Positions 1 through 64,000 of a stretch of DNA of 64,000 bases are shown in pieces. A program made the translations under genes and the position numbers. Where the stretch lies: contig CP110830.1 in assembly GCA_026239495.1 (NCBI GenBank), positions 1,426,001 through 1,490,000 of the forward strand. Direction: 5' to 3'. The first letter of the stretch is position 1; each line of letters opens with the position of its first letter. This stretch comes from Spiroplasma phoeniceum. GTDB taxonomy: Bacteria; Bacillota_I; Bacilli_A; Mycoplasmatales; Mycoplasmataceae. A model generated the notes under the pieces. That model was not told the DNA's origin. It did no database searches and saw nothing but the letters and a program-made list of their open reading frames with translations.

Positions 1-420
1 ATTGGTGATTAGTAATTGTCATTGTGTTTTTAAAATGTCTTTTAAATTTTTATAATCAGCAATATCACTGATTGTGGTTTCTTTTGATACAAAAAATTTA
101 TCAGGGTTCGCTAAAATTGCAACGCTTAAAATTTGCATTAATTGAACTGACATTTTGATTCTTGTTGCGCCATCTCATTGGGTTGGATCATTTGTTCATT
201 TTCCATTTTCGGCATCTATAAATGGATTTTCTAAGATACTTCAAGTATCGGGAGAAGTAATTTTTTTACCACCAAAAATTCCTGGAATTCATGCTCAGAT
301 GCTATCCCCATTTTCATTTTTATGTTGATTATTTTTTTCTTTAGTACTACAAGACGCCGTTCCAAATGCGGTTGCGCTGACTAATATCATACTGCTTAGT
401 GATGATAAAAGTTTTTTCAT
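1..420 (-). CDS. Lipoprotein, 5' part (continues beyond the window)
   Basis: N-terminal 140 codons of a membrane-anchored lipoprotein; the 3' end lies outside the window. The protein starts MKKLLSSLSSMILVSATAF, a positively charged start plus hydrophobic stretch, then a lipobox ending T-A-S-C around residue 24, so Cys would be lipidated and the mature chain exposed outside. The mature part opens with a Lys/Asn/Glu-rich linker typical of Spiroplasma lipoproteins. Several in-frame TGA codons must be read as Trp, direct evidence for code 4. An AGGAAGGATG ribosome site precedes the ATG. It is divergent from the suf operon and shares the intergenic palindrome at 501-542. Function unknown. Confidence 0.85.
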
Positions 421-500
421 TTTAGTTCATCCTTCCTTTTGACTTTTTATTTTTTTAATTTTTGATAAAAAGCACTAACTACATTCTATTAAAAAAATAT

Positions 501-542
501 AATAAAGTCTACTTTTATTGTACAATAAAAGTAGACTTTATT
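501..542. promoter_or_regulatory. Perfect 42-bp palindrome between divergent genes
   Basis: Two 21-bp arms, the second starting ACAATAAAAGTAGACTT, pair perfectly with no spacer, centred on TTGTACAA. It lies between the divergent starts of the lipoprotein gene and sufC, where a terminator would serve neither gene, so an operator bound by a dimeric or tetrameric regulator is the simplest reading. No regulator gene is adjacent. A bidirectional attenuator or remnant of a mobile element remains possible. Confidence 0.6.
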
Positions 543-578
543 AATTAAAAAATAAGGATAATTTCACTTTGGGACTAA

Positions 579-609
579 TATAATACATATTTTCAAAGGA
601 GGAGATAAA
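579..609 (+). promoter_or_regulatory. suf operon -10 box and ribosome binding site
   Basis: A perfect TATAAT at 579-584 lies upstream of an AAAGGAGGAG ribosome site at 595-604, placed for the GTG start at 610. No good -35 box is seen at the expected distance, so activation by a factor is possible. The palindrome at 501-542 lies about 37 bp upstream of the -10. Confidence 0.6.
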
Positions 610-1425
610 GTGAAAAAAATTGAAATCAAAGATTTATTTGTTTCTGCTGATAATGATATTATTTTAAATGGTTTAAATTTAACTGTTAATGTTAATGAAA
701 TTCATGCTTTAATGGGGCCTAACGGAAATGGAAAATCAACTTTATTATCAACAATTATGGGGCATCCTAGTTATACTGTTGAAAGTGGGGATATTTTAAT
801 TGATGGGGAGAGTATTTTAAACAAAACGGTTGATGAACGAAGTAAAATGGGGATATTTTTTGCAATGCAATCACCAGTTGAAATTTCTGGAGTTTTAAAT
901 TTAGATTTTTTAAAAGCAATTATTAATGCTCATCGTGATTCACCAATTAAATTACCAGAATTATTCCAAGATATTAACCGTAATATTAAAAATTTAAAAA
1001 TTGATGATAGTATGACTCGTCGTTATTTAAATGCTGGTTTTTCAGGAGGAGAAAAGAAAAAAAATGAGATTTTACAATTAAATTTATTGAGCCCATCTTT
1101 AGCTTTAATTGATGAAATTGATTCAGGTTTAGATGTTGATGCTTTAAATGTTGTTAGTAGTGAGTTAAATAAAATGCGAAATAAGCATTTTTCTGCAATT
1201 ATTGTGTCCCATTATGATCGCTTTTTTAATTTAGTGCAACCAACACATACTCATGTTATTGTTAAGGGTAAAATTGTTAAAAGTGGAGATTATAATTTAA
1301 TTAAAAAAATTAACGAAGGGGGATACGAATGATTATTACAAGAATTAGATTTAAAAGCAGAAAATAAACAAAGGGGTGTTAAACCTTTAGCGGGAATTGG
1401 GTGTGCTGCTCAAAAAGGTAAGTAA
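610..1425 (+). CDS. sufC: Fe-S cluster assembly ATPase SufC
   Basis: ABC-type ATPase of the SufBCD scaffold; it powers rearrangement of SufB-SufD during Fe-S cluster assembly in the cytoplasm. Walker A is GPNGNGKST near residue 36, the ABC signature is FSGGEKKK, and Walker B is ALIDEIDSGLD. With TGA read as Trp the frame continues past 1332 to TAA at 1423, giving 271 aa, close to the family length; a standard-code reading would lose the last 31 residues. The start is GTG with a strong AAAGGAGG site. First gene of a tight sufCDSUB operon; sufD follows after 2 bp. Confidence 0.95.
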
Positions 1426-1427
1426 AA

Positions 1428-2258
1428 ATGCAAGTTTTAATGAATGAACAAAAAATTATTGGTGACAATTTTAATATTGATGCAACAACACCAAAATTAA
1501 CATTTACGAATAATAAAGCTAGTGAAGTTATTAATATTAATTTTGCTATTAATCTTGTTAATGAAACTTTTTTGTTTTTTTTAAATTTAACTTCAGAAGT
1601 AACAATTAACTACAATATTCCTGCTAATAGTCAAATTAATATTATTAATATTTACAAAAATCGTGAATGTGAACAAATAGCTAATCTTTTTTATAACTTA
1701 TTAGAAAAAGCACAAGTTAATATTTATCACTTAAATATTGTTAATAGTAGTATTACTGAGAACATTACCTTCAATTTGCGGGGTAAACGTAGTGCTATTA
1801 AATATTATTTGGCGAGTCTGTCAACACATGAATATCATAAAAATGCGATTATTTATGCTCATCATTTAGCCCCAGCAACCGAAAGTGAAATTAAAACTTA
1901 CTCAATTGCAAAAGATAATTCATTACAAACTGTTAAATGTACTAGTCATATTGAAAAAACAATGGGTAAATCAGAAGCTCATCAAGAATTACGGTTACTA
2001 GTTTTTGATAAAACTTCAAAAGCAATTTCTGATCCGATTTTGTTGATTGATGAAAATGATATTAAAGCAAGTCATGCTAATGCGGTTGGGATGCTAGACC
2101 TAGAGCAAATCTTTTATTTACAAACAAGAGGTTTGACAATAACGCAGGCTCGAAAATTAATTTGTATGGGTTATTTTAAAAATGTGATTGATGCAATTGA
2201 GGATGAAGAATTACAAAAAAATATTATTGATGAAATTGATACAGAAATTGGAGAATAA
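1428..2258 (+). CDS. sufD: Fe-S cluster assembly protein SufD
   Basis: Scaffold subunit pairing with SufB and two SufC to assemble Fe-S clusters. At 276 aa it is clearly shorter than typical SufD (roughly 400 aa), with the N-terminal part reduced; the C-terminal half keeps the family pattern, ending DLEQIFYLQTRGLTITQAR and then the ICMGYF helix also seen in SufB of this operon. It lies 2 bp after sufC and 2 bp before sufS, so translation is probably coupled. Identification rests on operon position and the C-terminal motif; the N-terminal 120 residues are divergent. Confidence 0.85.
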   Translation: MQVLMNEQKIIGDNFNIDATTPKLTFTNNKASEVININFAINLVNETFLFFLNLTSEVTINYNIPANSQINIINIYKNRECEQIANLFYNLLEKAQVNIYHLNIVNSSITENITFNLRGKRSAIKYYLASLSTHEYHKNAIIYAHHLAPATESEIKTYSIAKDNSLQTVKCTSHIEKTMGKSEAHQELRLLVFDKTSKAISDPILLIDENDIKASHANAVGMLDLEQIFYLQTRGLTITQARKLICMGYFKNVIDAIEDEELQKNIIDEIDTEIGE

Positions 2259-2260
2259 CG

Positions 2261-3490
2261 ATGATTGATTATAGAGAAATTAAAAAACAATTTCCTTTTT
2301 TTAAAAATAATTCTGAGCAAATTTATCTTGATAGTGCTGCTACTAGCTTAAAACCACAAGTTGTTATTGATGCTATTAATGATTATTATACAAATTATGG
2401 AACTAATCCGCATAATACTGATAGTGATTTGGGATATAAAACAAATGTTCAATATGAACTTGTTCGTCATAAAATTCAGCATTTTATTAATGCTAAAAAG
2501 GTTTCAGAAGTTATTTTTGTCCCTGGAGCAACTTATGGATTAAACCAAATTGCATATGGTTTAAGTTCAAAGATTACAGCGGGTGATGAGATTCTAATTA
2601 CAAAACAAGAACATGGCGCAAATATTTTACCGTGATATCGGATAGCACAAGAAAAAAAAGCAGTTGTTAAGTTTTTACCAGAAATAAATTTTCAAATTGA
2701 TTTAAAACAATTAGCAACAGTTATTACTGCTAAAACAAAGATTGTTTCTTTTGCTAATGTGCCAAATATTTTAGGATATGAAAATGATCCAACAACAATT
2801 GTTACAATGATTAAAAAAATTAATCTGGAAACAATTGTTGTGATTGATTGTGCACAGGGTGTTGTTCATATGCCAACTGATGTTCAAAAGTGAAATTCTG
2901 ATTTTATTACTTTTTCAGCCCATAAAATTTTTGGTCCAACTGGAATTGGTATTTTATGAGGAAAAGAAGAATTATTGCTACAATTACAGCCGTTAATTGT
3001 TGGTGGTGGTATGAATACTCGAATTGATAGTAATGGTTTAGATTATAGTTTAAAAAAATTACCCGGCCGGTTAGAAGCGGGCTCAGCTAATATTGCTGAT
3101 ATTTTTGGTTTTGGAGCAGCAATTGATTTTGTTAATAGCCTTACTTTAACAGAAATTATTAAATATAATCATCAATTAAAACAATATGCAATTCAACAGT
3201 TTAATAAAAAATTAAAAGATAAAGCAATAATTTATAATCCTGATAGCAAGGGACCAACATTAGTTTTTAATATTAAAAATGTTTTTTGTCAGGATGTTAC
3301 AATGCATTTGGGAAGTCGCAATAAGATTACTGTTCGGAGTGGTGATCATTGTGCGCGGTTAATTGGTACTATTATTCCAGATAAAAATACGATTAGAGTT
3401 AGTTTTTCAATTTATAATAGTTATGAAGATATTGATTTGTTAGTATCGGCACTTGCAAATGAGAAAGATTTTTTAGGAAGGTTGGTTTAA
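2261..3490 (+). CDS. sufS: Cysteine desulfurase SufS
   Basis: PLP-dependent class V aminotransferase that takes sulfur from cysteine and passes it as persulfide to SufU. The 409-aa frame crosses TGA codons at 2633, about 2890 and 2957, all read as Trp. The PLP lysine sits in SAHKIFGPTGIGIL near residue 221 and the catalytic cysteine in RSGDHCARL near residue 362. The N-terminus YLDSAATSLKPQ is typical. Stop and the next start are adjacent (3490/3491), indicating coupling with sufU. A single complete enzyme, not two fragments. Confidence 0.95.
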
Positions 3491-3943
3491 ATGGAATTTA
3501 ATAAAAATGACCCAATGTTTTTACGACAAATTATTATGGACCATTATTCAGAACCACAATACAAAGGTTTAACAAAGAAACCAACAGTTTATTCAATCCA
3601 TCAAGCTTCTGAATCATGTATTGATGATATTTATTTAGAATTAATGATTGAAGGGAATAAAATTATAATTGCTCGGTTTGACGGTGTTGGTTGTGCAATT
3701 TCAACAGCATCAAGTGACATTATGGCACAAGAACTAGAAGGAAAAACAATGAAGGATGGTTTGGCAATTATTGAAAATTATTTAGCAATGGTTTTTGACA
3801 AACAATATGCCGAGAACAAGTTAAACGATTTAATTGCTTTTATTAATATTGCAAAACAACCTAATCGAATTAAATGTGCGACAATTGGTGTTACTGGTTT
3901 TCAAACATTATTATTAGATTTATTAAAAACAGATGATGATTAA
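3491..3943 (+). CDS. sufU: Sulfur relay protein SufU
   Basis: Small zinc-binding acceptor of the persulfide from SufS, in Firmicute-type suf operons that lack SufE. 150 aa, normal length. The family's cysteines are visible in ESCIDD, GVGCAIS and IKCATIG, each at its expected place. Start ATG directly abuts the sufS stop, so it is probably translated by re-initiation. No SufA or SufT homologue is seen in the operon. Confidence 0.92.
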   Translation: MEFNKNDPMFLRQIIMDHYSEPQYKGLTKKPTVYSIHQASESCIDDIYLELMIEGNKIIIARFDGVGCAISTASSDIMAQELEGKTMKDGLAIIENYLAMVFDKQYAENKLNDLIAFINIAKQPNRIKCATIGVTGFQTLLLDLLKTDDD

Positions 3944-3963
3944 TACCAAAGGAGGTCTTATTA

Positions 3964-5376
3964 ATGCCAAAATTAAAGCAGGAAAAAGAAATTAAAGAAA
4001 TTTCTACTTATAAATATGGTTTTAATGATGGAGATATTTCTTTCTATAATAGCGGGAAAGGTCTTAATGAAACAATTATTAATGAAATTTCAGATCATAA
4101 AAATGAACCAGATTGAATGCGAGAATATCGGTTACAGTCATATAATAATTTTTTAAAAATAAAAAATCCAAGTTGAGGGCCAAACTTAGAATTTATGGAT
4201 TTTGATGAGTATATATATTATATTAAACCAACAGAGCATATTGCAACAAAATGAGATGAGGTTCCTGAAAAAATTAAAAAAACCTTTGACCGGTTAGGTT
4301 TACCAAAAGCCGAACGTGAATATTTAGCTGGAATTAAAGCTCAATATGATAGTGAGCCAGTTTATGGAAGTATGTTAAAAGAAGTTGAAAACAAAGGAAT
4401 TATTTTTTTAGATTGTGATACCGCATTACGTCAGCATTCAGCGTTATTTAAAAAATATTTTGGAACATTAGTACCAAATACAGATAATAAATATGTTGCT
4501 TTAAATGGAGCTGTTTGATCTGGTGGATCATTTATTTATGTTCCAAAGGGAGTTAAATTAGAAAAACCATTGCAGGCTTATTTCCGAATTAATTATCAGA
4601 ATAGTGGTCAGTTTGAACGCACATTAATTATTGTTGATGATGATGCAGAATTACACTATATTGAAGGATGCACAGCACCAATTTATTCTCGCGATTCTTT
4701 ACATGCTGCTATTGTTGAAATTTTTGTGGGAAAAAATGCAAAAATGCGTTATACAACTGTTCAAAACTGGAGTGATAATGTTTTAAATTTAGTAACAAAG
4801 CGTAGCATTGTTGATGAAAATGGTCAAATGGAATGAATTGATGGTAATATTGGATCAAAAATTAATATGAAGTATCCGAGTGTTATTTTAAAAGGAAATA
4901 ATAGCAAAGGGAAATGTATTTCAATTGCGGTAGCAAAGGGAAATGTTATTCAAGATGCTGGTTCAAAAATGATTCATTTGGGAAAAAATACTTCTTCTAA
5001 AATTATTTCTAAATCAATGACTTTTAATGGTGGGACAGCAAACTATCGTGGGTTAGTTCATATTGGACCAAAAGCACAGTATTCAAAAGCTAGGGTTGAA
5101 TGTGATACTCTAATTCTAGATGGAAAATCACATTCCGATACAATTCCTCAGAATAAAGTTTATAATAATCAATCACAAATTGAGCATGAAGCAACAGTAA
5201 GTAAAGTTTCTGGGGAACAATTATTTTATTTACAAAGTCGTGGTTTATCAGAACAAGAAGCTTTGGAAATGATTATTATGGGGTTTTTAGAACCATTTAC
5301 AAGGGAATTACCAATGGAATATGCAGTTGAATTAAATCAGTTAATTAAAATGGATATGGAAGGTAGCGTTGGTTAA
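3964..5376 (+). CDS. sufB: Fe-S cluster assembly scaffold SufB
   Basis: Main scaffold subunit on which the nascent cluster is built with SufC and SufD. 470 aa, the expected length, crossing many TGA-Trp codons. A strong AAAGGAGG ribosome site precedes ATG 3964. Typical features are [18 protein letters not shown] in the middle, the beta-helix core ([16 protein letters not shown]) and the C-terminal [17 protein letters not shown]. Its stop overlaps the start of fthC by one base. Confidence 0.95.
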
Positions 5377-5927
5377 TGATAGCTCGTGCTAAACAAGAAA
5401 TTAGACAAGAAAAATTGCTTGTAAGAAGTAAGATTTCATCTGAGTTACGACAGCAAAAAGAAACTCAGATTTTTAATACTTTTTTTCAACATCCGGGTGT
5501 ACAAAATAATAAAACAATTGCTCTTTATTATTCAATCAAAAATGAATTTAATACTATTTTTATTATTAAACAATTATTTGCATTAAAAATTAATGTTTTA
5601 TTACCACGAATGGATGGTAATAATTTAAAATTTTATCATATTAACAATTTAACGAATGATTTAGAATTTAATTCACGTTTTGGTCTTTATGAACCATTAA
5701 ATTCATTGCCAATAATTGATGCAGAAAAAATTGATGTTCTTGTTGTTCCAATAGTTGCTTTTGATCAAAACAATTTTCGATTAGGATATGGCAAAGGCTA
5801 TTATGATCGGTTTTTAAAAAATTATTATCATCTTGTGATTGGGTTAGCATTTATTGAACAGTTAGTGCCAACCCCTTTGCCAGTTGAAGAACACGATGTT
5901 AAAATAGAAATTATTATTAGTGCTTAA
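5376..5927 (+). CDS. fthC: 5-formyltetrahydrofolate cyclo-ligase
   Basis: Converts 5-formyl-THF to 5,10-methenyl-THF using ATP, returning the storage form to the one-carbon pool. 183 aa, usual length. The diagnostic C-terminal motif LGYGKGYYDRFL is present near residue 135, preceded by a basic N-terminal helix. ATG overlaps the sufB stop (TAATG), so it is the last translated gene of the suf transcript. Functionally linked to glyA, the FolT-like transporter and folA elsewhere in the window. Confidence 0.9.
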   Translation: MIARAKQEIRQEKLLVRSKISSELRQQKETQIFNTFFQHPGVQNNKTIALYYSIKNEFNTIFIIKQLFALKINVLLPRMDGNNLKFYHINNLTNDLEFNSRFGLYEPLNSLPIIDAEKIDVLVVPIVAFDQNNFRLGYGKGYYDRFLKNYYHLVIGLAFIEQLVPTPLPVEEHDVKIEIIISA

Positions 5928-5943
5928 AAATTAAGGAGCCAGA

Positions 5944-6111
5944 ATGAAGTTACCATTATTACGTGTTTATAGTAAATATTGATTTACACTATGACATACT
6001 TATTTAGTAACATTTGTTTTACCAGTAGAATGTTTCTTTTAGCTGAGAATATGAAATAAAAAATCTTTCTAGGTTATTATTAAATATATAAAGTTAGGAG
6101 AAACATTGTAT
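5944..6111 (+). pseudogene. 5' fragment of a disrupted gene after fthC
   Basis: Starts MKLPLLRVYSKYWFTLWHTY behind an AAGGAG site, 16 bp after fthC, so it was probably the next gene of the suf operon. The frame meets TAG at about 6038 and again at about 6068, and is cut near 6111 where IS3-family sequence starts. The remaining part is hydrophobic and aromatic, so a membrane protein is likely. I do not recognise the family. Confidence 0.6.
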
Positions 6112-6321
6112 TTGTCATGAATTAAGTGTTTTTATATTTACTTTATATTTTTTTGGAATATAAGTAACCGATGTTTGTTCATTTTGTTTTACTGTATTTT
6201 TTCTAAATTCTGCAGTATATGTTTTAAATTTTTGGCCTTTTTTGCCATATAAAAATGCACCTCCTCTAAAAGTTTAGTAAAGTTCTTTTTTAATTTTACT
6301 TACTTTTTGGGGTGCAGTCTA
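6112..6321 (-). mobile_element. IS3-family fragment, 5' end only
   Basis: About 210 bp of the 5' end of the window's main IS3-family element in reverse orientation: terminus TAGACTGCACCCC at 6321, then the orfA ribosome site AGAGGAGGTG and first ~50 codons (KFKTYTAEFRKNTV). The poly-A after ATGGC has 6 A instead of the 7 needed for an open orfA. It ends 15 bp from the stop of the thiol peroxidase gene, so the natural terminator of that operon may have been displaced. Confidence 0.75.
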
Positions 6322-6336
6322 CTATAAATACTTTTT

Positions 6337-7443
6337 TTATTTTCTACTATCTAAAAAATCATAAATAGCTTTATAATTTGGTTCATTTCCAATTGGATTA
6401 ACAATTTCAAGATATTCTACAATATTATCTTGGTTTAAGATAATAACTACTCGTGGCAAAATTTGAAAAGCAGTAAAAACTAATCCTGTCTTTGTCCCGA
6501 AATCACGATAATTATAATCTGACACCAAAAAATGTTCTTCATCTATAAAAGATTTACAACATCTTTCTTGCGCAAATGGTAAATCACGTGAGACTGTGAT
6601 TAATCGTGCATTAGGATAATCTTTCATATTTTTGTTAAATTTAATAGTTTGAGTATAACAAACACTTGTATCAATACTTGGAATTACCGATATAACTTTA
6701 TATTGTGTTTTAACATCACTAAGGTGAAAATCACTCATATCAGCATTGGTTCCTTTAAATTCTAACTTATCACCAACTTTAATAATATCTTGAGTAAAAT
6801 GTGAAAATACATCCCCACCTAATTTAAGTGCTCCCATTTTTATGGCCTCCTCTTTTTTTATTTTTTCTTCATTATTAACGAGATGAGCTCCATCTCCATT
6901 AATAATAATACTATTATTTTTAGTTACAGTAAATTCTGCTTCGATAATATTTTGTTCAAAATAATCATTATTCTGATAAACATCGCTTAGTTTAATTACA
7001 CGCTGATTTGTAGAGCCAATTAATCGTCGTTTTTTATCTAACTTTTCAATAATAAATGGTCCATCAATTAATATGTCAATTTTAGATAAAATTGCTGGAT
7101 GCTTTTCTTGCAATAGTTCATATAAAAAACCAGAAAAAACAATTACTGTTAAATTATTTGTTTGGCATAAAGTGACTAGTTCTAAAAGCGCTCGTGGTTG
7201 AATAAATGGTTCTCCCCCCAAAATGGTAATCCCTTCAATTTGAAAGCGCTCTTTAGCATCTCTAATCGCTTTAAAAAGGTCGCTGACTTCCATTACATTC
7301 CGATTAATGAGAGGAATCATTTCCTGATTACTACATCCTTTGCAATTAATAATACAACCTTGCATTCATAATGCGAATCGTTTCCCAGGCCCTTCAATCG
7401 TTGTAAAAGAAACAAAACGATTAAAATTAATTAAATTAATCAT
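6337..7443 (-). CDS. Radical-SAM activase fused to thiol peroxidase (NrdG-Tpx)
   Basis: A single 368-aa frame with two domains. Residues 1-200 are an NrdG/PflA-type radical-SAM activase: the [4Fe-4S] cluster motif is CIINCKGC near residue 30 and the SAM motif ILGGEPF follows. Residues 203-368 are a thiol peroxidase (Tpx): VISVIPSIDTSVCYTQT carries the peroxidatic Cys and SRDLPFAQERCC the resolving Cys region. No glycyl-radical enzyme is visible in the window, so the activase target is unknown. An AGGAGG site at 6846-6851 lies 8 nt before an in-frame ATG (6837) at the start of the Tpx part. Shifting frame by one just upstream gives an immediate TAA, so this may be a recent fusion of two genes by a one-base indel. 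Last gene of the operon. Confidence 0.82.
6837..6853 (-). promoter_or_regulatory. tpx: Internal ribosome binding site and start for the Tpx domain
   Basis: AGAGGAGG followed by 8 nt and ATG, inside the continuous activase-peroxidase frame. Such a strong site within a coding region of this genome suggests that thiol peroxidase is, or was, also translated alone (166 aa from 6837 to 6337), the normal Tpx length. Confidence 0.65.
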
Positions 7444-7446
7444 TTT

Positions 7447-9267
7447 TTATTTAAAACAATATTCAATTTGATGACCATTTACTTGTGCTAATATTGTTTC
7501 TCCAGCTTTAAATTTAGTTTGATTTGCAAAAATAAATGAACTCAGCCCATCAACGACGTGCTTTTCAATACTATTTAACAAATCACGACCACCTTTTTTA
7601 TCATCGGCATCCTGAATAATAATTGGTAAAATTTGTGGTAAATCCATAAATTCTAATTTAATTTTATATTTTTCTCAAACAGCTGTTTGAATGGGTTGTA
7701 ATTTTTGTGTAATTAATTTTGCTTTAAAATTAATATCCTTAATAAAATTAAACGGAATAATATTATTTCCAATTCGCCCTAATAATTCTGGTCGTTTTAA
7801 TTCAGTTCGAAAATGATCAGATACTTTTTGAATAAATTGCTTTTCAATTTCTAAAAATGATAAATTATCATCAACTTCACTTGCACCAATATTTGAAGTA
7901 AAAATAATAAACGAATCAGAAAAAGTAACAGTTTGGCCTTTATTATCAGTTAAACGACCATCTTCTAAAATTTGTAAGAATTTATCTAAAATTCGCGGAT
8001 GGGCTTTTTCAATTTCATCAAATAAAAGTACACTAAATGGTTTTTCTTTAATTGCATTTGTTAATTGTCCACCTTCTTCATAACCAACATAACCAGGTGG
8101 TGCGCCAATTAATTTTTGTTCGCTTGCTTCTTGGTTATATTCCGACATATCAAACCGAATACATTTTTTTTCATCACCAAATAAAAATTTAGCCAATGCT
8201 TTTGCTAATTCAGTTTTTCCTACTCCGGTTGGTCCGACAAAAAACAATGTACCTTTTGGTTTTGTTCGTTTTGATGAATATTGAACACCTGATAATCCAG
8301 TAAAAGCTTTATAAACAACATTCTTCACTTTTTCAATGGCATGATCTTGCCCAATAACTCGTTTTTTTAATTCTTTTTCAATAGTTGCTAATTTTTCATA
8401 ATTCATTTCTTCTCATGGCGAAACTTTATCACCGTATTGATAAGAATTTAATAATTTTTCAAATGGTAAGCGTTCTGAAATATTGTTTGAAAACTTAATT
8501 AATTGATAAACTTCTTTCAAAGTTCATCCTTCCATCGTATCATAAATATCTTGTAATTTTAAAATATCAGTATTTAAATCTTCGGTAATTTTAAAAAAAT
8601 TCTTATTAGTTAAAATGAAGTTTTCTCGTTCTTCACGATTTGGTTTTGTTAAAGTAATTGTTGTTACATCTGGATTATGCAAATAAAATGAAGTTGGTAG
8701 TTTTCCAACACTATTGGTGACAAAAATAATAGCCGTATCAAAATCAATTATTTCTGATTGATCAAATTTTTTATCTCGAAAAGCTTTACTTAATGAAATT
8801 AAATTAACACGTTCTTCTTCACTTAAGGTCTGTTCATTAGAAAATAAATAATCAGAAAAGTCAGCAATAAAAGCAGCTTTTTTAGAACTTACAACTAACA
8901 TTTTACGACGAACAATGGTAAAAAATTCTGCTAAAGTTGGAAATTGTCCCGTTGGATCATTTTTTTCTTCATTTGCATTTTTAATTACTTCTTGACCAAA
9001 ATCATATGCTTCACCTTCTTTGCTCTTTTGTCGTGTTTCTACTGTTAATGTTAAATTTTTCAGATTTCCTCCGCTTAAACCATCAATCCGGTCTCACATA
9101 AAAATATCATTAAAACCTTTTTCTCTTAATAATCCAAATAATCGATCTTTTAAACCAATATAGCCAGTATTTGTTTGATAAATATCATTAACATTGCCTT
9201 CAAGAATAACACATCGTTTAATTCCAATTTGATTTTTTAACTTATCTAAATTACTTTTTACACTCAT
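7447..9267 (-). CDS. AAA+ ATPase with ClpB-like C-terminal domain
   Basis: 606 aa when TGA is read as Trp. Residues ~310-530 form a Hsp100 D2-type AAA+ domain: Walker A GPTGVGKTELAK near 345, pore loop GAPPGYVGYEEGG near 388, Walker B VLLFDEIEKAHP near 415, then a C-terminal D2-small domain. Residues 1-260 look like a second AAA+ fold without Walker A (CVILEGNVNDIY, later IIFVTNS and a sensor-like TLKEVYQL). No Clp N-domain, no ClpB middle coiled coil and no obvious ClpP loop, so it is not classic ClpB. Likely an ATP-driven remodelling factor working with its operon neighbours. It starts 58 bp after the 365-aa gene and ends 3 bp before the activase. Confidence 0.8.
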
Positions 9268-9325
9268 TTATAGTCGCCTCTAACTATTTCTTTAATTATA
9301 ATGTTTTTTAACCTAAAAATGTTAA

Positions 9326-10423
9326 TTATTTCTTTTTTGATTTACTATAAATTTGAATCTTTGCCTGATTCATAATTTTATCAGGATTTAAATAATATTT
9401 TTTAATTTTTTTTGATAAAGAGATATCATACATTGATAAATCGTTAATAAATGATTGCTCGTCTATATCATGTGCGTGACCTTCATAACCTTCGAATTTA
9501 TATGTAAAGCGCCCATCTAAATATACTTTAAAAATTGCCTCTTCTCCGGTTACTTTTTTTGCGTAAACAATAACTAAACTATCTTCATTTTCTTTCGTAA
9601 TACGAATATCATTACTATCAACAATAAAACTACGTTTCTGAATTGCTTGTAAAATTGATGTAATAGCATGTTTCCGCGCTGATTCATCTAATTGTTTATT
9701 AATAATTTTATTTTGTAATGCTAAAGCTTTTGCGTTTAAAAAAGCAGTATCAGCAGCTGGCATTTGGACAAATTCTTCTAATGCTGGAGCTAATTCTGTA
9801 TTAACAAATTTATCATCACTAATTTGTTTTTTAAAACTACTAAGATATTGTTTTTTTAAAAAATCAGTTGAAGTATGATAATTTTTAACTTCTGTTTGAA
9901 CAAGGTCAGAAATAGCCTCTGGGTTTAAATTAATGAAATGATTCTTATTTGTTTTAAAAAAATTCATAATAAAAGCTTTTGATTCATTATCATAAAACGT
10001 TGCTATTAATTCATGTTCTAATTGTTGATAATTTAAATTAACTCGGTTTTTTAAATTAGATAACCGTTGTTTTGTTTCATCTTCAATTACTTTTATTTTC
10101 AAAACTTCAATTTTTTGTTGAATTTCTGCTAAACGAAGGGTTTGTTGTTCCAAGAAAAAATTAACTCTTTTTGCCAAGGCTAATTCAACATGTTCAACTT
10201 TACTAAATTCTTTAACTAACGGGTTCTCCTCTAAATCAGTTAAAATTTGATCTAACTCAACTAAATATTGTTCAATTTGTTGACAATTTAACCCACTAGC
10301 ATCAATTTCTTGTAATTGTTGTAATAATAATTTTAAATTATCTTTAACAAAATTAATATTTAAATTTAATCGTTCAATCTTTTTTTGGTAATTATAAATT
10401 ACTTGTTCAACACTCATACTCAT
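9326..10423 (-). CDS. Coiled-coil protein of unknown function in the helicase operon
   Basis: 365 aa. Residues ~5-150 are strongly predicted coiled coil (heptad-rich Leu/Lys/Glu/Gln). The C-terminal ~110 residues look globular with beta strands and the stretch FKVYLDGRFTYKFEGYEGH, then a Lys-rich tail ending KSKKK. I do not recognise the family. ATG 10423 directly abuts the stop of the 791-aa gene (10424), and its AGAGG site lies inside that gene, so translation is coupled. It may be a structural partner of the AAA+ protein encoded next. Confidence 0.75.
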   Translation of the reverse strand: MSMSVEQVIYNYQKKIERLNLNINFVKDNLKLLLQQLQEIDASGLNCQQIEQYLVELDQILTDLEENPLVKEFSKVEHVELALAKRVNFFLEQQTLRLAEIQQKIEVLKIKVIEDETKQRLSNLKNRVNLNYQQLEHELIATFYDNESKAFIMNFFKTNKNHFINLNPEAISDLVQTEVKNYHTSTDFLKKQYLSSFKKQISDDKFVNTELAPALEEFVQMPAADTAFLNAKALALQNKIINKQLDESARKHAITSILQAIQKRSFIVDSNDIRITKENEDSLVIVYAKKVTGEEAIFKVYLDGRFTYKFEGYEGHAHDIDEQSFINDLSMYDISLSKKIKKYYLNPDKIMNQAKIQIYSKSKKK

Positions 10424-12799
10424 TTATATTAACACCTCTTCTAATTCAAGTTTTATTTTTTTTAAAGCATCTCGATTTTTATTATCATTTTTTTCGTTTC
10501 TTGCTTTCTCACAATATAAATATAATGTTAATTCTTGATAAAGTTGCATAATTTGTTTATACTTATTTTTATCAAACACATCTTTTAAAACAAATAATTT
10601 TTCATTAATATGTTGTACAAATTGATGTTTTGTTTTTAAAAATGGAGTAATTTTTTCTTCCATTAAATTCATTAAATATAATGCTGCCTTATCAAAAGAA
10701 CATAAATTAAGATATTCCTGAAATTTGCTTTCATAATTAAACATATTTTTAAATTTAATTGCCTTATATTTTATTTCTAATTGTGACAAAGAATAAAGTA
10801 ATTGAATTATTAATTCATTACTATTGTTAATATTATTGCAACGTTCTTTAATAATCTCAACTTTATCTCATATTTCTTGTCAATGTAGTTGTAATCCACT
10901 TGTTTCTTGCTTTTTCATTTCTTTACAATACTTAATATATTTTTCAGCATAACTATATAAATTAATTAATAAAGTACTATTTTTTTTTAAAGTTGTAGTT
11001 GTTATTGAATCAAATAATTCACGATGTAAATCATTATTATTGATTGCAAAAAGAAATTTATCCAAAATTGCAAAAAGATTTTGATTTCAAATTTTTTCAA
11101 TAATCAATGAATCTGCAATATTAGTTAATGCTAATAATTGGTTTAAAAAAACATCGTTTTTGTCATAAAGTTCTTGTAACATATTTAAAACTTCTTTATT
11201 TGATAATAAATTATTATTAGTTAACACTTGATAAGCTTTAATAATATTTTTTTGCAATTTTGCTTGTTCTTTCGTGAGGGCAATTAAAGTTTTATGCATT
11301 TTATTAAAATAATTTGGTTTTAAATTTAAATTACTTAAAATTTGTTCAGATTGATATAAAACATTAATTTTATTATTAAAATCATTTATGGTCATACTTT
11401 TCAATATATTATCAAAAGTTTCTTCATTATTATTTAAAATATCAATTAAATAACAGTAAATAAAAACATTTTCAATTTGATTAGTATTAATTATTTCATA
11501 AATATTTGCCTGTTGACGATTTATTAAATTTTTTAATTCCTCTAAAATTTTATTAAATAACATCTGACTATACTTCGGAAGAAATTTTTGTGCTGTTATA
11601 ATATTACGTTTTAGCATAATAAGTTCTGTTGGTTGTAATATGTAAAGTTCAGTCTCATTTTTATCATCGATGAATAAAGTTAAAAAATTATCATTAATTA
11701 TTAAAATCGCACTAGTTAAATAAAAAATTGGAATTGAACCAGTTAAATCATGCATTGTAGTTGTCTGCTCAGAATTAACAAAAATAATACAACTAATATT
11801 ATTATCATAATAATATTTATTATCTAAGACTGCTTTTGGTTTAACACTTGCTGCATTAATAATTATAATTCTCGGATTTATTAATGTAGAAGTAATATAA
11901 CGCGGATCTTGCTGATAGTCACTTTCTAATATATTTTTTGCTACTTTTTGAAGATTTAAATTAAAATTATCCCTTAAATTTTTAGCCATTTCGGTTAAAA
12001 AATAATCAACAATTTTTGTTTTTAAATTAACATTATATTCAATAATTTGTTGTGATTGGTGGTCATTAATAATTTGAATTTTAATATCTTTAAAAGTGGT
12101 TAGGGACAATATAACTTCTTTTTCTTCATAAGCGTCAATCAATAAATTGTTAATTTGATTATTATTATGGTAGATTTCTTGCGTATTATTAGTGCGAATT
12201 GAAGTAAATGTCGTATCAGCATTAAAAATATTATTTTTATTAATATTTAACTTGTACTTTTCTAACAAATGAAATAAATCTTCACCATTAATAATTGGTT
12301 CTTGTTCCGGAACAATAATTAAATCATTGCTATTTTTTTCTAATAAAGATAATTGTTCATTATTTATATATTTTTCGCCCGAAAAAATATTAAAATAAAA
12401 ATTAATAACTGCTTCACGATTACTATTTTTACTTAATAAATAGCCCCGTTCTAATTCCGTTAACGCTTCTTTTGAAATGTAAAAAATTCCAATTGGTCGA
12501 TCAATTCAATCCTGTCCAGCAGAACTATTTGCTAAATAATTTAATGATGTTCGCTTATTAATTTCAATAATATTTTCTTTTTCAATTAAGTCCTTTAGAC
12601 ATTCTAGATAAATTTTAAAATTAAAAATTTGTAATTCATTCTGTAAAATATCAGCTAATGATTTTTCTTTATTGGGGTAATTAGTAATAGCGTTTAAAAT
12701 TACATACTGAAAAAAAGCTATTTTTTTTGGTGTTTGATAGCTAACTATTGTTTTTAATTTTTTCCAATTTTTATAAACTTTTACCATTCCTAATTTCAT
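10424..12799 (-). CDS. 791-aa protein of unknown function in the helicase operon
   Basis: One continuous 791-aa frame crossing TGA-Trp codons at about 12505, 11086, 10878 and 10862. The N-terminal ~110 residues look like one or two winged-helix segments (KKIAFFQYVILNAITNYP, then YLECLKDLIEKENIIEI). The middle has alternating beta and charged segments; the C-terminal third is helical. No P-loop, no metal-binding cluster and no membrane segment is apparent. The chosen start (MKLGMVKVYKNW) has GAGG 8 nt upstream; an alternative in-frame start at 12844 would overlap the helicase by 25 bp. It follows the helicase by 20 bp and is coupled to the 365-aa gene. Unrecognised family. Confidence 0.75.
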
Positions 12800-12819
12800 G
12801 TTTTTACCTCGAATTCTTA

Positions 12820-15800
12820 TTATAATAAATCTTTTGCACTTCAAACAAGACCATAACTATCAATAATTCGTAAAATTTCATAATATGCTTTAATTGTTTT
12901 TGTAATATTTGGATTAGCAATTGTTGGAATTTCAACATCAATATTAGTAAAAAAACTAACTGCTCCAATAATAATTAACATATTTTTTGCCCTTGAAAAT
13001 GCAACATTTAACCGTTCGTATTTCTTAATAAATTCTTTATTAGCATTTAATTGCTTACGAGGATTGCGAACTGTATTAACAATAACAATTTCGGTTTCTC
13101 GTCCTTGATAATCATCAACTGTTGAAACTTCTACTTTAATATTTTTAAATTTTAAACTTTTAATAACTCTTCGTATTTTTTTAACATGTAGACTATAAAA
13201 ACTAATAACTGCAACTTTAGGTTGTTTTTTTAATTTAACTGTTAAATTATTATATCCTGCTTCAATTAATTCTAATGTTTTTATCGTTAAATCAACTTCT
13301 AAACAATTAAAAAGACTCGTACTGCCACTTTCACCTTGTTCATAAACAAAATTAATATTAGTTTTATCTTTTGATGAATCAATTCAATAAATTGCTTTAT
13401 TACTATCAAAAATTTTTATACCATCTTTATTTTCAACAGTAATATAATGTTGTTTTTCATTATTTTGATTAGTTTTATCACCTAACTGCAACTGATTTTC
13501 ATAAAAAACATTTACAATTCGCATAATATCTTCATGACTACGATATTGATTAATTAGAATTTCTTTTACTGAATCATCACATTTTGAGATAATTTTTTTA
13601 AATAATGAATTAGTTACTAATTCTAAAAAATCATTATAACTATAATTTTGGTCATAAATTTCATTAATTAACGCAACATCTTCTTCTTGATATGGCATAA
13701 GTGGTGGTAATTGCCGATAATCACCAACTAAAATAACAGTTTTACCATATACTAATGGCATAAAAATTTCCATTGGTGTTAACTTACTTACTTCATCAAT
13801 AATAACAACATCAAAAGCAAATTTTTTAATATCAATATCAGAAATATTATAATCTCGTAAAACTTTATTTTTACTTTGTGCATATGATTGGTTTGAAGTC
13901 GCAGTCATTGCAACAACATTGACACTTTCTTGTAAAAATTGATTAGCATAATTAATTGTATCTCGTTCCATAGCCGGTGTGAAATGATTAGTTTTAATAT
14001 TCTCTTGTGTTAAAAAATCTGATATCTGATAATTTTTATTTAAAAATGTAATCATATTATTTACAAAATTAAACTTTGTTGCTTTTTCTTGGAGAACAAA
14101 ATTAAGGTCCTGTTCAATTTTATTAATTTCTTTATTAATTTCATTAATTGTTCTGCTAATATCTTTTACTACTAAATTTAAATTAAAAATTGTATTAATA
14201 CTGTTAACAATGTTTTCAACTTCAACTTTTAGAGCATTAATTTTATGATTTAATGTTCCAATTTCAATTTCTAAATAAGAAATTTCTTGGTCATATTTAT
14301 CTTCATTAATTTCACTAATTTTGTTTTGATTAATAACACTTTGTTCTTCATATTGCTGTAATAATTGTTCAAGGTCATTTTTAAATGCTTCTTTCTGCTT
14401 TTGAAACACAATATTTTCTTGTTTTAATGTAACTTGATTCTTTAATTCTAAAATTTCATTTTGAACAGCAGTTAATTGCTCCATTCAATCATCATCACGT
14501 AAGTCTTGACTAACTTGTTTTAATGTTGCTAATTCTATCTCCTTATCCTTTAACAACCTATTATCAGTAGTAATTGTTAATAGCTTTTTGTATGTTTCTG
14601 TTACTGAATATGAATTATCAATTTGAAATCAAAATTTTTTTTGCAACAACTCCCCAAAATGTTTGTTAAATAATCGGACAAGATCCGGAGTTGAAGTAAC
14701 TATTCCAGCTCAATTAATATTAACTAAGAAATCTAATAGATTACGAATATTATTAATATCAATTGTTAATTTTCGATTATCTTCTAAATATTGCAATTTT
14801 TGATTAATGATTGTTTCTCGCTCAGTAAGTAATGTATTTAACTTTTGGGTATAATCATTGTAATCATTAATTTCTTTTTCTAACATTTTAGCATTTGCTT
14901 TTAATTTTTGTAGTTCATATTTTTGATTTTCATAATCACTTCCAATTCCATTTCATTTTGTTAAATATTGTCGTGATAAATGAGCATAAATAAAACAATA
15001 ATTATTAAAAATTAATTTATCTGGATTAAAATCATTAAAACGATTTTTTTTACGAAATTCATCACTTGTTAAGCGTAAAGGAATCAATAAAGGTGTTTTA
15101 AATAATCTTGTTAAAACATTGTCAATTGCAGTATGATTTTGTGAAGAAATTAAAACTTTTTTTCCTAATTTAGCATATTGATAAACTAATTCAGCAATAA
15201 ATTCAGTTTTCCCTGTCCCTGGTGGACCTTGCAGTAAAAAAATATCTTGTGAGTTTAAGGCTTTTGTTATTGCTTTATGTTGATTTCCATTTAAATTATT
15301 TGAAGCAAAAATTAATTGTTCTTCCATAATTAAGTTAGATTGTGTCTTTAATTTAATATCTTCAATATTAAAGATATAATTAATTAAATAAGGATTTGCA
15401 ACATCATTTTTGCTAATTTTATCTAAAATAACATTACTACGTCGAAGTAAAGTTGAGTCTCCTTTTCCAATATAAGTTAAATAACCATAAGAAGGTATCA
15501 TTTTATTTGATTCATTAAATGATATTTCATCCTCATTTTTTATTTCATAAAAGCAATTAACAATTTGATATTGTTCTAATTGATTAATAGTTACTTTAAT
15601 TGTTTCATGGTCAATATCACTTTCTTGCATAATATTATTTTCAAGCATATATATTTTGATTAATTCTTTTTTAAAATCATAGATATCTTTTTGTTGCATT
15701 TTTGTTTCAGAAATATTAATACCTAAATCATAAATATCTGCTCCATCTTGAACATAACTTTCACTAAAATTAAAAGAAAATAGTGTTAATGGAACATCTT

Positions 15801-16692
15801 TTTGATATGTACGATTAATTTGTAAATTAGCAAGACTTAAATTTTTTAATTTCTTTAATATTGAATATTTATCTAAATTATCCAACAATAGCTCTAATTC
15901 TACAATAATTATTTCCTGAAATAAATGACTAATTGTTAAATTTTTATTAGTAAAAGTTTTTTTATCAACATATCAAAAATTATGGGATAAAAATCTTACA
16001 TCATGAAATTTTTCACCGATTGGAGCTGTTTTTGGAATTTTAATATATTCTGTTAATTTCCGGTTTAAATATAAACAATAATTATTACGCTTATATTCTA
16101 AGTTTTGTTCTTGAAATCGTAAATATTGTAACCATCGTTCTTTTTCTTCGGCAAAAGATGAAGTCAAAAATTTCATATTTGCCATAACATTTGAATCAAA
16201 AATAGTTCGTAATTTTGCTTCATCAATCCGAAAATTATCAGCAATTTCAAGCACTACTCCAGTAGCTAACGTTTCAAATTCTTGTTTTCTCTTTTCCATT
16301 GCTGTTAAAAAAATATTTTTAACATTAACAATGCCAATTTCCGGATCAATATCTCCTAAGATTGTTAATGATAAGTTTGAGTCGAACATTTGATCTAGCA
16401 AAGTAATTGATTTAAAACGAATTAAAATATCATAAAGCTTCTTTTCTGATCCTTTTTTATCTTTTTTAATTTTTGCCTGATCATTAATTAAACAAACAAA
16501 AAAATCAGCAATACAAATATTATGCTTTAAAAAAGTATCCAGGCCTTGAACTGTTGTAATATTTTTTAACCGAAGGTTTTTAACATCATCATCAGTAAAT
16601 TTACTTTTTTTATTTGTTAAAAAATACAAATTTAACAATAAATTCTTATTATTATATTTATCGCCCTGAATTGTAAATTCTGTCAATGTCAT
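12820..16692 (-). CDS. Giant SF1 helicase, UPF1/DNA2-like
   Basis: A single 1290-aa frame; it looks like several pieces only if TGA is taken as stop. Motif I LLQGPPGTGKTEF lies near residue 488, motif II VVIIDEVSKL near 965, motif III GDYRQLPP near 990, motif IV NQYRSHEDI, motif V STVDDYQGRETEIVIVNTVR near 1190 and motif VI NVAFSRAKN near 1230: superfamily 1, UPF1-like. About 470 residues separate motifs I and II, most of it long coiled coil (roughly 580-880), an unusual insertion. The first ~300 residues are unrecognised. First gene of the operon, with its own promoter and an AGAGGGTG site. Expected role is ATP-driven unwinding or translocation on DNA or RNA. Confidence 0.88.
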
Positions 16693-16718
16693 TTGTTCAC
16701 CCTCTTATCTACATAATA

Positions 16719-16746
16719 ATTATACTAAACTTATATTAGATAACAA
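16719..16746 (-). promoter_or_regulatory. Promoter of the helicase operon
   Basis: On the minus strand TTGTTA (16746-16741), a 16-bp spacer and TATAAT (16724-16719), placed 27 bp upstream of the helicase ATG. It lies just after the rpsI terminator, so the helicase operon appears to be transcribed separately from rplM-rpsI. Confidence 0.7.
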
Positions 16747-16749
16747 ATT

Positions 16750-16785
16750 AAAAAAGTACATTGTAAAGCAAAATGTACTTTTTTT
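16750..16785 (-). terminator. Intrinsic terminator after rpsI
   Basis: Stem AAGTACATT / AATGTACTT with an 8-10 nt loop and flanking A and T runs, right after the rpsI stop codon on the minus strand. Confidence 0.8.
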
Positions 16786-16790
16786 GAAAT

Positions 16791-17192
16791 CTATCTTTTT
16801 GAATATTGCGGTGCTCTTCTAGCCCCATGTAAACCATATTTTTTTCGTTCTTTAATACGAGCATCACGAGTTAGCATGCCAGCATGTCTCAATAAAGTTT
16901 TATAATCTTGTGACGCTTCAACTAGGGCTCTTGCAATTCCTAATCTTGTTGCGCCAGCTTGTCCGGTAAAACCACCACCAGATACTTTAACACGAATATC
17001 AAATTCTGATTTTGAACCAGTAATCTCTAAAGGTTGTTCCAAATCTTGCACTAATGTTGCATATGGGAAAAACTCTAATGCTGTTTTTCCATTCACAACA
17101 ACATTCCCTTTACCAGGAGTCAATACAACTTGGGCAACAGAAGATTTCCTTCTTCCTGTACCACGATATATAACTTCTTGTTTTTTTGCCAT
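16791..17192 (-). CDS. rpsI: 30S ribosomal protein S9
   Basis: 133-aa S9 of the small subunit. Typical [12 protein letters not shown] at the N-terminus and the conserved C-terminal tail [10 protein letters not shown], which reaches toward the P-site tRNA. ATG has an AAGGAG site. It follows rplM by 11 bp, the universal L13-S9 pair, and is followed by a terminator. Confidence 0.98.
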
Positions 17193-17203
17193 ATTTTCTC
17201 CTT

Positions 17204-17644
17204 TTATTTATTAGTTAATTCTAATTTAATTGGTTGTTGTGCTTCATGTGGATGTTCATTACCAGAATAAACAAATAAATTAGGGAATAATTTACTTCCT
17301 AATTTATTTTTTGGTAACATTCCTTTAATTGCGTGTTCAACAGGATAAATTCGTTTTTTTACTAACATGTCCTTTGCTGTTGTTTTTTTTAATCCCCCGG
17401 GATGTTGTGAGTGATGATAATACATTTTACCTTTTAATTTATTTCCTGATAAATTAATTTTATCAGCATTAAGAATAATAACATTATCACCACAATCAAC
17501 ATGTGGGGTATAAGATGGTTTATTTTTTCCTCTTAAGATCATTGCAACTTTACTTGCTAAACGTCCTAAAACTAGACCTTGAGCATCAATCACATATCAT
17601 TTTTTTTCAACTTTAGTTAAATTTAAGATAGTTGTTTGTCTCAT
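17204..17644 (-). CDS. rplM: 50S ribosomal protein L13
   Basis: 146-aa L13, an early assembly protein of the large subunit. The N-terminus is [16 protein letters not shown], with a TGA-Trp at 17589 that would hide the true start under the standard code; the core [15 protein letters not shown] and PHVDCGD are diagnostic. A GAGGAGG site precedes ATG 17644. The ~110 bp upstream (17645-17755) hold the promoter region and a leader containing ATTAGACCCTGGTACG, which could be an L13-type autoregulatory leader, though I cannot fold it with certainty. Confidence 0.97.
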
Positions 17645-17755
17645 TTAACTGCCTCCTCACATCATTACGTACCAGGGTCTAATGTATAAAGCACTAATAT
17701 TATAACTAAAAATAATAGGATAATCAATATTTTAAATTGTTATTTTTAAATTTAA

Positions 17756-18997
17756 TTACTCTTGTAATTTTCAAGTTGAGTAAATTGGAAAATCACTTAA
17801 TAAGTTTTTTACTTCTTCTTGATATTTAACAATATTTTTTTTATTTGGTTCTTTTAAAACATTATAAATTATTTCTCCAATTTGTTTAAATTCTTTGCTC
17901 CCAAAACCACGCGTTGTCATAGCTGCCGTTCCTAACCGAATGCCACTAGTAACCATCGATGATTCTTTATCAAATGGAATCATATTTTTGTTGCAAATAA
18001 TACCAATTTTTTGTATAATTTCTTCCGCCATTTGTCCCGAAATTCCTAAACTACTTTTAACATCAACCATTAATAAGTGGTTATCTGTTCCATCGGCTAC
18101 TAAACGCAGATTGTTTGCTTTTAATGTTTCTGCTAGGACTTTTGCATTATTAATAATTTCTGCTTGATATGTTTTAAAATCTGGTTGCAATGCCTCTAAA
18201 AAACATTGTGCCTTTGCGGCAATAATATGTTCTAATGGTCCGCCTTGATTACCTGGGAAAACAGCGCTATTAATTTTTTTTGCTCATTTTTGCTTTGATA
18301 AAATTAAACCTCCACGAGGCCCACGCAATGTTTTATGTGTTGTCGAAGTAACAACATCGGCATATGGAATTGGGGATTGATGTAAATCAGCGGCAATTAA
18401 TCCAGCAATATGAGCCATATCTACCATTAATAAGGCTCCAACTTTATCAGCAATTGCACGGAACTTTTTAAAATCAATCTCACGTGAATAGGCACTGGCT
18501 CCAGCAACAATTAATTTTGGTTTTACTTCAATTGCAATTTTTTCAATTGCATCATAATCTAATCTTTCTGTTGTACGGTCAACTTGATAACTACGAAAAT
18601 CATATAATCGACCAGAAAAATTAACATTATGACCATGGGTTAAGTGGCCGCCTGATGCTAAATCCATTGCTAAAATAGTATCGCGTGGTTGTAGCAAAGC
18701 ATAATAAGCAGCAGCATTTGCTTGACTACCTGAATGTGGTTGAACATTAGCATGTTCAGCTTGAAATAACTCCTTAACCTTATCAATTGCTAATTGTTCA
18801 ACTTGATCAACATATTCACATCCTCCATAATATCGGTGAAACGGATATCCTTCAGCATACTTATTAGTTAAAATTGAGCCTGTAATAGCTAAAATTGCCT
18901 CACTAACATAATTTTCTGACGCAATCAATTCAACATGATTTTGTTGACGTTTTAATTCCAAATCAATCAATTTTTTAATTTGTGAATTCACTTTCAT
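17756..18997 (-). CDS. glyA: Serine hydroxymethyltransferase
   Basis: PLP enzyme that makes glycine and 5,10-methylene-THF from serine, the main source of one-carbon units. 413 aa, normal length, through TGA-Trp codons near 18281 and 17771. Diagnostic [14 protein letters not shown] near the N-terminus, [17 protein letters not shown], and the PLP lysine in [15 protein letters not shown] chose ATG 18997 because GGAG lies 9 nt upstream; the ATG at 19012 lacks a site. Confidence 0.95.
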
Positions 18998-19047
18998 TAT
19001 TTTCATCTCCATTCTATAACTTCTAATATCATTATATAGAGATAAAT

Positions 19048-19076
19048 AAAAATAACTTTAATAAAAGTTATTTTTT
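19048..19076 (-). terminator. Intrinsic terminator after the FolT-like gene
   Basis: Stem AAATAACTTT / AAAGTTATTT with a 4-nt loop and a T run on the minus strand, between the FolT-like gene and glyA, which therefore are separate transcripts or only partly coupled. Confidence 0.7.
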
Positions 19077-19083
19077 CAAGATT

Positions 19084-20040
19084 TTAATATTGTAAATTTG
19101 CATTAGTATCTTTATGAATTAACGGGGAAACAGCCCGATATGTAATATGAATAATCGCCGAATTAAATAATACTTTAATTGGCGCCATTGCTAATCGCGT
19201 AATCATAGTTACCCCATAGCCGTCTGTTCCGCCATTTTTATTCTGTGACACAGTTAAAAAGGCGATATCCCCCCATGCGGATATCAAGGTGGTGACTCAA
19301 TATTCATTAACAACAGCAAGCATAATAATAGCAACTAAATCTCAATAACGTTTTTTTGTTTTATCAAAATGACGATAAACAAACATAATAATTCATATAA
19401 TAATAATAGTTCCTCCTGTGCCAAAATTAATAATATAACTTAAAACAATTTTGCTAACTTCCAATCCAGCAAATAATGTAATGGTTTCAAATGGTGAATA
19501 TCATGTCATTACTCCAGCAAAAGTTCCAAAAATTAAAATAAAAATATTTGTTAACATAAATAAAACTCATTTATGCTTACCAACGGCACGATTAATTGAA
19601 GATACACAACCTGATAAAAATCCATATGAAGCAATTACAATAATATAAGCAACATGGAGATAAGAAGGAACAAATAACATAACAATTAAATCAGTAACAA
19701 TCCCCGATAAAAGTCCAACAATTGGTCCAAAAATAAATCCACTAATTTTAACCATTAAACCTTCAAAAGCAATCCTCACAGGAGGAAAAACTGTAATTGG
19801 TACTGTTATTGAAATAATAATAGTAACTGTTGCAGAAACTGCCGACAACATTGTAATATACGCAATATTTTTCGTTGTAAAACGAATACCATGATAACGT
19901 TTAGGATTAATTAAATAATATAAACCATTATAAATACAATAAATAATAAAAAGAGCACCAATAACACCACTAGCAATATATGCCATTTTATTACTATATA
20001 ATATTTTTGATATATCACTAAATGATGTTAGTAGACCCAT
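19084..20040 (-). CDS. ECF transporter S component, folate (FolT) type
   Basis: Substrate-binding membrane subunit of an energy-coupling-factor vitamin transporter. 318 aa through several TGA-Trp codons, longer than typical ~180-aa S components because of extra segments at both ends, as in mollicutes. The core FPPVRIAFEG followed by SGFIFGPIVGLLSGIVTDLI is characteristic of the FolT family. About seven to eight hydrophobic segments. Next to glyA, which supports folate as substrate. The energizing module (EcfA1/A2/T) is not in the window. Start ATG 20040 has only a weak GGGGA site. Confidence 0.8.
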
Positions 20041-20113
20041 AATATCCCCACAATCTATATTAATAAAGTAAATCCTCTTGTCCTGTCAATATTTCAGATA
20101 TATCAATTATACA

Positions 20114-20776
20114 TTACATTTTTCAATCAATTATTTTTTTTTTATTTTTTAAAAGTAAATCGTTAATTTTTACAAAAAATTGTTGATCCTTAAATAAACT
20201 GTAACTAAAAGGTGATGGGTGTGCTCCCTTAATAATATTACTTTTATTCAAAATATATTCACCATATTGTTTTGCATAATTTCCTCATAAAACATATACA
20301 ATATCATTACGAATCTCATTTAAATAAATAATCAAATTTTGACTAAAATTAGTTCAACCAATATTCTTATTACTTAAAGGAGTTTTGGCAACAACACTTC
20401 CAATTGTATTATATAGAAAAACACCTTTTTTAGCTCAATGGTCTAAATTGCCACTAGCATAATGATCAACACCTAAGTCTTTTTTTAATTCATGAAAAAT
20501 ATTGACTAAACTTGGCGGAGTTTTAATACCATCATTAACACTAAAAGCTAAACCATTTGCTTGGCCTGGACCATGATATGGATCTTGTCCAATAATAACA
20601 ACTTTAATATCATTAGGCTCAATTATTGTAAACAAACGAAAAATATCTGTTTTTGCAGGGTAACAAAGTTTGTTTTGATATTCACTATCAATATTCTTTA
20701 ACAATTGTTTAAAATACGGTTTTTTAATCTCACTATCAAAGAACTCTCCTCAACCAACTGCGTATTTTATTAACAT
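20114..20776 (-). CDS. ung: Uracil-DNA glycosylase
   Basis: Removes uracil from DNA as the first step of base excision repair. 220 aa, normal length, with TGA-Trp codons including WGEFF near the start. Motifs are GQDPYHGPGQANGLAFS, with the catalytic Asp, and HPSPFS near the C-terminus. Start chosen at ATG 20776, where AGGAG is 8 nt upstream; ATG 20782 is too close to the site. Stands alone between the FolT-like gene and the IS cluster. Confidence 0.95.
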
Positions 20777-20904
20777 TCCCATTTCTCCTATTGCCTATTA
20801 TTATAGTAAAATATTAATTTCCGTCTTTTGTAAAATAATTATATCAAAAAAAATGGGGGGGTATAATATAATGAAGATAAAATAAAAATAAAAAGAAGGT
20901 GAAA

Positions 20905-21027
20905 AGACTGTGCCCCAAAAAGTAAGTAAAATTAAAAAAGAAATTTATTAAAATTTTAGAGGAGGTGCATTTTTATATGGCAAAAAGGCCAAAAATTTAA
21001 AACATATACTGCAGAATTTAGAAAAAA
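20905..21027 (+). mobile_element. IS3-family 5' fragment, part 1 (plus)
   Basis: IS3 terminus AGACTGTGCCCC, the AGAGGAGGTG site and start of orfA with too short a poly-A. Broken at about 21027 by an IS5-like insertion and continued at 22105. Confidence 0.75.
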
Positions 21028-22104
21028 TACAGCAGAATTCTTGCATAACCCATTAAAATAATTTCAAATATTTGTAAAAAGGGGTTAATATAAAATTATA
21101 ATTTTAATTAATTATGTCTTTTATTTAAAAATTTAATATTTTGCCACAACGAAAAATTATTTTATTATTCAAATTCGTTAATTTTAAATAAATCTTTTAT
21201 GATAACTATAATAATTGTAAATTATAAATTGAAGCAATTAAATTAAATCTTAAACTAAATCGTTTTCTTTGATTACGATATTTTTCTGTAATAATTTTAA
21301 ATTTTTTAAGAATAGCAAAAATATTTTCAATAATAATTCTCATTTTTGAAACTATTCTATTACGTTGTTTTTGTACTTTATTTAAAGGGTTTTTCTTTGT
21401 TTTTTTGTAGGTATTAGAACATTATTGTGAATTTTTTGAATTCCTTGATAACCACTATCAACTATTAATTTGGTATTTTTTAAAATTGATATTTTTGATT
21501 CTTTAAATAAAGCATAATCGTGTTTTTTACCAAGTGAAAAACTTGTTGCAATAATTTTTTTGGTTTCTTGTTCCATAACTACTTGCGTTTTAATAGTGTG
21601 TTTTTTCTTTTTACCAGAATAAGATTGTTTTTGTCTTTTTTTGGGCGTTGGATTGGGGTTTCGGTAGCATCAATAATAATAGTTTTATCATTAAAATAAT
21701 CATTTATTAGTGCTTTTTTACCAGCAACTTGCTGAAAATCATGGTGTTTAATTAAAATATCTTCAATTCACTTGATATTGCGATAACAATTAGCTTCACT
21801 AATTCCGAAATTTTTTCCAAGATGAAAATAAGTTCGATATTCTCGTCAATACGATAAAGTCATCAATAATCGATTTTCTAGTGATAATTTATTAGCTTTG
21901 CCACCTTTTTTAAATTTTTCTATTTCAGCTACTTGTAAAATATCTAACATTTTATTAAAAATATCTTGTTTTATTCCTGTTAATCTTAATCATTCTTTAT
22001 CATTAATATTTTTAAATTCATCAAATTTCATAATTTAATATCCTCATAAATTATATTTTATAATAATATTTTAATAATAAAACCAGGTATCGCAAGAAGT
22101 CTAG
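21028..22104 (-). mobile_element. IS5/ISL2-like element, copy A (sub-lineage 1)
   Basis: About 1.07 kb; right terminus GCAAGAAGTCT intact, left terminus mutated (AGAATTCTTGC instead of AGACTTCTTGC). It splits the surrounding IS3 sequence between AATACAG and TAAAAC. Carries a broken transposase (21206-22031). Confidence 0.8.
21206..22031 (-). pseudogene. IS5-like transposase, copy A, broken
   Basis: The family protein has an N-terminal domain (MKFDEFKNIN...) and a C-terminal DDE domain (IDATET; LIVDSGYQGIQKIHNN), read through a -1 shift at an A7 run. In this copy A7 is kept, but the later poly-A after LIPTKK has lost one base, so the frame ends QRKTL and the last ~60 residues are out of frame. 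Not expected to be active. Confidence 0.8.
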
Positions 22105-22362
22105 TAAAACAAATTGAAAAAAGATCGCTTACTTATATTTCAAAAAAATATAAAGTAAATATAAAAACACTTAATTCATGACAAATAAATTTTAAAAAAG
22201 GAATTTTAAATATACCAAAAGGCCCAAAATAACAATTTGGGAAAAAATATTTAAAATATTACAAAGTTAGGTATGAATTATTAAAAAAGTTCCATGACTT
22301 TTACAATTAAATAAACAAAAAATAGTATCTTTTATAAAAGAAAATCGTGCTAAATATTCATT
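22105..22362 (+). mobile_element. IS3-family 5' fragment, part 2 (plus)
   Basis: Continuation of the fragment at 20905: rest of orfA (KKYKVNIKTLNSWQINFKKG) and the start of orfB (KIVSFIKENRAKYS), with stops. Ends at IS5-like copy B. The 3' half of this IS3 is missing here. Confidence 0.75.
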
Positions 22363-23439
22363 ATACTTCTTGCGTAACCTATTAAAAAATTGCAAATATT
22401 TGTAAAAAGACACTAATATAAAAATATAATTTTAATTAATTATGTTTTTTATTTAAAAATTTAATATTTTGCCACAACAAAAAATGAATTTATTATTTAA
22501 ATTCTTTAATTTTAAATAAATCTTCTATGCTAACTGCAAATTATAAATTGAAACAATTAAATTAAATCTTAAACTAAATCGTTTCCTTCGATTACGATAT
22601 TTTTCTGTAATAATTTTAAATTTTTTAAGAATAGCAAAAATATTTTCAATAATAATTCTTATTTTTGAAACTAGTCTATTATGTTGTTTTTGTACTTTAT
22701 TTAAATGTTTTTTCTTTGTTTTTTTTGTAGGTATTAGAACATTATTGTGAATTTTTTGAATTCCTTGATAACCACTATCAACTATTAATTTGGTATTTTT
22801 TAAAATTGATATTTTTGATTCTTTAAATAAAGCATAATCATGTTTTTTCCCAAGCGAAAAAATTGTTGCAATAATTTTTTTGGTTTCTTGTTCGATAATT
22901 ACTTGTGTTTTAATGGTGTGTTTTTTATTTTTACCAGAATAAGATTGTTTTTGTCTTTTTTTGGGCGTTGGATTGGGGTTTCGGTAACATCAATAATAAT
23001 ATTTTTATCATTAAAATAATCATTTATTAGTGATTTTTTGCCAGCGAGTTGTTGAAAAATCAGAGTGTTTAATTAAAATATCTTCAATTCACTTGATATT
23101 ACGATAACAAATAGATTCGCTAATATCAAAACTTTTATCAAGATGAAAATAAGTCCGATATTCTCGTCAATACGATAAAGTCATCGGTAGCCGATTTTAT
23201 AGTGATAATTTATTAGTTTGCCACCTTTTTTAAATTTTTCTATTTCAGCTACTTGTAAAATATTTAACATTTTATTAAAAGTAGCTTTTTTTGCTCCGGT
23301 TAATCGCAATAATTCTTTATCATTAATAAAATTAAATTTATCAAATTTCATAATTTTAATCTCCTATAATTTCTATTTTAATTTAAAAATATTTTATAGG
23401 AATTTTAAAATAATTAGATTAGGTTATGCAAGAAGTCTG
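22363..23439 (-). mobile_element. IS5/ISL2-like element, copy B (sub-lineage 2)
   Basis: Outer ends differ from copy A: CTTGCGTAACCTATTAAAAA on the left and TAGATTAGGTTATGCAAGAA on the right, the hallmark of sub-lineage 2. The transposase (22527-23351) keeps A7 at the -1 shift site and A7 at GGAGCA(A7)GCTAC, but has other defects, such as an extra base near 23050 (GTTGAAAAATCAG) and a stop near 23217. Pseudogene. Confidence 0.75.
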
Positions 23440-24002
23440 ATGCAATAATCTTCTTTTAAATATTTAGTTATCCTACGATATTCAAATTGTTTTAAATTTT
23501 TTTCATAGACTTTTACAATATTCTTTAATGGTTATTTATCCTTGCCATTACTTAAATAATTTTTATATTTATCTCAATAACTACGCTTTAAACCTGTCAT
23601 ATCAAGCAATAATTTTAATGAATATTTAGTACGATTTTTTTATAAAAGATACTATTTTTTGTTTATTTAATTGAAAAAGTCATGGAGCTTTTTTAATAAT
23701 TCATACCTAACTTTGTAATAGTTTAAATCTTTTTTCCCAAAGGGTTCTTTGGGGCCTTTTGGTGTATTTAAAATTCCTTTTTTAAAATTTATTTGTCATA
23801 AATTAAGTGTTTTTATATTTACTTTATATTTTTTTGAAATATAAGTAAGCGATGTTTGTTAATTTTGTTTTACTGTATTTTTTCTAAATTCTGTAGTATA
23901 TGTTTTAAATTTTTGGCCTTTTTTGTCATATAAAAATGCACCTCCTATAAAAGTTTAGTAAAGTTCTTTTTTAATTTTAATTACTTTTTGGGGTGCAGTC
24001 TA
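23440..24002 (-). mobile_element. IS3-family 5' half (minus), inverted relative to the copy at 20905
   Basis: Start of orfB and all of orfA in reverse orientation, ending with terminus GGGGTGCAGTCTA at 24002. Together with 20905-22362 it forms two IS3 5' halves pointing at each other, with their 3' halves absent. Frames contain several stops. Confidence 0.75.
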
Positions 24003-24091
24003 ATTTAGTTTATTTTTTAAGTTCAAAAATATTTTTAAAAGGAATGATATAATAAAAAAAGTACAAAGTTTGTTAAAAGAGGTGGAAGTAA

Positions 24092-26131
24092 GTGAGTAAT
24101 ATTTTAAATATTATTTTTGTATATTTATTATTTATAATTATTTTTTCTATCATTTATATTTTTACATGAGGTTTAGTGCGTAATTCTTTTGCTCGTTTTT
24201 CAATTTATTATCAGGTTGTTATTGGTGGTGTTTTTGCAATTTTGGTTATTATTGCCCAAGGATTAATCCCATTTTTTGTGCCACCAAAAACTGGTGAAGC
24301 CAACACAATGATTGCTATTAATATTTTTCTGCCAATAATAGTTTGTTGAATGATAGGTGTTTTTATTTCTTGCTTTGCCACAATTTTATATACGATTATT
24401 ATTTTTACTTTTCTTTTTGCAATTTTACCATTTTTAAATAATAATTATTTTTTACCCTTGACAGGTACTCGAAATATTATTATGATTTCAGCACTTTATT
24501 TTTTAACATTTCTAATTGTTTTTGTGAGTTGATATTTTAAATGAACAAAATGAACTAGATGGTCTTTATTGACATTAACAGGATTCATTACGGCTTCAAT
24601 TATTGTTTTAGCACAATCAAAAAGAATGGCTATGTCAGAAAACTTTGTAAGTGAATTATATGTTTTATTGTGAATTGCAATGACTTATTTTGCTTATAGT
24701 ATTTGTGGTATTATTGAATTAATTTATGTTCATGCTATAAAATTACAAAATATTATTGAATATGACCGCAATAGTTATGTTCGCGAGGCTTTAGCACATG
24801 ATGCTATTTATAATTTAATTCATAAGAATAAGATTCGTCGTGGAATTTATTTTACTTTTATCATTAATAATATTGAAAAAATAGATAAATTTCTAAATAG
24901 TAATGTTAAAAATAAAATTATTGATCTTATTTCTCATCAAGTTTTTACATTATGAAAAGAAAAAAATGTTTTATTTTTTAAAGCAAGTTTAAATCATTTT
25001 GGAATTTTTTTTCCCCTTGATCAAATTGAAAAACCCGATATTAGTAGTATTTTATTACATAATAAAAGTAAGTTACGACCAGAAATTGATTTGTTAAAAC
25101 AATTTGAAATTTTATTGCGACAAGTTAATACGACTTTTATTTTAAAAAATTATAAAATAATCGTTAAATTACAAGGATATGCTTCATTATATGGCTTACA
25201 ATCAAATAATTTAAATAAGTTAAAAGAATATAATATTGCAACAGCAGATAATCGGTTAAATCTTGAATATTTAAATCAAATTATTTTTATTGATCCTGAA
25301 AATATTAAAGAATTGTCAAACCAAAAACGTATTATTTTAGCTTTAAATGAACATATTCAGTTAGAAAAAATTGTTAGCTTATATTCTCCAATTATAAATG
25401 TAAATGATGGCTTTATATTGGCATATCATTATAGTAGTAATTTAGTTGATGGGGCTAATAGTGATTTAATATTTGGAAAAGATAATAATACTTTTTTGGG
25501 AATTGTACATGAAACAATGCTAGCTCGTTTTAATGCGGCATTAAATATTAAGAATTTTCATAAATTAGACAATTATTTAGAACAAAAATTATTCATTACT
25601 TATCTAGCTAGTTTTATTAGTAGTGATAAGTTTAATTTAAAAAAATTTGCAACAAAATTAATTGAATTAAAAGTAAAACCTGGTAATTTAATTTTAACTT
25701 TTGATTTAATGGAAACTGGATTTGATCCTGAAAAGTTTAAAAAAAATTTAAATACAATTAAAAATATTGGTATTGAAGTTGCTGTTAAAAATTTTGGAGC
25801 AATTGATACAGAATTAAATAGTTTGTACTATTATGAACCTAATTATGCTGTTTTTTCTCCAAAAATTATTCGTGAAATGTTTATTCATTTGCATTATCAA
25901 AATTTAATTAAAGAATATATTATTTTAGCAGAAAAACTTGATATTATTTTAATTGCACCACAAGTTAATAGTTATTTAGCATATAGTAAATTAAAAGAAC
26001 TAAAAATTAATTATATGTTTGGTTCATTATTTGGAACTTATGATGAACCACAAAATGAAATTGGTAATGAGATAAAAATAGCTTTATTAAAAAACAGTCG
26101 GAAAGGATTTAAAGATGAGACTAAGAAATAA
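24092..26131 (+). CDS. Membrane protein with degenerate GGDEF-EAL domains
   Basis: 679 aa from GTG 24092 (GAGG upstream), read through several TGA-Trp codons. Residues 1-215 hold about seven hydrophobic segments. Residues ~230-330 resemble a GGDEF domain (HDAIYNLIHKNK where HD-LTGL-NR is usual) but the GGDEF loop is replaced by LNHFGIFF. Residues ~430-670 follow an EAL phosphodiesterase fold (LILTFDLMETG, then VAVKNFGA where DDFGTG is usual, APQVNS where EGVE is usual, and INYMFGSLFGTY where GYLFG is usual). The EAL signature and metal ligands are lost, so catalysis is unlikely. It may bind a nucleotide or act as a membrane sensor. It overlaps trmB by 17 bp. Confidence 0.75.
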
Positions 26132-26756
26132 ACCTTGAGCAACAGAATACATTATTGAGAATCCTACCTTTGCAATTCAAAATCCAGAATATTATAATGG
26201 GCAATGAGGAAAAATGATTTTTAAAAATAATAATCCCTTAAATATTGAAATTGGTTCTGGGAAAGGGAACTTTATTATAGCATTAGCCAAAAAATATCCA
26301 AATCAAAATTTTTTAGCAATCGAACGCTATCCATCAGTTTTAGTTTTAGCTTTAAAAAAAATAATTGCTGAAAATTTATCTAATTTAAAAATAATTGTTT
26401 TTGATGCTATTTTTTTACTAGAAATTTTTGCACCTAAAGAAATTAATAAAATATATTTAAATTTCTCTGATCCTTGACCAAAAGTTCGACATGAAAAACG
26501 TCGGCTAACAAATAAAATATATTTAGATTTTTATCAAATTATTTTACAAGATAATGGTGAAATTCATTTTAAAACAGATAATGATCAATTATTTACTTAT
26601 TCATTAGAATCATTTAAAGAAAATAATTGAAAAATTGTTGATTATACAACAAATTTATATCAGAGTCAGTATGTGGAAAATAATGTTCCAACTGAATATG
26701 AACGACGCTTTTTCAAACTTGGAAAAAATATTAATTATTTATATGCTCGGAAATAA
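26115..26756 (+). CDS. trmB: tRNA (guanine-N7)-methyltransferase
   Basis: SAM-dependent enzyme making m7G46 in tRNA variable loops. 213 aa. SAM-binding [12 protein letters not shown]-type motif near residue 45 and the family signature [14 protein letters not shown] near residue 120 (Trp encoded by TGA). Start ATG 26115 lies inside the end of the preceding gene, with AAAGGA upstream. The following ~210 bp to about 26970 hold no gene that I can support; a short run after the stop is AT-rich and unassigned. Confidence 0.93.
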
Positions 26757-26969
26757 TTATATTAATTTTATTATTGACGGCCCCCATAAAAAGAAAGTAT
26801 TGATTTGTTCACTAGGTAACGAAAATTGATAGTTAATAGGTTCAGTAAAATTTTTATTAATGTAAATTGTAAATTTAAATGACAAACTTTATTTAATTTA
26901 ATTATAACACAATAAAATAAGTATTCAATATAATTTTATTTTTAAAATTATCGTATTTTGGTCTTAAAT

Positions 26970-27322
26970 TTATGAATTTTGGCACACTAAAAATAATTTA
27001 TTAAATTATTTAATTAATTTAATAAAAAATTATTAAATATGTGATGATAAATTTAAAAATAATTGTTGTGAATTTAATCACTGTAAACAAGGCCTTGGTT
27101 TATTGTTAATAACATCAATAACTCAATCTATTTCTTGTTTCTTAATATTATTAAAATCTGTTCCTTTAGGAAATCAATGTCTAATATCTCTGTTAATTCT
27201 TTCAACTAATGGTTTTTGAGTAGGTGTTCCAGCATCACAAAAATAAACATTAGTACAAGCAATTTTTTCTATTTCCTTTCAGTTACTAAATTCTTTGCCT
27301 TGACTGTGCACAGTTTCAAATA
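26970..27322 (-). pseudogene. IS30-family transposase, 3' fragment
   Basis: Encodes the C-terminal part of an IS30-family DDE transposase: HSQGKEFSNWKEIEKIA, then FCDAGTPTQKPLVERINRD and FPKGTDF. The N-terminal two thirds are missing; it is cut at about 27322 by IS3-type sequence. The right end (GGCACACTAAAAATAATTT) matches that of the second IS30 copy at 31136, so it marks the element end. IS30-type transposases are known from Spiroplasma plectroviruses, a possible source. Confidence 0.7.
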
Positions 27323-28055
27323 ACTGATAATTATTTTTTTAATTTAAAATGCTTTTTAATTCAAATTGAATTGGAGGCATTTTTAATTTTAAACCCCTTC
27401 TATAATTATTATACTCAACAATATAATTATCTATCATATTTTTTAGCTCATTAAAATTTTTGTATTTTGTTATATTTTTATTTTCTGTTTTTAAAATTGA
27501 AAACCAATTTTCAATAGGTGAACTATCTAAAAAATTTCCACGTCGAGACATACTTATAGCTACTCCATAATCTCTTAATAAATCAAAATATGCATGTTAA
27601 GTAAAATGAATGCCTTGATCAGAATTAATTATTAATTGACTAGGTTTTATTTTTCGATTAATTAAGCTTTGTTTTAAACAATTAATTACTCAATTTACTG
27701 TTGACCTTACTGTTAGTTAGTATCCAACAATTGCATTACGAAACAAGTCTTTAATAGCAAATAAATATACTGATTCTGAATATATTTTAATTATTGTAAT
27801 ATCAATTGATCATTTTTGATTCATTTGATTAAAATGAAAATTACGTTTAAGTAAATAAGGGTATTTTTTATGTTCATATAACATATTATTAAAATGTTTA
27901 ATTCGTTTTTTATGTTTAATTCTAACTTCAGAAAATATTTGTAATATCTTCATATAACGATATACAGTACTTGCTGATATTTTTATTTTTTGTTCTTCCA
28001 AATCAAGCTTTATTTGTCGACGACCTTTATTTTTATTGTTTTTTCAAATTATTTT
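27323..28055 (-). pseudogene. IS3-family orfB remnant
   Basis: rve-type integrase reading frame with HTH part (KISASTVYRYMKILQ), core (NQKWSIDITIIKIYSESVY), NSDQGIHF and the C-terminal MSRRGNFLDSSPIENWF. Stops interrupt it near 27717 and 27600. Truncated at the 5' side where the chimaeric miniature element begins. Different in sequence from the main IS3 element of this window. Confidence 0.75.
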
Positions 28056-28058
28056 AAT

Positions 28059-28318
28059 AGACTTCTTGCGATACCTGGTTTTATTATTAAAATATTATTA
28101 TAAAATATAATTTATGAGGATATTAAATTATGAAATTTGATGAATTTAAAAATATTAATGATAAAGAATGATTAAGATTAACAGGAATAAAACAAGATAT
28201 TTTTAATAAAATTAAATTTATCAAATTTCATAATTTTAATCTCCTATAATTTCTATTTTAATTTAAAAATATTTTATAGGAATTTTAAAATAATTAGATT
28301 AGGTTATGCAAGAAGTAT
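28059..28318. mobile_element. Chimaeric 260-bp miniature IS5-like element (MITE-like)
   Basis: The left 155 bp are the 5' end of sub-lineage 1 (AGACTTCTTGCGATACC and the first ~25 transposase codons); the right ~110 bp are the 5' end of sub-lineage 2 in inverse orientation, ending GGTTATGCAAGAAGT. The join falls in TTAATAAAAT, shared by both. It has both terminal repeats, no transposase, and AAT on both flanks, consistent with a 3-bp target duplication. Confidence 0.7.
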
Positions 28319-28321
28319 AAT

Positions 28322-28376
28322 AAATAAAATTTTATAACTCTTTTTTATTAATACTTACTAAGCTGGGTGCAGCCTA
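28322..28376 (+). mobile_element. IS3-family 3' end fragment
   Basis: ATAACTC(T6)ATTAATACTTACTAAG-like end with terminus GGGTGCAGCCTA, matching the 3' ends at 32285 and 41124. An orphan terminus without the rest of the element. Confidence 0.6.
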
Positions 28377-28471
28377 AAAATTTTCATAAATAATTTCTTG
28401 AATCTAATAATTTATTTATGACAAAACAATTTTCTTTTAATTTCTAGCTTATTTTTATTAAAAATAAAAAA

Positions 28472-28895
28472 TGGTGGAGATGGCGGGAATTGAACCCGCG
28501 TCCACAAATAACATTCTAATATCTTCTACAGTTTAGTCTAATCATCTTTTTTTAATTATTTAATAATAGGATTAGACAACTAATTAAATAACTAGATAAT
28601 AAGACTTTCAAAATTCTAACATTATCAATTAGAATTTCTATTAGATTAAGACTTGAGATACGATAATATTTAATAATCTACAATTAACTACTATTACGGC
28701 TAGCAATCCTCTAACAGCGAGGAATTAAGCTGCTAACATTGATCCTGCTAATTGATTGTTTATCATAAAAGCTGGCATTTCAATTTTGTCTTCTTTTTGT
28801 TTTTTGTTTGCGTTTCTTCAAACCTAGTGGCATTATAGTCTGCTAAACTACTGCCAATATTAGTAGATCATTCCTGTCGAAACCTGAACATCCCC
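28472..28895 (-). ncRNA. ssrA: tmRNA (transfer-messenger RNA)
   Basis: About 424 nt. The 5' end GGGGATGTTCAGG and 3' end with CGGGTTCAATTCCCGCC T-arm and CATCTCCACCA pair as the tRNA-like acceptor. The tag frame runs from GCA at 28811 to TAA at 28725 and encodes 28 residues: ANKKQKEDKIEMPAF first, LAGSMLAA last. The long Lys/Glu-rich tag is the mollicute type. It rescues stalled ribosomes and marks products for proteolysis, here probably by Lon (42403-44721), since no ClpP is visible. Flanked by IS debris but intact. Confidence 0.95.
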
Positions 28896-28937
28896 ACAAT
28901 TAATTATACTCTTAAATTATTAAATAGTAAATAATAA

Positions 28938-29606
28938 CTATTTAGTAGATTTTTTTTGAAATAATTGCTTAAAATAATATTCATGGATAATTTTTTTTCC
29001 AATTTTTGTACCTAAAGTAATTTGGATTAAAGTATAATAATACACGATTAAAATAAAACTACTAAAAAATAAGGTAAATAATAAGAAAAGTCCCGTAACC
29101 TAGAATATAATCTTTTTGTAATCAAAATAATAATAGCTCAACAATTAACCTAGGATTTGTAATTAAATTATTATTTTTTAAATTTAAATATTCAACATAA
29201 TAATTTAAACTACTAAAAAATAACTAAATAACCCAAGACTAGTAATTAACATGATAAGTTTTAAAAAATTTACTGTAATTGCACTATCATTTTTATTAAT
29301 ACAATTTATTAAGCAAATAACACTTTTCAACAAAAAATCAATTATAAAGCAAACAATAGTAAGGGTATTCAAAATATAAATAATGTTCTTCGGGTTTAAC
29401 AAATAATTTGTTCCATTATAATTATAAACAATTTATTCTTTAATGTTTCATTGAAAAATACCAGATAAAAAAATATAAAAAGTCAAAAGAATTTAAACGG
29501 TTGTAACAACAATTAAAGTAATCTTAAGATTCTTTTCAAACACTAATCGCGTTCAGAACATTTGAAAATCTAATTTTTTGTTAAGAAAAAACTAATTTTT
29601 TGGGTG
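28938..29606 (-). pseudogene. Decayed membrane protein gene, RDD-like
   Basis: Pieces of one reading direction: KLDFQMFWTRLVFEKNLKI, a hydrophobic stretch, LNPKNIIYILNTLTIVCFII, and a C-terminal piece with LIQITLGTKIGKKI resembling RDD-family proteins. It is broken by at least three stops and one frameshift. Probably a former chromosomal membrane protein upstream of tmRNA. Confidence 0.5.
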
Positions 29607-29689
29607 AATAATATTTCAATCGTAATATTATCATTTATAAAATTTCTAAATTATAATTATTTTCTTGAATTTTACAATTAAAAAAGTTG

Positions 29690-30832
29690 CTTTAATTTTG
29701 TCGAAAACTCTTGATATTTATAGAATATACCTAATTTTAGGTATATTTTTAATATATAGAGGTAAATAATTGATGGAAAAAATAATTACAGAATTAAAAA
29801 ACAGTTTTACAGATGATCAATTTTTAGAATTTTATGAAAAAATAAAAAAAGAAGTAAAGGTAATCAAAAAACAAAAACGTTTAAATGAAATTGATCAAAA
29901 ATTTAGAGATAAAGGCATTACATGTCCTAATTGCAAATCTTTTCATTGTGTTAAAAATGGTCATAATCCTGAAGGAAAACAAAAATATTTATGTAAAAAA
30001 TGTCGTGCTAGTTTTGATGCTTTTCGTCATCATTTTACTTATTGAAGTCATTTAAATTATGAACAATGAAATTTATTAATTCAAATTGCATTATTAGGAC
30101 AATCTAGCAAAATAATTTCTCGTTTTATTAAAACAACCCCAAAAACTGCTTGGTATAATCGACAAAAATTAATGCAATCAAAACAATTAGAAAATACCCA
30201 ATTAAAATTTAAAAAATTAAATGGTCAAATTCAAATGGATGAAACATTTATTAAAGAAATCCATAAAGGTAATTTTAAAGATAAATTTGATAAACGAAAA
30301 ACTCATCTCGATCCATTTTCAACCAATACCAAATGCTGTATTCAAATGGCAGTTGATAGCAATAATAATATTTTTGTTCAATCTACCAATACCAAACGAT
30401 TACAAAAACAATGAATTATTGAAAATATGAATAAGCAATTGATTAAAGAAAAATCAACGATTATTTCTGACATGCAACCACTATATTTATTAGTAGCAAA
30501 ACAAACAAATTCTACTCTATATTCCACCAAAACTAGTACAAACCCTGATACTAGTTATCGAAAGTTAAATAAGATTAATAAATTACAATCCAGTCTTAAA
30601 GAAGCCTTAATTCATTATCATGGTTTGGGTTTCACTAATATTCAAAATTATTTAAAGCTCTGAAAATGAAAATACCAACATAAAGGTTTAACACCAAACC
30701 AACAATCAACGGTATTATATTTTAACGTTTAAAAAATTTAAAACAAAATCATAATCTTACACAAAATTAGTTTTTAAATTGTCATATTGATGATTTTTTT
30801 TATTTCATCAAGAGTTTTCGACAAAATTAAAG
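29690..30832 (+). mobile_element. Intact IS1595-family insertion sequence
   Basis: Perfect 26-bp terminal inverted repeats (29690-29715 and 30807-30832; outer end CTTTAATTTTGTCGAAAACT) and perfect 8-bp target duplications AAAAGTTG at 29682-29689 and 30833-30840. The 1143-bp element holds one intact transposase gene. The 8-bp duplication is the expected size for IS1595. The best candidate for a recently active element in this window. Confidence 0.9.
29773..30732 (+). CDS. IS1595-family transposase
   Basis: 319 aa, open when TGA is Trp. N-terminal zinc ribbon CPNCKSFHC...CKKCRASF near residues 56-85, then a DDE/ISXO2-type domain: QMDETFIKE near 155, MAVDSNNNIFV, and a C-terminal WKWKYQHKGLTPNQQ. 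ATG 29773 has AGAGG 10 nt upstream; the TTG at 29770 is an alternative start. Mobilizes its own element; no passenger gene. Confidence 0.88.
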
Positions 30833-31062
30833 AAAAGTTGTAATTTTATAGTTGTAATTTTATTATAAAATTTACTATTTGTTTTAAAAATTAAATATTT
30901 ATCTAGAAACTGAAACAAACTAATATTGTTAAAAATAGACACTTTAAGGTTATCATTCAAGTCATATTCACTAAAAATAATTTTTAATGTTTGGTGATTA
31001 AAATAAAATGTATTATGTAAATTCAAGTAGCAAATTATTTTTTTAATATAAAAAAACATCAT
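30833..31062 (-). pseudogene. Gene fragment beside the IS1595 insertion
   Basis: Reading frame starting MMFFYIKKIICYLNLHNTFY, Asn/Ile/Leu-rich, running into the IS1595 target site and stopping soon after reconstruction. It lies upstream of the RDD-like pseudogene on the same strand. Not recognised; may be noise in AT-rich sequence. Confidence 0.3.
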
Positions 31063-31129
31063 TTAAAATAAATGCAACTATTTTTTTAAAAAAATTAAAA
31101 TATTTGTAATTTTAGTCTATTTTAATCAT

Positions 31130-32165
31130 ATTTAAGCACACTGAAAAATAATTTATTAAATTTTACTTCAAATAAACTTATTTAAAATTCTCTAAAAATA
31201 CTTCTTTAGATGTTATTCAATTTAAACAAGGCTTTAATTTTTCATTTATAACATCAACTACTAAATCTATTTTTTGTTGAGCAACAAAGTTAAAATCTGG
31301 TCCCTTAAGTTATCGTTTCCTAATAAGGGGTTTTGTTTTGGCGAACCTGGGTCACAATAATAAATATTAGAACCATTAATCTTTTCCATTTCTTCAAACT
31401 TACTAAATTCTTTTGCTCTATCGGTTATTATTCCTTTAATTTTTCCAACTAAACCATTAATTCTAACTAATTCTTCAATTTTTTTAAAACTTCATTAGCA
31501 GTGTGTTCTTCTAATTTCTTTGCAAAGTATTTTTTACTTGATTGTTCAACTAATATTAAACAACTAGATTGATGGTCTTTTCCAACTGTCGTATTAATTT
31601 CAAATAAACCAACATTATATTCTTTATTTTCAATATCTCATATTGATTTAAATCTTTCATTTAATTTTCCACGATTATCAGGTCTTTTCTTTGTTCTATT
31701 TCTTCTACCCCAGTTTAATAAATTTTTCTTTAATAAACCAAAAGACCCAGATAAATTCATTTATAAAATGTTTTAAGACATGTAGGAAATTTGATGCCAA
31801 ACTTTATTAAAAATCGCTGAATAATTTCCGCTGGTGAATCACCAAAAATATTAAATAGTAAATTTAAAAATTATTGTTGTTCTTATGTAAATGTAGGTAT
31901 TTTTTAAATACATTTTTTTCTTTTTTGTTTATAATCTTTTTGTGCTTTAGCTGGCATATAATCTTCTCCCTTTTTAAATCGATTTATTTCTCTTTTAACA
32001 GCATTAACTGCGCAGGGGCCCGTTTGTTTTGATATTTCAGATAAATTAAGTGTGCAATTTTTATTTTTAAAGCTATCAGATAGCAATAAATCATTAAATA
32101 AATTTCGTTCATCATATTTTACATGTATATATTTTTGTATTTTTCTGTCTCTAATTCTTTTTAAA
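31130..32165 (-). pseudogene. IS30-family transposase, decayed copy
   Basis: HTH part (CTLNLSEISKQTGPCAVNAV, KREINRFKKG) and DDE core (GRRNRTKKRPDNRGKLN, then NTTVGKDHQSSCLILVEQ, ITDRAKEFSKFEEMEK) are clear, but stops and frameshifts occur near 31910, 31760, 31495 and 31310. About 1 kb, near full length. Related to the fragment at 26970. Confidence 0.75.
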
Positions 32166-32284
32166 ATATTTATAACATTAAATTAAAAATTATTGACAAT
32201 TATTTTTATAGGTATATAGTTTAAGTAATAAACAGTAATTAAATTCTGTCTCTTAAAGCTGTTTAAAAAATAAAGTAATTAAGT

Positions 32285-34589
32285 TAGACTGCGCCAGTTT
32301 AATAAGTATTAATAAAAAAGAGTTATAAAATTTTATTTATTATATCTTTTTATTTACGATTTGAATACCATTTATTTCATTTTTTAACATCATTAATATA
32401 TTCATCATGAGATAAATAAATATTGTTATGAATTGTTGCTTTTTTTAATAAAGAATGAAAAATTTCAATAACAATATTATCAGCACAATGATAATTTTTA
32501 CCCATAGAAATTCTAATTTCATTAGATATACATTTATTATTATATATTTTTGATGTGTATTAAAATCCATGATCTGAATGAATTATTATGTTACTCAGAT
32601 CTTTTTTTGTTTGTATAATAGACTTCTTGCATAACCCATTAAAATAATTTCAAATATTTGTAAAAAGGGGTTAATATAAAATTATAATTTTAATTAATTA
32701 TGTCTTTTATTTAAAAATTTAATATTTTGCCACAACGAAAAATTATTTTATTATTCAAATTCGTTAATTTTAAATAAATATTTTATGATAACTATAATAA
32801 TTGTAAATTATAAATTGAAGCAATTAAATTAAATCTTAAACTAAATCGTTTTCTACAATTTCTATATTTTTCTGTAATAATTTTAAATTTTTTAAGAATA
32901 GCAAAAATATTTTCAATAATAATTCTTATTTTTGAAACTAGTCTATTATGTTGTTTTTGTTCTTTATTTAAATGTTTTTTCTTAGTTTTCTTTGTGGGCA
33001 TTATAACATTATTGTGAATTTTTTGTATTCCTTGATAACCACTATCAACTATTAATTTGGTATTTTTTAAAATTGCGATTTTTGATTCTTTAAATAAAGC
33101 ATAATCATGTTTTTTTCCAAGCGAAAAACTTGTTGCAATAATTTTTTTGGTTTCTTGTTCGATAATTACTTGTGTTTTAATAGTGTGTTTTTTCTTTTTA
33201 CCAGAATAAGATTGTTTTTGTCTTTTTTTGGGCGTTGGATTGGGGTTTCGGTAACATCAATAATAATAGTTTTATCATTAAAATAATCATTTATTAGTGC
33301 TTTTTTACCAGCAACTTGCTGAAAATCAGGGTGTTTAATTAAAATATCTTCAATTCACTTGATATTGCGATAACAATTAGCTTCACTAATTCCGAAATTT
33401 TTTCCAAGATGAAAATAAGTTCGATATTCTCGTCAATACGATAAAGTCATCAATAATCGATTTTCTAGTGATAATTTATTAGCTTTGCCACCTTTTTTAA
33501 ATTTTTCTATTTCAGCTACTTGTAAAATATCTAACATTTTATTAAAAATATCTTGTTTTATTCCTGTTAATCTTAATCATTATTTATCATTAATATTTTT
33601 AAATTCATCAAATTTCATAATTTAATATCCTCATAAATTATATTTTATAATAATATTTTAATAATAAAACCAGGTATAGCAAGAAGTCTAATTTTATTAA
33701 TTGCAGCATCTAAATTGTTCATAACAATTTTGTTGTCATTATATTTTTATCACTGCACATCAACAATTTCTTTAGTATATCCATCAATTATTATTGATTG
33801 ATAATTTTTTTACCATTTCAAATTAAATAAGTTACATCAGTAAATAAAACTTTAAATTTTTCTTTAATTTTATTAAATTTACGATTTACTAAATTAGGGA
33901 TATTTAATTATATTTTTATTTTGGGCCTTTTTTATTAATATTTTTTTACGCATCCGTTTTACATATTCAGCTTGAATATTATTTTCATTCATAATTCGTA
34001 ATACTTTTTAGTATTATTTATAATGCTAAAATCTTCTTTTAAATATTTAGTTATCCGACAATATCCAAATTGTTTTAAATTTTCTTCATCAACTTTTACA
34101 ATATTCTTCAATGGTTCGTTATCCTTAAAATTACTTAAATAATTTTTATATTTATCTCAATAACTCCGTTTTAAACCTGTTATATCAAGCAATAATTTTA
34201 ATGAATATTTAGCACGATTTTCTTTTATAAAAGATACTATTTTTTGTTTATTTAATTGTAAAAGTCATGGAGCTTTTTTAATAATTAATACCCAACTTTG
34301 TAATAGTTTAAATCTTTTTTCCCAAATTGTTCTTTTGGGTCTTTTGGTGTATTTAAAATTCCTTTTTTAAAATTTATTTGTCATGAATTAAGTGTTTTTA
34401 TATTTACTTTATATTTTTTTGAAATATAAGTAAGTGATGTTTGTTCAATTTGTTCTACTGTATTTTTTCTAAATTCTGCAGTATATGTTTTAAATTTTTG
34501 TCCTTTTTTTTGCCATATAAAAATGCACCTACTCTAAAAGTTTAGTAAAGTTCTTTTTTAATTTTACTTAATTTTTGGGGTGCAGTCTA
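32285..34589 (-). mobile_element. Full-length but decayed IS3-family element split by an IS5-like copy
   Basis: Termini TAGACTGCGCCAG at 32285 and GGGGTGCAGTCTA at 34589 form the inverted repeats. Without the 1070-bp insertion it is about 1.23 kb, normal for IS3. orfA starts at about 34516 with 8 A after ATGGC where 7 keeps the frame (KGQKFKTYTAEF); orfB pieces include LFTDVTYLIWNGKK and the C-terminal HSDHGF...SKIYNNKC. Several stops. Serves as the reference for the scattered halves in this window. Confidence 0.8.
32620..33689 (-). mobile_element. IS5/ISL2-like element, copy C (sub-lineage 1)
   Basis: 1070 bp with both termini AGACTTCTTGC intact and AAT on each side as target duplication. 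Inserted in IS3 orfB. The transposase has A7 at the -1 shift site, but a GAA to TAA change near codon 11 (NDK then stop), so it is probably dead. Confidence 0.8.
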
Positions 34590-34592
34590 AAG

Positions 34593-34671
34593 ACTATTTT
34601 TTATTAATACTTACTAAACTGGGTTCAGTATAAAAAACAACTCTTGCTAAATAAAAAGGGTTGTTTTTTTA
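34593..34671 (+). other. IS3 3' end remnant followed by a terminator-like hairpin
   Basis: 34593-34632 repeats the IS3 3' end (T6 ATTAATACTTACTAAACTGG) directly beside the 5' end of the previous copy. Then AACAACTC / GGGTTGTT with a T7 run at about 34634-34671 looks like an intrinsic terminator. The next 250 bp to 34923 hold no gene. Confidence 0.5.
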
Positions 34672-34923
34672 TTTGTAAAACCAAAATTATTAATTGATAC
34701 AGAGAAAAGATAGCATCTTAAATTCTTAAAATAGAAAATTTTTATCACAACTTTTATTAACTTTTTAAAAGTTGTATTAAACATTTATTAAAAAATATAT
34801 TAGGAATTTTTGCAAAGTATACCTGTTTTTTTCTCCCCTTATTTAAGGTGTTATCCTTTCTCTGTTTAAGTTAATTAATTCGTTAATAAATAAAAAAAAT
34901 AATATCAAAGAAAGGAATGAGGA

Positions 34924-35121
34924 ATGAAAATTAATAAACAACAAAAAATATGTGATGTTAATTATTCCTATAAAGCAATATCATTCATTACTGAAGAATT
35001 TTTATTAAATAAAGTTTTATTAACTTTTGAAAAACACAAAAATTTATTAAATAAAACTAAAAATTGAAAAAAAGCAGTTTTATCAAAAACTAGAAAATTT
35101 AAAAATTATCTTTGATGATAA
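34924..35121 (+). CDS. Small phage- or plasmid-like protein
   Basis: 65 aa starting MKINKQQKICDVNYSYKAIS, behind an AAAGAAAGGAATGAGG site. Lys/Asn-rich. A one-base shift near the end would extend it (LENLKIIFDDKNGSFKL), so it may be truncated. The leader with AAAAAAATAATATCAAAGAAAGGAAT resembles that before the gene at 54191. Function not recognised. Confidence 0.45.
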
Positions 35122-35179
35122 AAATGGTTCATTTAAGCTTTGATTTTACAAAACAACTTAATGCAGTGTGGGACGTTTA

Positions 35180-35640
35180 TTTTATAAATAACTAAGTGTT
35201 TTTTTCATATAGGCGGTCTAGCCCAACGGTAATCAGCCCGAAAATAATAGACGCTTTAACAAGCGATAGTCGTGATAAGTGCGGGTCCAACATCGAACTA
35301 CAATAAAAATTGAGATGGCCACTTTATAAATAAATTTTCGATAAATATTACTTATTAGAAATGACAACGGTTTAATAAAAACCACAAAGTCAGCATTAGG
35401 CTCTTTAAAGGGCAAGTGAATTTATTTTAAAAATTGAACGCTTTGACCTGAAATGGTGCAGATGAAGAGATAGAAAACTCTCTGGCGTAAAAAACAAAAA
35501 ACAACTTTGGATTATTAAGCATTCAAACAATTAACATACCGCCACCGCTCACTCCAGTAAATAGCATGGCGTAGTAAATAAATAGATAAATACTTATATA
35601 ACTAATTCTCGCTTTGGGACTTTCGCTTGGGATTGAGTGC
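35180..35640. other. GC-richer, hairpin-rich non-coding block (copy 1)
   Basis: No supported gene for ~460 bp. Base composition is clearly less AT-rich than the surroundings, with small hairpins (CGCTT/AAGCG near 35250, AGAGAT/CTCTCT near 35470) and CGCCACCGCTCAC...TGGCG near 35540-35575. The last motif recurs at 54043 as CGCCATCGCTCACCC...GATGGCG. Could be a replication origin or structured RNA of a phage or plasmid. Confidence 0.45.
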
Positions 35641-35720
35641 CAGCAAATTAAAAATAATATGTAATAAAGCATTAAAAATTATAAATAAAGATATTATTTA
35701 TGCACAAATTAATCTTTATT

Positions 35721-36790
35721 AGACTTCTTGCGATACCTGGTTTTATTATTAAAATATTATTATAAAATATAATTTATGAGGATATTAAATTATGAAATTT
35801 GATGAATTTAAAAATATTAATGATAAAGAATGATTAAGATTAACAGAAATAAAACAAGATATTTTTAATAAAATGTTAGATATTTTACAAGTAGCTGAAA
35901 TGGAAAAATTTAAAAAAGGTGGCAAAGCTAATAAATTATCACTAGAAAATCGATTATTGATGACTTTATCGTATTGACGAGAATATCGAACTTATTTTCA
36001 TCTTGGAAAAAATTTCGGAATTAGTGAAGCTAATTGTTATCGCAATATCAAGTGAATTGAAGATATTTTAATTAAACACCCTGATTTTCAGCAAGTTGCT
36101 GGTAAAAAAGCGCTAATAAATGATTATTTTAATGATAAAACTATTATTATTGATGCTACCGAAACCCCAATCCAACGCCCAAAAAAAGACAAAAACAATC
36201 TTATTCTGGTAAAAAGAAAAAACACACTATTAAAATACAAGTAATTATCGAACAAGAAACCAAAAAAATTATTGCAACAAGTTTTTCACTTGGTAAAAAA
36301 CACGATTATGCTTTATTTAAAGAATCAAAAATCGCAATTTTAAAAAATACCAAATTAATAGTTGATAGTGGTTATCAAGGAATACAAAAAATTCACAATA
36401 ATGTTATAATGCCCACAAAGAAAACTAAGAAAAAACATTTAAATAAAGAACAAAAACAACATAATAGACTAGTTTCAAAAATAAGAATTATTATTGAAAA
36501 TATTTTTGCTATTCTTAAAAAATTTAAAATTATTACAGAAAAATATAGAAATCGTAGAAAACGATTTAGTTTAAGATTTAATTTAATTGCTTCAATTTAT
36601 AATTTACAATTATTATAGTTATCATAAAAGATTTATTTAAAATTAACGAATTTGAATAATAAAATAATTTTTCGTTGTGGCAAAATATTAAATTTTTAAA
36701 TAAAAGACATAATTAATTAAAATTATAATTTTATATTAACCCCTTTTTACAAATATTTGAAATTATTTTAATGGGTTATGCAAGAAGTCT
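35721..36790 (+). mobile_element. IS5/ISL2-like element, copy D, apparently intact (sub-lineage 1)
   Basis: 1070 bp with intact termini AGACTTCTTGCG and GCAAGAAGTCT and ATT on both sides (3-bp target duplication of the ANT type). The transposase frames are open, so this is the likely master copy of the seven. Confidence 0.88.
35792..36618 (+). CDS. IS5-like transposase with -1 frameshift (copy D)
   Basis: First frame 35792-36244 (150 aa) includes WLRLTEIKQDIF, SYWREYRTYFHLGKNFGI and IDATETPIQRPKK. At CCCAAAAAAAG (36178-36188) a -1 shift joins it to RQKQSYSGKKKKHTIK and the remaining DDE domain, ending NLIASIYNLQLL at 36618; the product would be 275 aa. A7 is kept in six of seven copies, arguing for programmed frameshifting or transcript slippage. 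A GAGG site precedes ATG 35792. DDE_Tnp_4-like family. Confidence 0.8.
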
Positions 36791-36973
36791 ATTATTTAGG
36801 TAATTGAAAATTAAATTTATATCTTAAATTTGGTGATGAAGAACGACATGTAAGTGGTGTTGAACTACCAATAGATTTTAATTTAAATTGCAAATGATAT
36901 GAAATTGATGAAGTTAAAGGTCTAATAGATGATTATTTAGAAGGTAAAGAAGTAGATTGTGAGGTGATAAATT

Positions 36974-37090
36974 ATGAATAAAAGATATTTATTAGTAACA
37001 AAAGATAAATATAGCTTAAATACTAAATATTTTTATACATTTGATGAAGCAAGAATTTATTCTGAAAATTTAAATTATTGTAAAACAACA
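36974..37090 (+). pseudogene. Small gene truncated by IS5-like copy E
   Basis: MNKRYLLVTKDKYSLNTKYF onward, 39 residues, then cut by the IS at 37093. The intact homologue is at 51748-51912 (54 aa). Confidence 0.65.
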
Positions 37091-37092
37091 AT

Positions 37093-38174
37093 AGACTTCT
37101 TTCGTAACCTATTAAAAAATTGCAAATATTTGTAAAAAGACACTAATAGAAAAATATAATTTTAATTAATTATGTTTTTTATTTAAAAATTTAATATTTT
37201 GCCACAAAAAAAATGAATTTATTATTCAAATTGGTTAATTTTAAATAAATCTTTTATGATAACTATAATAATTGTAAATTATAAATTGAAGCAATTAAAT
37301 TAAATCTTAAACTAAATCGTTTTCTACGATTTCTATATTTTTCTGTAATAATTTTAAATTTTTTAAGAATAACAAAAATATTTTCAATAATAATTCTCGT
37401 TTTTGAAACTATTCTATTGCGTTGTTTTTGTACTTTATTTAAAGGGTTTTTCTTTGTTTTTTTGTAGGTATTAGAACATTATTGTGAATTTTTTGAATTC
37501 CTTGATAACCACTATCAACTATTAATTTGGTATTTTTTAAAATTGCGATTTTTGATTCTTTAAATAAAGCATAATCGTGTTTTTTACCAAGTGAAAAACT
37601 TGTTGCAATATTTTTTTTGGTTTCTTGTTCGATAATTACTTGTGTTTTAATGGTGTGTTTTTTCTTTTTACCATAATAAGATTGTTTTTGTCTTTTTTGG
37701 GCGTTGGATTGGGGTTTCGGTAACATCAATAATAATAGTTTTATCATTAAAATAATCATTTATTAGTGATTTTTTACCGGCGAGTTGTTGAAAATCAGAG
37801 TGTTTAATTAAAATATCTTCAATTCACTTGATATTGCGATAACAACTAGATTCACTAATATCAAAACTTTTAGCAAGATGAAAATAAGTCCGATATTCTC
37901 GTCAATACGATAAGGTCATCATTAGCAGATTTTCTAGTGATAATTTATTAGTTTTGCCACCTTTTTTACATTTTTCTATTTCAGCTACTTGTAAAATATT
38001 TAACATTTTATTAAAAGTAGCTTTTTTTTTGCTCCGGTTAGTCACAATAATTCTTTATCATTAATAAAATTAAATTTATCAAATTTCATAATTTTAATCT
38101 CCTATAATTTCTATTTTAATTTAAAAATATTTTATAGGAATTTTAAAATAATTATATTAGGTTGTGCAAGAATT
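37093..38174 (-). mobile_element. IS5/ISL2-like element, copy E (sub-lineage 2)
   Basis: Left terminus AGACTTCTTTCGTAACC, right terminus degraded (GCAAGAATTAT). The transposase is dead: A6 at the frameshift site and A9 in the GGAGCA(A)nGCTAC run. It cuts small genes on both sides (36974 and 38234). Confidence 0.75.
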
Positions 38175-38234
38175 ATATTCATACAGATCTCGAATTTGCC
38201 GTCTTGTTAGCTTTTCTTTTTGTTGATTTTTCAT
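38175..38234 (-). pseudogene. 5' stub of a gene cut by an IS
   Basis: MKNQQKEKLTRRQIRDLYEY, then IS sequence. It follows the copZ-like gene by 37 bp on the same strand, so it was probably the next gene of that transcript. Unrecognised. Confidence 0.45.
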
Positions 38235-38270
38235 TAAATAATAACCATCTTATAACTGTTTTGTTTCAAT

Positions 38271-38483
38271 TTAATCAAAATCATAACCGGATTTTTTAAT
38301 CTGCTGAAAAATTTTTTCTTTATCTAGAATTTTTTCATCATAAATAATTTTAACAGTTCTTGTTACAATTCCAATTTGAAATTTAATTTGTGGAATTTTT
38401 GTTAACTTTTTTTCAATTGCCATCGCACAACTAGTACATGTTAATTCTGGTACATGAATTTTTACCACTGTCATTTCTCTCAT
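38271..38483 (-). CDS. Heavy-metal-associated (HMA) domain protein, CopZ-like
   Basis: 70-aa single HMA domain with the metal-binding motif LTCTSCAMAIEKKL near residues 14-27 (Cys-x-x-Cys) and the typical beta-alpha-beta-beta-alpha-beta pattern ending KSGYDFD. Such proteins carry Cu(I) to transport ATPases. No ATPase is in the window; the next gene downstream was cut by an IS. ATG 38483 has no strong site; the in-frame ATG at 38474 is an alternative. It begins 17 bp after broken rarA. Confidence 0.85.
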   Translation of the reverse strand: MREMTVVKIHVPELTCTSCAMAIEKKLTKIPQIKFQIGIVTRTVKIIYDEKILDKEKIFQQIKKSGYDFD

Positions 38484-38499
38484 CTTTATTTCTTTAATT

Positions 38500-39825
38500 T
38501 TATTCTAGCACTAACAAAAAATAAACCAAGTAGTTCTTTCAAAAGTTATCCTTGCCTTTTTTTGTAAACCGTTCATATAACCCATTAATTCGTTTTTCAT
38601 ACACACTATGTAATTTTGGTTGATAATAAACTATACCGCGCATTACCTTTGGCGGGTATTGTTGCACAACATAATCATTTGGAAAATCATGCGGATATTG
38701 GTATCCCTGGCCATTTCCTTTTTTTGCTGAAGCATAACTTGTATCCCGTAAATGATGGGGAATTAGATAAAAATTACCTTTTAAAACTTCTTCATACGCT
38801 TGATCTGTTGCTAAATAAGCACTATTTGATTTTTCACACTTAAAAACATTTCAACAATTGCTAATCCTAATGGAATTCGTCCCTCTGGTAATCCAATTTG
38901 ACGAAAACTATCAATTGTTGTTTTGACATGGACCGCACTTGCTGGATTAGCCAAGCTAATATCTTCATAACCAATAATTAACATTCGATGCAATAATGCT
39001 TCCTGATCACCACTTGCTAATAACCGTGCAAAATAGTGTAAAGCTGCGTCAACTTCACTGCCCATACTTGACTTTTGCAAGGATTATTTTAAATCATGAT
39101 GTTTATCGCCCTCTGCAAAATTAATTAAATTAGCCGTTGGAGCAATATTATTAATAATTATTGTGGTAATTTCTTCTGTAGGATATAAATTTAAACATAA
39201 TTCTAATATATTAATTGCAATTCATAAATCGCCACTTGCTAAATGACAAATTAATAGTAACGCATCATTAGTAATTGCTAACGGTAATTTTTGCTTTGTA
39301 ATTATTTTCTGTAAGCCGGTTAGCATTTCATCAACAGTAGTTCGTTCTAATTTAATAATATTAGCTCGTGATCGTAAAGCTGGATTAATTACAAAATAAG
39401 GATTTTCTGTTGTACAAGCCAACATAATTAAGTGTCCATTTTCTAAATACTGCAATAAAATATCTTGCCGATCTTTATTCATTCGGTGTACTTCTTCCAC
39501 AATAATAATAAATCGTTCAAAATTTGCTGCTTGCTTAATAATTTTTTCTAAATCTTTTTTTGTCAATTTCAGCATTAAAAATTGCATACTCAGGTTGTAA
39601 ATCGTTGGCTAATGCTCGAGCAATACTACTCTTTTCAACACCCGGATCACCATAAAAAATTAATGAACTTGCATAATTATATTTCAACATTCGTGAAATA
39701 ACACCATTGTGATCATTAATAAGGTGGCTTTACCCAATGATATCAGTTAATGTGGCCGTGGGGGGGGCGGGGTCTCCTTCTCTGTCTATCCCCCCCCGCA
39801 AAACAAATGCTAATGGTTCAAACAT
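38500..39825 (-). pseudogene. rarA: Broken rarA (replication-associated recombination ATPase)
   Basis: N-terminus MFEPLAFVLR, then a GC-rich insert, then TLTDIIG, a stop, and SHLIN. Walker A is degraded to GDPGVEKSS (normally GPPGTGKT-like), Walker B to IIIVEEVHRM. Large recognisable blocks follow (ALRSRANIIKLERTTVDEM; SSMGSEVDAALHYFARLLAS; GYEDISLANP; IPLGLAIVEMFLS), separated by stops near 39060 and frameshifts near 39570 and 38820. RarA rescues stalled forks; this copy cannot be functional. Start ATG 39825 has TAGGAG. Confidence 0.88.
39760..39797. repeat. GC-rich insertion with mirror G8/C8 runs in rarA
   Basis: G8 at 39760-39767, then CGGGGTCTCCTTCTCTGTCT, then C8 at 39790-39797. It replaces about two residues after MFEPLAFVLR by ~14. 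The G8/C8 pair could form a hairpin. Composition is unlike anything else in the window. Confidence 0.6.
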
Positions 39826-39866
39826 TTTTTCGCTCCTAAGTATTTTTTTACATCATAACATAAAAA

Positions 39867-39888
39867 AACTGATAATTATCAGTTTTAT
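39867..39888 (-). terminator. Intrinsic terminator between mreB and rarA
   Basis: Perfect palindrome AAAACTGATAA/TTATCAGTTTT followed on the minus strand by a T run; it ends the mreB transcript. The 125 bp between it and mreB hold no gene. Confidence 0.8.
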
Positions 39889-40014
39889 AATAAACCAATG
39901 ATAACCTTGGCAATATTATTATTGGTTTTGATTTTAATTCATAGTTGCTCTCTATGCTGACCATATTTACTATTTTGATATGCTCATTAATTCTTATAGC
40001 AACTTGTAACATTC

Positions 40015-41055
40015 TTAATAATCTAATTCTTTTGTTTTCTGATGTTCTTGGCGAATAATATCATAAATATCTGATTCAAATTTTTTTGTTCCATTAATAA
40101 CTGATAATAGTGGTTTTTCACCAATTTTGGCTGGTAATTGTAAGGTGTCTTCAAGATAGCGATCAATTCCTTTGATTAAACCACAACCACCACAAATGGT
40201 AATTCCGTTGCGGAAAATATCTCCTGCTAATTCTGGTGGTGTTTCTTCTAAGACTTGAACTACTAAATCAATAATTAGTGATACTGGAACTTTTAAAACT
40301 TCCCGGATTTCTTCTGGCGTCAACTCAATTTCTCGTGGTAATCCTGAAACAACATCGCGTCCATACACTTGCATTTTTCGTTCATCACCATATTTTGCTA
40401 ATGAACCAATTTCAATCTTAATCATTTCTGCCGTTTTAATTCCAATTTCTAAACCATATTGAGAACGAACATATTTTATAATTTCATCATTTAAATAATT
40501 TCCAGCAATTTTAACTGATTTTGATAATACAATATCCCCTGAAGCAATAACCGCAATATCCGTTGTTCCTCCACCCATATCAATCACTAAATTACCAAAA
40601 GGTTTATAAATATCAACCCCACCACCTAACGCAGCCATTTTAACTTCTTCTTCAACAAAAACTTTTGTTGCGCCTAGATTCATCGCAATTTTTTTTAAAG
40701 CATTTTTTTCTAATTCGGTAATGACTGATGGGCAAGCTAATAACATAATTGAATTAGCTAATTGCTTGGTAACTCTTAAACGATTAAAAATATAATTTAA
40801 TTGCGCTTCTGTTGCACAAATATCTGTAATAACTCCATCAACCATTGGTCGAACAATTCTAATTGTTTTATTTCCTTTTCCAATCATTTTATATGCTTCA
40901 TTTCCGACATTAATAATCCGATTTTCTTTAATTTTATATGCCACAATGGATGGTTCATTATAAACAATTCCACTCCCTGAAATATAAACCAGAGTGTAAG
41001 CTGTTCCTAAATCCATTGATACAAAAGTTTGCTTCTTATTATTAAATATGGCCAT
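40015..41055 (-). CDS. mreB: MreB-family actin-like protein
   Basis: 346 aa. Actin-fold nucleotide-binding motifs: phosphate-1 MDLGTAYTLVY near residue 14, phosphate-2 VIDMGGGTTDIAV near 160, adenosine motif GITICGGCGLIKGI near 290. Spiroplasmas lack a peptidoglycan wall but carry several MreB paralogues that form the inner ribbon used for helicity and kink swimming. I cannot tell which paralogue this is. Single gene with its own terminator; AGGAGG upstream of ATG. Confidence 0.95.
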   Translation of the reverse strand: MAIFNNKKQTFVSMDLGTAYTLVYISGSGIVYNEPSIVAYKIKENRIINVGNEAYKMIGKGNKTIRIVRPMVDGVITDICATEAQLNYIFNRLRVTKQLANSIMLLACPSVITELEKNALKKIAMNLGATKVFVEEEVKMAALGGGVDIYKPFGNLVIDMGGGTTDIAVIASGDIVLSKSVKIAGNYLNDEIIKYVRSQYGLEIGIKTAEMIKIEIGSLAKYGDERKMQVYGRDVVSGLPREIELTPEEIREVLKVPVSLIIDLVVQVLEETPPELAGDIFRNGITICGGCGLIKGIDRYLEDTLQLPAKIGEKPLLSVINGTKKFESDIYDIIRQEHQKTKELDY

Positions 41056-41123
41056 ATCAAATCCTCCTTAGCTAATATTATAATCTTTTTTCTTAGTAAA
41101 AACAATAATTATTATTCGTAAAC

Positions 41124-41177
41124 TAGACTGCGCCAGTTTAGTAAGTATTAATAAAAAAGAGTTATAAACTTTTAATT
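41124..41177 (-). mobile_element. IS3-family 3' end fragment
   Basis: Terminus TAGACTGCGCCAGTTTAG and AAGTATTAATAAAAAAGAGT, the same 3' end as at 32285, but without the rest of the element; abuts IS5-like copy F. Confidence 0.65.
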
Positions 41178-41180
41178 ATT

Positions 41181-42254
41181 AGACTTCTTGCATAACCTAA
41201 TCTAATTATTTTAAAATTCCTATAAAATATTTTTAAATTAAAATAGAAATTATATGAGATTAAAATTATGAAATTTGATAAATTTAATTTTATTAATGAT
41301 AAAGAATTATTGCGATTAACCGGAGCAAAAAAGCTACTTTTAATAAAATGTTAAATATTTTACAAGTATATGAAATAGAAAAATTTAAAAAAGGTGGCAA
41401 AACTAATAAATTATCACTAGAAAATCGGCTAATGATGACTTTATCGTATTGACGAGAATATCGGACTTATTTTCATCTTGATAAAAGTTTTGATATTAGT
41501 GAATCTAGTTGTTATCGCAATATCAAGTGAATTGAAGATATTTTAATTAAACACTCTGATTTTCAACAACTCGCTGGTAAAAAATCACTAATAAATGATT
41601 ATTTTAATGATAAAACTATTATTATTGATGTTACCGAAACCCCAATCCAACGCCCAAAAAAAGATAAAAACAATCTTATTCTGGTAAAAAGAAAAAACAC
41701 ACCATTAAAACACAAGTAATTATCGAACAAGAAACCAAAAAAATTATTGCAATAATTTTTTCGCTTGGAAAAAAACATGATTATGCTTTATTTAAAGAAT
41801 CAAAAATATCAATTTTAAAAAATACCAAATTAATAGTTGATAGTGGTTGTCAAGGAATTCAAAAAATTCACAATAATGTTCTAATACCTACAAAAAAACA
41901 AAGAAAAACCCTTTAAATAAAGTGCAAAAACAACGCAATAGAATAGTTTCAAAAATGAGAATTATTATTGAAAATATTTTTGCTATTCTTAAAAAAATTA
42001 AAATTATTACAGAAAAATATCGTAATCGAAGAAAACGATTTAGTTTAAGATTTAATTTAATTGCTTCAATTTATAATTTGCAGTTAGCATAGAAGGTTTA
42101 TTTAAAATTAAAGAATTTAAATAATAAATTCATTTTTTGTTGTGGCAAAATATTAAATTTTTAAATAAAAAACATAATTAATTAAAATTATATTTTTCTA
42201 TTAGTGTCTTTTTACAAATATTTGCAATTTTTTAATAGCTTACGCAAGGAATCT
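41181..42254 (+). mobile_element. IS5/ISL2-like element, copy F (sub-lineage 2)
   Basis: Termini AGACTTCTTGCATAACC and CGCAAGGAATCT, with ATT on both sides. The transposase (41268-42092) is dead: A6 in GGAGCAAAAAAGCTAC shifts the frame after ~20 codons, although A7 at the -1 site is kept. Confidence 0.8.
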
Positions 42255-42373
42255 ATTAAGGACTAACAAATATAATCTATGTACTTTAAAAAACTATTTT
42301 TTAAATCATATACAACAAGATACTACTATACTTAAATTATTTTGTCAATTTAGAATTAAAACAAAGAAAATAA

Positions 42374-42398
42374 AAATGTATCAAATTGATACATTTTA
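42374..42398 (-). terminator. Intrinsic terminator after lon
   Basis: AAAATGTATCAA/TTGATACATTTT stem directly after the lon stop, with a T run on the minus strand. Confidence 0.8.
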
Positions 42399-42402
42399 AA
42401 AA

Positions 42403-44721
42403 TTAGTTTGTGCCAAAAACATTTTTGAAAACTTCATCATATGTTCCAACTGGAACAATATTCAATGTTTCTTGCACTTCTTTTGGAATATCTTCAATAT
42501 CTTTAATATTTTTATGTGGAATTAAAATTGTTTTTAAACCACTACGGTTGGCAGAAATTGATTTTTCTCTTAAGCCACCAATTGGTAAAACTTGTCCTCG
42601 TAAAGTAATTTCACCAGTCATTCCAATATCTTTCGATACTGGACGATTACTTAAGGCGCTGATAATTGCTGTTGTTAAGGTAATTCCAGCTGATGGTCCA
42701 TCTTTTGGAACTGCTCCTTCTGGAACGTGAATATGAATATCATGTGTTTCAAAGAATTTTGGATCAATGTTAAATTTGCCATAATTTGCTTTTACATAGT
42801 CTAACGCAATTGATGCTGATTCTTTCATTATGTCACCTAATTTTCCAGTTAACACTAATGAACCTTTCCCTAAGAAACTATTAACTTCAATTGGTAAAAT
42901 ATCACCACCAAATTGAGTATATGCTAATCCTGTTACAACTCCAACTTGTGATTCTTTTTCTTTTTCGGTATGTTCAAAACGACGTTTACCTAATAAATCA
43001 TTAACAGTATCTGGTTTAACTGTTAAATTAACCATTTTTTTATTTAAGAACTTAACAATAAATTTCCGTGCAACAGCATTTAAATCTCGTTCTAACTGAC
43101 GAACTCCTGCTTCACGCGTATAATATTTAATTATTTCATTAATTGCATCATCGGTAATTATTAATTGCCCATCTGCTAAACCATTATTACTTAATACTTT
43201 TGGAACTAAATAATCTTTTGCAATATGGAATTTTTCCAATTCAGTATATGATGATAATTGAATAATTTCCATTCGGTCAATTAAGGCTTCTGGAATATTA
43301 TCATAATAATTGGCTGTTGCAATAAACATAACATCACTTAAATCATATGTTTCTTCTAAATAGTGGTCAGAAAAGGTTGAGTTTTGTTCTGGGTCTAATA
43401 CTTCTAACATTGCACTAGTGGGGTCGCCACGATAATCTGATGCCATTTTGTCAATTTCATCTAATAAAAATAGTGGATTTATTGAGGCGGCGCGTTTCAT
43501 TGACTGAATAATGCGTCCTGGCATCGCTCCAATATATGTTTTACGATGCCCGCGAATTTCTGATTCATCTTTTACACCTCCCAAGGCTATTTTAACAAAT
43601 TTTCGTCCTGTTGCTTCAGCAATTGATTTTGCTAAACTTGTTTTCCCAACCCCTGGTGGCCCTACTAAACAAATAATTTGTCCTTTTAAAGATTTAGTCA
43701 TTGTTTTAACGGCTAAGTATTCAATAATTCTTTCCTTAACTTTATCTAAACCAAAATGATATTTATCTAACACTTCTTTTGCAAATTTTAAATCATTTTT
43801 TTCTTCTGTTTTTTCACATCATGGAATTTGCATCATTCAATCAATATAAGTTCGAATAATATTTGATTCACTTGATGCTTGTGGTAATGCTTCGTAACGA
43901 GTGATTTCTTGTTCAATTCGTTCTTTAATATTTTTTGGAAATGGTTCTTTTGCTAATCGTTCTTTATATAATTTCATTTCGTCAGCGGCGCCATCAAATT
44001 CATCTAATTCATCTTTAATTGCTTTTAATTTTTCTCGTAAGTAATATTCACGTTGTTGTTCGTCAACTCGTTCTTTAATTTTTTTGCTAATTTTATTATC
44101 AATATCATTGGTTTGTTGTTTATTAACTAAATGATCAAAAATAATTTGAAGTCTTTTTTCAACATCTAATTCTTCAATAATTTCTTGTTTTTTTGCCACT
44201 GGAATAAATGGTAAAAATTGGGCAATTGTATCAACAACTTCATTCCCATCAACCGAATCACCAATTTGATCTAATAAATCTTCTGGTAAAATATCTTGTA
44301 ATTCCATTAATTCTTTAATATTCGCTGTTAATTTTTCAACAATTTTATCTTCTGATTTAACAAATGATTTTAAAATATCAATATCAGCAACACAAAATTC
44401 TCCTTCGCGTAAATCTAAAATTTTTACTCGATCAACTGCTTTAAAATTAACTGTTAGACTCCCATCTTCCCATACTTTACGAATTTTTAACTCTGCTAAA
44501 ATCCCAATTCGATAAATTTCAGATAATTTTGGATTATCTTCTAGCGGTTTTTTTTGACTAACTAACACAATATGATTATCAAAATCCTTGCTAGCTGTAT
44601 TCACCGCTAAAATTGATTTATCTCGTCCTACCTCTAATACTTGTTCAAAGCCTGGAAAAATATAACTACCCCGCGTTACAAGAACGGGTACATTTTTTAA
44701 TTGTGTTATTTTTGATTCCAT
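42403..44721 (-). CDS. lon: ATP-dependent protease Lon
   Basis: Cytoplasmic serine-lysine protease with AAA+ motor; degrades misfolded and regulatory proteins and, in mollicutes lacking ClpP, probably tmRNA-tagged ones. 772 aa, normal length, with TGA-Trp codons between the N-terminal and ATPase parts (43774-43836). N-terminal LON domain (PVLVTRGSYIFPG), coiled coil, Walker A GPPGVGKTSLAK, Walker B LFLLDEIDKM, catalytic Ser in PKDGPSAGITL and Lys in LPIGGLREKS. AGGAGG lies 10 nt before ATG 44721; TTG 44727 is a closer alternative. The 275 bp upstream hold the promoter region but no CIRCE-type repeat that I can see. Confidence 0.96.
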
Positions 44722-44965
44722 CTTCAAAACACCTCCTGTTTCTTTTCTTCACTTATATTGACAATATCTTATCTTATTTTAAAAAATATCGCAATATAAA
44801 TTTAAGTTACACAAAAATTATAACAAAAAATCTCGCTTATTGTTTATTATATCTTTATTCCAAAATTAAGGAATTCCAGTTTAATACTTAATAACATTTT
44901 TATTATATCATAAAAAGAAAGAAAATTCAGCACCTTCCCCGCTAATCTAGATTATCCTCCTATAT

Positions 44966-44994
44966 AAAAAACTAACAATAATGTTAGTTTTTTA
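44966..44994 (-). terminator. Intrinsic terminator after tig
   Basis: AAAAAACTAACA / TGTTAGTTTTTT-type stem with T run right after the trigger factor stop on the minus strand. Confidence 0.8.
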
Positions 44995-44996
44995 TT

Positions 44997-46292
44997 CTAT
45001 TCACCATTATTTTGATATAAAAAGGTAAATACCTTATCATGGATAACTTGTTCTTTTACTTGTTGGTCGGATACTAATTTTTTTTCTTTCAATGCTTTAC
45101 CATCAATTCCAAATTGTTTTCCTAACTTTTCATATTGTTCATCAATTTCTGTCTCAGTTGCAGTAATATTTTCATTTTGAACAACTGCATCAACAATAAC
45201 ACGATTTTCTAAACAATTCTTAGCGTCTTTAAATAACTCATTAAAAATATCTTCTTCTGACATTCCTGTTCGTTTTTTATACGTTTTTATATTCATTTGT
45301 TGACCTTGTAGCTTTTGTTCAAACTCATGTTTTAATTGATTTGCTTCTTTACGAATAATTGATTCTGGTAAAGCAATCTTTAAGTCTTCTGCAATTAAGC
45401 GGAATAAATGGCCAATAAAATGATCGTATTCTTGTTTTAATAATTGCTCATAAATATTATTTTTAACATGCGCTTCCAATTTAGCTAACGTGTCAATACC
45501 TTTTAAATTAACATCTTTTGCTAATTCATCATCTAATTCTGGTAATTCTTTTGTTTTAACTTCCTTAATATTTAACTTAAAAATAGCCGGAGTTGATTTT
45601 AATTCTTCAACATGATAATCAGCTGGGAAAGTAACATTAATTTCTTTTTTATCACCTGTTTTTAAACCAATCATAGCTTCTTCAAAGCCGGGAATAAATT
45701 GACCACTACCAATTTCTAAAGTAAAATCTGTTGATTTCCCACCTTTAAATGGTTTTCCATCAACAAAACCTTCAAAATCAAAAATTACTGTATCTCCAGG
45801 TGTAATTTCTGTTGTTTTTGGTTTAAAAATTGCAAAACGATTACGCAATTGATTAATATTATCGTCAATATCTGCTTTTTTAACTTCAATTTTTGTCTTT
45901 TTTAATTCTTTATCAATAAAACCAGTATACTTACTAATCTTAACTTCTGGTTTTAAATCAAATTCTAATTGTAAGATATACTCTGTTTTACTAATTTTTT
46001 GTACACTTGGAACTGGCGATGAAAATGGTTCAATATCTGATTTTTGATCAAACGCAAACTTATAAGCTTTATTAACAACTAAATTATGTCCCTCATCTAA
46101 AATTTTTGCTTCAGTTAGATGTTTTTTAATTAAATCAGTAGGTACTTTTCCTTTTCGAAAGCCAGGAACCTCTAATTTCTCTGCCGCTTTTTTTTCAGCT
46201 TTTTTAATATAATCTGTCCATTCTGTACCATCAATGGTTACATATCATTTTCCAATTCCTTTATCTTGTATTTTTTCCGCATTAAATTTCAT
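44997..46292 (-). CDS. tig: Trigger factor
   Basis: Ribosome-associated chaperone and peptidyl-prolyl isomerase. 431 aa, family length, starting MKFNAEKIQDKGIGKWYV. The ribosome-binding signature is seen as VPGFRKGKVP near residue 45, the FKBP-like domain as GDTVIFDFEGFVDGKPFKGG near 165, followed by the helical C-terminal arms. AAGGAG lies 6 nt before ATG 46292. Next to lon, a common functional pairing, but each has its own terminator. Confidence 0.95.
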
Positions 46293-46409
46293 ATTTTACT
46301 CCTTAACTAATTATTGCACATAATTTATTATAACAAAAAGAATGACTTTAAATAACTTTTTTCCCAATTTATTTTGCTTTTGGTTGTAAATTGTAAATAA
46401 TAATTTATT

Positions 46410-47168
46410 TTATAATTCTTGTTTGGCTAAGTAAGTAAGGTATTTTTTTATTATTTCAACTTGAACTGTAAATTGTTCTGCCAGATCTTGGATTGCTATT
46501 TCTTCACCATACATCCTGTGACCTTGATATATAATTGCAATTGTTAATGCTTTTTCTTTGCTATTTTCTAAAAAATAAGGATATAAGTTATAATAATATG
46601 TTTCTAGCAAATATAAACAAGTATGGTATAAACTAGGATTATCATTATAAACTCATTGGTCTAATAATTTCATTATAGTTTTAACTTGTTCATTTTCTTT
46701 ATATGGTATTATTTGACTTGGATTCATATGAAAAATACCATTTGTTTTTTTCACTTCAAATATTTCTGTAATTTCTTGTTTTTTTAATAAGTATAATAAA
46801 TAAATCTTTGCAAAATCAGTGACTTTTTTATTCAGAAAATATTGACGAATTAATGGTAAAATTTGTCGTAAATTTTGGTCTTTTAAATATTGAAAAGCCA
46901 ATAATTGAGTTTCTTCATCAGATGGATTCGCTAAAATATCACTAATTTTTGCTAATGTTCAGGCTGTTGTTTCACTTGGCTTTTGTTCTTGAATTTTTTC
47001 ATTAACTTCTTGTAATAATGTTGTTAATACTTTCTCAACTTGTTGAGGAATATAAGGCATCAGCAATTCATCATTAATTTTAATAAGTGCACCATTGTAA
47101 TTATGATTACTAATTAATTCTTTAATTTCATTAATTAATTCATCATAATAATTTAATGGTGTTTGCAT
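46410..47168 (-). CDS. DUF3196-family protein
   Basis: 252 aa through TGA-Trp codons at about 46957 and 46651. N-terminus LNYYDELINEIKELISNHNY and MPYIPQQVEKVL match the mollicute DUF3196 family (helical repeats, TPR-like). No catalytic motif is seen. A GGAGG site precedes the ATG. Function unknown; it stands alone between tig and tRNA-Arg. Confidence 0.75.
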
Positions 47169-47228
47169 TTAATAAATCCTCCTTAGATAAAACAATCTTT
47201 TATATTATTATAACAATTTTAAAAAAAT

Positions 47229-47263
47229 AAAACTTTATTTAATCATTTAAATAAGGTTTTTAA
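47229..47263 (-). terminator. Terminator after tRNA-Arg
   Basis: AAAACCTTATTTAAA pairs with TTTAAATAAAGTTTT (one mismatch) followed by T7 on the minus strand. Confidence 0.6.
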
Positions 47264-47283
47264 TTTAATTATAATTTAAAAAA

Positions 47284-47360
47284 TGGCACCCACGGAGAGA
47301 TTCGAACTCCCGACCCCACGCTTAGAAGGCGCATGCTCTCTCCTACTGAGCTACGTGGGC
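47284..47360 (-). tRNA. tRNA-Arg (UCU)
   Basis: 77 nt with encoded CCA. Acceptor GCCCACG/CGTGGGT, D-arm AGCTCAGTAGGAGAGAGC, anticodon stem-loop GCGCCTTCTAAGCG with anticodon TCT, T-arm GGGAGTTCGAATCTCTC. Reads AGA/AGG, the preferred Arg codons in AT-rich genomes. Confidence 0.95.
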
Positions 47361-47419
47361 ATACCATACAAATAATAACATAAATTAAAGAATATTTTCA
47401 AGAAAATAAGTTTGCTTTT

Positions 47420-48124
47420 TTAAAAATAAATTTCATCAATAATATTATAATCATGTAATACTTCTGTTGCTTTTTTTGTTGGTTTTATTATTATAAATTG
47501 CTTTTGAAGGTGAATTACTGCACGATAAATTAAGATAAAAACGATACTATTAATCGTAAATTTCAATAAATTAAAAAGAATAACTATCGGTACTAAAATG
47601 CTTTTAAATCATTGCGCCGTTTCGTGGGGAAGATGTAAGAAACGAGCATACATGTCATAAATAAATAATCAATTAAATAATGTCATTACAAATGAAGCAA
47701 CAATTGTTGCTAAACTAACATTTATTGTTGTAATTAAATAATCAGCTTTTTTTGAAAAATTATTTTTAAACAAGTGATTAAATCCTTTTTGTAAAAAATT
47801 GTCACCTAATCAAAAAAATAATAGAAAAATTAAATCTGCTAACATTAAAGCAAATACATCAATGGGAATATCACATAAATAAACCATTCGTAATCAACTA
47901 ACACTAATAGTTAAAAAACTAGCATAAATAATACCAAAAAAACGAAGAAATAATAACATTAAAAAATCAGTTAACTCAATTTTTAAAAATGGAGCAACGG
48001 GAAAAACTGTTAAATTCGTTATTTTACTTAATCATGATAATAAAACATATAAAGCAATCACAATTGCCATTGCCACAATTCTTTTTGTATCTAAGTAAAA
48101 TAAATTTTTTATTTTTGTTTGCAT
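47420..48124 (-). CDS. ECF transporter S component, RibU-like
   Basis: 234 aa, read through several TGA-Trp codons. About six hydrophobic segments; the pattern FPVAPFLKIELTDFLMLLF followed by LADLIFLLFFWLGD is typical of ECF substrate-binding subunits, closest in my reading to riboflavin-type (RibU) proteins. Substrate not proven. A C-terminal charged tail ends IIDEIYF. ATG has an AGGTG site. Confidence 0.75.
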
Positions 48125-48196
48125 ATTATCACCTTTTTTAATTATAAATTATTTTTAAAATATACCAAAGTAAAAACTAATTTTAAAAATTATTCA

Positions 48197-48249
48197 GTTG
48201 GATTTAAAATGCTTTGTATATGATTCATACAAAGCATTTTAAATCCAAC
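48197..48249. repeat. Perfect 23-bp inverted repeat with 7-nt loop
   Basis: GTTGGATTTAAAATGCTTTG... at 48197-48219 is perfectly repeated in inverse at 48227-48249 around ATGATTC. Too long and without T run for a simple terminator. It sits upstream of the RibU-like gene and beside a decayed lipoprotein gene. Confidence 0.75.
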
Positions 48250-48254
48250 AATTT

Positions 48255-48705
48255 ATTCTGTTTCAGGTTTAACATTTCCTAACCAATTGTTGCATTGTAT
48301 TCATTTTTAGGAAAACTTATATTAACTATAATGCGATTAAATCCTTCAGTTAAATTGTAGTTTTATTAGTTTTTGCAATTGATATATTTTCACTAGTTAA
48401 CTCTTTTACTAAATTAACAAGTTTTTCTTTAATTTTAATATTTTTAATATCTTATCTGTTTGTTATTGCCTCTATCGTGTCTTTTTTGTTTTTATCAATA
48501 AAGTTTCATATATAGGGCAATGCTACTACTAATTTTTGTTTTGCATTCAATTATGAACCATCAGCTATTTCTTTGTTTAGAATTTGAACTAAAATTGCAT
48601 ATGCAGTATATTCTAATGTATCAGGGTCTTGTGACAATTGAACACTATCTAATACAATATGTGCTGTATCTTTTTCAGACCCAAGTTGTCTAGAATAAAT
48701 GATGC
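48255..48705 (-). pseudogene. Decayed surface-lipoprotein-like gene
   Basis: Minus-strand pieces SVQLSQDPDTLEYTAYAILV, QILNKEIADGS, then IKEKLVNLVKELTSENISI are interrupted by several stops. The PDTLEYT phrase recalls Spiroplasma lipoproteins. Neither start nor signal peptide is intact. Confidence 0.45.
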
Positions 48706-48716
48706 AATAGGACAAA

Positions 48717-48747
48717 AAAAATCGAACCAATAAGAGTCCGATTTTTT
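48717..48747. terminator. Bidirectional terminator-like hairpin
   Basis: AAAAAAATCGAAC...GTCCGATTTTTTT, A- and T-runs on both sides. A second GC-rich hairpin CCGGCAA/TTGCCGG follows at 48839-48858; 48860-49150 hold nothing else that I can support. Confidence 0.55.
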
Positions 48748-49150
48748 TATTTGAATTTGAAAATTAATCTTAAAAATTAAATATATTGGCTCTACAATTA
48801 TTTAATTTACAATTACATATTTTTTAAGGGAAGATTCCCCGGCAAGGCATTTTGCCGGTATGAAATCATTAGAGCTGTTAACTTGTTTTTTTGCGATTTT
48901 GTAAATTAATGACTTTGATTAAGATAAACAGATAATGCTTTATTAATAACTATTAATTACAAGAATAAAAATAAAATCGTGTGTGTAGGGGTTGAATAAC
49001 TTTTTAAAAGAACTGGGCAAGGATTTCTTAATTAATCTACTAGTGGGGGGTTGATGGGGAGGTACTTAACACTACAATTAACTACAAAATGTAGAATATT
49101 GCAGAACATCGTAGTTAGTTGTAAATGAAGAAATAATTTAGAGGGTAAAT

Positions 49151-51169
49151 ATGAAAATAATTGAATTATTTGCAGGTATTGGTGCACCACGAAGAGCATT
49201 AGAACTTGCAGATATTCCACATAAAACAATTTGATTTAGTGAAATTGATAAATTCGCAGAAAAAAGTTATCGAGCAATTTTTAATGATTATGAAACACCA
49301 AATTTAGGAGATATTTTAAAAATAAATATCAATAATTTAAAAAAAGAAAAATGTTGATGTAATTATTGAGGGTTGACCTTGCCAAGATATTTCCCCGGCA
49401 GGTTTTGGAAAAGGTATGGACAAAGATAGTGGTAATAGGTCAAGTTTATTGTGATAAACTTTAAAAATTATTGAATTTTATAAACCTAAATGAATTATTA
49501 ATAAAAATGTTGCTAATGTTTTAAACAAAAAAAATTGAGAAAATATTCAAAAATATTGTTAATATTTATATAACTTAGGATATGAAACTGGTGTAAAAAT
49601 CTTAAATGCAAAATATTATGTAATTCCACAAAAAAGAAAGAGAATTTTTATTATAAGTAAATTAACAAGTAATTTTTGATGAAAATTTCTCTGACCTAAA
49701 AAAGATTATTTGGAATATACGCTAAAATATATTATTGATTGAAATCAAAGTGGAATAGACTTATTCCCACAAAATACTACATTTCATAAAGATTTTGTTC
49801 GATTACATGGTTCAAGGTCATCATGACATTATTGTCCTAATGCAAATGCATTATTAGACTTCTTGCGATACCTGGTTTTATTATTAAAATATTATTATAA
49901 AATATAATTTATGAGGATATTAAATTATGAAATTTGATGAATTTAAAAATATTAATGATAAAGAATGATTAAGATTAACAGGAATAAAACAAGATATTTT
50001 TAATAAAATGTTAGATATTTTACAAGTAGCTGAAATAGAAAAATTTAAAAAAGGTGGCAAAGCTAATAAATTATCACTAGAAAATCGATTATTGATGACT
50101 TTATCGTATTGACGAGAATATCGAACTTATTTTCATATTGGAAAAAATTTCGGAATTAGTGAATCTAATTGTTATCGCAATATCAAGTGAATTGAAGATA
50201 TTTTAATTAAACACCCTGATTTTCAGCAAGTTGCTGGTAAAAAAGCACTAATAAATGATTATTTTAATGATAAAACTATTATTATTGATGCTACCGAAAC
50301 CCCAATCCAACGCCCAAAAAAAGACAAAAACAATCTTATTCTGGTAAAAAGAAAAAACACACTATTAAAACACAAGTAATTATCGAACAATAAACCAAAA
50401 AAATTATTGCAACAAGTTTTTCGCTTGGTAAAAAACACGATTATGCTTTATTTAAAGAATCAAAAATCGCAATTTTAAAAAATACCAAATTAATAGTTGA
50501 TAGTGGTTATCAAGGAATACAAAAAATTCACAATAATGTTATAATGCCCACAAAGAAAACTAAGAAAAAACATTTAAATAAAGAACAAAAACAACATAAT
50601 AGACTAGTTTCAAAAATAAGAATTATTATTGAAAATATTTTTGCTATTCTTAAAAAATTTAAAATTATTACAGAAAAATATCGTAATCGAAGGAAACGAT
50701 TTAGTTTAAGATTTAATTTAATTGCTTCAATTTATAATTTACAATTATTATAGTTATCATAAAAGATTTATTTAAAATTAACGAATTTGAATAATAAAAT
50801 AATTTTTCGTTGTGGCAAAATATTAAATTTTTAAATAAAAGACATAATTAATTAAAATTATAATTTTATATTAACCCCTTTTTACAAATATTTGAAATTA
50901 TTTTAATGGGTTATGCAAGAAGTCTATTATATCCAACTCTAAGAACTAAAAGAGACAGAATAAAAGTTTTAATTAATTATAATAAATGAAGATATTTAAA
51001 TATTTTAGAATGTATTTTAATAATGGGTTATTCTAAAAATGATTTAGAAAAAATGTTAACAGCAAATTCAGTATCACAAATTAGTAAACAACTAGGAAAT
51101 TATATATTACCTAATGTATTAAAATATATTTTTCTACAATTAATTAAGGAGAATGAAAATGAAAATTAA
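49151..51169 (+). pseudogene. Broken C5-cytosine DNA methyltransferase
   Basis: Starts MKIIELFAGIGAPRRALELA (motif I), motif IV GWPCQDISPAG with the catalytic Cys, IPQKRKRIFIIS (motif VIII-like QRRxR), ending LYPTLRTKRDRIK and then a helical tail to TAA at 51167. Defects: a frameshift near 49345, stops near 49455 and 49560, and IS5-like copy H inserted at 49856-50925, splitting NANAL from YPTLR. Removing the IS and one ATT restores the frame at the insertion. The original was about 310-330 aa, solitary, with no restriction gene nearby. Likely phage- or plasmid-borne. Confidence 0.85.
49856..50925 (+). mobile_element. IS5/ISL2-like element, copy H (sub-lineage 1)
   Basis: 1070 bp, intact termini, ATT on both sides. 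The transposase (49927-50753) keeps A7 at the -1 site but has a GAA to TAA change in IEQ-ET near 50390, so it is dead despite being nearly identical to copy D. Confidence 0.85.
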
Positions 51170-51183
51170 TTTAGGATGAATAT

Positions 51184-51318
51184 ATGAAAAAGTTAAATAA
51201 AAAACCTTGAAAGTTTTTAAGTAAAAAGCAATTAAAAAAGAAAAAAATTGAGCGCGCTAATGAAAGAGCAAGAATAGAAAATAGTAAGGAATTAAATAAA
51301 TATGAAAAAGTTAAATAA
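51184..51318 (+). CDS. Small basic protein
   Basis: 44 aa, MKKLNKKPWKFLSKKQLKKK onward: one-third Lys/Arg. Overlaps the next small gene by 17 bp. Resembles the short basic products of spiroplasma phages; no motif. Confidence 0.4.
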
Positions 51319-51466
51319 AACTTGTTTTAAACAAAAATATTGGGGTTGTTGCTTTAAATGCAATCAAGAAAATAAATTAAAAAAATTAATGCTTAGAAGT
51401 TATTCGGTTTAATTTGAAGATATGACTGATGAGCATTGAGCATTAGGTTTACGTAAAAATAATTAG
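51302..51466 (+). pseudogene. Small Cys-rich gene with internal stop
   Basis: MKKLNKTCFKQKYWGCCFKC gives a CC...C pattern suggesting a zinc knuckle; TAA at about 51410, then the frame resumes EDMTDEHWALGLRKNN to TAG at 51464. Confidence 0.4.
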
Positions 51467-51478
51467 GGGGAAATAAAA

Positions 51479-51755
51479 ATGTCATATTTTATTACTGAAA
51501 AAATGAATTAATAATAAAGCATTAAAAATTAGTAATAAAGATATTATTTATGCACAAATTGATAGTGATAATGAAAAATGAGAATTAAATTTATATCTTA
51601 AATTTGGTAATTAAGAACGATGTTCGGGCAATGTTTCGTTGCCAACAAATTTTGACTTGAATTTGAAATGATATGAAATTGATGAAGTTAAAGGTTTAAT
51701 TAGTAATTATTTAGAAGATGAAGAAGCAGATTACGAGGTGATAAATTATGAATAA
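51479..51755 (+). pseudogene. Decayed copy of the small gene also found at 35641-36981
   Basis: MSYFITEKMN, stops, then KALKISNKDIIYAQIDSDNE, KWELNLYLKFGN, stop, and WYEIDEVKGLISNYLEDEE to TAA. Parallel decay of the two copies points to duplication of a phage or plasmid segment. Confidence 0.6.
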
Positions 51756-51912
51756 AAGATATCCATTAATAACAAAAGATAAATATAACCTAAATACTAC
51801 ATATTTTGATACATTTGATGAAGCAAAGGCGCATTCTCAAAATTTAAGTTATTGTAAAACAACAATTATTGATTTAGAAAATGAAAATATTAAATGACAA
51901 GGATGCGAATAA
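51748..51912 (+). CDS. Small phage/plasmid protein (54 aa)
   Basis: MNKRYPLITKDKYNLNTTYF onward, ending IKWQGCE. Open frame with GAGG upstream, overlapping the previous gene by 8 bp. The homologue at 36974 is truncated by an IS. Unknown function. Confidence 0.5.
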
Positions 51913-51913
51913 T

Positions 51914-52051
51914 ATGTGGAAAGATGCAAATGGAAAAGTTTATACAGATGAAGATTTATTTAATATTGCATTAGAAGAATATCATTCAGAATAAAGTGCT
52001 TATGACTATATTGATACTTTAATTGCAGAAAATAATTTGGAGGAAATTTAA
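51914..52051 (+). pseudogene. Small acidic gene with internal stop
   Basis: MWKDANGKVYTDEDLFNIAL, then TAA near 51992, then SAYDYIDTLIAENNLEEI to TAA. It lies 1 bp after the previous gene and 2 bp before the next. Confidence 0.4.
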
Positions 52052-52053
52052 TA

Positions 52054-52368
52054 ATGAATATAGCAGAATCAATTAAATTTAACAAACTACAAGAAGAAAA
52101 TGAAAAAATTAAAAACCAACTTGCTGAAAAAGATAAAGAAATTGAACTTATTAATGAACAATATGACGGTGCAATTATAGAAATATTAGAACAACAATTA
52201 TATAAAGAGGGTTTTGATATGCAATACTATTGCAGTTACCATGGAAATTAAGACCAATGTATAGTTGAAGATGAAAAAGAATCAACAAAAGAACAGTTAT
52301 CAAAATACATTCCAATTTTAAAAGATAATTCAAAATATGACAAATTACCTAGTAAGGATGTGAAATAA
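52054..52368 (+). pseudogene. Coiled-coil gene with internal stop
   Basis: 65-residue coiled-coil start (NKLQEENEKIKNQLAEKDKE) to TAA at 52249, then in frame DQCIVEDEKESTKEQLSKYI to TAA ahead of ssb. A 65-aa product is possible from 52054-52251. Confidence 0.45.
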
Positions 52369-52740
52369 TGAATAAATTTATTGGAATTGGAAGAACAAAA
52401 AAATATTAAAATTAAGAAAACTCAAAATGGGAAAGAATATACAATTTTTAATTTAGCAATAACTGGCCAATATTCAAAACAAAAAGAAACTTATTTTATG
52501 CCTTGTCAAGTTTGAAATAAGCAAGCAATTACTTTACAAAAATATTGTCAAAAAGGTAGTCAAATAGCAATTACTGGTGTTTTACAATCTTTTAAAAATA
52601 GAGATAATAAAACTGAATGAATAGTTAAAGTATATAATTATGAATTTTTACATACAAATAATGATTTAAAAAAATCTGAAAAACCACAAGAAAAAATAGA
52701 ATTTAATTCATCTGATACAAAAGAATTATTTAAACGATAA
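52368..52740 (+). pseudogene. ssb: Single-stranded DNA-binding protein gene, frameshifted
   Basis: OB-fold SSB features: MNKFIGIGR at the start, IKKTQNGKEYTIFNLAITGQ, FMPCQVWNKQA, KGSQIAITGVLQSFKNRDNK. A one-base shift near 52400 and stops separate the start from the rest. A phage/plasmid-type SSB, not the chromosomal one. Confidence 0.7.
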
Positions 52741-52771
52741 TCAAAATATTGGTAATGATGAAACAATTTTT

Positions 52772-53080
52772 ATGAGATTAGATTTAAAACCATTATATAT
52801 TTATAATGATTAATTACATAAGTATAGTATTTTAATACCAAGTGTAAGTCAAATTGTTAATATTTTAGTACCAAAAGATTTTTCGCGAATTGACGAGAAT
52901 ATTTTAAAATTAGCACAAACTAGTGGAATATGTATACACAATATGATTGGCTGTTGAATAAAAATAATTTTGATGATGAATTAATTGAATTTATTGATTG
53001 TGATATAAAATCACATCATGAATTATTTAAAAATTTTATAAAACTATATCAAGAAACTTTTAAAAATTGTATCATGTAAT
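52772..53080 (+). pseudogene. Unrecognised phage/plasmid gene with stop and frameshift
   Basis: MRLDLKPLYIYND, stop, LHKYSILIPSVSQIVNILVP, KDFSRIDENILKLAQTSG, then frameshift to DWLLNKNNFDDELIEFIDCD and TAA at about 53078. Follows ssb; function unknown. A hairpin-like AATAACTCTTG...AAGAGTAAA follows near 53095. Confidence 0.4.
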
Positions 53081-53159
53081 ATTAAGCGGCAAAAAATAAC
53101 TCTTGTTAAATAAAAGAGTAAATAAAGACTATATCAAAATGCATAAAATAACTATCAAA

Positions 53160-53458
53160 AGACGGCACCCCAAAAAGTAAGGAAAATTAAAAAATAACTT
53201 TACTAAACTTTTAGAGGAGGTGCATTTTTATATGGCAAAAAGGCCAAAAATTTAAAACATATACTACATAATTTAGAAAAAATACAGTAAAATAAATTGA
53301 ACAAACATAGCTTACTTATATTTCAAAAAAATATAAAGTAAATATAAAAACACTTAATTCATGACAAATAAATTTTAAAAAAGGAATTTTAAATACACCA
53401 AAAGGCCCAAAAGAACCATTTGAGAAAAAAGATTTAAACTATTACAAAGTTAGGTATG
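53160..53458 (+). mobile_element. IS3-family 5' fragment
   Basis: Terminus GACGGCACCCCAAAAAG, the AGAGGAGGTG site, and orfA through AAATATAAAGTAAATATAAA to TTAGGTATGAG, then cut. orfA poly-A too short. Confidence 0.75.
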
Positions 53459-53464
53459 AGTTGG

Positions 53465-54090
53465 CGTCCTGTACGATGAACCGGCAAAAAACAATTCTTG
53501 TGAGATTGTTTTTTTTATTTTTATATTAAAAAACATAAATTTATTTGCATTATTCATCGGATAGTATCTTTAAATTTAGAATTTTTATCATAAAAACAGA
53601 TATTATTCTGTTTTCCCTACACAAAATAAACGATATTTTTATAAATTTCCTTTTAAATAAAGATATTATCCAATGAATAATGCAGCCCCTAAAACTTAAT
53701 ATTTTTTGATGCTTAAAGATGGATAACCCATCTATGGCACGAAGTCTTAAAGAAAGTGTGAAAGCGACTGGATTTATTCTCCTATTTATTTCTTTAATTC
53801 TCGGCAAGATTAATCACTTGCGAAATGTCAGCGCGCGTGTTTTTTTTGATTTTTTTCATAAAAAGAGTGATGTTAAACCGAAAAGAACAATATTGGACAC
53901 TAAAAAAAAGAGGGTTGGAACTCCAAAAGGTTATTTTCTTTATATAAAGTTGTCTATGAATGGATGAAGCATAATTAATAACTGGGTAAATTTGTTTTAC
54001 TTCCGTTGGGGGGTAAGCTCTGTTTAAATATAGAATTTTAGTATCGCCATCGCTCACCCACAAAGTGATGTGGATGGCGAATTAAGCTAA
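53465..54090. other. GC-richer, hairpin-rich non-coding block (copy 2)
   Basis: Terminator-like AACAATTCTTGTGAGATTG with T8 near 53485-53520; hairpin AGATGG/CCATCT near 53717; GCGCGCG near 53830; CGCCATCGCTCACCC...GATGGCG at 54043-54080, sharing its core with copy 1 at 35540. No supported gene. Same downstream leader type as copy 1 (AAAGAAAGGAAT before a Lys-rich gene). Confidence 0.45.
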
Positions 54091-54190
54091 TTAAATCAAA
54101 ATACAAATATTCTTACTAAATATCAAAATATTAACCAACAAAGGGGTTTTCTGTTTATTTAAAAAAATAAAAAGAAAGGAATAAAATATT

Positions 54191-54534
54191 ATGCAAAAAT
54201 ATAAAAGTAAATATATCAATAAAACTTGAAATGAAATAACAACATCATTTGATTGAGTTAATTGTAAGCCTGTTGATTGTCGTATTTCGCACCATAAAAA
54301 TCATTATGATTTACAATGTTTATAATGAGCAAAAATGTATTTAAATTTATTTGAAGATAAATGAGATGTTATTAACTCATATATGCAACATTACAAAATT
54401 AACGATGTTTTAGATTTGGCTACAGATGGTTGAAAAATATTACAAATTGAGAAAAAAATAAAACAAATAAATTAAAATATATTATTGCAATTGCACCCAC
54501 CGGAAGTGGACAAACCGGTATTATTATTTATAAT
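54191..54534 (+). pseudogene. Phage-like gene with P-loop, disrupted
   Basis: MQKYKSKYINKTWNEITTSF, then a TAA near 54325, NLFEDKWDVINSYMQHYKIN, and after a frameshift KYIIAIAPTGSGQTGIII, a Walker A-like motif (Lys changed to Gln). Cut by IS5-like copy G. Could be the start of a phage assembly ATPase or a plasmid coupling ATPase. Confidence 0.45.
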
Positions 54535-55608
54535 ATACTTCTTGCATAACATAATCTAATTATTTTAAAATTCCTATAAAATATTTTAAAATTAAAATAG
54601 AAATTATAGGAGATTAAAATTATGAAATTTGATAAATTTAATTTTATTAATGATAAAGAATTATTGCGATTAACCGGAGCAAAAAAGCTACTTTTAATAA
54701 AATGTTAAATATTTTACAAGTAGCTGAAATAGAAAAATTTAAAAAAGGTGGCAAAACTAATAAATTATCACTAGAAAATCGGCTACTGATGACTTTATCG
54801 TATTGACGATAATATCGGGCTTATTTTCATATTGCTAAAAGTTTTGATATTAGTGAATCTAGTTGTTATCGCAATATCAAGTGAATTGAAGATATTTTAA
54901 TTAAACACTCTGATTTTCAACAACTCGCTGGTAAAAAATCACTAATAAATGATTATTTTAATGATAAAACTATTATTATTGATGTTACCGGTTCCCCAAT
55001 CCAACGCCCAAAAAAAGACAAAAACAATCTTATTCTGGTAAAAAGAAAAAAACACCATTAAAACACAAGTAATTATCGAACAAGAAACCAAAAAAATTAT
55101 TGCAACAAGTTTTTCGCTTGGAAAAAACATGATTATGCTTTATTTAAAGAATCAAAAATCTCAATTTTAAAAAATACCAAATTAATAGTTGATAGTGGTT
55201 ATCAAGGAATTCAAAAAATTCACAATAATGTTCTAATACCTACAAAAAAAAACAAAGAAAAACCCTTTAAATAAAGTACAAAAACAACGTAATAGAATAG
55301 TTTCAAAAATGAGAATTATTATTGAAAATATTTTTGCTATTCTTAAAAAATTTAAAATTATTACAGAAAAATATCGCAATCGAAGAAAAAGATTTAGTTT
55401 AAGATTTAATTTAATTGCTTCAATTTATAATTTGCAGTTAGAATAGAAGATTTATTTAAAATTAAAGAATTTAAATAATAAATTCATTTTTTGTTGTCGC
55501 AAAATATTAAATTTTTAAATAAAAAACATAATTAATTAAAATTATATTTTTCTATTAGTGTATTTTTACAAATATTTGCAATTTTTTAATAGGTTACGCA
55601 AGAAGTCT
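54535..55608 (+). mobile_element. IS5/ISL2-like element, copy G (sub-lineage 2)
   Basis: Left terminus altered (ATACTTCTTGC), right GCAAGAAGTCT intact. The transposase is dead: A6 in GGAGCAAAAAAGCTAC exactly as in copy F, plus a stop in the SYW-YR motif (CGATAATATCGG) and deletions near 55050 and 55125. Confidence 0.75.
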
Positions 55609-55649
55609 ATTGTAATATAAAATATTAATTTACTTTTAATTGAGAAATA

Positions 55650-56512
55650 ATACCATATTTGTTTATGCCAATTATTGGTAATCAAAGTTATCGACATTTT
55701 GATATGAATTATTTAGTTTTAAATTTTAATTATAAAAAAATTATTAATATGGGTGTTCTTAAAAAATCTCAAAGTAATTATTATATTAATGATGTTAAGC
55801 AATAATTTTATTCGTTAGATAATTTGTTTCAAATTTTAGATTATTTTTATTCTAATGTTTTAAGAACTATATTTGATATTTCAAATTTTAGAGAGCGAAT
55901 TAATTTTTCATCTGATAATTGTAATTTGGGTTTTGTTTTTATTATAAAAAATGGTTTTTTATTATATCCAAAATCAATGCTTTTTAATATTTTGAGATTT
56001 TCAGATACAAATGTAGGTTATTTGAAACCACAAGTTCAATTGTATGATGCTTATACTATAAATAATACTGATTATTATTTTTCTTATTATTCAAATTGAG
56101 ATTATATTACTAATGTTTTGCCTTCTAATAATGATAAATATACTCAATCAATGAAATTATTAGATGTGGCAGATAAGTCAAAGTATCAAGGTTTTAATTT
56201 AATTAGATTTAATACTAATAGATTACTTGAAAATAATAGTATTTCAATTCTTCGTTTTAATTTTAGTATTTATAATACTACTGATTGAAATAATGAAATT
56301 AATGATGGTAATATTTGAAAAATACCATATAAAAGTTGTTGTTGATATAATATTTCGTGTAATATACAAAATGCGGCGATTTGGTTAGTAAATAATTTGC
56401 CTGGTATGAAAGATGTATATAATTTTATAAATGGTATGGTACATGTATTTAGTGATGTTTCTAATTTATTTAATAATATTGGTAATTTATTTTGCTTTTG
56501 ATATTACATTTA
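55650..56512 (+). pseudogene. Plectrovirus-like structural protein fragment
   Basis: In-frame PYLFMPIIGNQSYRHFDMNY, a TAA at about 55803, then FYSLDNLFQILDYFYSNVLR through RINFSSDNCNLGFV to NNLPGMKDVYNFINGM and TAA at 56510. Asn/Phe/Tyr-rich with a Gly/Phe-rich C-terminus, resembling the large ORF1-type protein of Spiroplasma plectroviruses (SpV1). N-terminus lost to the IS. Family call from composition and context, not proven. Confidence 0.45.
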
Positions 56513-56607
56513 AGATTATGTTAGGTTCTATATTGGTGTTAGCAACGGTTAACTGACTTTTACGCTGTTTTTATTAGTAAATAATAATGTTGTTAGCAAA
56601 AATAGTA

Positions 56608-56687
56608 GGGTGGTACGGTTGTTTATCGTGCGCCACCTTACTTAAAGGGGTAAAAGTTGCGGAGCAACTTAAGGGCAAGTCCCCTTT
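56608..56687. other. Two GC-rich hairpins downstream of the plectrovirus-like fragment
   Basis: GGGTGG (56608) pairs with CCACCT (56633). AAAGGGG (56644) pairs with CCCCTTT (56681) and encloses AGTTGC GGA GCAACT (56655-56669). Possible phage origin or packaging structure; no gene here. 56690-56879 hold the ppa upstream region. Confidence 0.5.
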
Positions 56688-56879
56688 ACTTGATGTATTT
56701 GTTTTTTTATATTTATAACTTACATAAAAATAATAATTATCTTTTATTTTTTTTGAATATAAAACAATACTTTTATTTGACTTTACTGCGAAAAAATAAA
56801 AAAGATTAAAAAGACATAACATTATTTCCCTTTCTATGCTATATTAATAATTAGGAAAGTAATGAAAGGAAGAAAAATA

Positions 56880-57443
56880 ATGAGTAAAAATAATGTTTTA
56901 CCAATTATTGTTGAAATCCCTAGGGGGTCTGGCCATAAATATGAATATGATCTTAAAACAGGGCGAATTGTTTTAGACCGGGTTTTATATGGTGCTAATT
57001 TTTATCCAGGAGAATATGGTTTTATTGAAAACACATTAGATTGAGATGGTGATCCGCTTGATGTAATTTCGTTAAGCACTTACCCCACAATTCCTGGTTG
57101 TCAAATTAATGTTCGTATTTTGGGAACAATTAATATGATTGATAACGGAGAGATTGACACAAAATTAATGGCTGTGATGGCTGATGATCCGCGTTTTAAT
57201 CATATTCAAACTTTAGAAGATGTTCCAATAGCAATACGAAGTGAAATTGAAACTTTCTTTTTACAATATAAAACTTTGCAAAAAAAAGAAGTTAAAATTA
57301 ATGGTTGAAGTAACTTAGACCAAGCTTTAAAAGAAATTAAAGAATGTCAAGAACGTTATTTAGAATACAAAGATATCTTAGAGACAAAAGGAAAAGATGC
57401 TGTAATGAAAATTTGAAAAGAAAAAGGATTAGGGCAAATTTAA
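56880..57443 (+). CDS. ppa: Inorganic pyrophosphatase
   Basis: Family I soluble PPase, hydrolyses pyrophosphate from biosynthesis. 187 aa with TGA-Trp codons. Core YGANFYPGEYGFIENTLDWD and the metal-binding DGDPLDVIS near residue 60; GTINMIDNGEIDTKLMAV with the third Asp later. ATG 56880 chosen, with AAAGGAAG upstream; an in-frame ATG at 56862 lacks a site. Chromosomal gene marking the end of the accessory region. Confidence 0.93.
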
Positions 57444-57457
57444 ACAAATAAAAACTA

Positions 57458-58763
57458 GTGTTAATGAACATCTAAAATAAAATTGACAGAAAAAAGAGAC
57501 AAACATTTTCTGTTATATAATTTTATTGAAAGGATGTTATTTTCTTATTGCAAAACAATGAAACAAAAATGAAAAACTAGAAATTTTAACATTTGCTGAG
57601 TTAAATGGCATTAAACTAACAGTTCAAAAATATAACATAGCCAAATCTACCATACATAGATGACGTCTAGAGGCACAAAACAATTTTAATAACCTATAAT
57701 GATGTCGTGGATCTCAAAGTAAAAAAAAGACAAAAAGAAGAATTAGTATTTTAACAATTGACTCAAATGATGTCAAAAAAAATGTCACGTTCTGAATTAT
57801 AAGAGATTGCTAAATTACATTTTGCATTAAAAAAGTGTGAGAAGAAGACTATTAAAGAAAGGTTCAAGAAGTAAGTAAATTATCAGCAGATTATTCTGCT
57901 TATTTTCTATGTAGAAAATTAGGTATTACTATACAAGGTTATTACTTATGGATTAAACAAGGAAAACCTATGTATAAAAACTATAATTTTGTTTTAGCAG
58001 AAATAATACTTAAAATATTTAATAAATTTAAAGGTGTCTATGGGTGCCCAATGATTACGATTTTGTTATAAAAATATAAAAATATCAAAGTTAGCAAATG
58101 AGTAGTATATCGCTATATGAAAATATTAAAAATTAATTCTATTCGGAAGAAAATAAAACCGAATTATTTTAAATCAGGTCCTCTAAGATTCACAAATATC
58201 TTAAAACGAGATTTTCTTACATCTGAACCAAACAAAAAATTAGTGACAGACATAACATATTTATCTATTAATTAATACTGTGGTATATTTATCAATTATC
58301 CGTGACTTATTCAATGGTGAAATAATAGATTGAAAATTATCAAATCATGCTGATGCTAATTTGAGTTTTAAGAATTTAGTATCAGCTTAAAATTATGCAG
58401 GACGTCCCAAAAAAATTAATTATTCATTCAGATCAAGGCTATGCATATACATCGCCGCAATGAAAAGAATTGTATGAAAAAAATGTGAATTATTATTTTG
58501 GTGTCTCGCCGTGGTAATTCACCAGATAATGGTGCTTGTGAAAATTGATTCAGTTCACTTGAAAATGAATGTTTTTTATTATATAAACGAAACAGTCTTA
58601 ATTTTAGTAATATTATGAACATTGTTTCAAATTATGTTGATTTCTATAATTTTGTCAGACCTAGAGTTAAACAAAGAAAAAATTCATTTTAACAACGAAC
58701 GGAGTTTTAAAATAAAAATGTCTCTTTTTTTCTGTCAATTTTAATTGACATTGTCATTAACAC
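57458..58763 (+). mobile_element. Decayed IS3-family element of a different type
   Basis: Terminal repeats GTGTTAATGA at 57458 and TCATTAACAC at 58763, with a longer shared AAATTGACAGAAAAAA tract just inside. orfA (ILTFAELNGIKLTVQKYNIA) and orfB (SAYFLCRKLGITIQGYY; VTDITYLSIN; SRRGNSPDNGACENWFSSLE; VDFYNFVRPRVKQRK) are recognisable with many stops and shifts. About 1.3 kb. Inserted between ppa and dgk, which converge. Confidence 0.8.
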
Positions 58764-58781
58764 TATTTTTTTTATTTTTTT

Positions 58782-59390
58782 TTATTTTTTTTCAATTAAT
58801 TTTTCTGAAATTATGGCAACAATTTCTTCTGGTGTTTTATGATTGGCGTCAATAACTAAAAAATTAAACTTATCTTTTGAGCGTTCATATCATTCCTCAT
58901 ATTTTCGGTTTAATAATGTTCAATAAGCGCTTCCAATATTTTGTTCACTAGCTCGGCCTCTTTTGGTAATTCGTTCCATCGCTATTTCTGGATCAACTCG
59001 TAAATAAACAACTAATTCTGGTTTAATGTTTTCATCTAAATATAAACTTTGTAAAACAACAACATCATAAAATTCTTTATAAACTTTATAATCTGTTGTA
59101 TTTATATATCCTAGTTCATATAAGACATCAACAAAAATTGGATCCTCTAAAATACTACGGTCAAAAATAATATTAGGTGTTATTTTTGCTTGTTTTAATT
59201 GTTTACTACGTGCCATTGCCATATATACTTGCATTTTAAAAGCCATATCTTTTGGATCAGCATAATACTGATCTAAATATGGATTTTCCTCAACTGGCTC
59301 ATACATTACCATATAATGATGTTTTTCTCCCAATAGTTTACTAACAGTTGATTTCCCTACTCCAACAACTCCTGCTAATGTAATCCGCAT
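58782..59390 (-). CDS. Deoxynucleoside kinase (dAK/dGK type)
   Basis: Phosphorylates deoxynucleosides for salvage, needed in mollicutes that do not make all nucleotides. 202 aa through a TGA-Trp near 58919. P-loop ITLAGVVGVGKSTVSKLLG at the N-terminus, EPVEENPYLDQYY, FDRSILEDPIF with the DRS motif, lid RGRASEQ, C-terminal AIISEKLIEKK. AAAGGAG before ATG 59390. Overlaps the end of rluB by 50 bp. Substrate specificity (dA versus dG) not decided. Confidence 0.88.
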
Positions 59391-60144
59391 TTTTTTTCTC
59401 CTTTATTTTTTTTAAGTGTGATAATATTCCAAAAAAACGTTTAATTTCTTTGGGTTTTAAATAACGTCATTCGCCAGGCTTTAATGTTTTATCTAATTGT
59501 AAAAAACCGATTGCAATTCGTTTTAATTTAATAACTTCGTGTCCTAATGCTTGTATCATTTTTTTAACTTGATGTTTTCTGCCTTCATGAATTGTTAATA
59601 GAAGAATCGAAACATTTTTTGCTTCTTCATATTTTACTAATTTTGCTTGCGCTTTGCTTGTTATAATTCCTGGCTCAATTTCAAGTCCTGTTGTTAATTG
59701 TTGTAATTTTTGTTTTAAAAGATAACCAGAAACCAAAACATGATACGTCTTATTAATAATATGACTTGGGTGTGTAATAATATTAGTAAATTCTCCATCA
59801 TTAGTCAATAGCAAAATCCCACTGGTATCATAGTCTAAACGACCCACCGGATAAATTCGCTCTGAAACACCTTTAACATAGTTTAAAACTGTTTTGCGAT
59901 GTTGCGGATCGTACATTGTTGAAACACAATTTCGTGGTTTATTCAACATCAAATAAACCTTATTTGCATGTTCATTCGTAAAAATTTGATTGTTTATCTG
60001 TATTTGATCATTTTTGCTAACTTTAGTACCCAACGTTGTTACCACAATATTATTAACTTTAACTCGTCCTTGTATAATTAATTCTTCTGCTTTTCGTCGT
60101 GAACAATAACCTTTTGCTGCAATAACTTTTTGTAATCGTTCCAT
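59341..60144 (-). CDS. rluB: Pseudouridine synthase, RluB family
   Basis: Modifies uridine in 23S rRNA. 267 aa. N-terminal S4 domain MERLQKVIAAKGYCSRRKAE; catalytic Asp in GRLDYDTSGILLLTNDGEF near residue 97; KTYHVLVSGYL and IHEGRKHQVKKM typical. A TGA-Trp at 59467 extends the protein by 42 codons into dgk; the usual domain ends about there, so the extension may be a lost stop. ATG overlaps the scpB stop by one base. Confidence 0.9.
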
Positions 60145-60692
60145 TATTTAAATAACTCCTGCTCTTTTTCTATCACAGTTTGCTTAATTTGTGGTAAATC
60201 TGCTAAAGAAGTTAAATTAAAAACTTTTAAAAATTCTTTAGTAATATGATATGTCATTGGTTTCCCTGGTAATTCGCTTTTACCAACTTCATCAATTAAA
60301 TCACGTGCGCGTAATTTGTTAATAACACTATCAGAATTAACTCCCCGTAACTCTTCAATTTCTGGTTTACTAATTGGGCCACAATAGGCAATAATTGCTA
60401 ATGTTTCTAGTGCTGCTTGTGATAAACGTGATTCTATTTTATTATTAGCTAATTTTAAATAAAATTGATAATATTCTTGCTTTGTTACTAAGCGATATTT
60501 ATCAGCAAAAGATGTTATTGTTAGCCCACGATTATTATTAGTTTGATATTCTACTTTTAATTTTGCTAAAACATCCTCACACTCAGGAACAGAAATTTCA
60601 AGAATATGGGCAATTTCTTTTAAATTAATTCCTTCATCACCACCGATAAATAATAGTCCTTCTAAAACAGCCATTTTTTCATTTAAATTCAT
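60144..60692 (-). CDS. scpB: Segregation and condensation protein B
   Basis: Winged-helix subunit of the SMC-ScpAB condensin. 182 aa. MAVLEGLLFIGGDEGINLKE, then LSQAALETLAIIAYCGPISK and the RGVNSDSVINKLRARDLI helix. 5 bp after scpA and overlapping rluB, the classic scpA-scpB-rluB order. Confidence 0.95.
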   Translation of the reverse strand: MNLNEKMAVLEGLLFIGGDEGINLKEIAHILEISVPECEDVLAKLKVEYQTNNNRGLTITSFADKYRLVTKQEYYQFYLKLANNKIESRLSQAALETLAIIAYCGPISKPEIEELRGVNSDSVINKLRARDLIDEVGKSELPGKPMTYHITKEFLKVFNLTSLADLPQIKQTVIEKEQELFK

Positions 60693-60697
60693 CTAAT

Positions 60698-61459
60698 TTA
60701 ATTCCCCTCTTTCTGTAAGTATGGTCTAATGTAAATTGCTTCTAAATGTTGGTATTGATCAATTTCAATTTTTTGATGACGAGCTAAATCTAACAAAGCA
60801 ATAAAACAAGCAACAAAAACTTGTAATGATAAAGTAAAATTACCTAGCAATTCTTTTAATGTTCATTCTGTATCATCTTGCGCTAATAATGTCATGATTC
60901 TCTCCGCCATTTCTTCTGGAGAAACTTCAGTAATAACAACATTTGATTCTAATGGTTTTGCTGCATTAATTCGTTCTAACATTTTTAAAAAACTATTAGT
61001 TAATTTATCAATATTAATTTTTGGCGATAATGGTAAATCTTCTTCTTTAATTTTATTTCCTTTAATAATTGTTCGTGGTTTTGACAAATAGCGAATTCCC
61101 TCTTGGTGTTGATCTTTAAAATATTGACTAACTTCTTTAATTTTTTTATATTCTAGTAAACGATTAATTAGTTCATCACGAGCATCTTTTTCATAATTAT
61201 CATCAATTTCAACTTCTTCTTTTGGTAACACTAATTTTGTTTTTGCCTCAACTAAATAACTTACCATTGTTAAATATTCTGATGCAATTTCAATATTTAA
61301 TTGTTCCATTTCTCTAATATACGCTAAAAATTGATCAGTAATTTCTGTCAATTTAATTGCAAAAAGGTCCATCTCCTTTTCTTTAATTAAATGCAACAAT
61401 AAATCTAATGGTCCTGAAAAATTATCAAGTTTTACTTCATATCGTGGCAAATGTAACAT
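60698..61459 (-). CDS. scpA: Segregation and condensation protein A
   Basis: Kleisin subunit bridging the SMC heads. 253 aa, with TGA-Trp near 60860 (a standard-code reading would cut 54 residues). N-terminus YEVKLDNFSGPLDLLLHLI KEKEMDLFAI and KLTEITDQFLAYI are diagnostic; the C-terminal winged helix ends IYIRPYLQKEGN. AGAAAG-type site before ATG. First gene of scpA-scpB-rluB(-dgk). Confidence 0.95.
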
Positions 61460-61531
61460 TCTTTCTCTCCCGTGTTTATTTTCTTAGTTAATAATACCGC
61501 TATTTTAAAAAAAACAAAGACATTAAAACAA

Positions 61532-61560
61532 AAAAGTGATTAACTTAAAGCATCACTTTT
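61532..61560 (-). terminator. Intrinsic terminator after deoA/pdp
   Basis: AAAAGTGAT / ATCACTTTT stem overlapping the stop codon, T run on the minus strand. Confidence 0.75.
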
Positions 61561-62869
61561 ATTGAATTATCTCATAAATTAATTCTTCTTGTGGTGATTT
61601 TGTTGAAACAATTCGAAAAGTTCGTTGTGCTCAATCATAAACTGAGGCAGTAACATAATGGTTGGTATATAAAGTCATTACAACATCATTTTTTGCAACT
61701 TTTTCACCAGTTTTTTTGTTTAAATAAATACCAGCATGATAATCAATTGTTTCATCTTTTGTATTACGGCCAGCTCCTAAACGAACAGCTAATAATCCTA
61801 ACTCATTAGTATCAATAATTTCCATAAATCCCGCTTGGGTTGCTTTAATTTCAACTATATTTTTTACTTTTAATACTTCTTTTAAAGTTAAATCATTATC
61901 AATAAAACTTAAATCTCCACCTTGCTCGTTCACAAAATTAAGGAAGTAATTTAACGGCTCTTCTGTTCGTAATTTTTCTTCACAAGCTTTAAATGCCGTT
62001 GCTAAATCTTTAAAAAGCCCAGCTTGGAATAAACTTAAAGATGCTACTTCACATACAATGTAGGTCAAATCATCAGGTCCTTTCCCTCGTAATGTTTGTA
62101 ATGCTTCATAAATTTCAATTGCATTACCGATAGCACGACCTAATGGTTCTGTCATATTAGTAATTTCAGCAGCAATCTTCTTATTAAATTTAATTCCAAG
62201 TTCAACCATAATTTGTGCTAATTTCCGTGCATCAGATATTGTTTTCATAAAAGCGCCACTACCACATTTAACATCTAACACAATTCCATCACTACCAGTC
62301 GCAATTTTTTTACACATAATACTTGCTGCCACTAATGGTAATGAATCAACTGTTGCCGTCACACCCCGTAAGGCATAAATCTTTTTATCAGCAGGAACAA
62401 GATTATCAGATTGGGCCATAATTGATAAATTTGTTTTATTAATAACATCCTTAAATTCATTAAAAGAAAGTTCAACTTTAAAGCCGGGAATACTTTCCAA
62501 CTTATCAATTGTTCCTCCTGTTTGGCCTAATCCCCGCCCTGACATTTTTGCCACTTTTAAACCAAATGCAGCAACTAAAGGTGCATAAATTAAACTAACC
62601 TTATCACCAACTCCACCAGAAGAATGCTTATCAACTTTAAAACCAGGAATCGTAGTTAAATCATATACTTCTCCCGAATTAATCATTGCTTCAGTTAAAA
62701 ACGAAATTTCTGTAACTGACATTGATTGAAAATAAATTGCCATTAAAAAAGCTGACATTTGATAATCTGGAATAACCCCTGATGTATATCCTTTGATAAT
62801 AAAGTTAATTTCTTCTCGTGATAACTCTTGTCCATTTTTCTTTTTATCAATTAATTCTAAAATATTCAC
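61559..62869 (-). CDS. deoA: Thymidine/pyrimidine-nucleoside phosphorylase
   Basis: Cleaves pyrimidine (deoxy)nucleosides to base and sugar-1-phosphate for salvage. 436 aa, family length, with a TGA-Trp near 61628. Signature KHSSGGVGDKVSLIYAPLVA near residue 80, MSGRGLGQTGGTIDKLESIPG near 108, DVKCGSGAFMKT near 200. Thymidine versus broad pyrimidine (pdp) specificity cannot be set by eye. 19 bp after plsC; same transcript as folA-plsC. Confidence 0.93.
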
Positions 62870-62888
62870 TATTCGATACCTTCTTTTT

Positions 62889-63680
62889 TTAAGTTGTTTT
62901 TTTCTTTAATAAAGTTTTATATTCTTCATAAGATTTTTTATGATCAACATCTTGATATTGATCAATTCCTTTTTGAATAATTTGTTTAACATTATTTGCA
63001 ATTAATTCGGTTGATTTGGTCATAAACGTATCTGGCTTAATTGGCTTATGAAACATAACATGAACATACTTTTTCCCTCTTTTTTTAAATTCTTTATTAA
63101 AAATTGGATAAGAGTTAACAATTGAAACAGGAATAATTGGAACATGTGCTTTCTGGGCATTTTTAAAACTTCCAGAATGAAATTCTCCCATTTCTTGCCT
63201 GCCACTTCGTGTTCCTTCCGGAAAAACAACCATTGTTCGTGGTATACGAATTAAATAATTTGCCTCTTTAATAACTTCTAAGGCCTGGCGAGGGTTCCCC
63301 CGATCTAAAAATAAAACATCAATTAATTTTAAGAAATTTCGATACGTTCGGTTATCTTGTAATTCTTTTTTAGCAATAAATGCGCAAGGTGCGGTTTTAT
63401 TAAAATCATTTAGAACAAATAATAATGCCGGATCCACATTCGATTGATGATTTGCAATCATTAAACAACCCTTATCAATTCAATTATCACGATCATGAAC
63501 AATTATTTTAACATCGTGCACTCATAACATATAGCGTGTTCGTTTTTGTAATCAATGATAACGATATTCTTCTGAAACAATATTTGGATCTCGTTTAATT
63601 TTTTTACTAATACTTCTTGCCTTAGTAATTGTTCGTAAAAATAGTGGTCATGTCAGAAGAATTTTTCAAATATTTAACAT
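62889..63680 (-). CDS. plsC: 1-acyl-sn-glycerol-3-phosphate acyltransferase
   Basis: Membrane enzyme adding the second acyl chain to make phosphatidic acid. 263 aa; TGA-Trp codons in the N-terminal 70 residues would hide the true start. Motif I NHQSNVDP near residue 76 and motif III VVFPEGTRSGRQ near 150; VPIIPVSIVNS as motif IV. N-terminal hydrophobic stretch (IWKILLTWPLFL). ATG lies 1 bp after the folA stop. Confidence 0.93.
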
Positions 63681-63681
63681 T

Positions 63682-64000
63682 TTAACTTTGTTCCTTTCTT
63701 TTATAATATTTTATTACAAATTGCTGATATTCGTTTGATTTAATTAAAGTAAATTTGTTTAAATCAAACGAAGGAAAATAAGTATCACCTTGATATTTTC
63801 CCTTAATATAAGTAATGATTAATTCATCAGCATATGGTAATGTTGCATCATAAATTTTTTTCCCCCCACAAATATAAATATCTTCGTTTGGATTTTGATG
63901 ATAAAAATTAATAATTGCTGTTAAATCAGTTACTACTTCCACATCCGGATGATTAATTTGATAATCAAGTTGTCTTGTTAAAACTAATGTTTTTCGTTTC
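63682..64000 (-). CDS. folA: Dihydrofolate reductase, 3' part (cut by window end)
   Basis: C-terminal ~105 residues. KTLVLTRQLDYQ is the end of the NADPH-binding segment, CGGKKIYDATLPYADE the conserved GG-x-IY block, and the beta-hairpin FPSFDLNKFTLIKS follows. Regenerates THF for the folate cycle that glyA and fthC also serve. The N-terminus lies beyond 64000. Confidence 0.88.
   Translation of the reverse strand, partial: KRKTLVLTRQLDYQINHPDVEVVTDLTAIINFYHQNPNEDIYICGGKKIYDATLPYADELIITYIKGKYQGDTYFPSFDLNKFTLIKSNEYQQFVIKYYKRKEQS

Follow-up and report, generated by a model that had tools for sequence, protein, structure and literature searches.

A radical-SAM and thiol peroxidase reading frame with an internal ribosome site in Spiroplasma phoeniceum and its relatives

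Here we report an open reading frame of Spiroplasma phoeniceum that joins a radical-SAM protein to a thiol peroxidase (Tpx) and carries a ribosome site and start codon for the peroxidase at the junction. The frame lies in a stretch of 64,000 nt (the window; contig CP110830.1), to whose first letter the coordinates below refer. The fusion is a real but lineage-specific oddity, and with a probability of roughly 0.7 we read it as a tolerated stop loss in the citri group in which the internal start was retained, so that a 42-kDa fusion and a free 19-kDa Tpx would both be expected. It is caught together with intermediate states in relatives (adjacent with a stop, overlapping, fused), and would make a clean case of a fusion arising while the free second product is kept, the downstream start surviving. 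No description of the radical-SAM/Tpx fusion was found in the literature searched, most subscription journals being outside its coverage.

The fused frame runs from an ATG at 7443 to a TAA ending at 6337 and contains one TGA read as Trp (translation table 4); the plus strand across 6337-7443 has many stops. The initial annotation, which gave no strand, had placed the open frame exactly here, on what proves to be the minus strand. Its features are as follows.

6337..7443, minus strand: fused open reading frame (368 aa, 42.1 kDa predicted, table 4)
6898..7443, minus strand: NrdG/PFL-AE-like radical-SAM domain, residues 1-182 (Pfam Fer4_12 2e-30, Radical_SAM 2.4e-8)
7333..7356, minus strand: C30-x3-C34-x2-C37 motif, expected [4Fe-4S] ligands (Cys conservation)
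6838..6897, minus strand: variable charged tail or linker, residues 183-202, ...NNEEKIKKEEAIK (dN/dS, indel comparison)
6846..6851, minus strand: AGGAGG, internal Shine-Dalgarno of tpx, 8 nt before the ATG (6837-6835)
6337..6837, minus strand: tpx frame from its own ATG, 166 aa, 19.0 kDa thiol peroxidase (Pfam Redoxin 2.9e-12)
6658..6660, minus strand: Cys262, expected peroxidatic Cys (SIDTSVC; alignment with 1psq and 2jsy)
6556..6558, minus strand: Cys296, expected resolving Cys (DLPFAQERCC; alignment with 1psq and 2jsy)

Pfam assigned residues 16-151 to Fer4_12/Radical_SAM and residues 224-359 to Redoxin/AhpC-TSA. The two halves had been said to match the stand-alone lengths of their enzymes, in agreement with the full-length radical-SAM relatives (196-207 aa) and the Tpx relatives (160-168 aa). 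An AlphaFold2 model of the fusion built from four sequences had a mean pLDDT of 37 and was discarded as of insufficient quality.

The same fused frame is found in six of the 14 genus genomes searched, the window's own included (G000, the window genome, G001, G003, G006, G012 and G013; S. phoeniceum is among them). In the sister group, made up of S. poulsonii and two more genomes (G002, G005, G011), the two genes overlap out of frame, the radical-SAM stop falling 11 nt past the tpx ATG in another frame, a net difference of 4 nt. In the outgroup pair (G004, G010) the genes lie next to each other in one frame, separated by a TAG two codons (6 nt) before the tpx ATG; the 8-nt spacing and the frame are those of the fused clade, where the codon that is TAG in the outgroup is ATA. 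The radical-SAM gene has no tpx behind it in G007 and G009, and the search of the genus genomes gave no radical-SAM match in G008. In the Tpx tree the fused clade had a support of 76, fused plus overlapping 98 and all copies behind the radical-SAM gene (tpx2) 95, with the adjacent copies outside, an order that agrees with that of the junction states. The fusion was not seen outside Spiroplasma among 99 relatives, in one scan of genome contigs and in one of plasmids.

These comparisons bear on the choice offered by the initial annotation, which had allowed for either a true fusion or a one-base indel that removed the first stop. Six genomes support its reading of an in-frame fusion that carries an internal ribosome site, and both fused and split forms are present in related spiroplasmas, so that the objection it had anticipated, relatives with separate genes only, fails. 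The fused frame is therefore real, but a one-base indel is not the simplest history: because G004 and G010 already share the frame and the 8-nt spacing, one stop-to-sense change would suffice. To judge from these junctions, the simplest account of the fusion is that two co-operonic genes lost the stop codon separating them.

The AGGAGG with 8-nt spacing and ATG described earlier at the junction is present as stated (6851-6846; ATG 6837-6835) and spans codons 198-203 of the fused frame. The pattern AGGAGG-N4-10-ATG occurs six times in the window against 0.49 expected, a count reached by none of 100 shuffles. Before the tpx ATG, AGGAGG is exact in 10 of 11 genomes at a spacing of 8-9 nt, the exception being AGGAAG in G001. 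The fused frame reads it as GAG GAG, a codon that makes up 10% of the Glu codons in the window, and both GAG codons of the signal are retained in five of the six fused genomes. RNA folding there did not stand out (z -1.97). No Shine-Dalgarno precedes the radical-SAM start, whose ATG lies 3 nt after the stop of the AAA gene upstream; because of this and of the retained AGGAGG, free Tpx is expected beside the fusion, and both fused and free Tpx are probably made. In-frame internal initiation giving a full-length and a C-terminal product is known from the SctQ family (YscQ, SpaO; PMC4295842, PMC13059759), which resembles the present case in its one frame, its internal start and the C-terminal product expected beside the full-length one, but the proteins are unrelated and the dual products of Spiroplasma are predicted only.

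On our preferred reading, tpx2 would have come to sit directly behind the radical-SAM gene, the last of a five-gene operon, in an ancestor that the mirum, poulsonii and citri groups share, and would have had a strong ribosome site of its own. Loss of the radical-SAM stop codon in the citri group would then have left one open frame. Ribosomes starting at the radical-SAM ATG, probably through coupling to the AAA gene whose end is 3 nt upstream, would make the 42-kDa radical-SAM-Tpx fusion, and those initiating at AGGAGG-ATG the free 19-kDa Tpx. Tpx enzymes are normally dimers, so that fusion subunits could pair with free Tpx.

Mean dN/dS among the fused genomes was 0.08 for the radical-SAM half, 0.72 for the linker (residues 183-203) and 0.28 for the Tpx half. 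Counted over independent pairs, N:S in Tpx was 26:11 for fused pairs and 12:48 for unfused ones (Fisher P 1.3e-6), with the close kinship of the fused pairs inflating N:S; the radical-SAM half shifted likewise, though less strongly and not significantly (8:29 against 3:30, P 0.20). The Tpx half is under looser constraint in the fused clade, the contrast being exaggerated by this kinship, and the constraint pattern speaks against strong selection on the fusion, which is most likely a tolerated stop loss with Tpx still working rather than a selected redox coupling.

A functional fusion maintained by selection, in which the tethered peroxidase shields the O2- and peroxide-sensitive radical-SAM cluster or senses peroxide while free Tpx completes the dimer, seems unlikely. 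It is compatible with the retention of the frame in six genomes without any linker indel, a point that tells against the stop-loss account, and with two active sites that are intact by motif; in the window genome and G012, moreover, the Tpx half is the only intact Tpx found. Such selection is difficult to reconcile with the linker value of 0.72 and with a Tpx half that is looser, not tighter, in the fused clade; in other genomes that carry the radical-SAM gene, Tpx is separate from it or not adjacent, and free Tpx is probably the main product. The coupling of an O2-sensitive protein to peroxide removal suggested in the initial annotation is possible but unsupported, a guess. Somewhat more doubtful is the idea that the peroxidase was recruited as a tethered guard or sensor on the radical-SAM subunit of a five-gene helicase/AAA+ system not yet described, with the proportion of fused and free product set by the internal start.

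It is improbable that the frame is open yet seldom crossed by ribosomes, slippage on an A-run or early termination giving mostly separate proteins. The strong downstream ribosome site would suit this, as would the A-rich run and the out-of-frame TAA that had been pointed out in AAAAAATAAAAAAAG; the TAA is indeed present in the window genome, but three of the six fused genomes have ATGA in its place, so that it is no conserved stop, and the run is likewise unconserved. A sequencing or assembly indel in the A-rich AAAAAATAAAAAAAG that removed the stop between two normal genes is refuted by conservation: six genomes share the open frame and differ in their A-runs near the junction (e.g. GAACAAATGAACAAAG), which excludes a chance read error.

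The earlier identification of the second half as a thiol peroxidase is borne out by the Redoxin/AhpC-TSA domain, by a match to structure 1psq (E 7e-30) and by both catalytic cysteines, which are conserved. Its domain, structure match and Cys motifs place it in the Tpx type, and it is by sequence an atypical 2-Cys thiol peroxidase, hence a predicted peroxidase; the thiol peroxidase model NF001808 scored 3e-35 and 121 bits, just below the 123-bit cut-off. It shares the fold family and the SIDTxVC and DLPFAQxRxC motifs with Tpx of S. pneumoniae (1psq) and B. subtilis (2jsy), and also their length when its 166 aa are counted from the internal ATG, but, unlike them, can also be read as the C-terminal part of a fusion with radical SAM. 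The tpx2 gene is a paralog of the genus tpx1, which in the window genome (G000:C1:634000-640000, about 2937-3465 therein) has an in-frame TAA and a frame change, with intact copies in relatives. No further Redoxin match beyond tpx2 and the broken tpx1 was found in the window genome, and the search of relatives found no other tpx in G012. Because the other tpx is broken or not found there, the tpx2 product may matter in these two genomes.

The first half has the C-x3-C-x2-C motif and the domain of the radical SAM superfamily, its C30, C34 and C37 are invariant in 13 aligned family members, proteobacterial ones included, and it is matched by the PFL-AE structure 3c8f (E 7.5e-8). With the NrdG / pyruvate formate-lyase activating enzyme family it shares the C-x3-C-x2-C, GGEP and GSxNQ motifs and the Fer4_12/Radical_SAM domains, but it scored 97.3 bits against the NrdG equivalog cut-off of 126.1 and also stayed below that for PFLA. 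Neither NrdD (PF13597) nor the glycyl-radical domain (PF01228) was matched in the window genome, whereas positive controls and relatives (20 for NrdD) were matched in the same searches; in G004, a separate NrdG-like match adjoins NrdD. The label 'NrdG-like activase' given earlier is thus misleading, and an activase role is not supported. A further difference is that the Spiroplasma gene is the last in a helicase/AAA operon, which moves a gene that would be called NrdG from ribonucleotide reduction into a conserved operon. This radical-SAM family is paired with an AAA ATPase elsewhere too: on Paenarthrobacter plasmid pC (4564-8257), a related 4Fe-4S single-cluster protein comes after an AAA ATPase and a DUF2997 protein.

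In this conserved operon the radical-SAM gene comes fifth, after genes for a helicase, a PIN-type protein, a protein without assignment and a ClpB-like ATPase.

12820..16692, minus strand: gene 1, superfamily-1 helicase-like AAA_11/AAA_12 protein (Pfam, synteny)
10424..12844, minus strand: gene 2, 806 aa, relative of the PIN-domain protein of other modules, PIN part undetectable (alignment; no Pfam match); counted from a TTG, the homologous ATG start lying near 12799
9326..10423, minus strand: gene 3, 365 aa, no Pfam family, conserved C-terminal domain (aligns with proteobacterial gene 3; synteny)
7447..9267, minus strand: gene 4, ClpB-like AAA+ ATPase (Pfam AAA_2 2e-53, synteny), ending 3 nt before the radical-SAM ATG

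This order of five genes, with radical SAM at the end, is repeated in the spiroplasmas examined and on proteobacterial plasmids, those of Leisingera, Photobacterium, Moellerella and Polaromonas (genes 1, 3, 4 and 5 by BLAST in the first three, Polaromonas by annotation only). Gene 3 occurs in 35 of 245 genomes of the phylum searched, 30 of the 35 belonging to the window's own family. The plasmid operons differ from that of Spiroplasma in gene 2, since the window protein has no Pfam match to a PIN domain and resembles the N-terminal part of the plasmid PIN proteins, whose C-termini are unmatched (Moellerella gene 2: PIN_4 4.6e-22), and in that tpx behind gene 5 was seen in spiroplasmas only. 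No description of the operon was found in the same literature search, with its limited coverage of subscription journals. PADLOC matches to the operon genes (MkoA, PDC-M37B, DolB, pVip) were rejected as memberships, since they are consistent with the broad similarity of helicases, AAA proteins and radical-SAM proteins. A role in conflicts between mobile elements is compatible with the location of the operon on plasmids beside integrases and an ArdA gene, but is only a lead. Elsewhere in the window (610-5376, plus strand), ABC-ATPase, cysteine-desulfurase-like and scaffold-like frames have, judged by eye, the look of a suf Fe-S assembly cluster.
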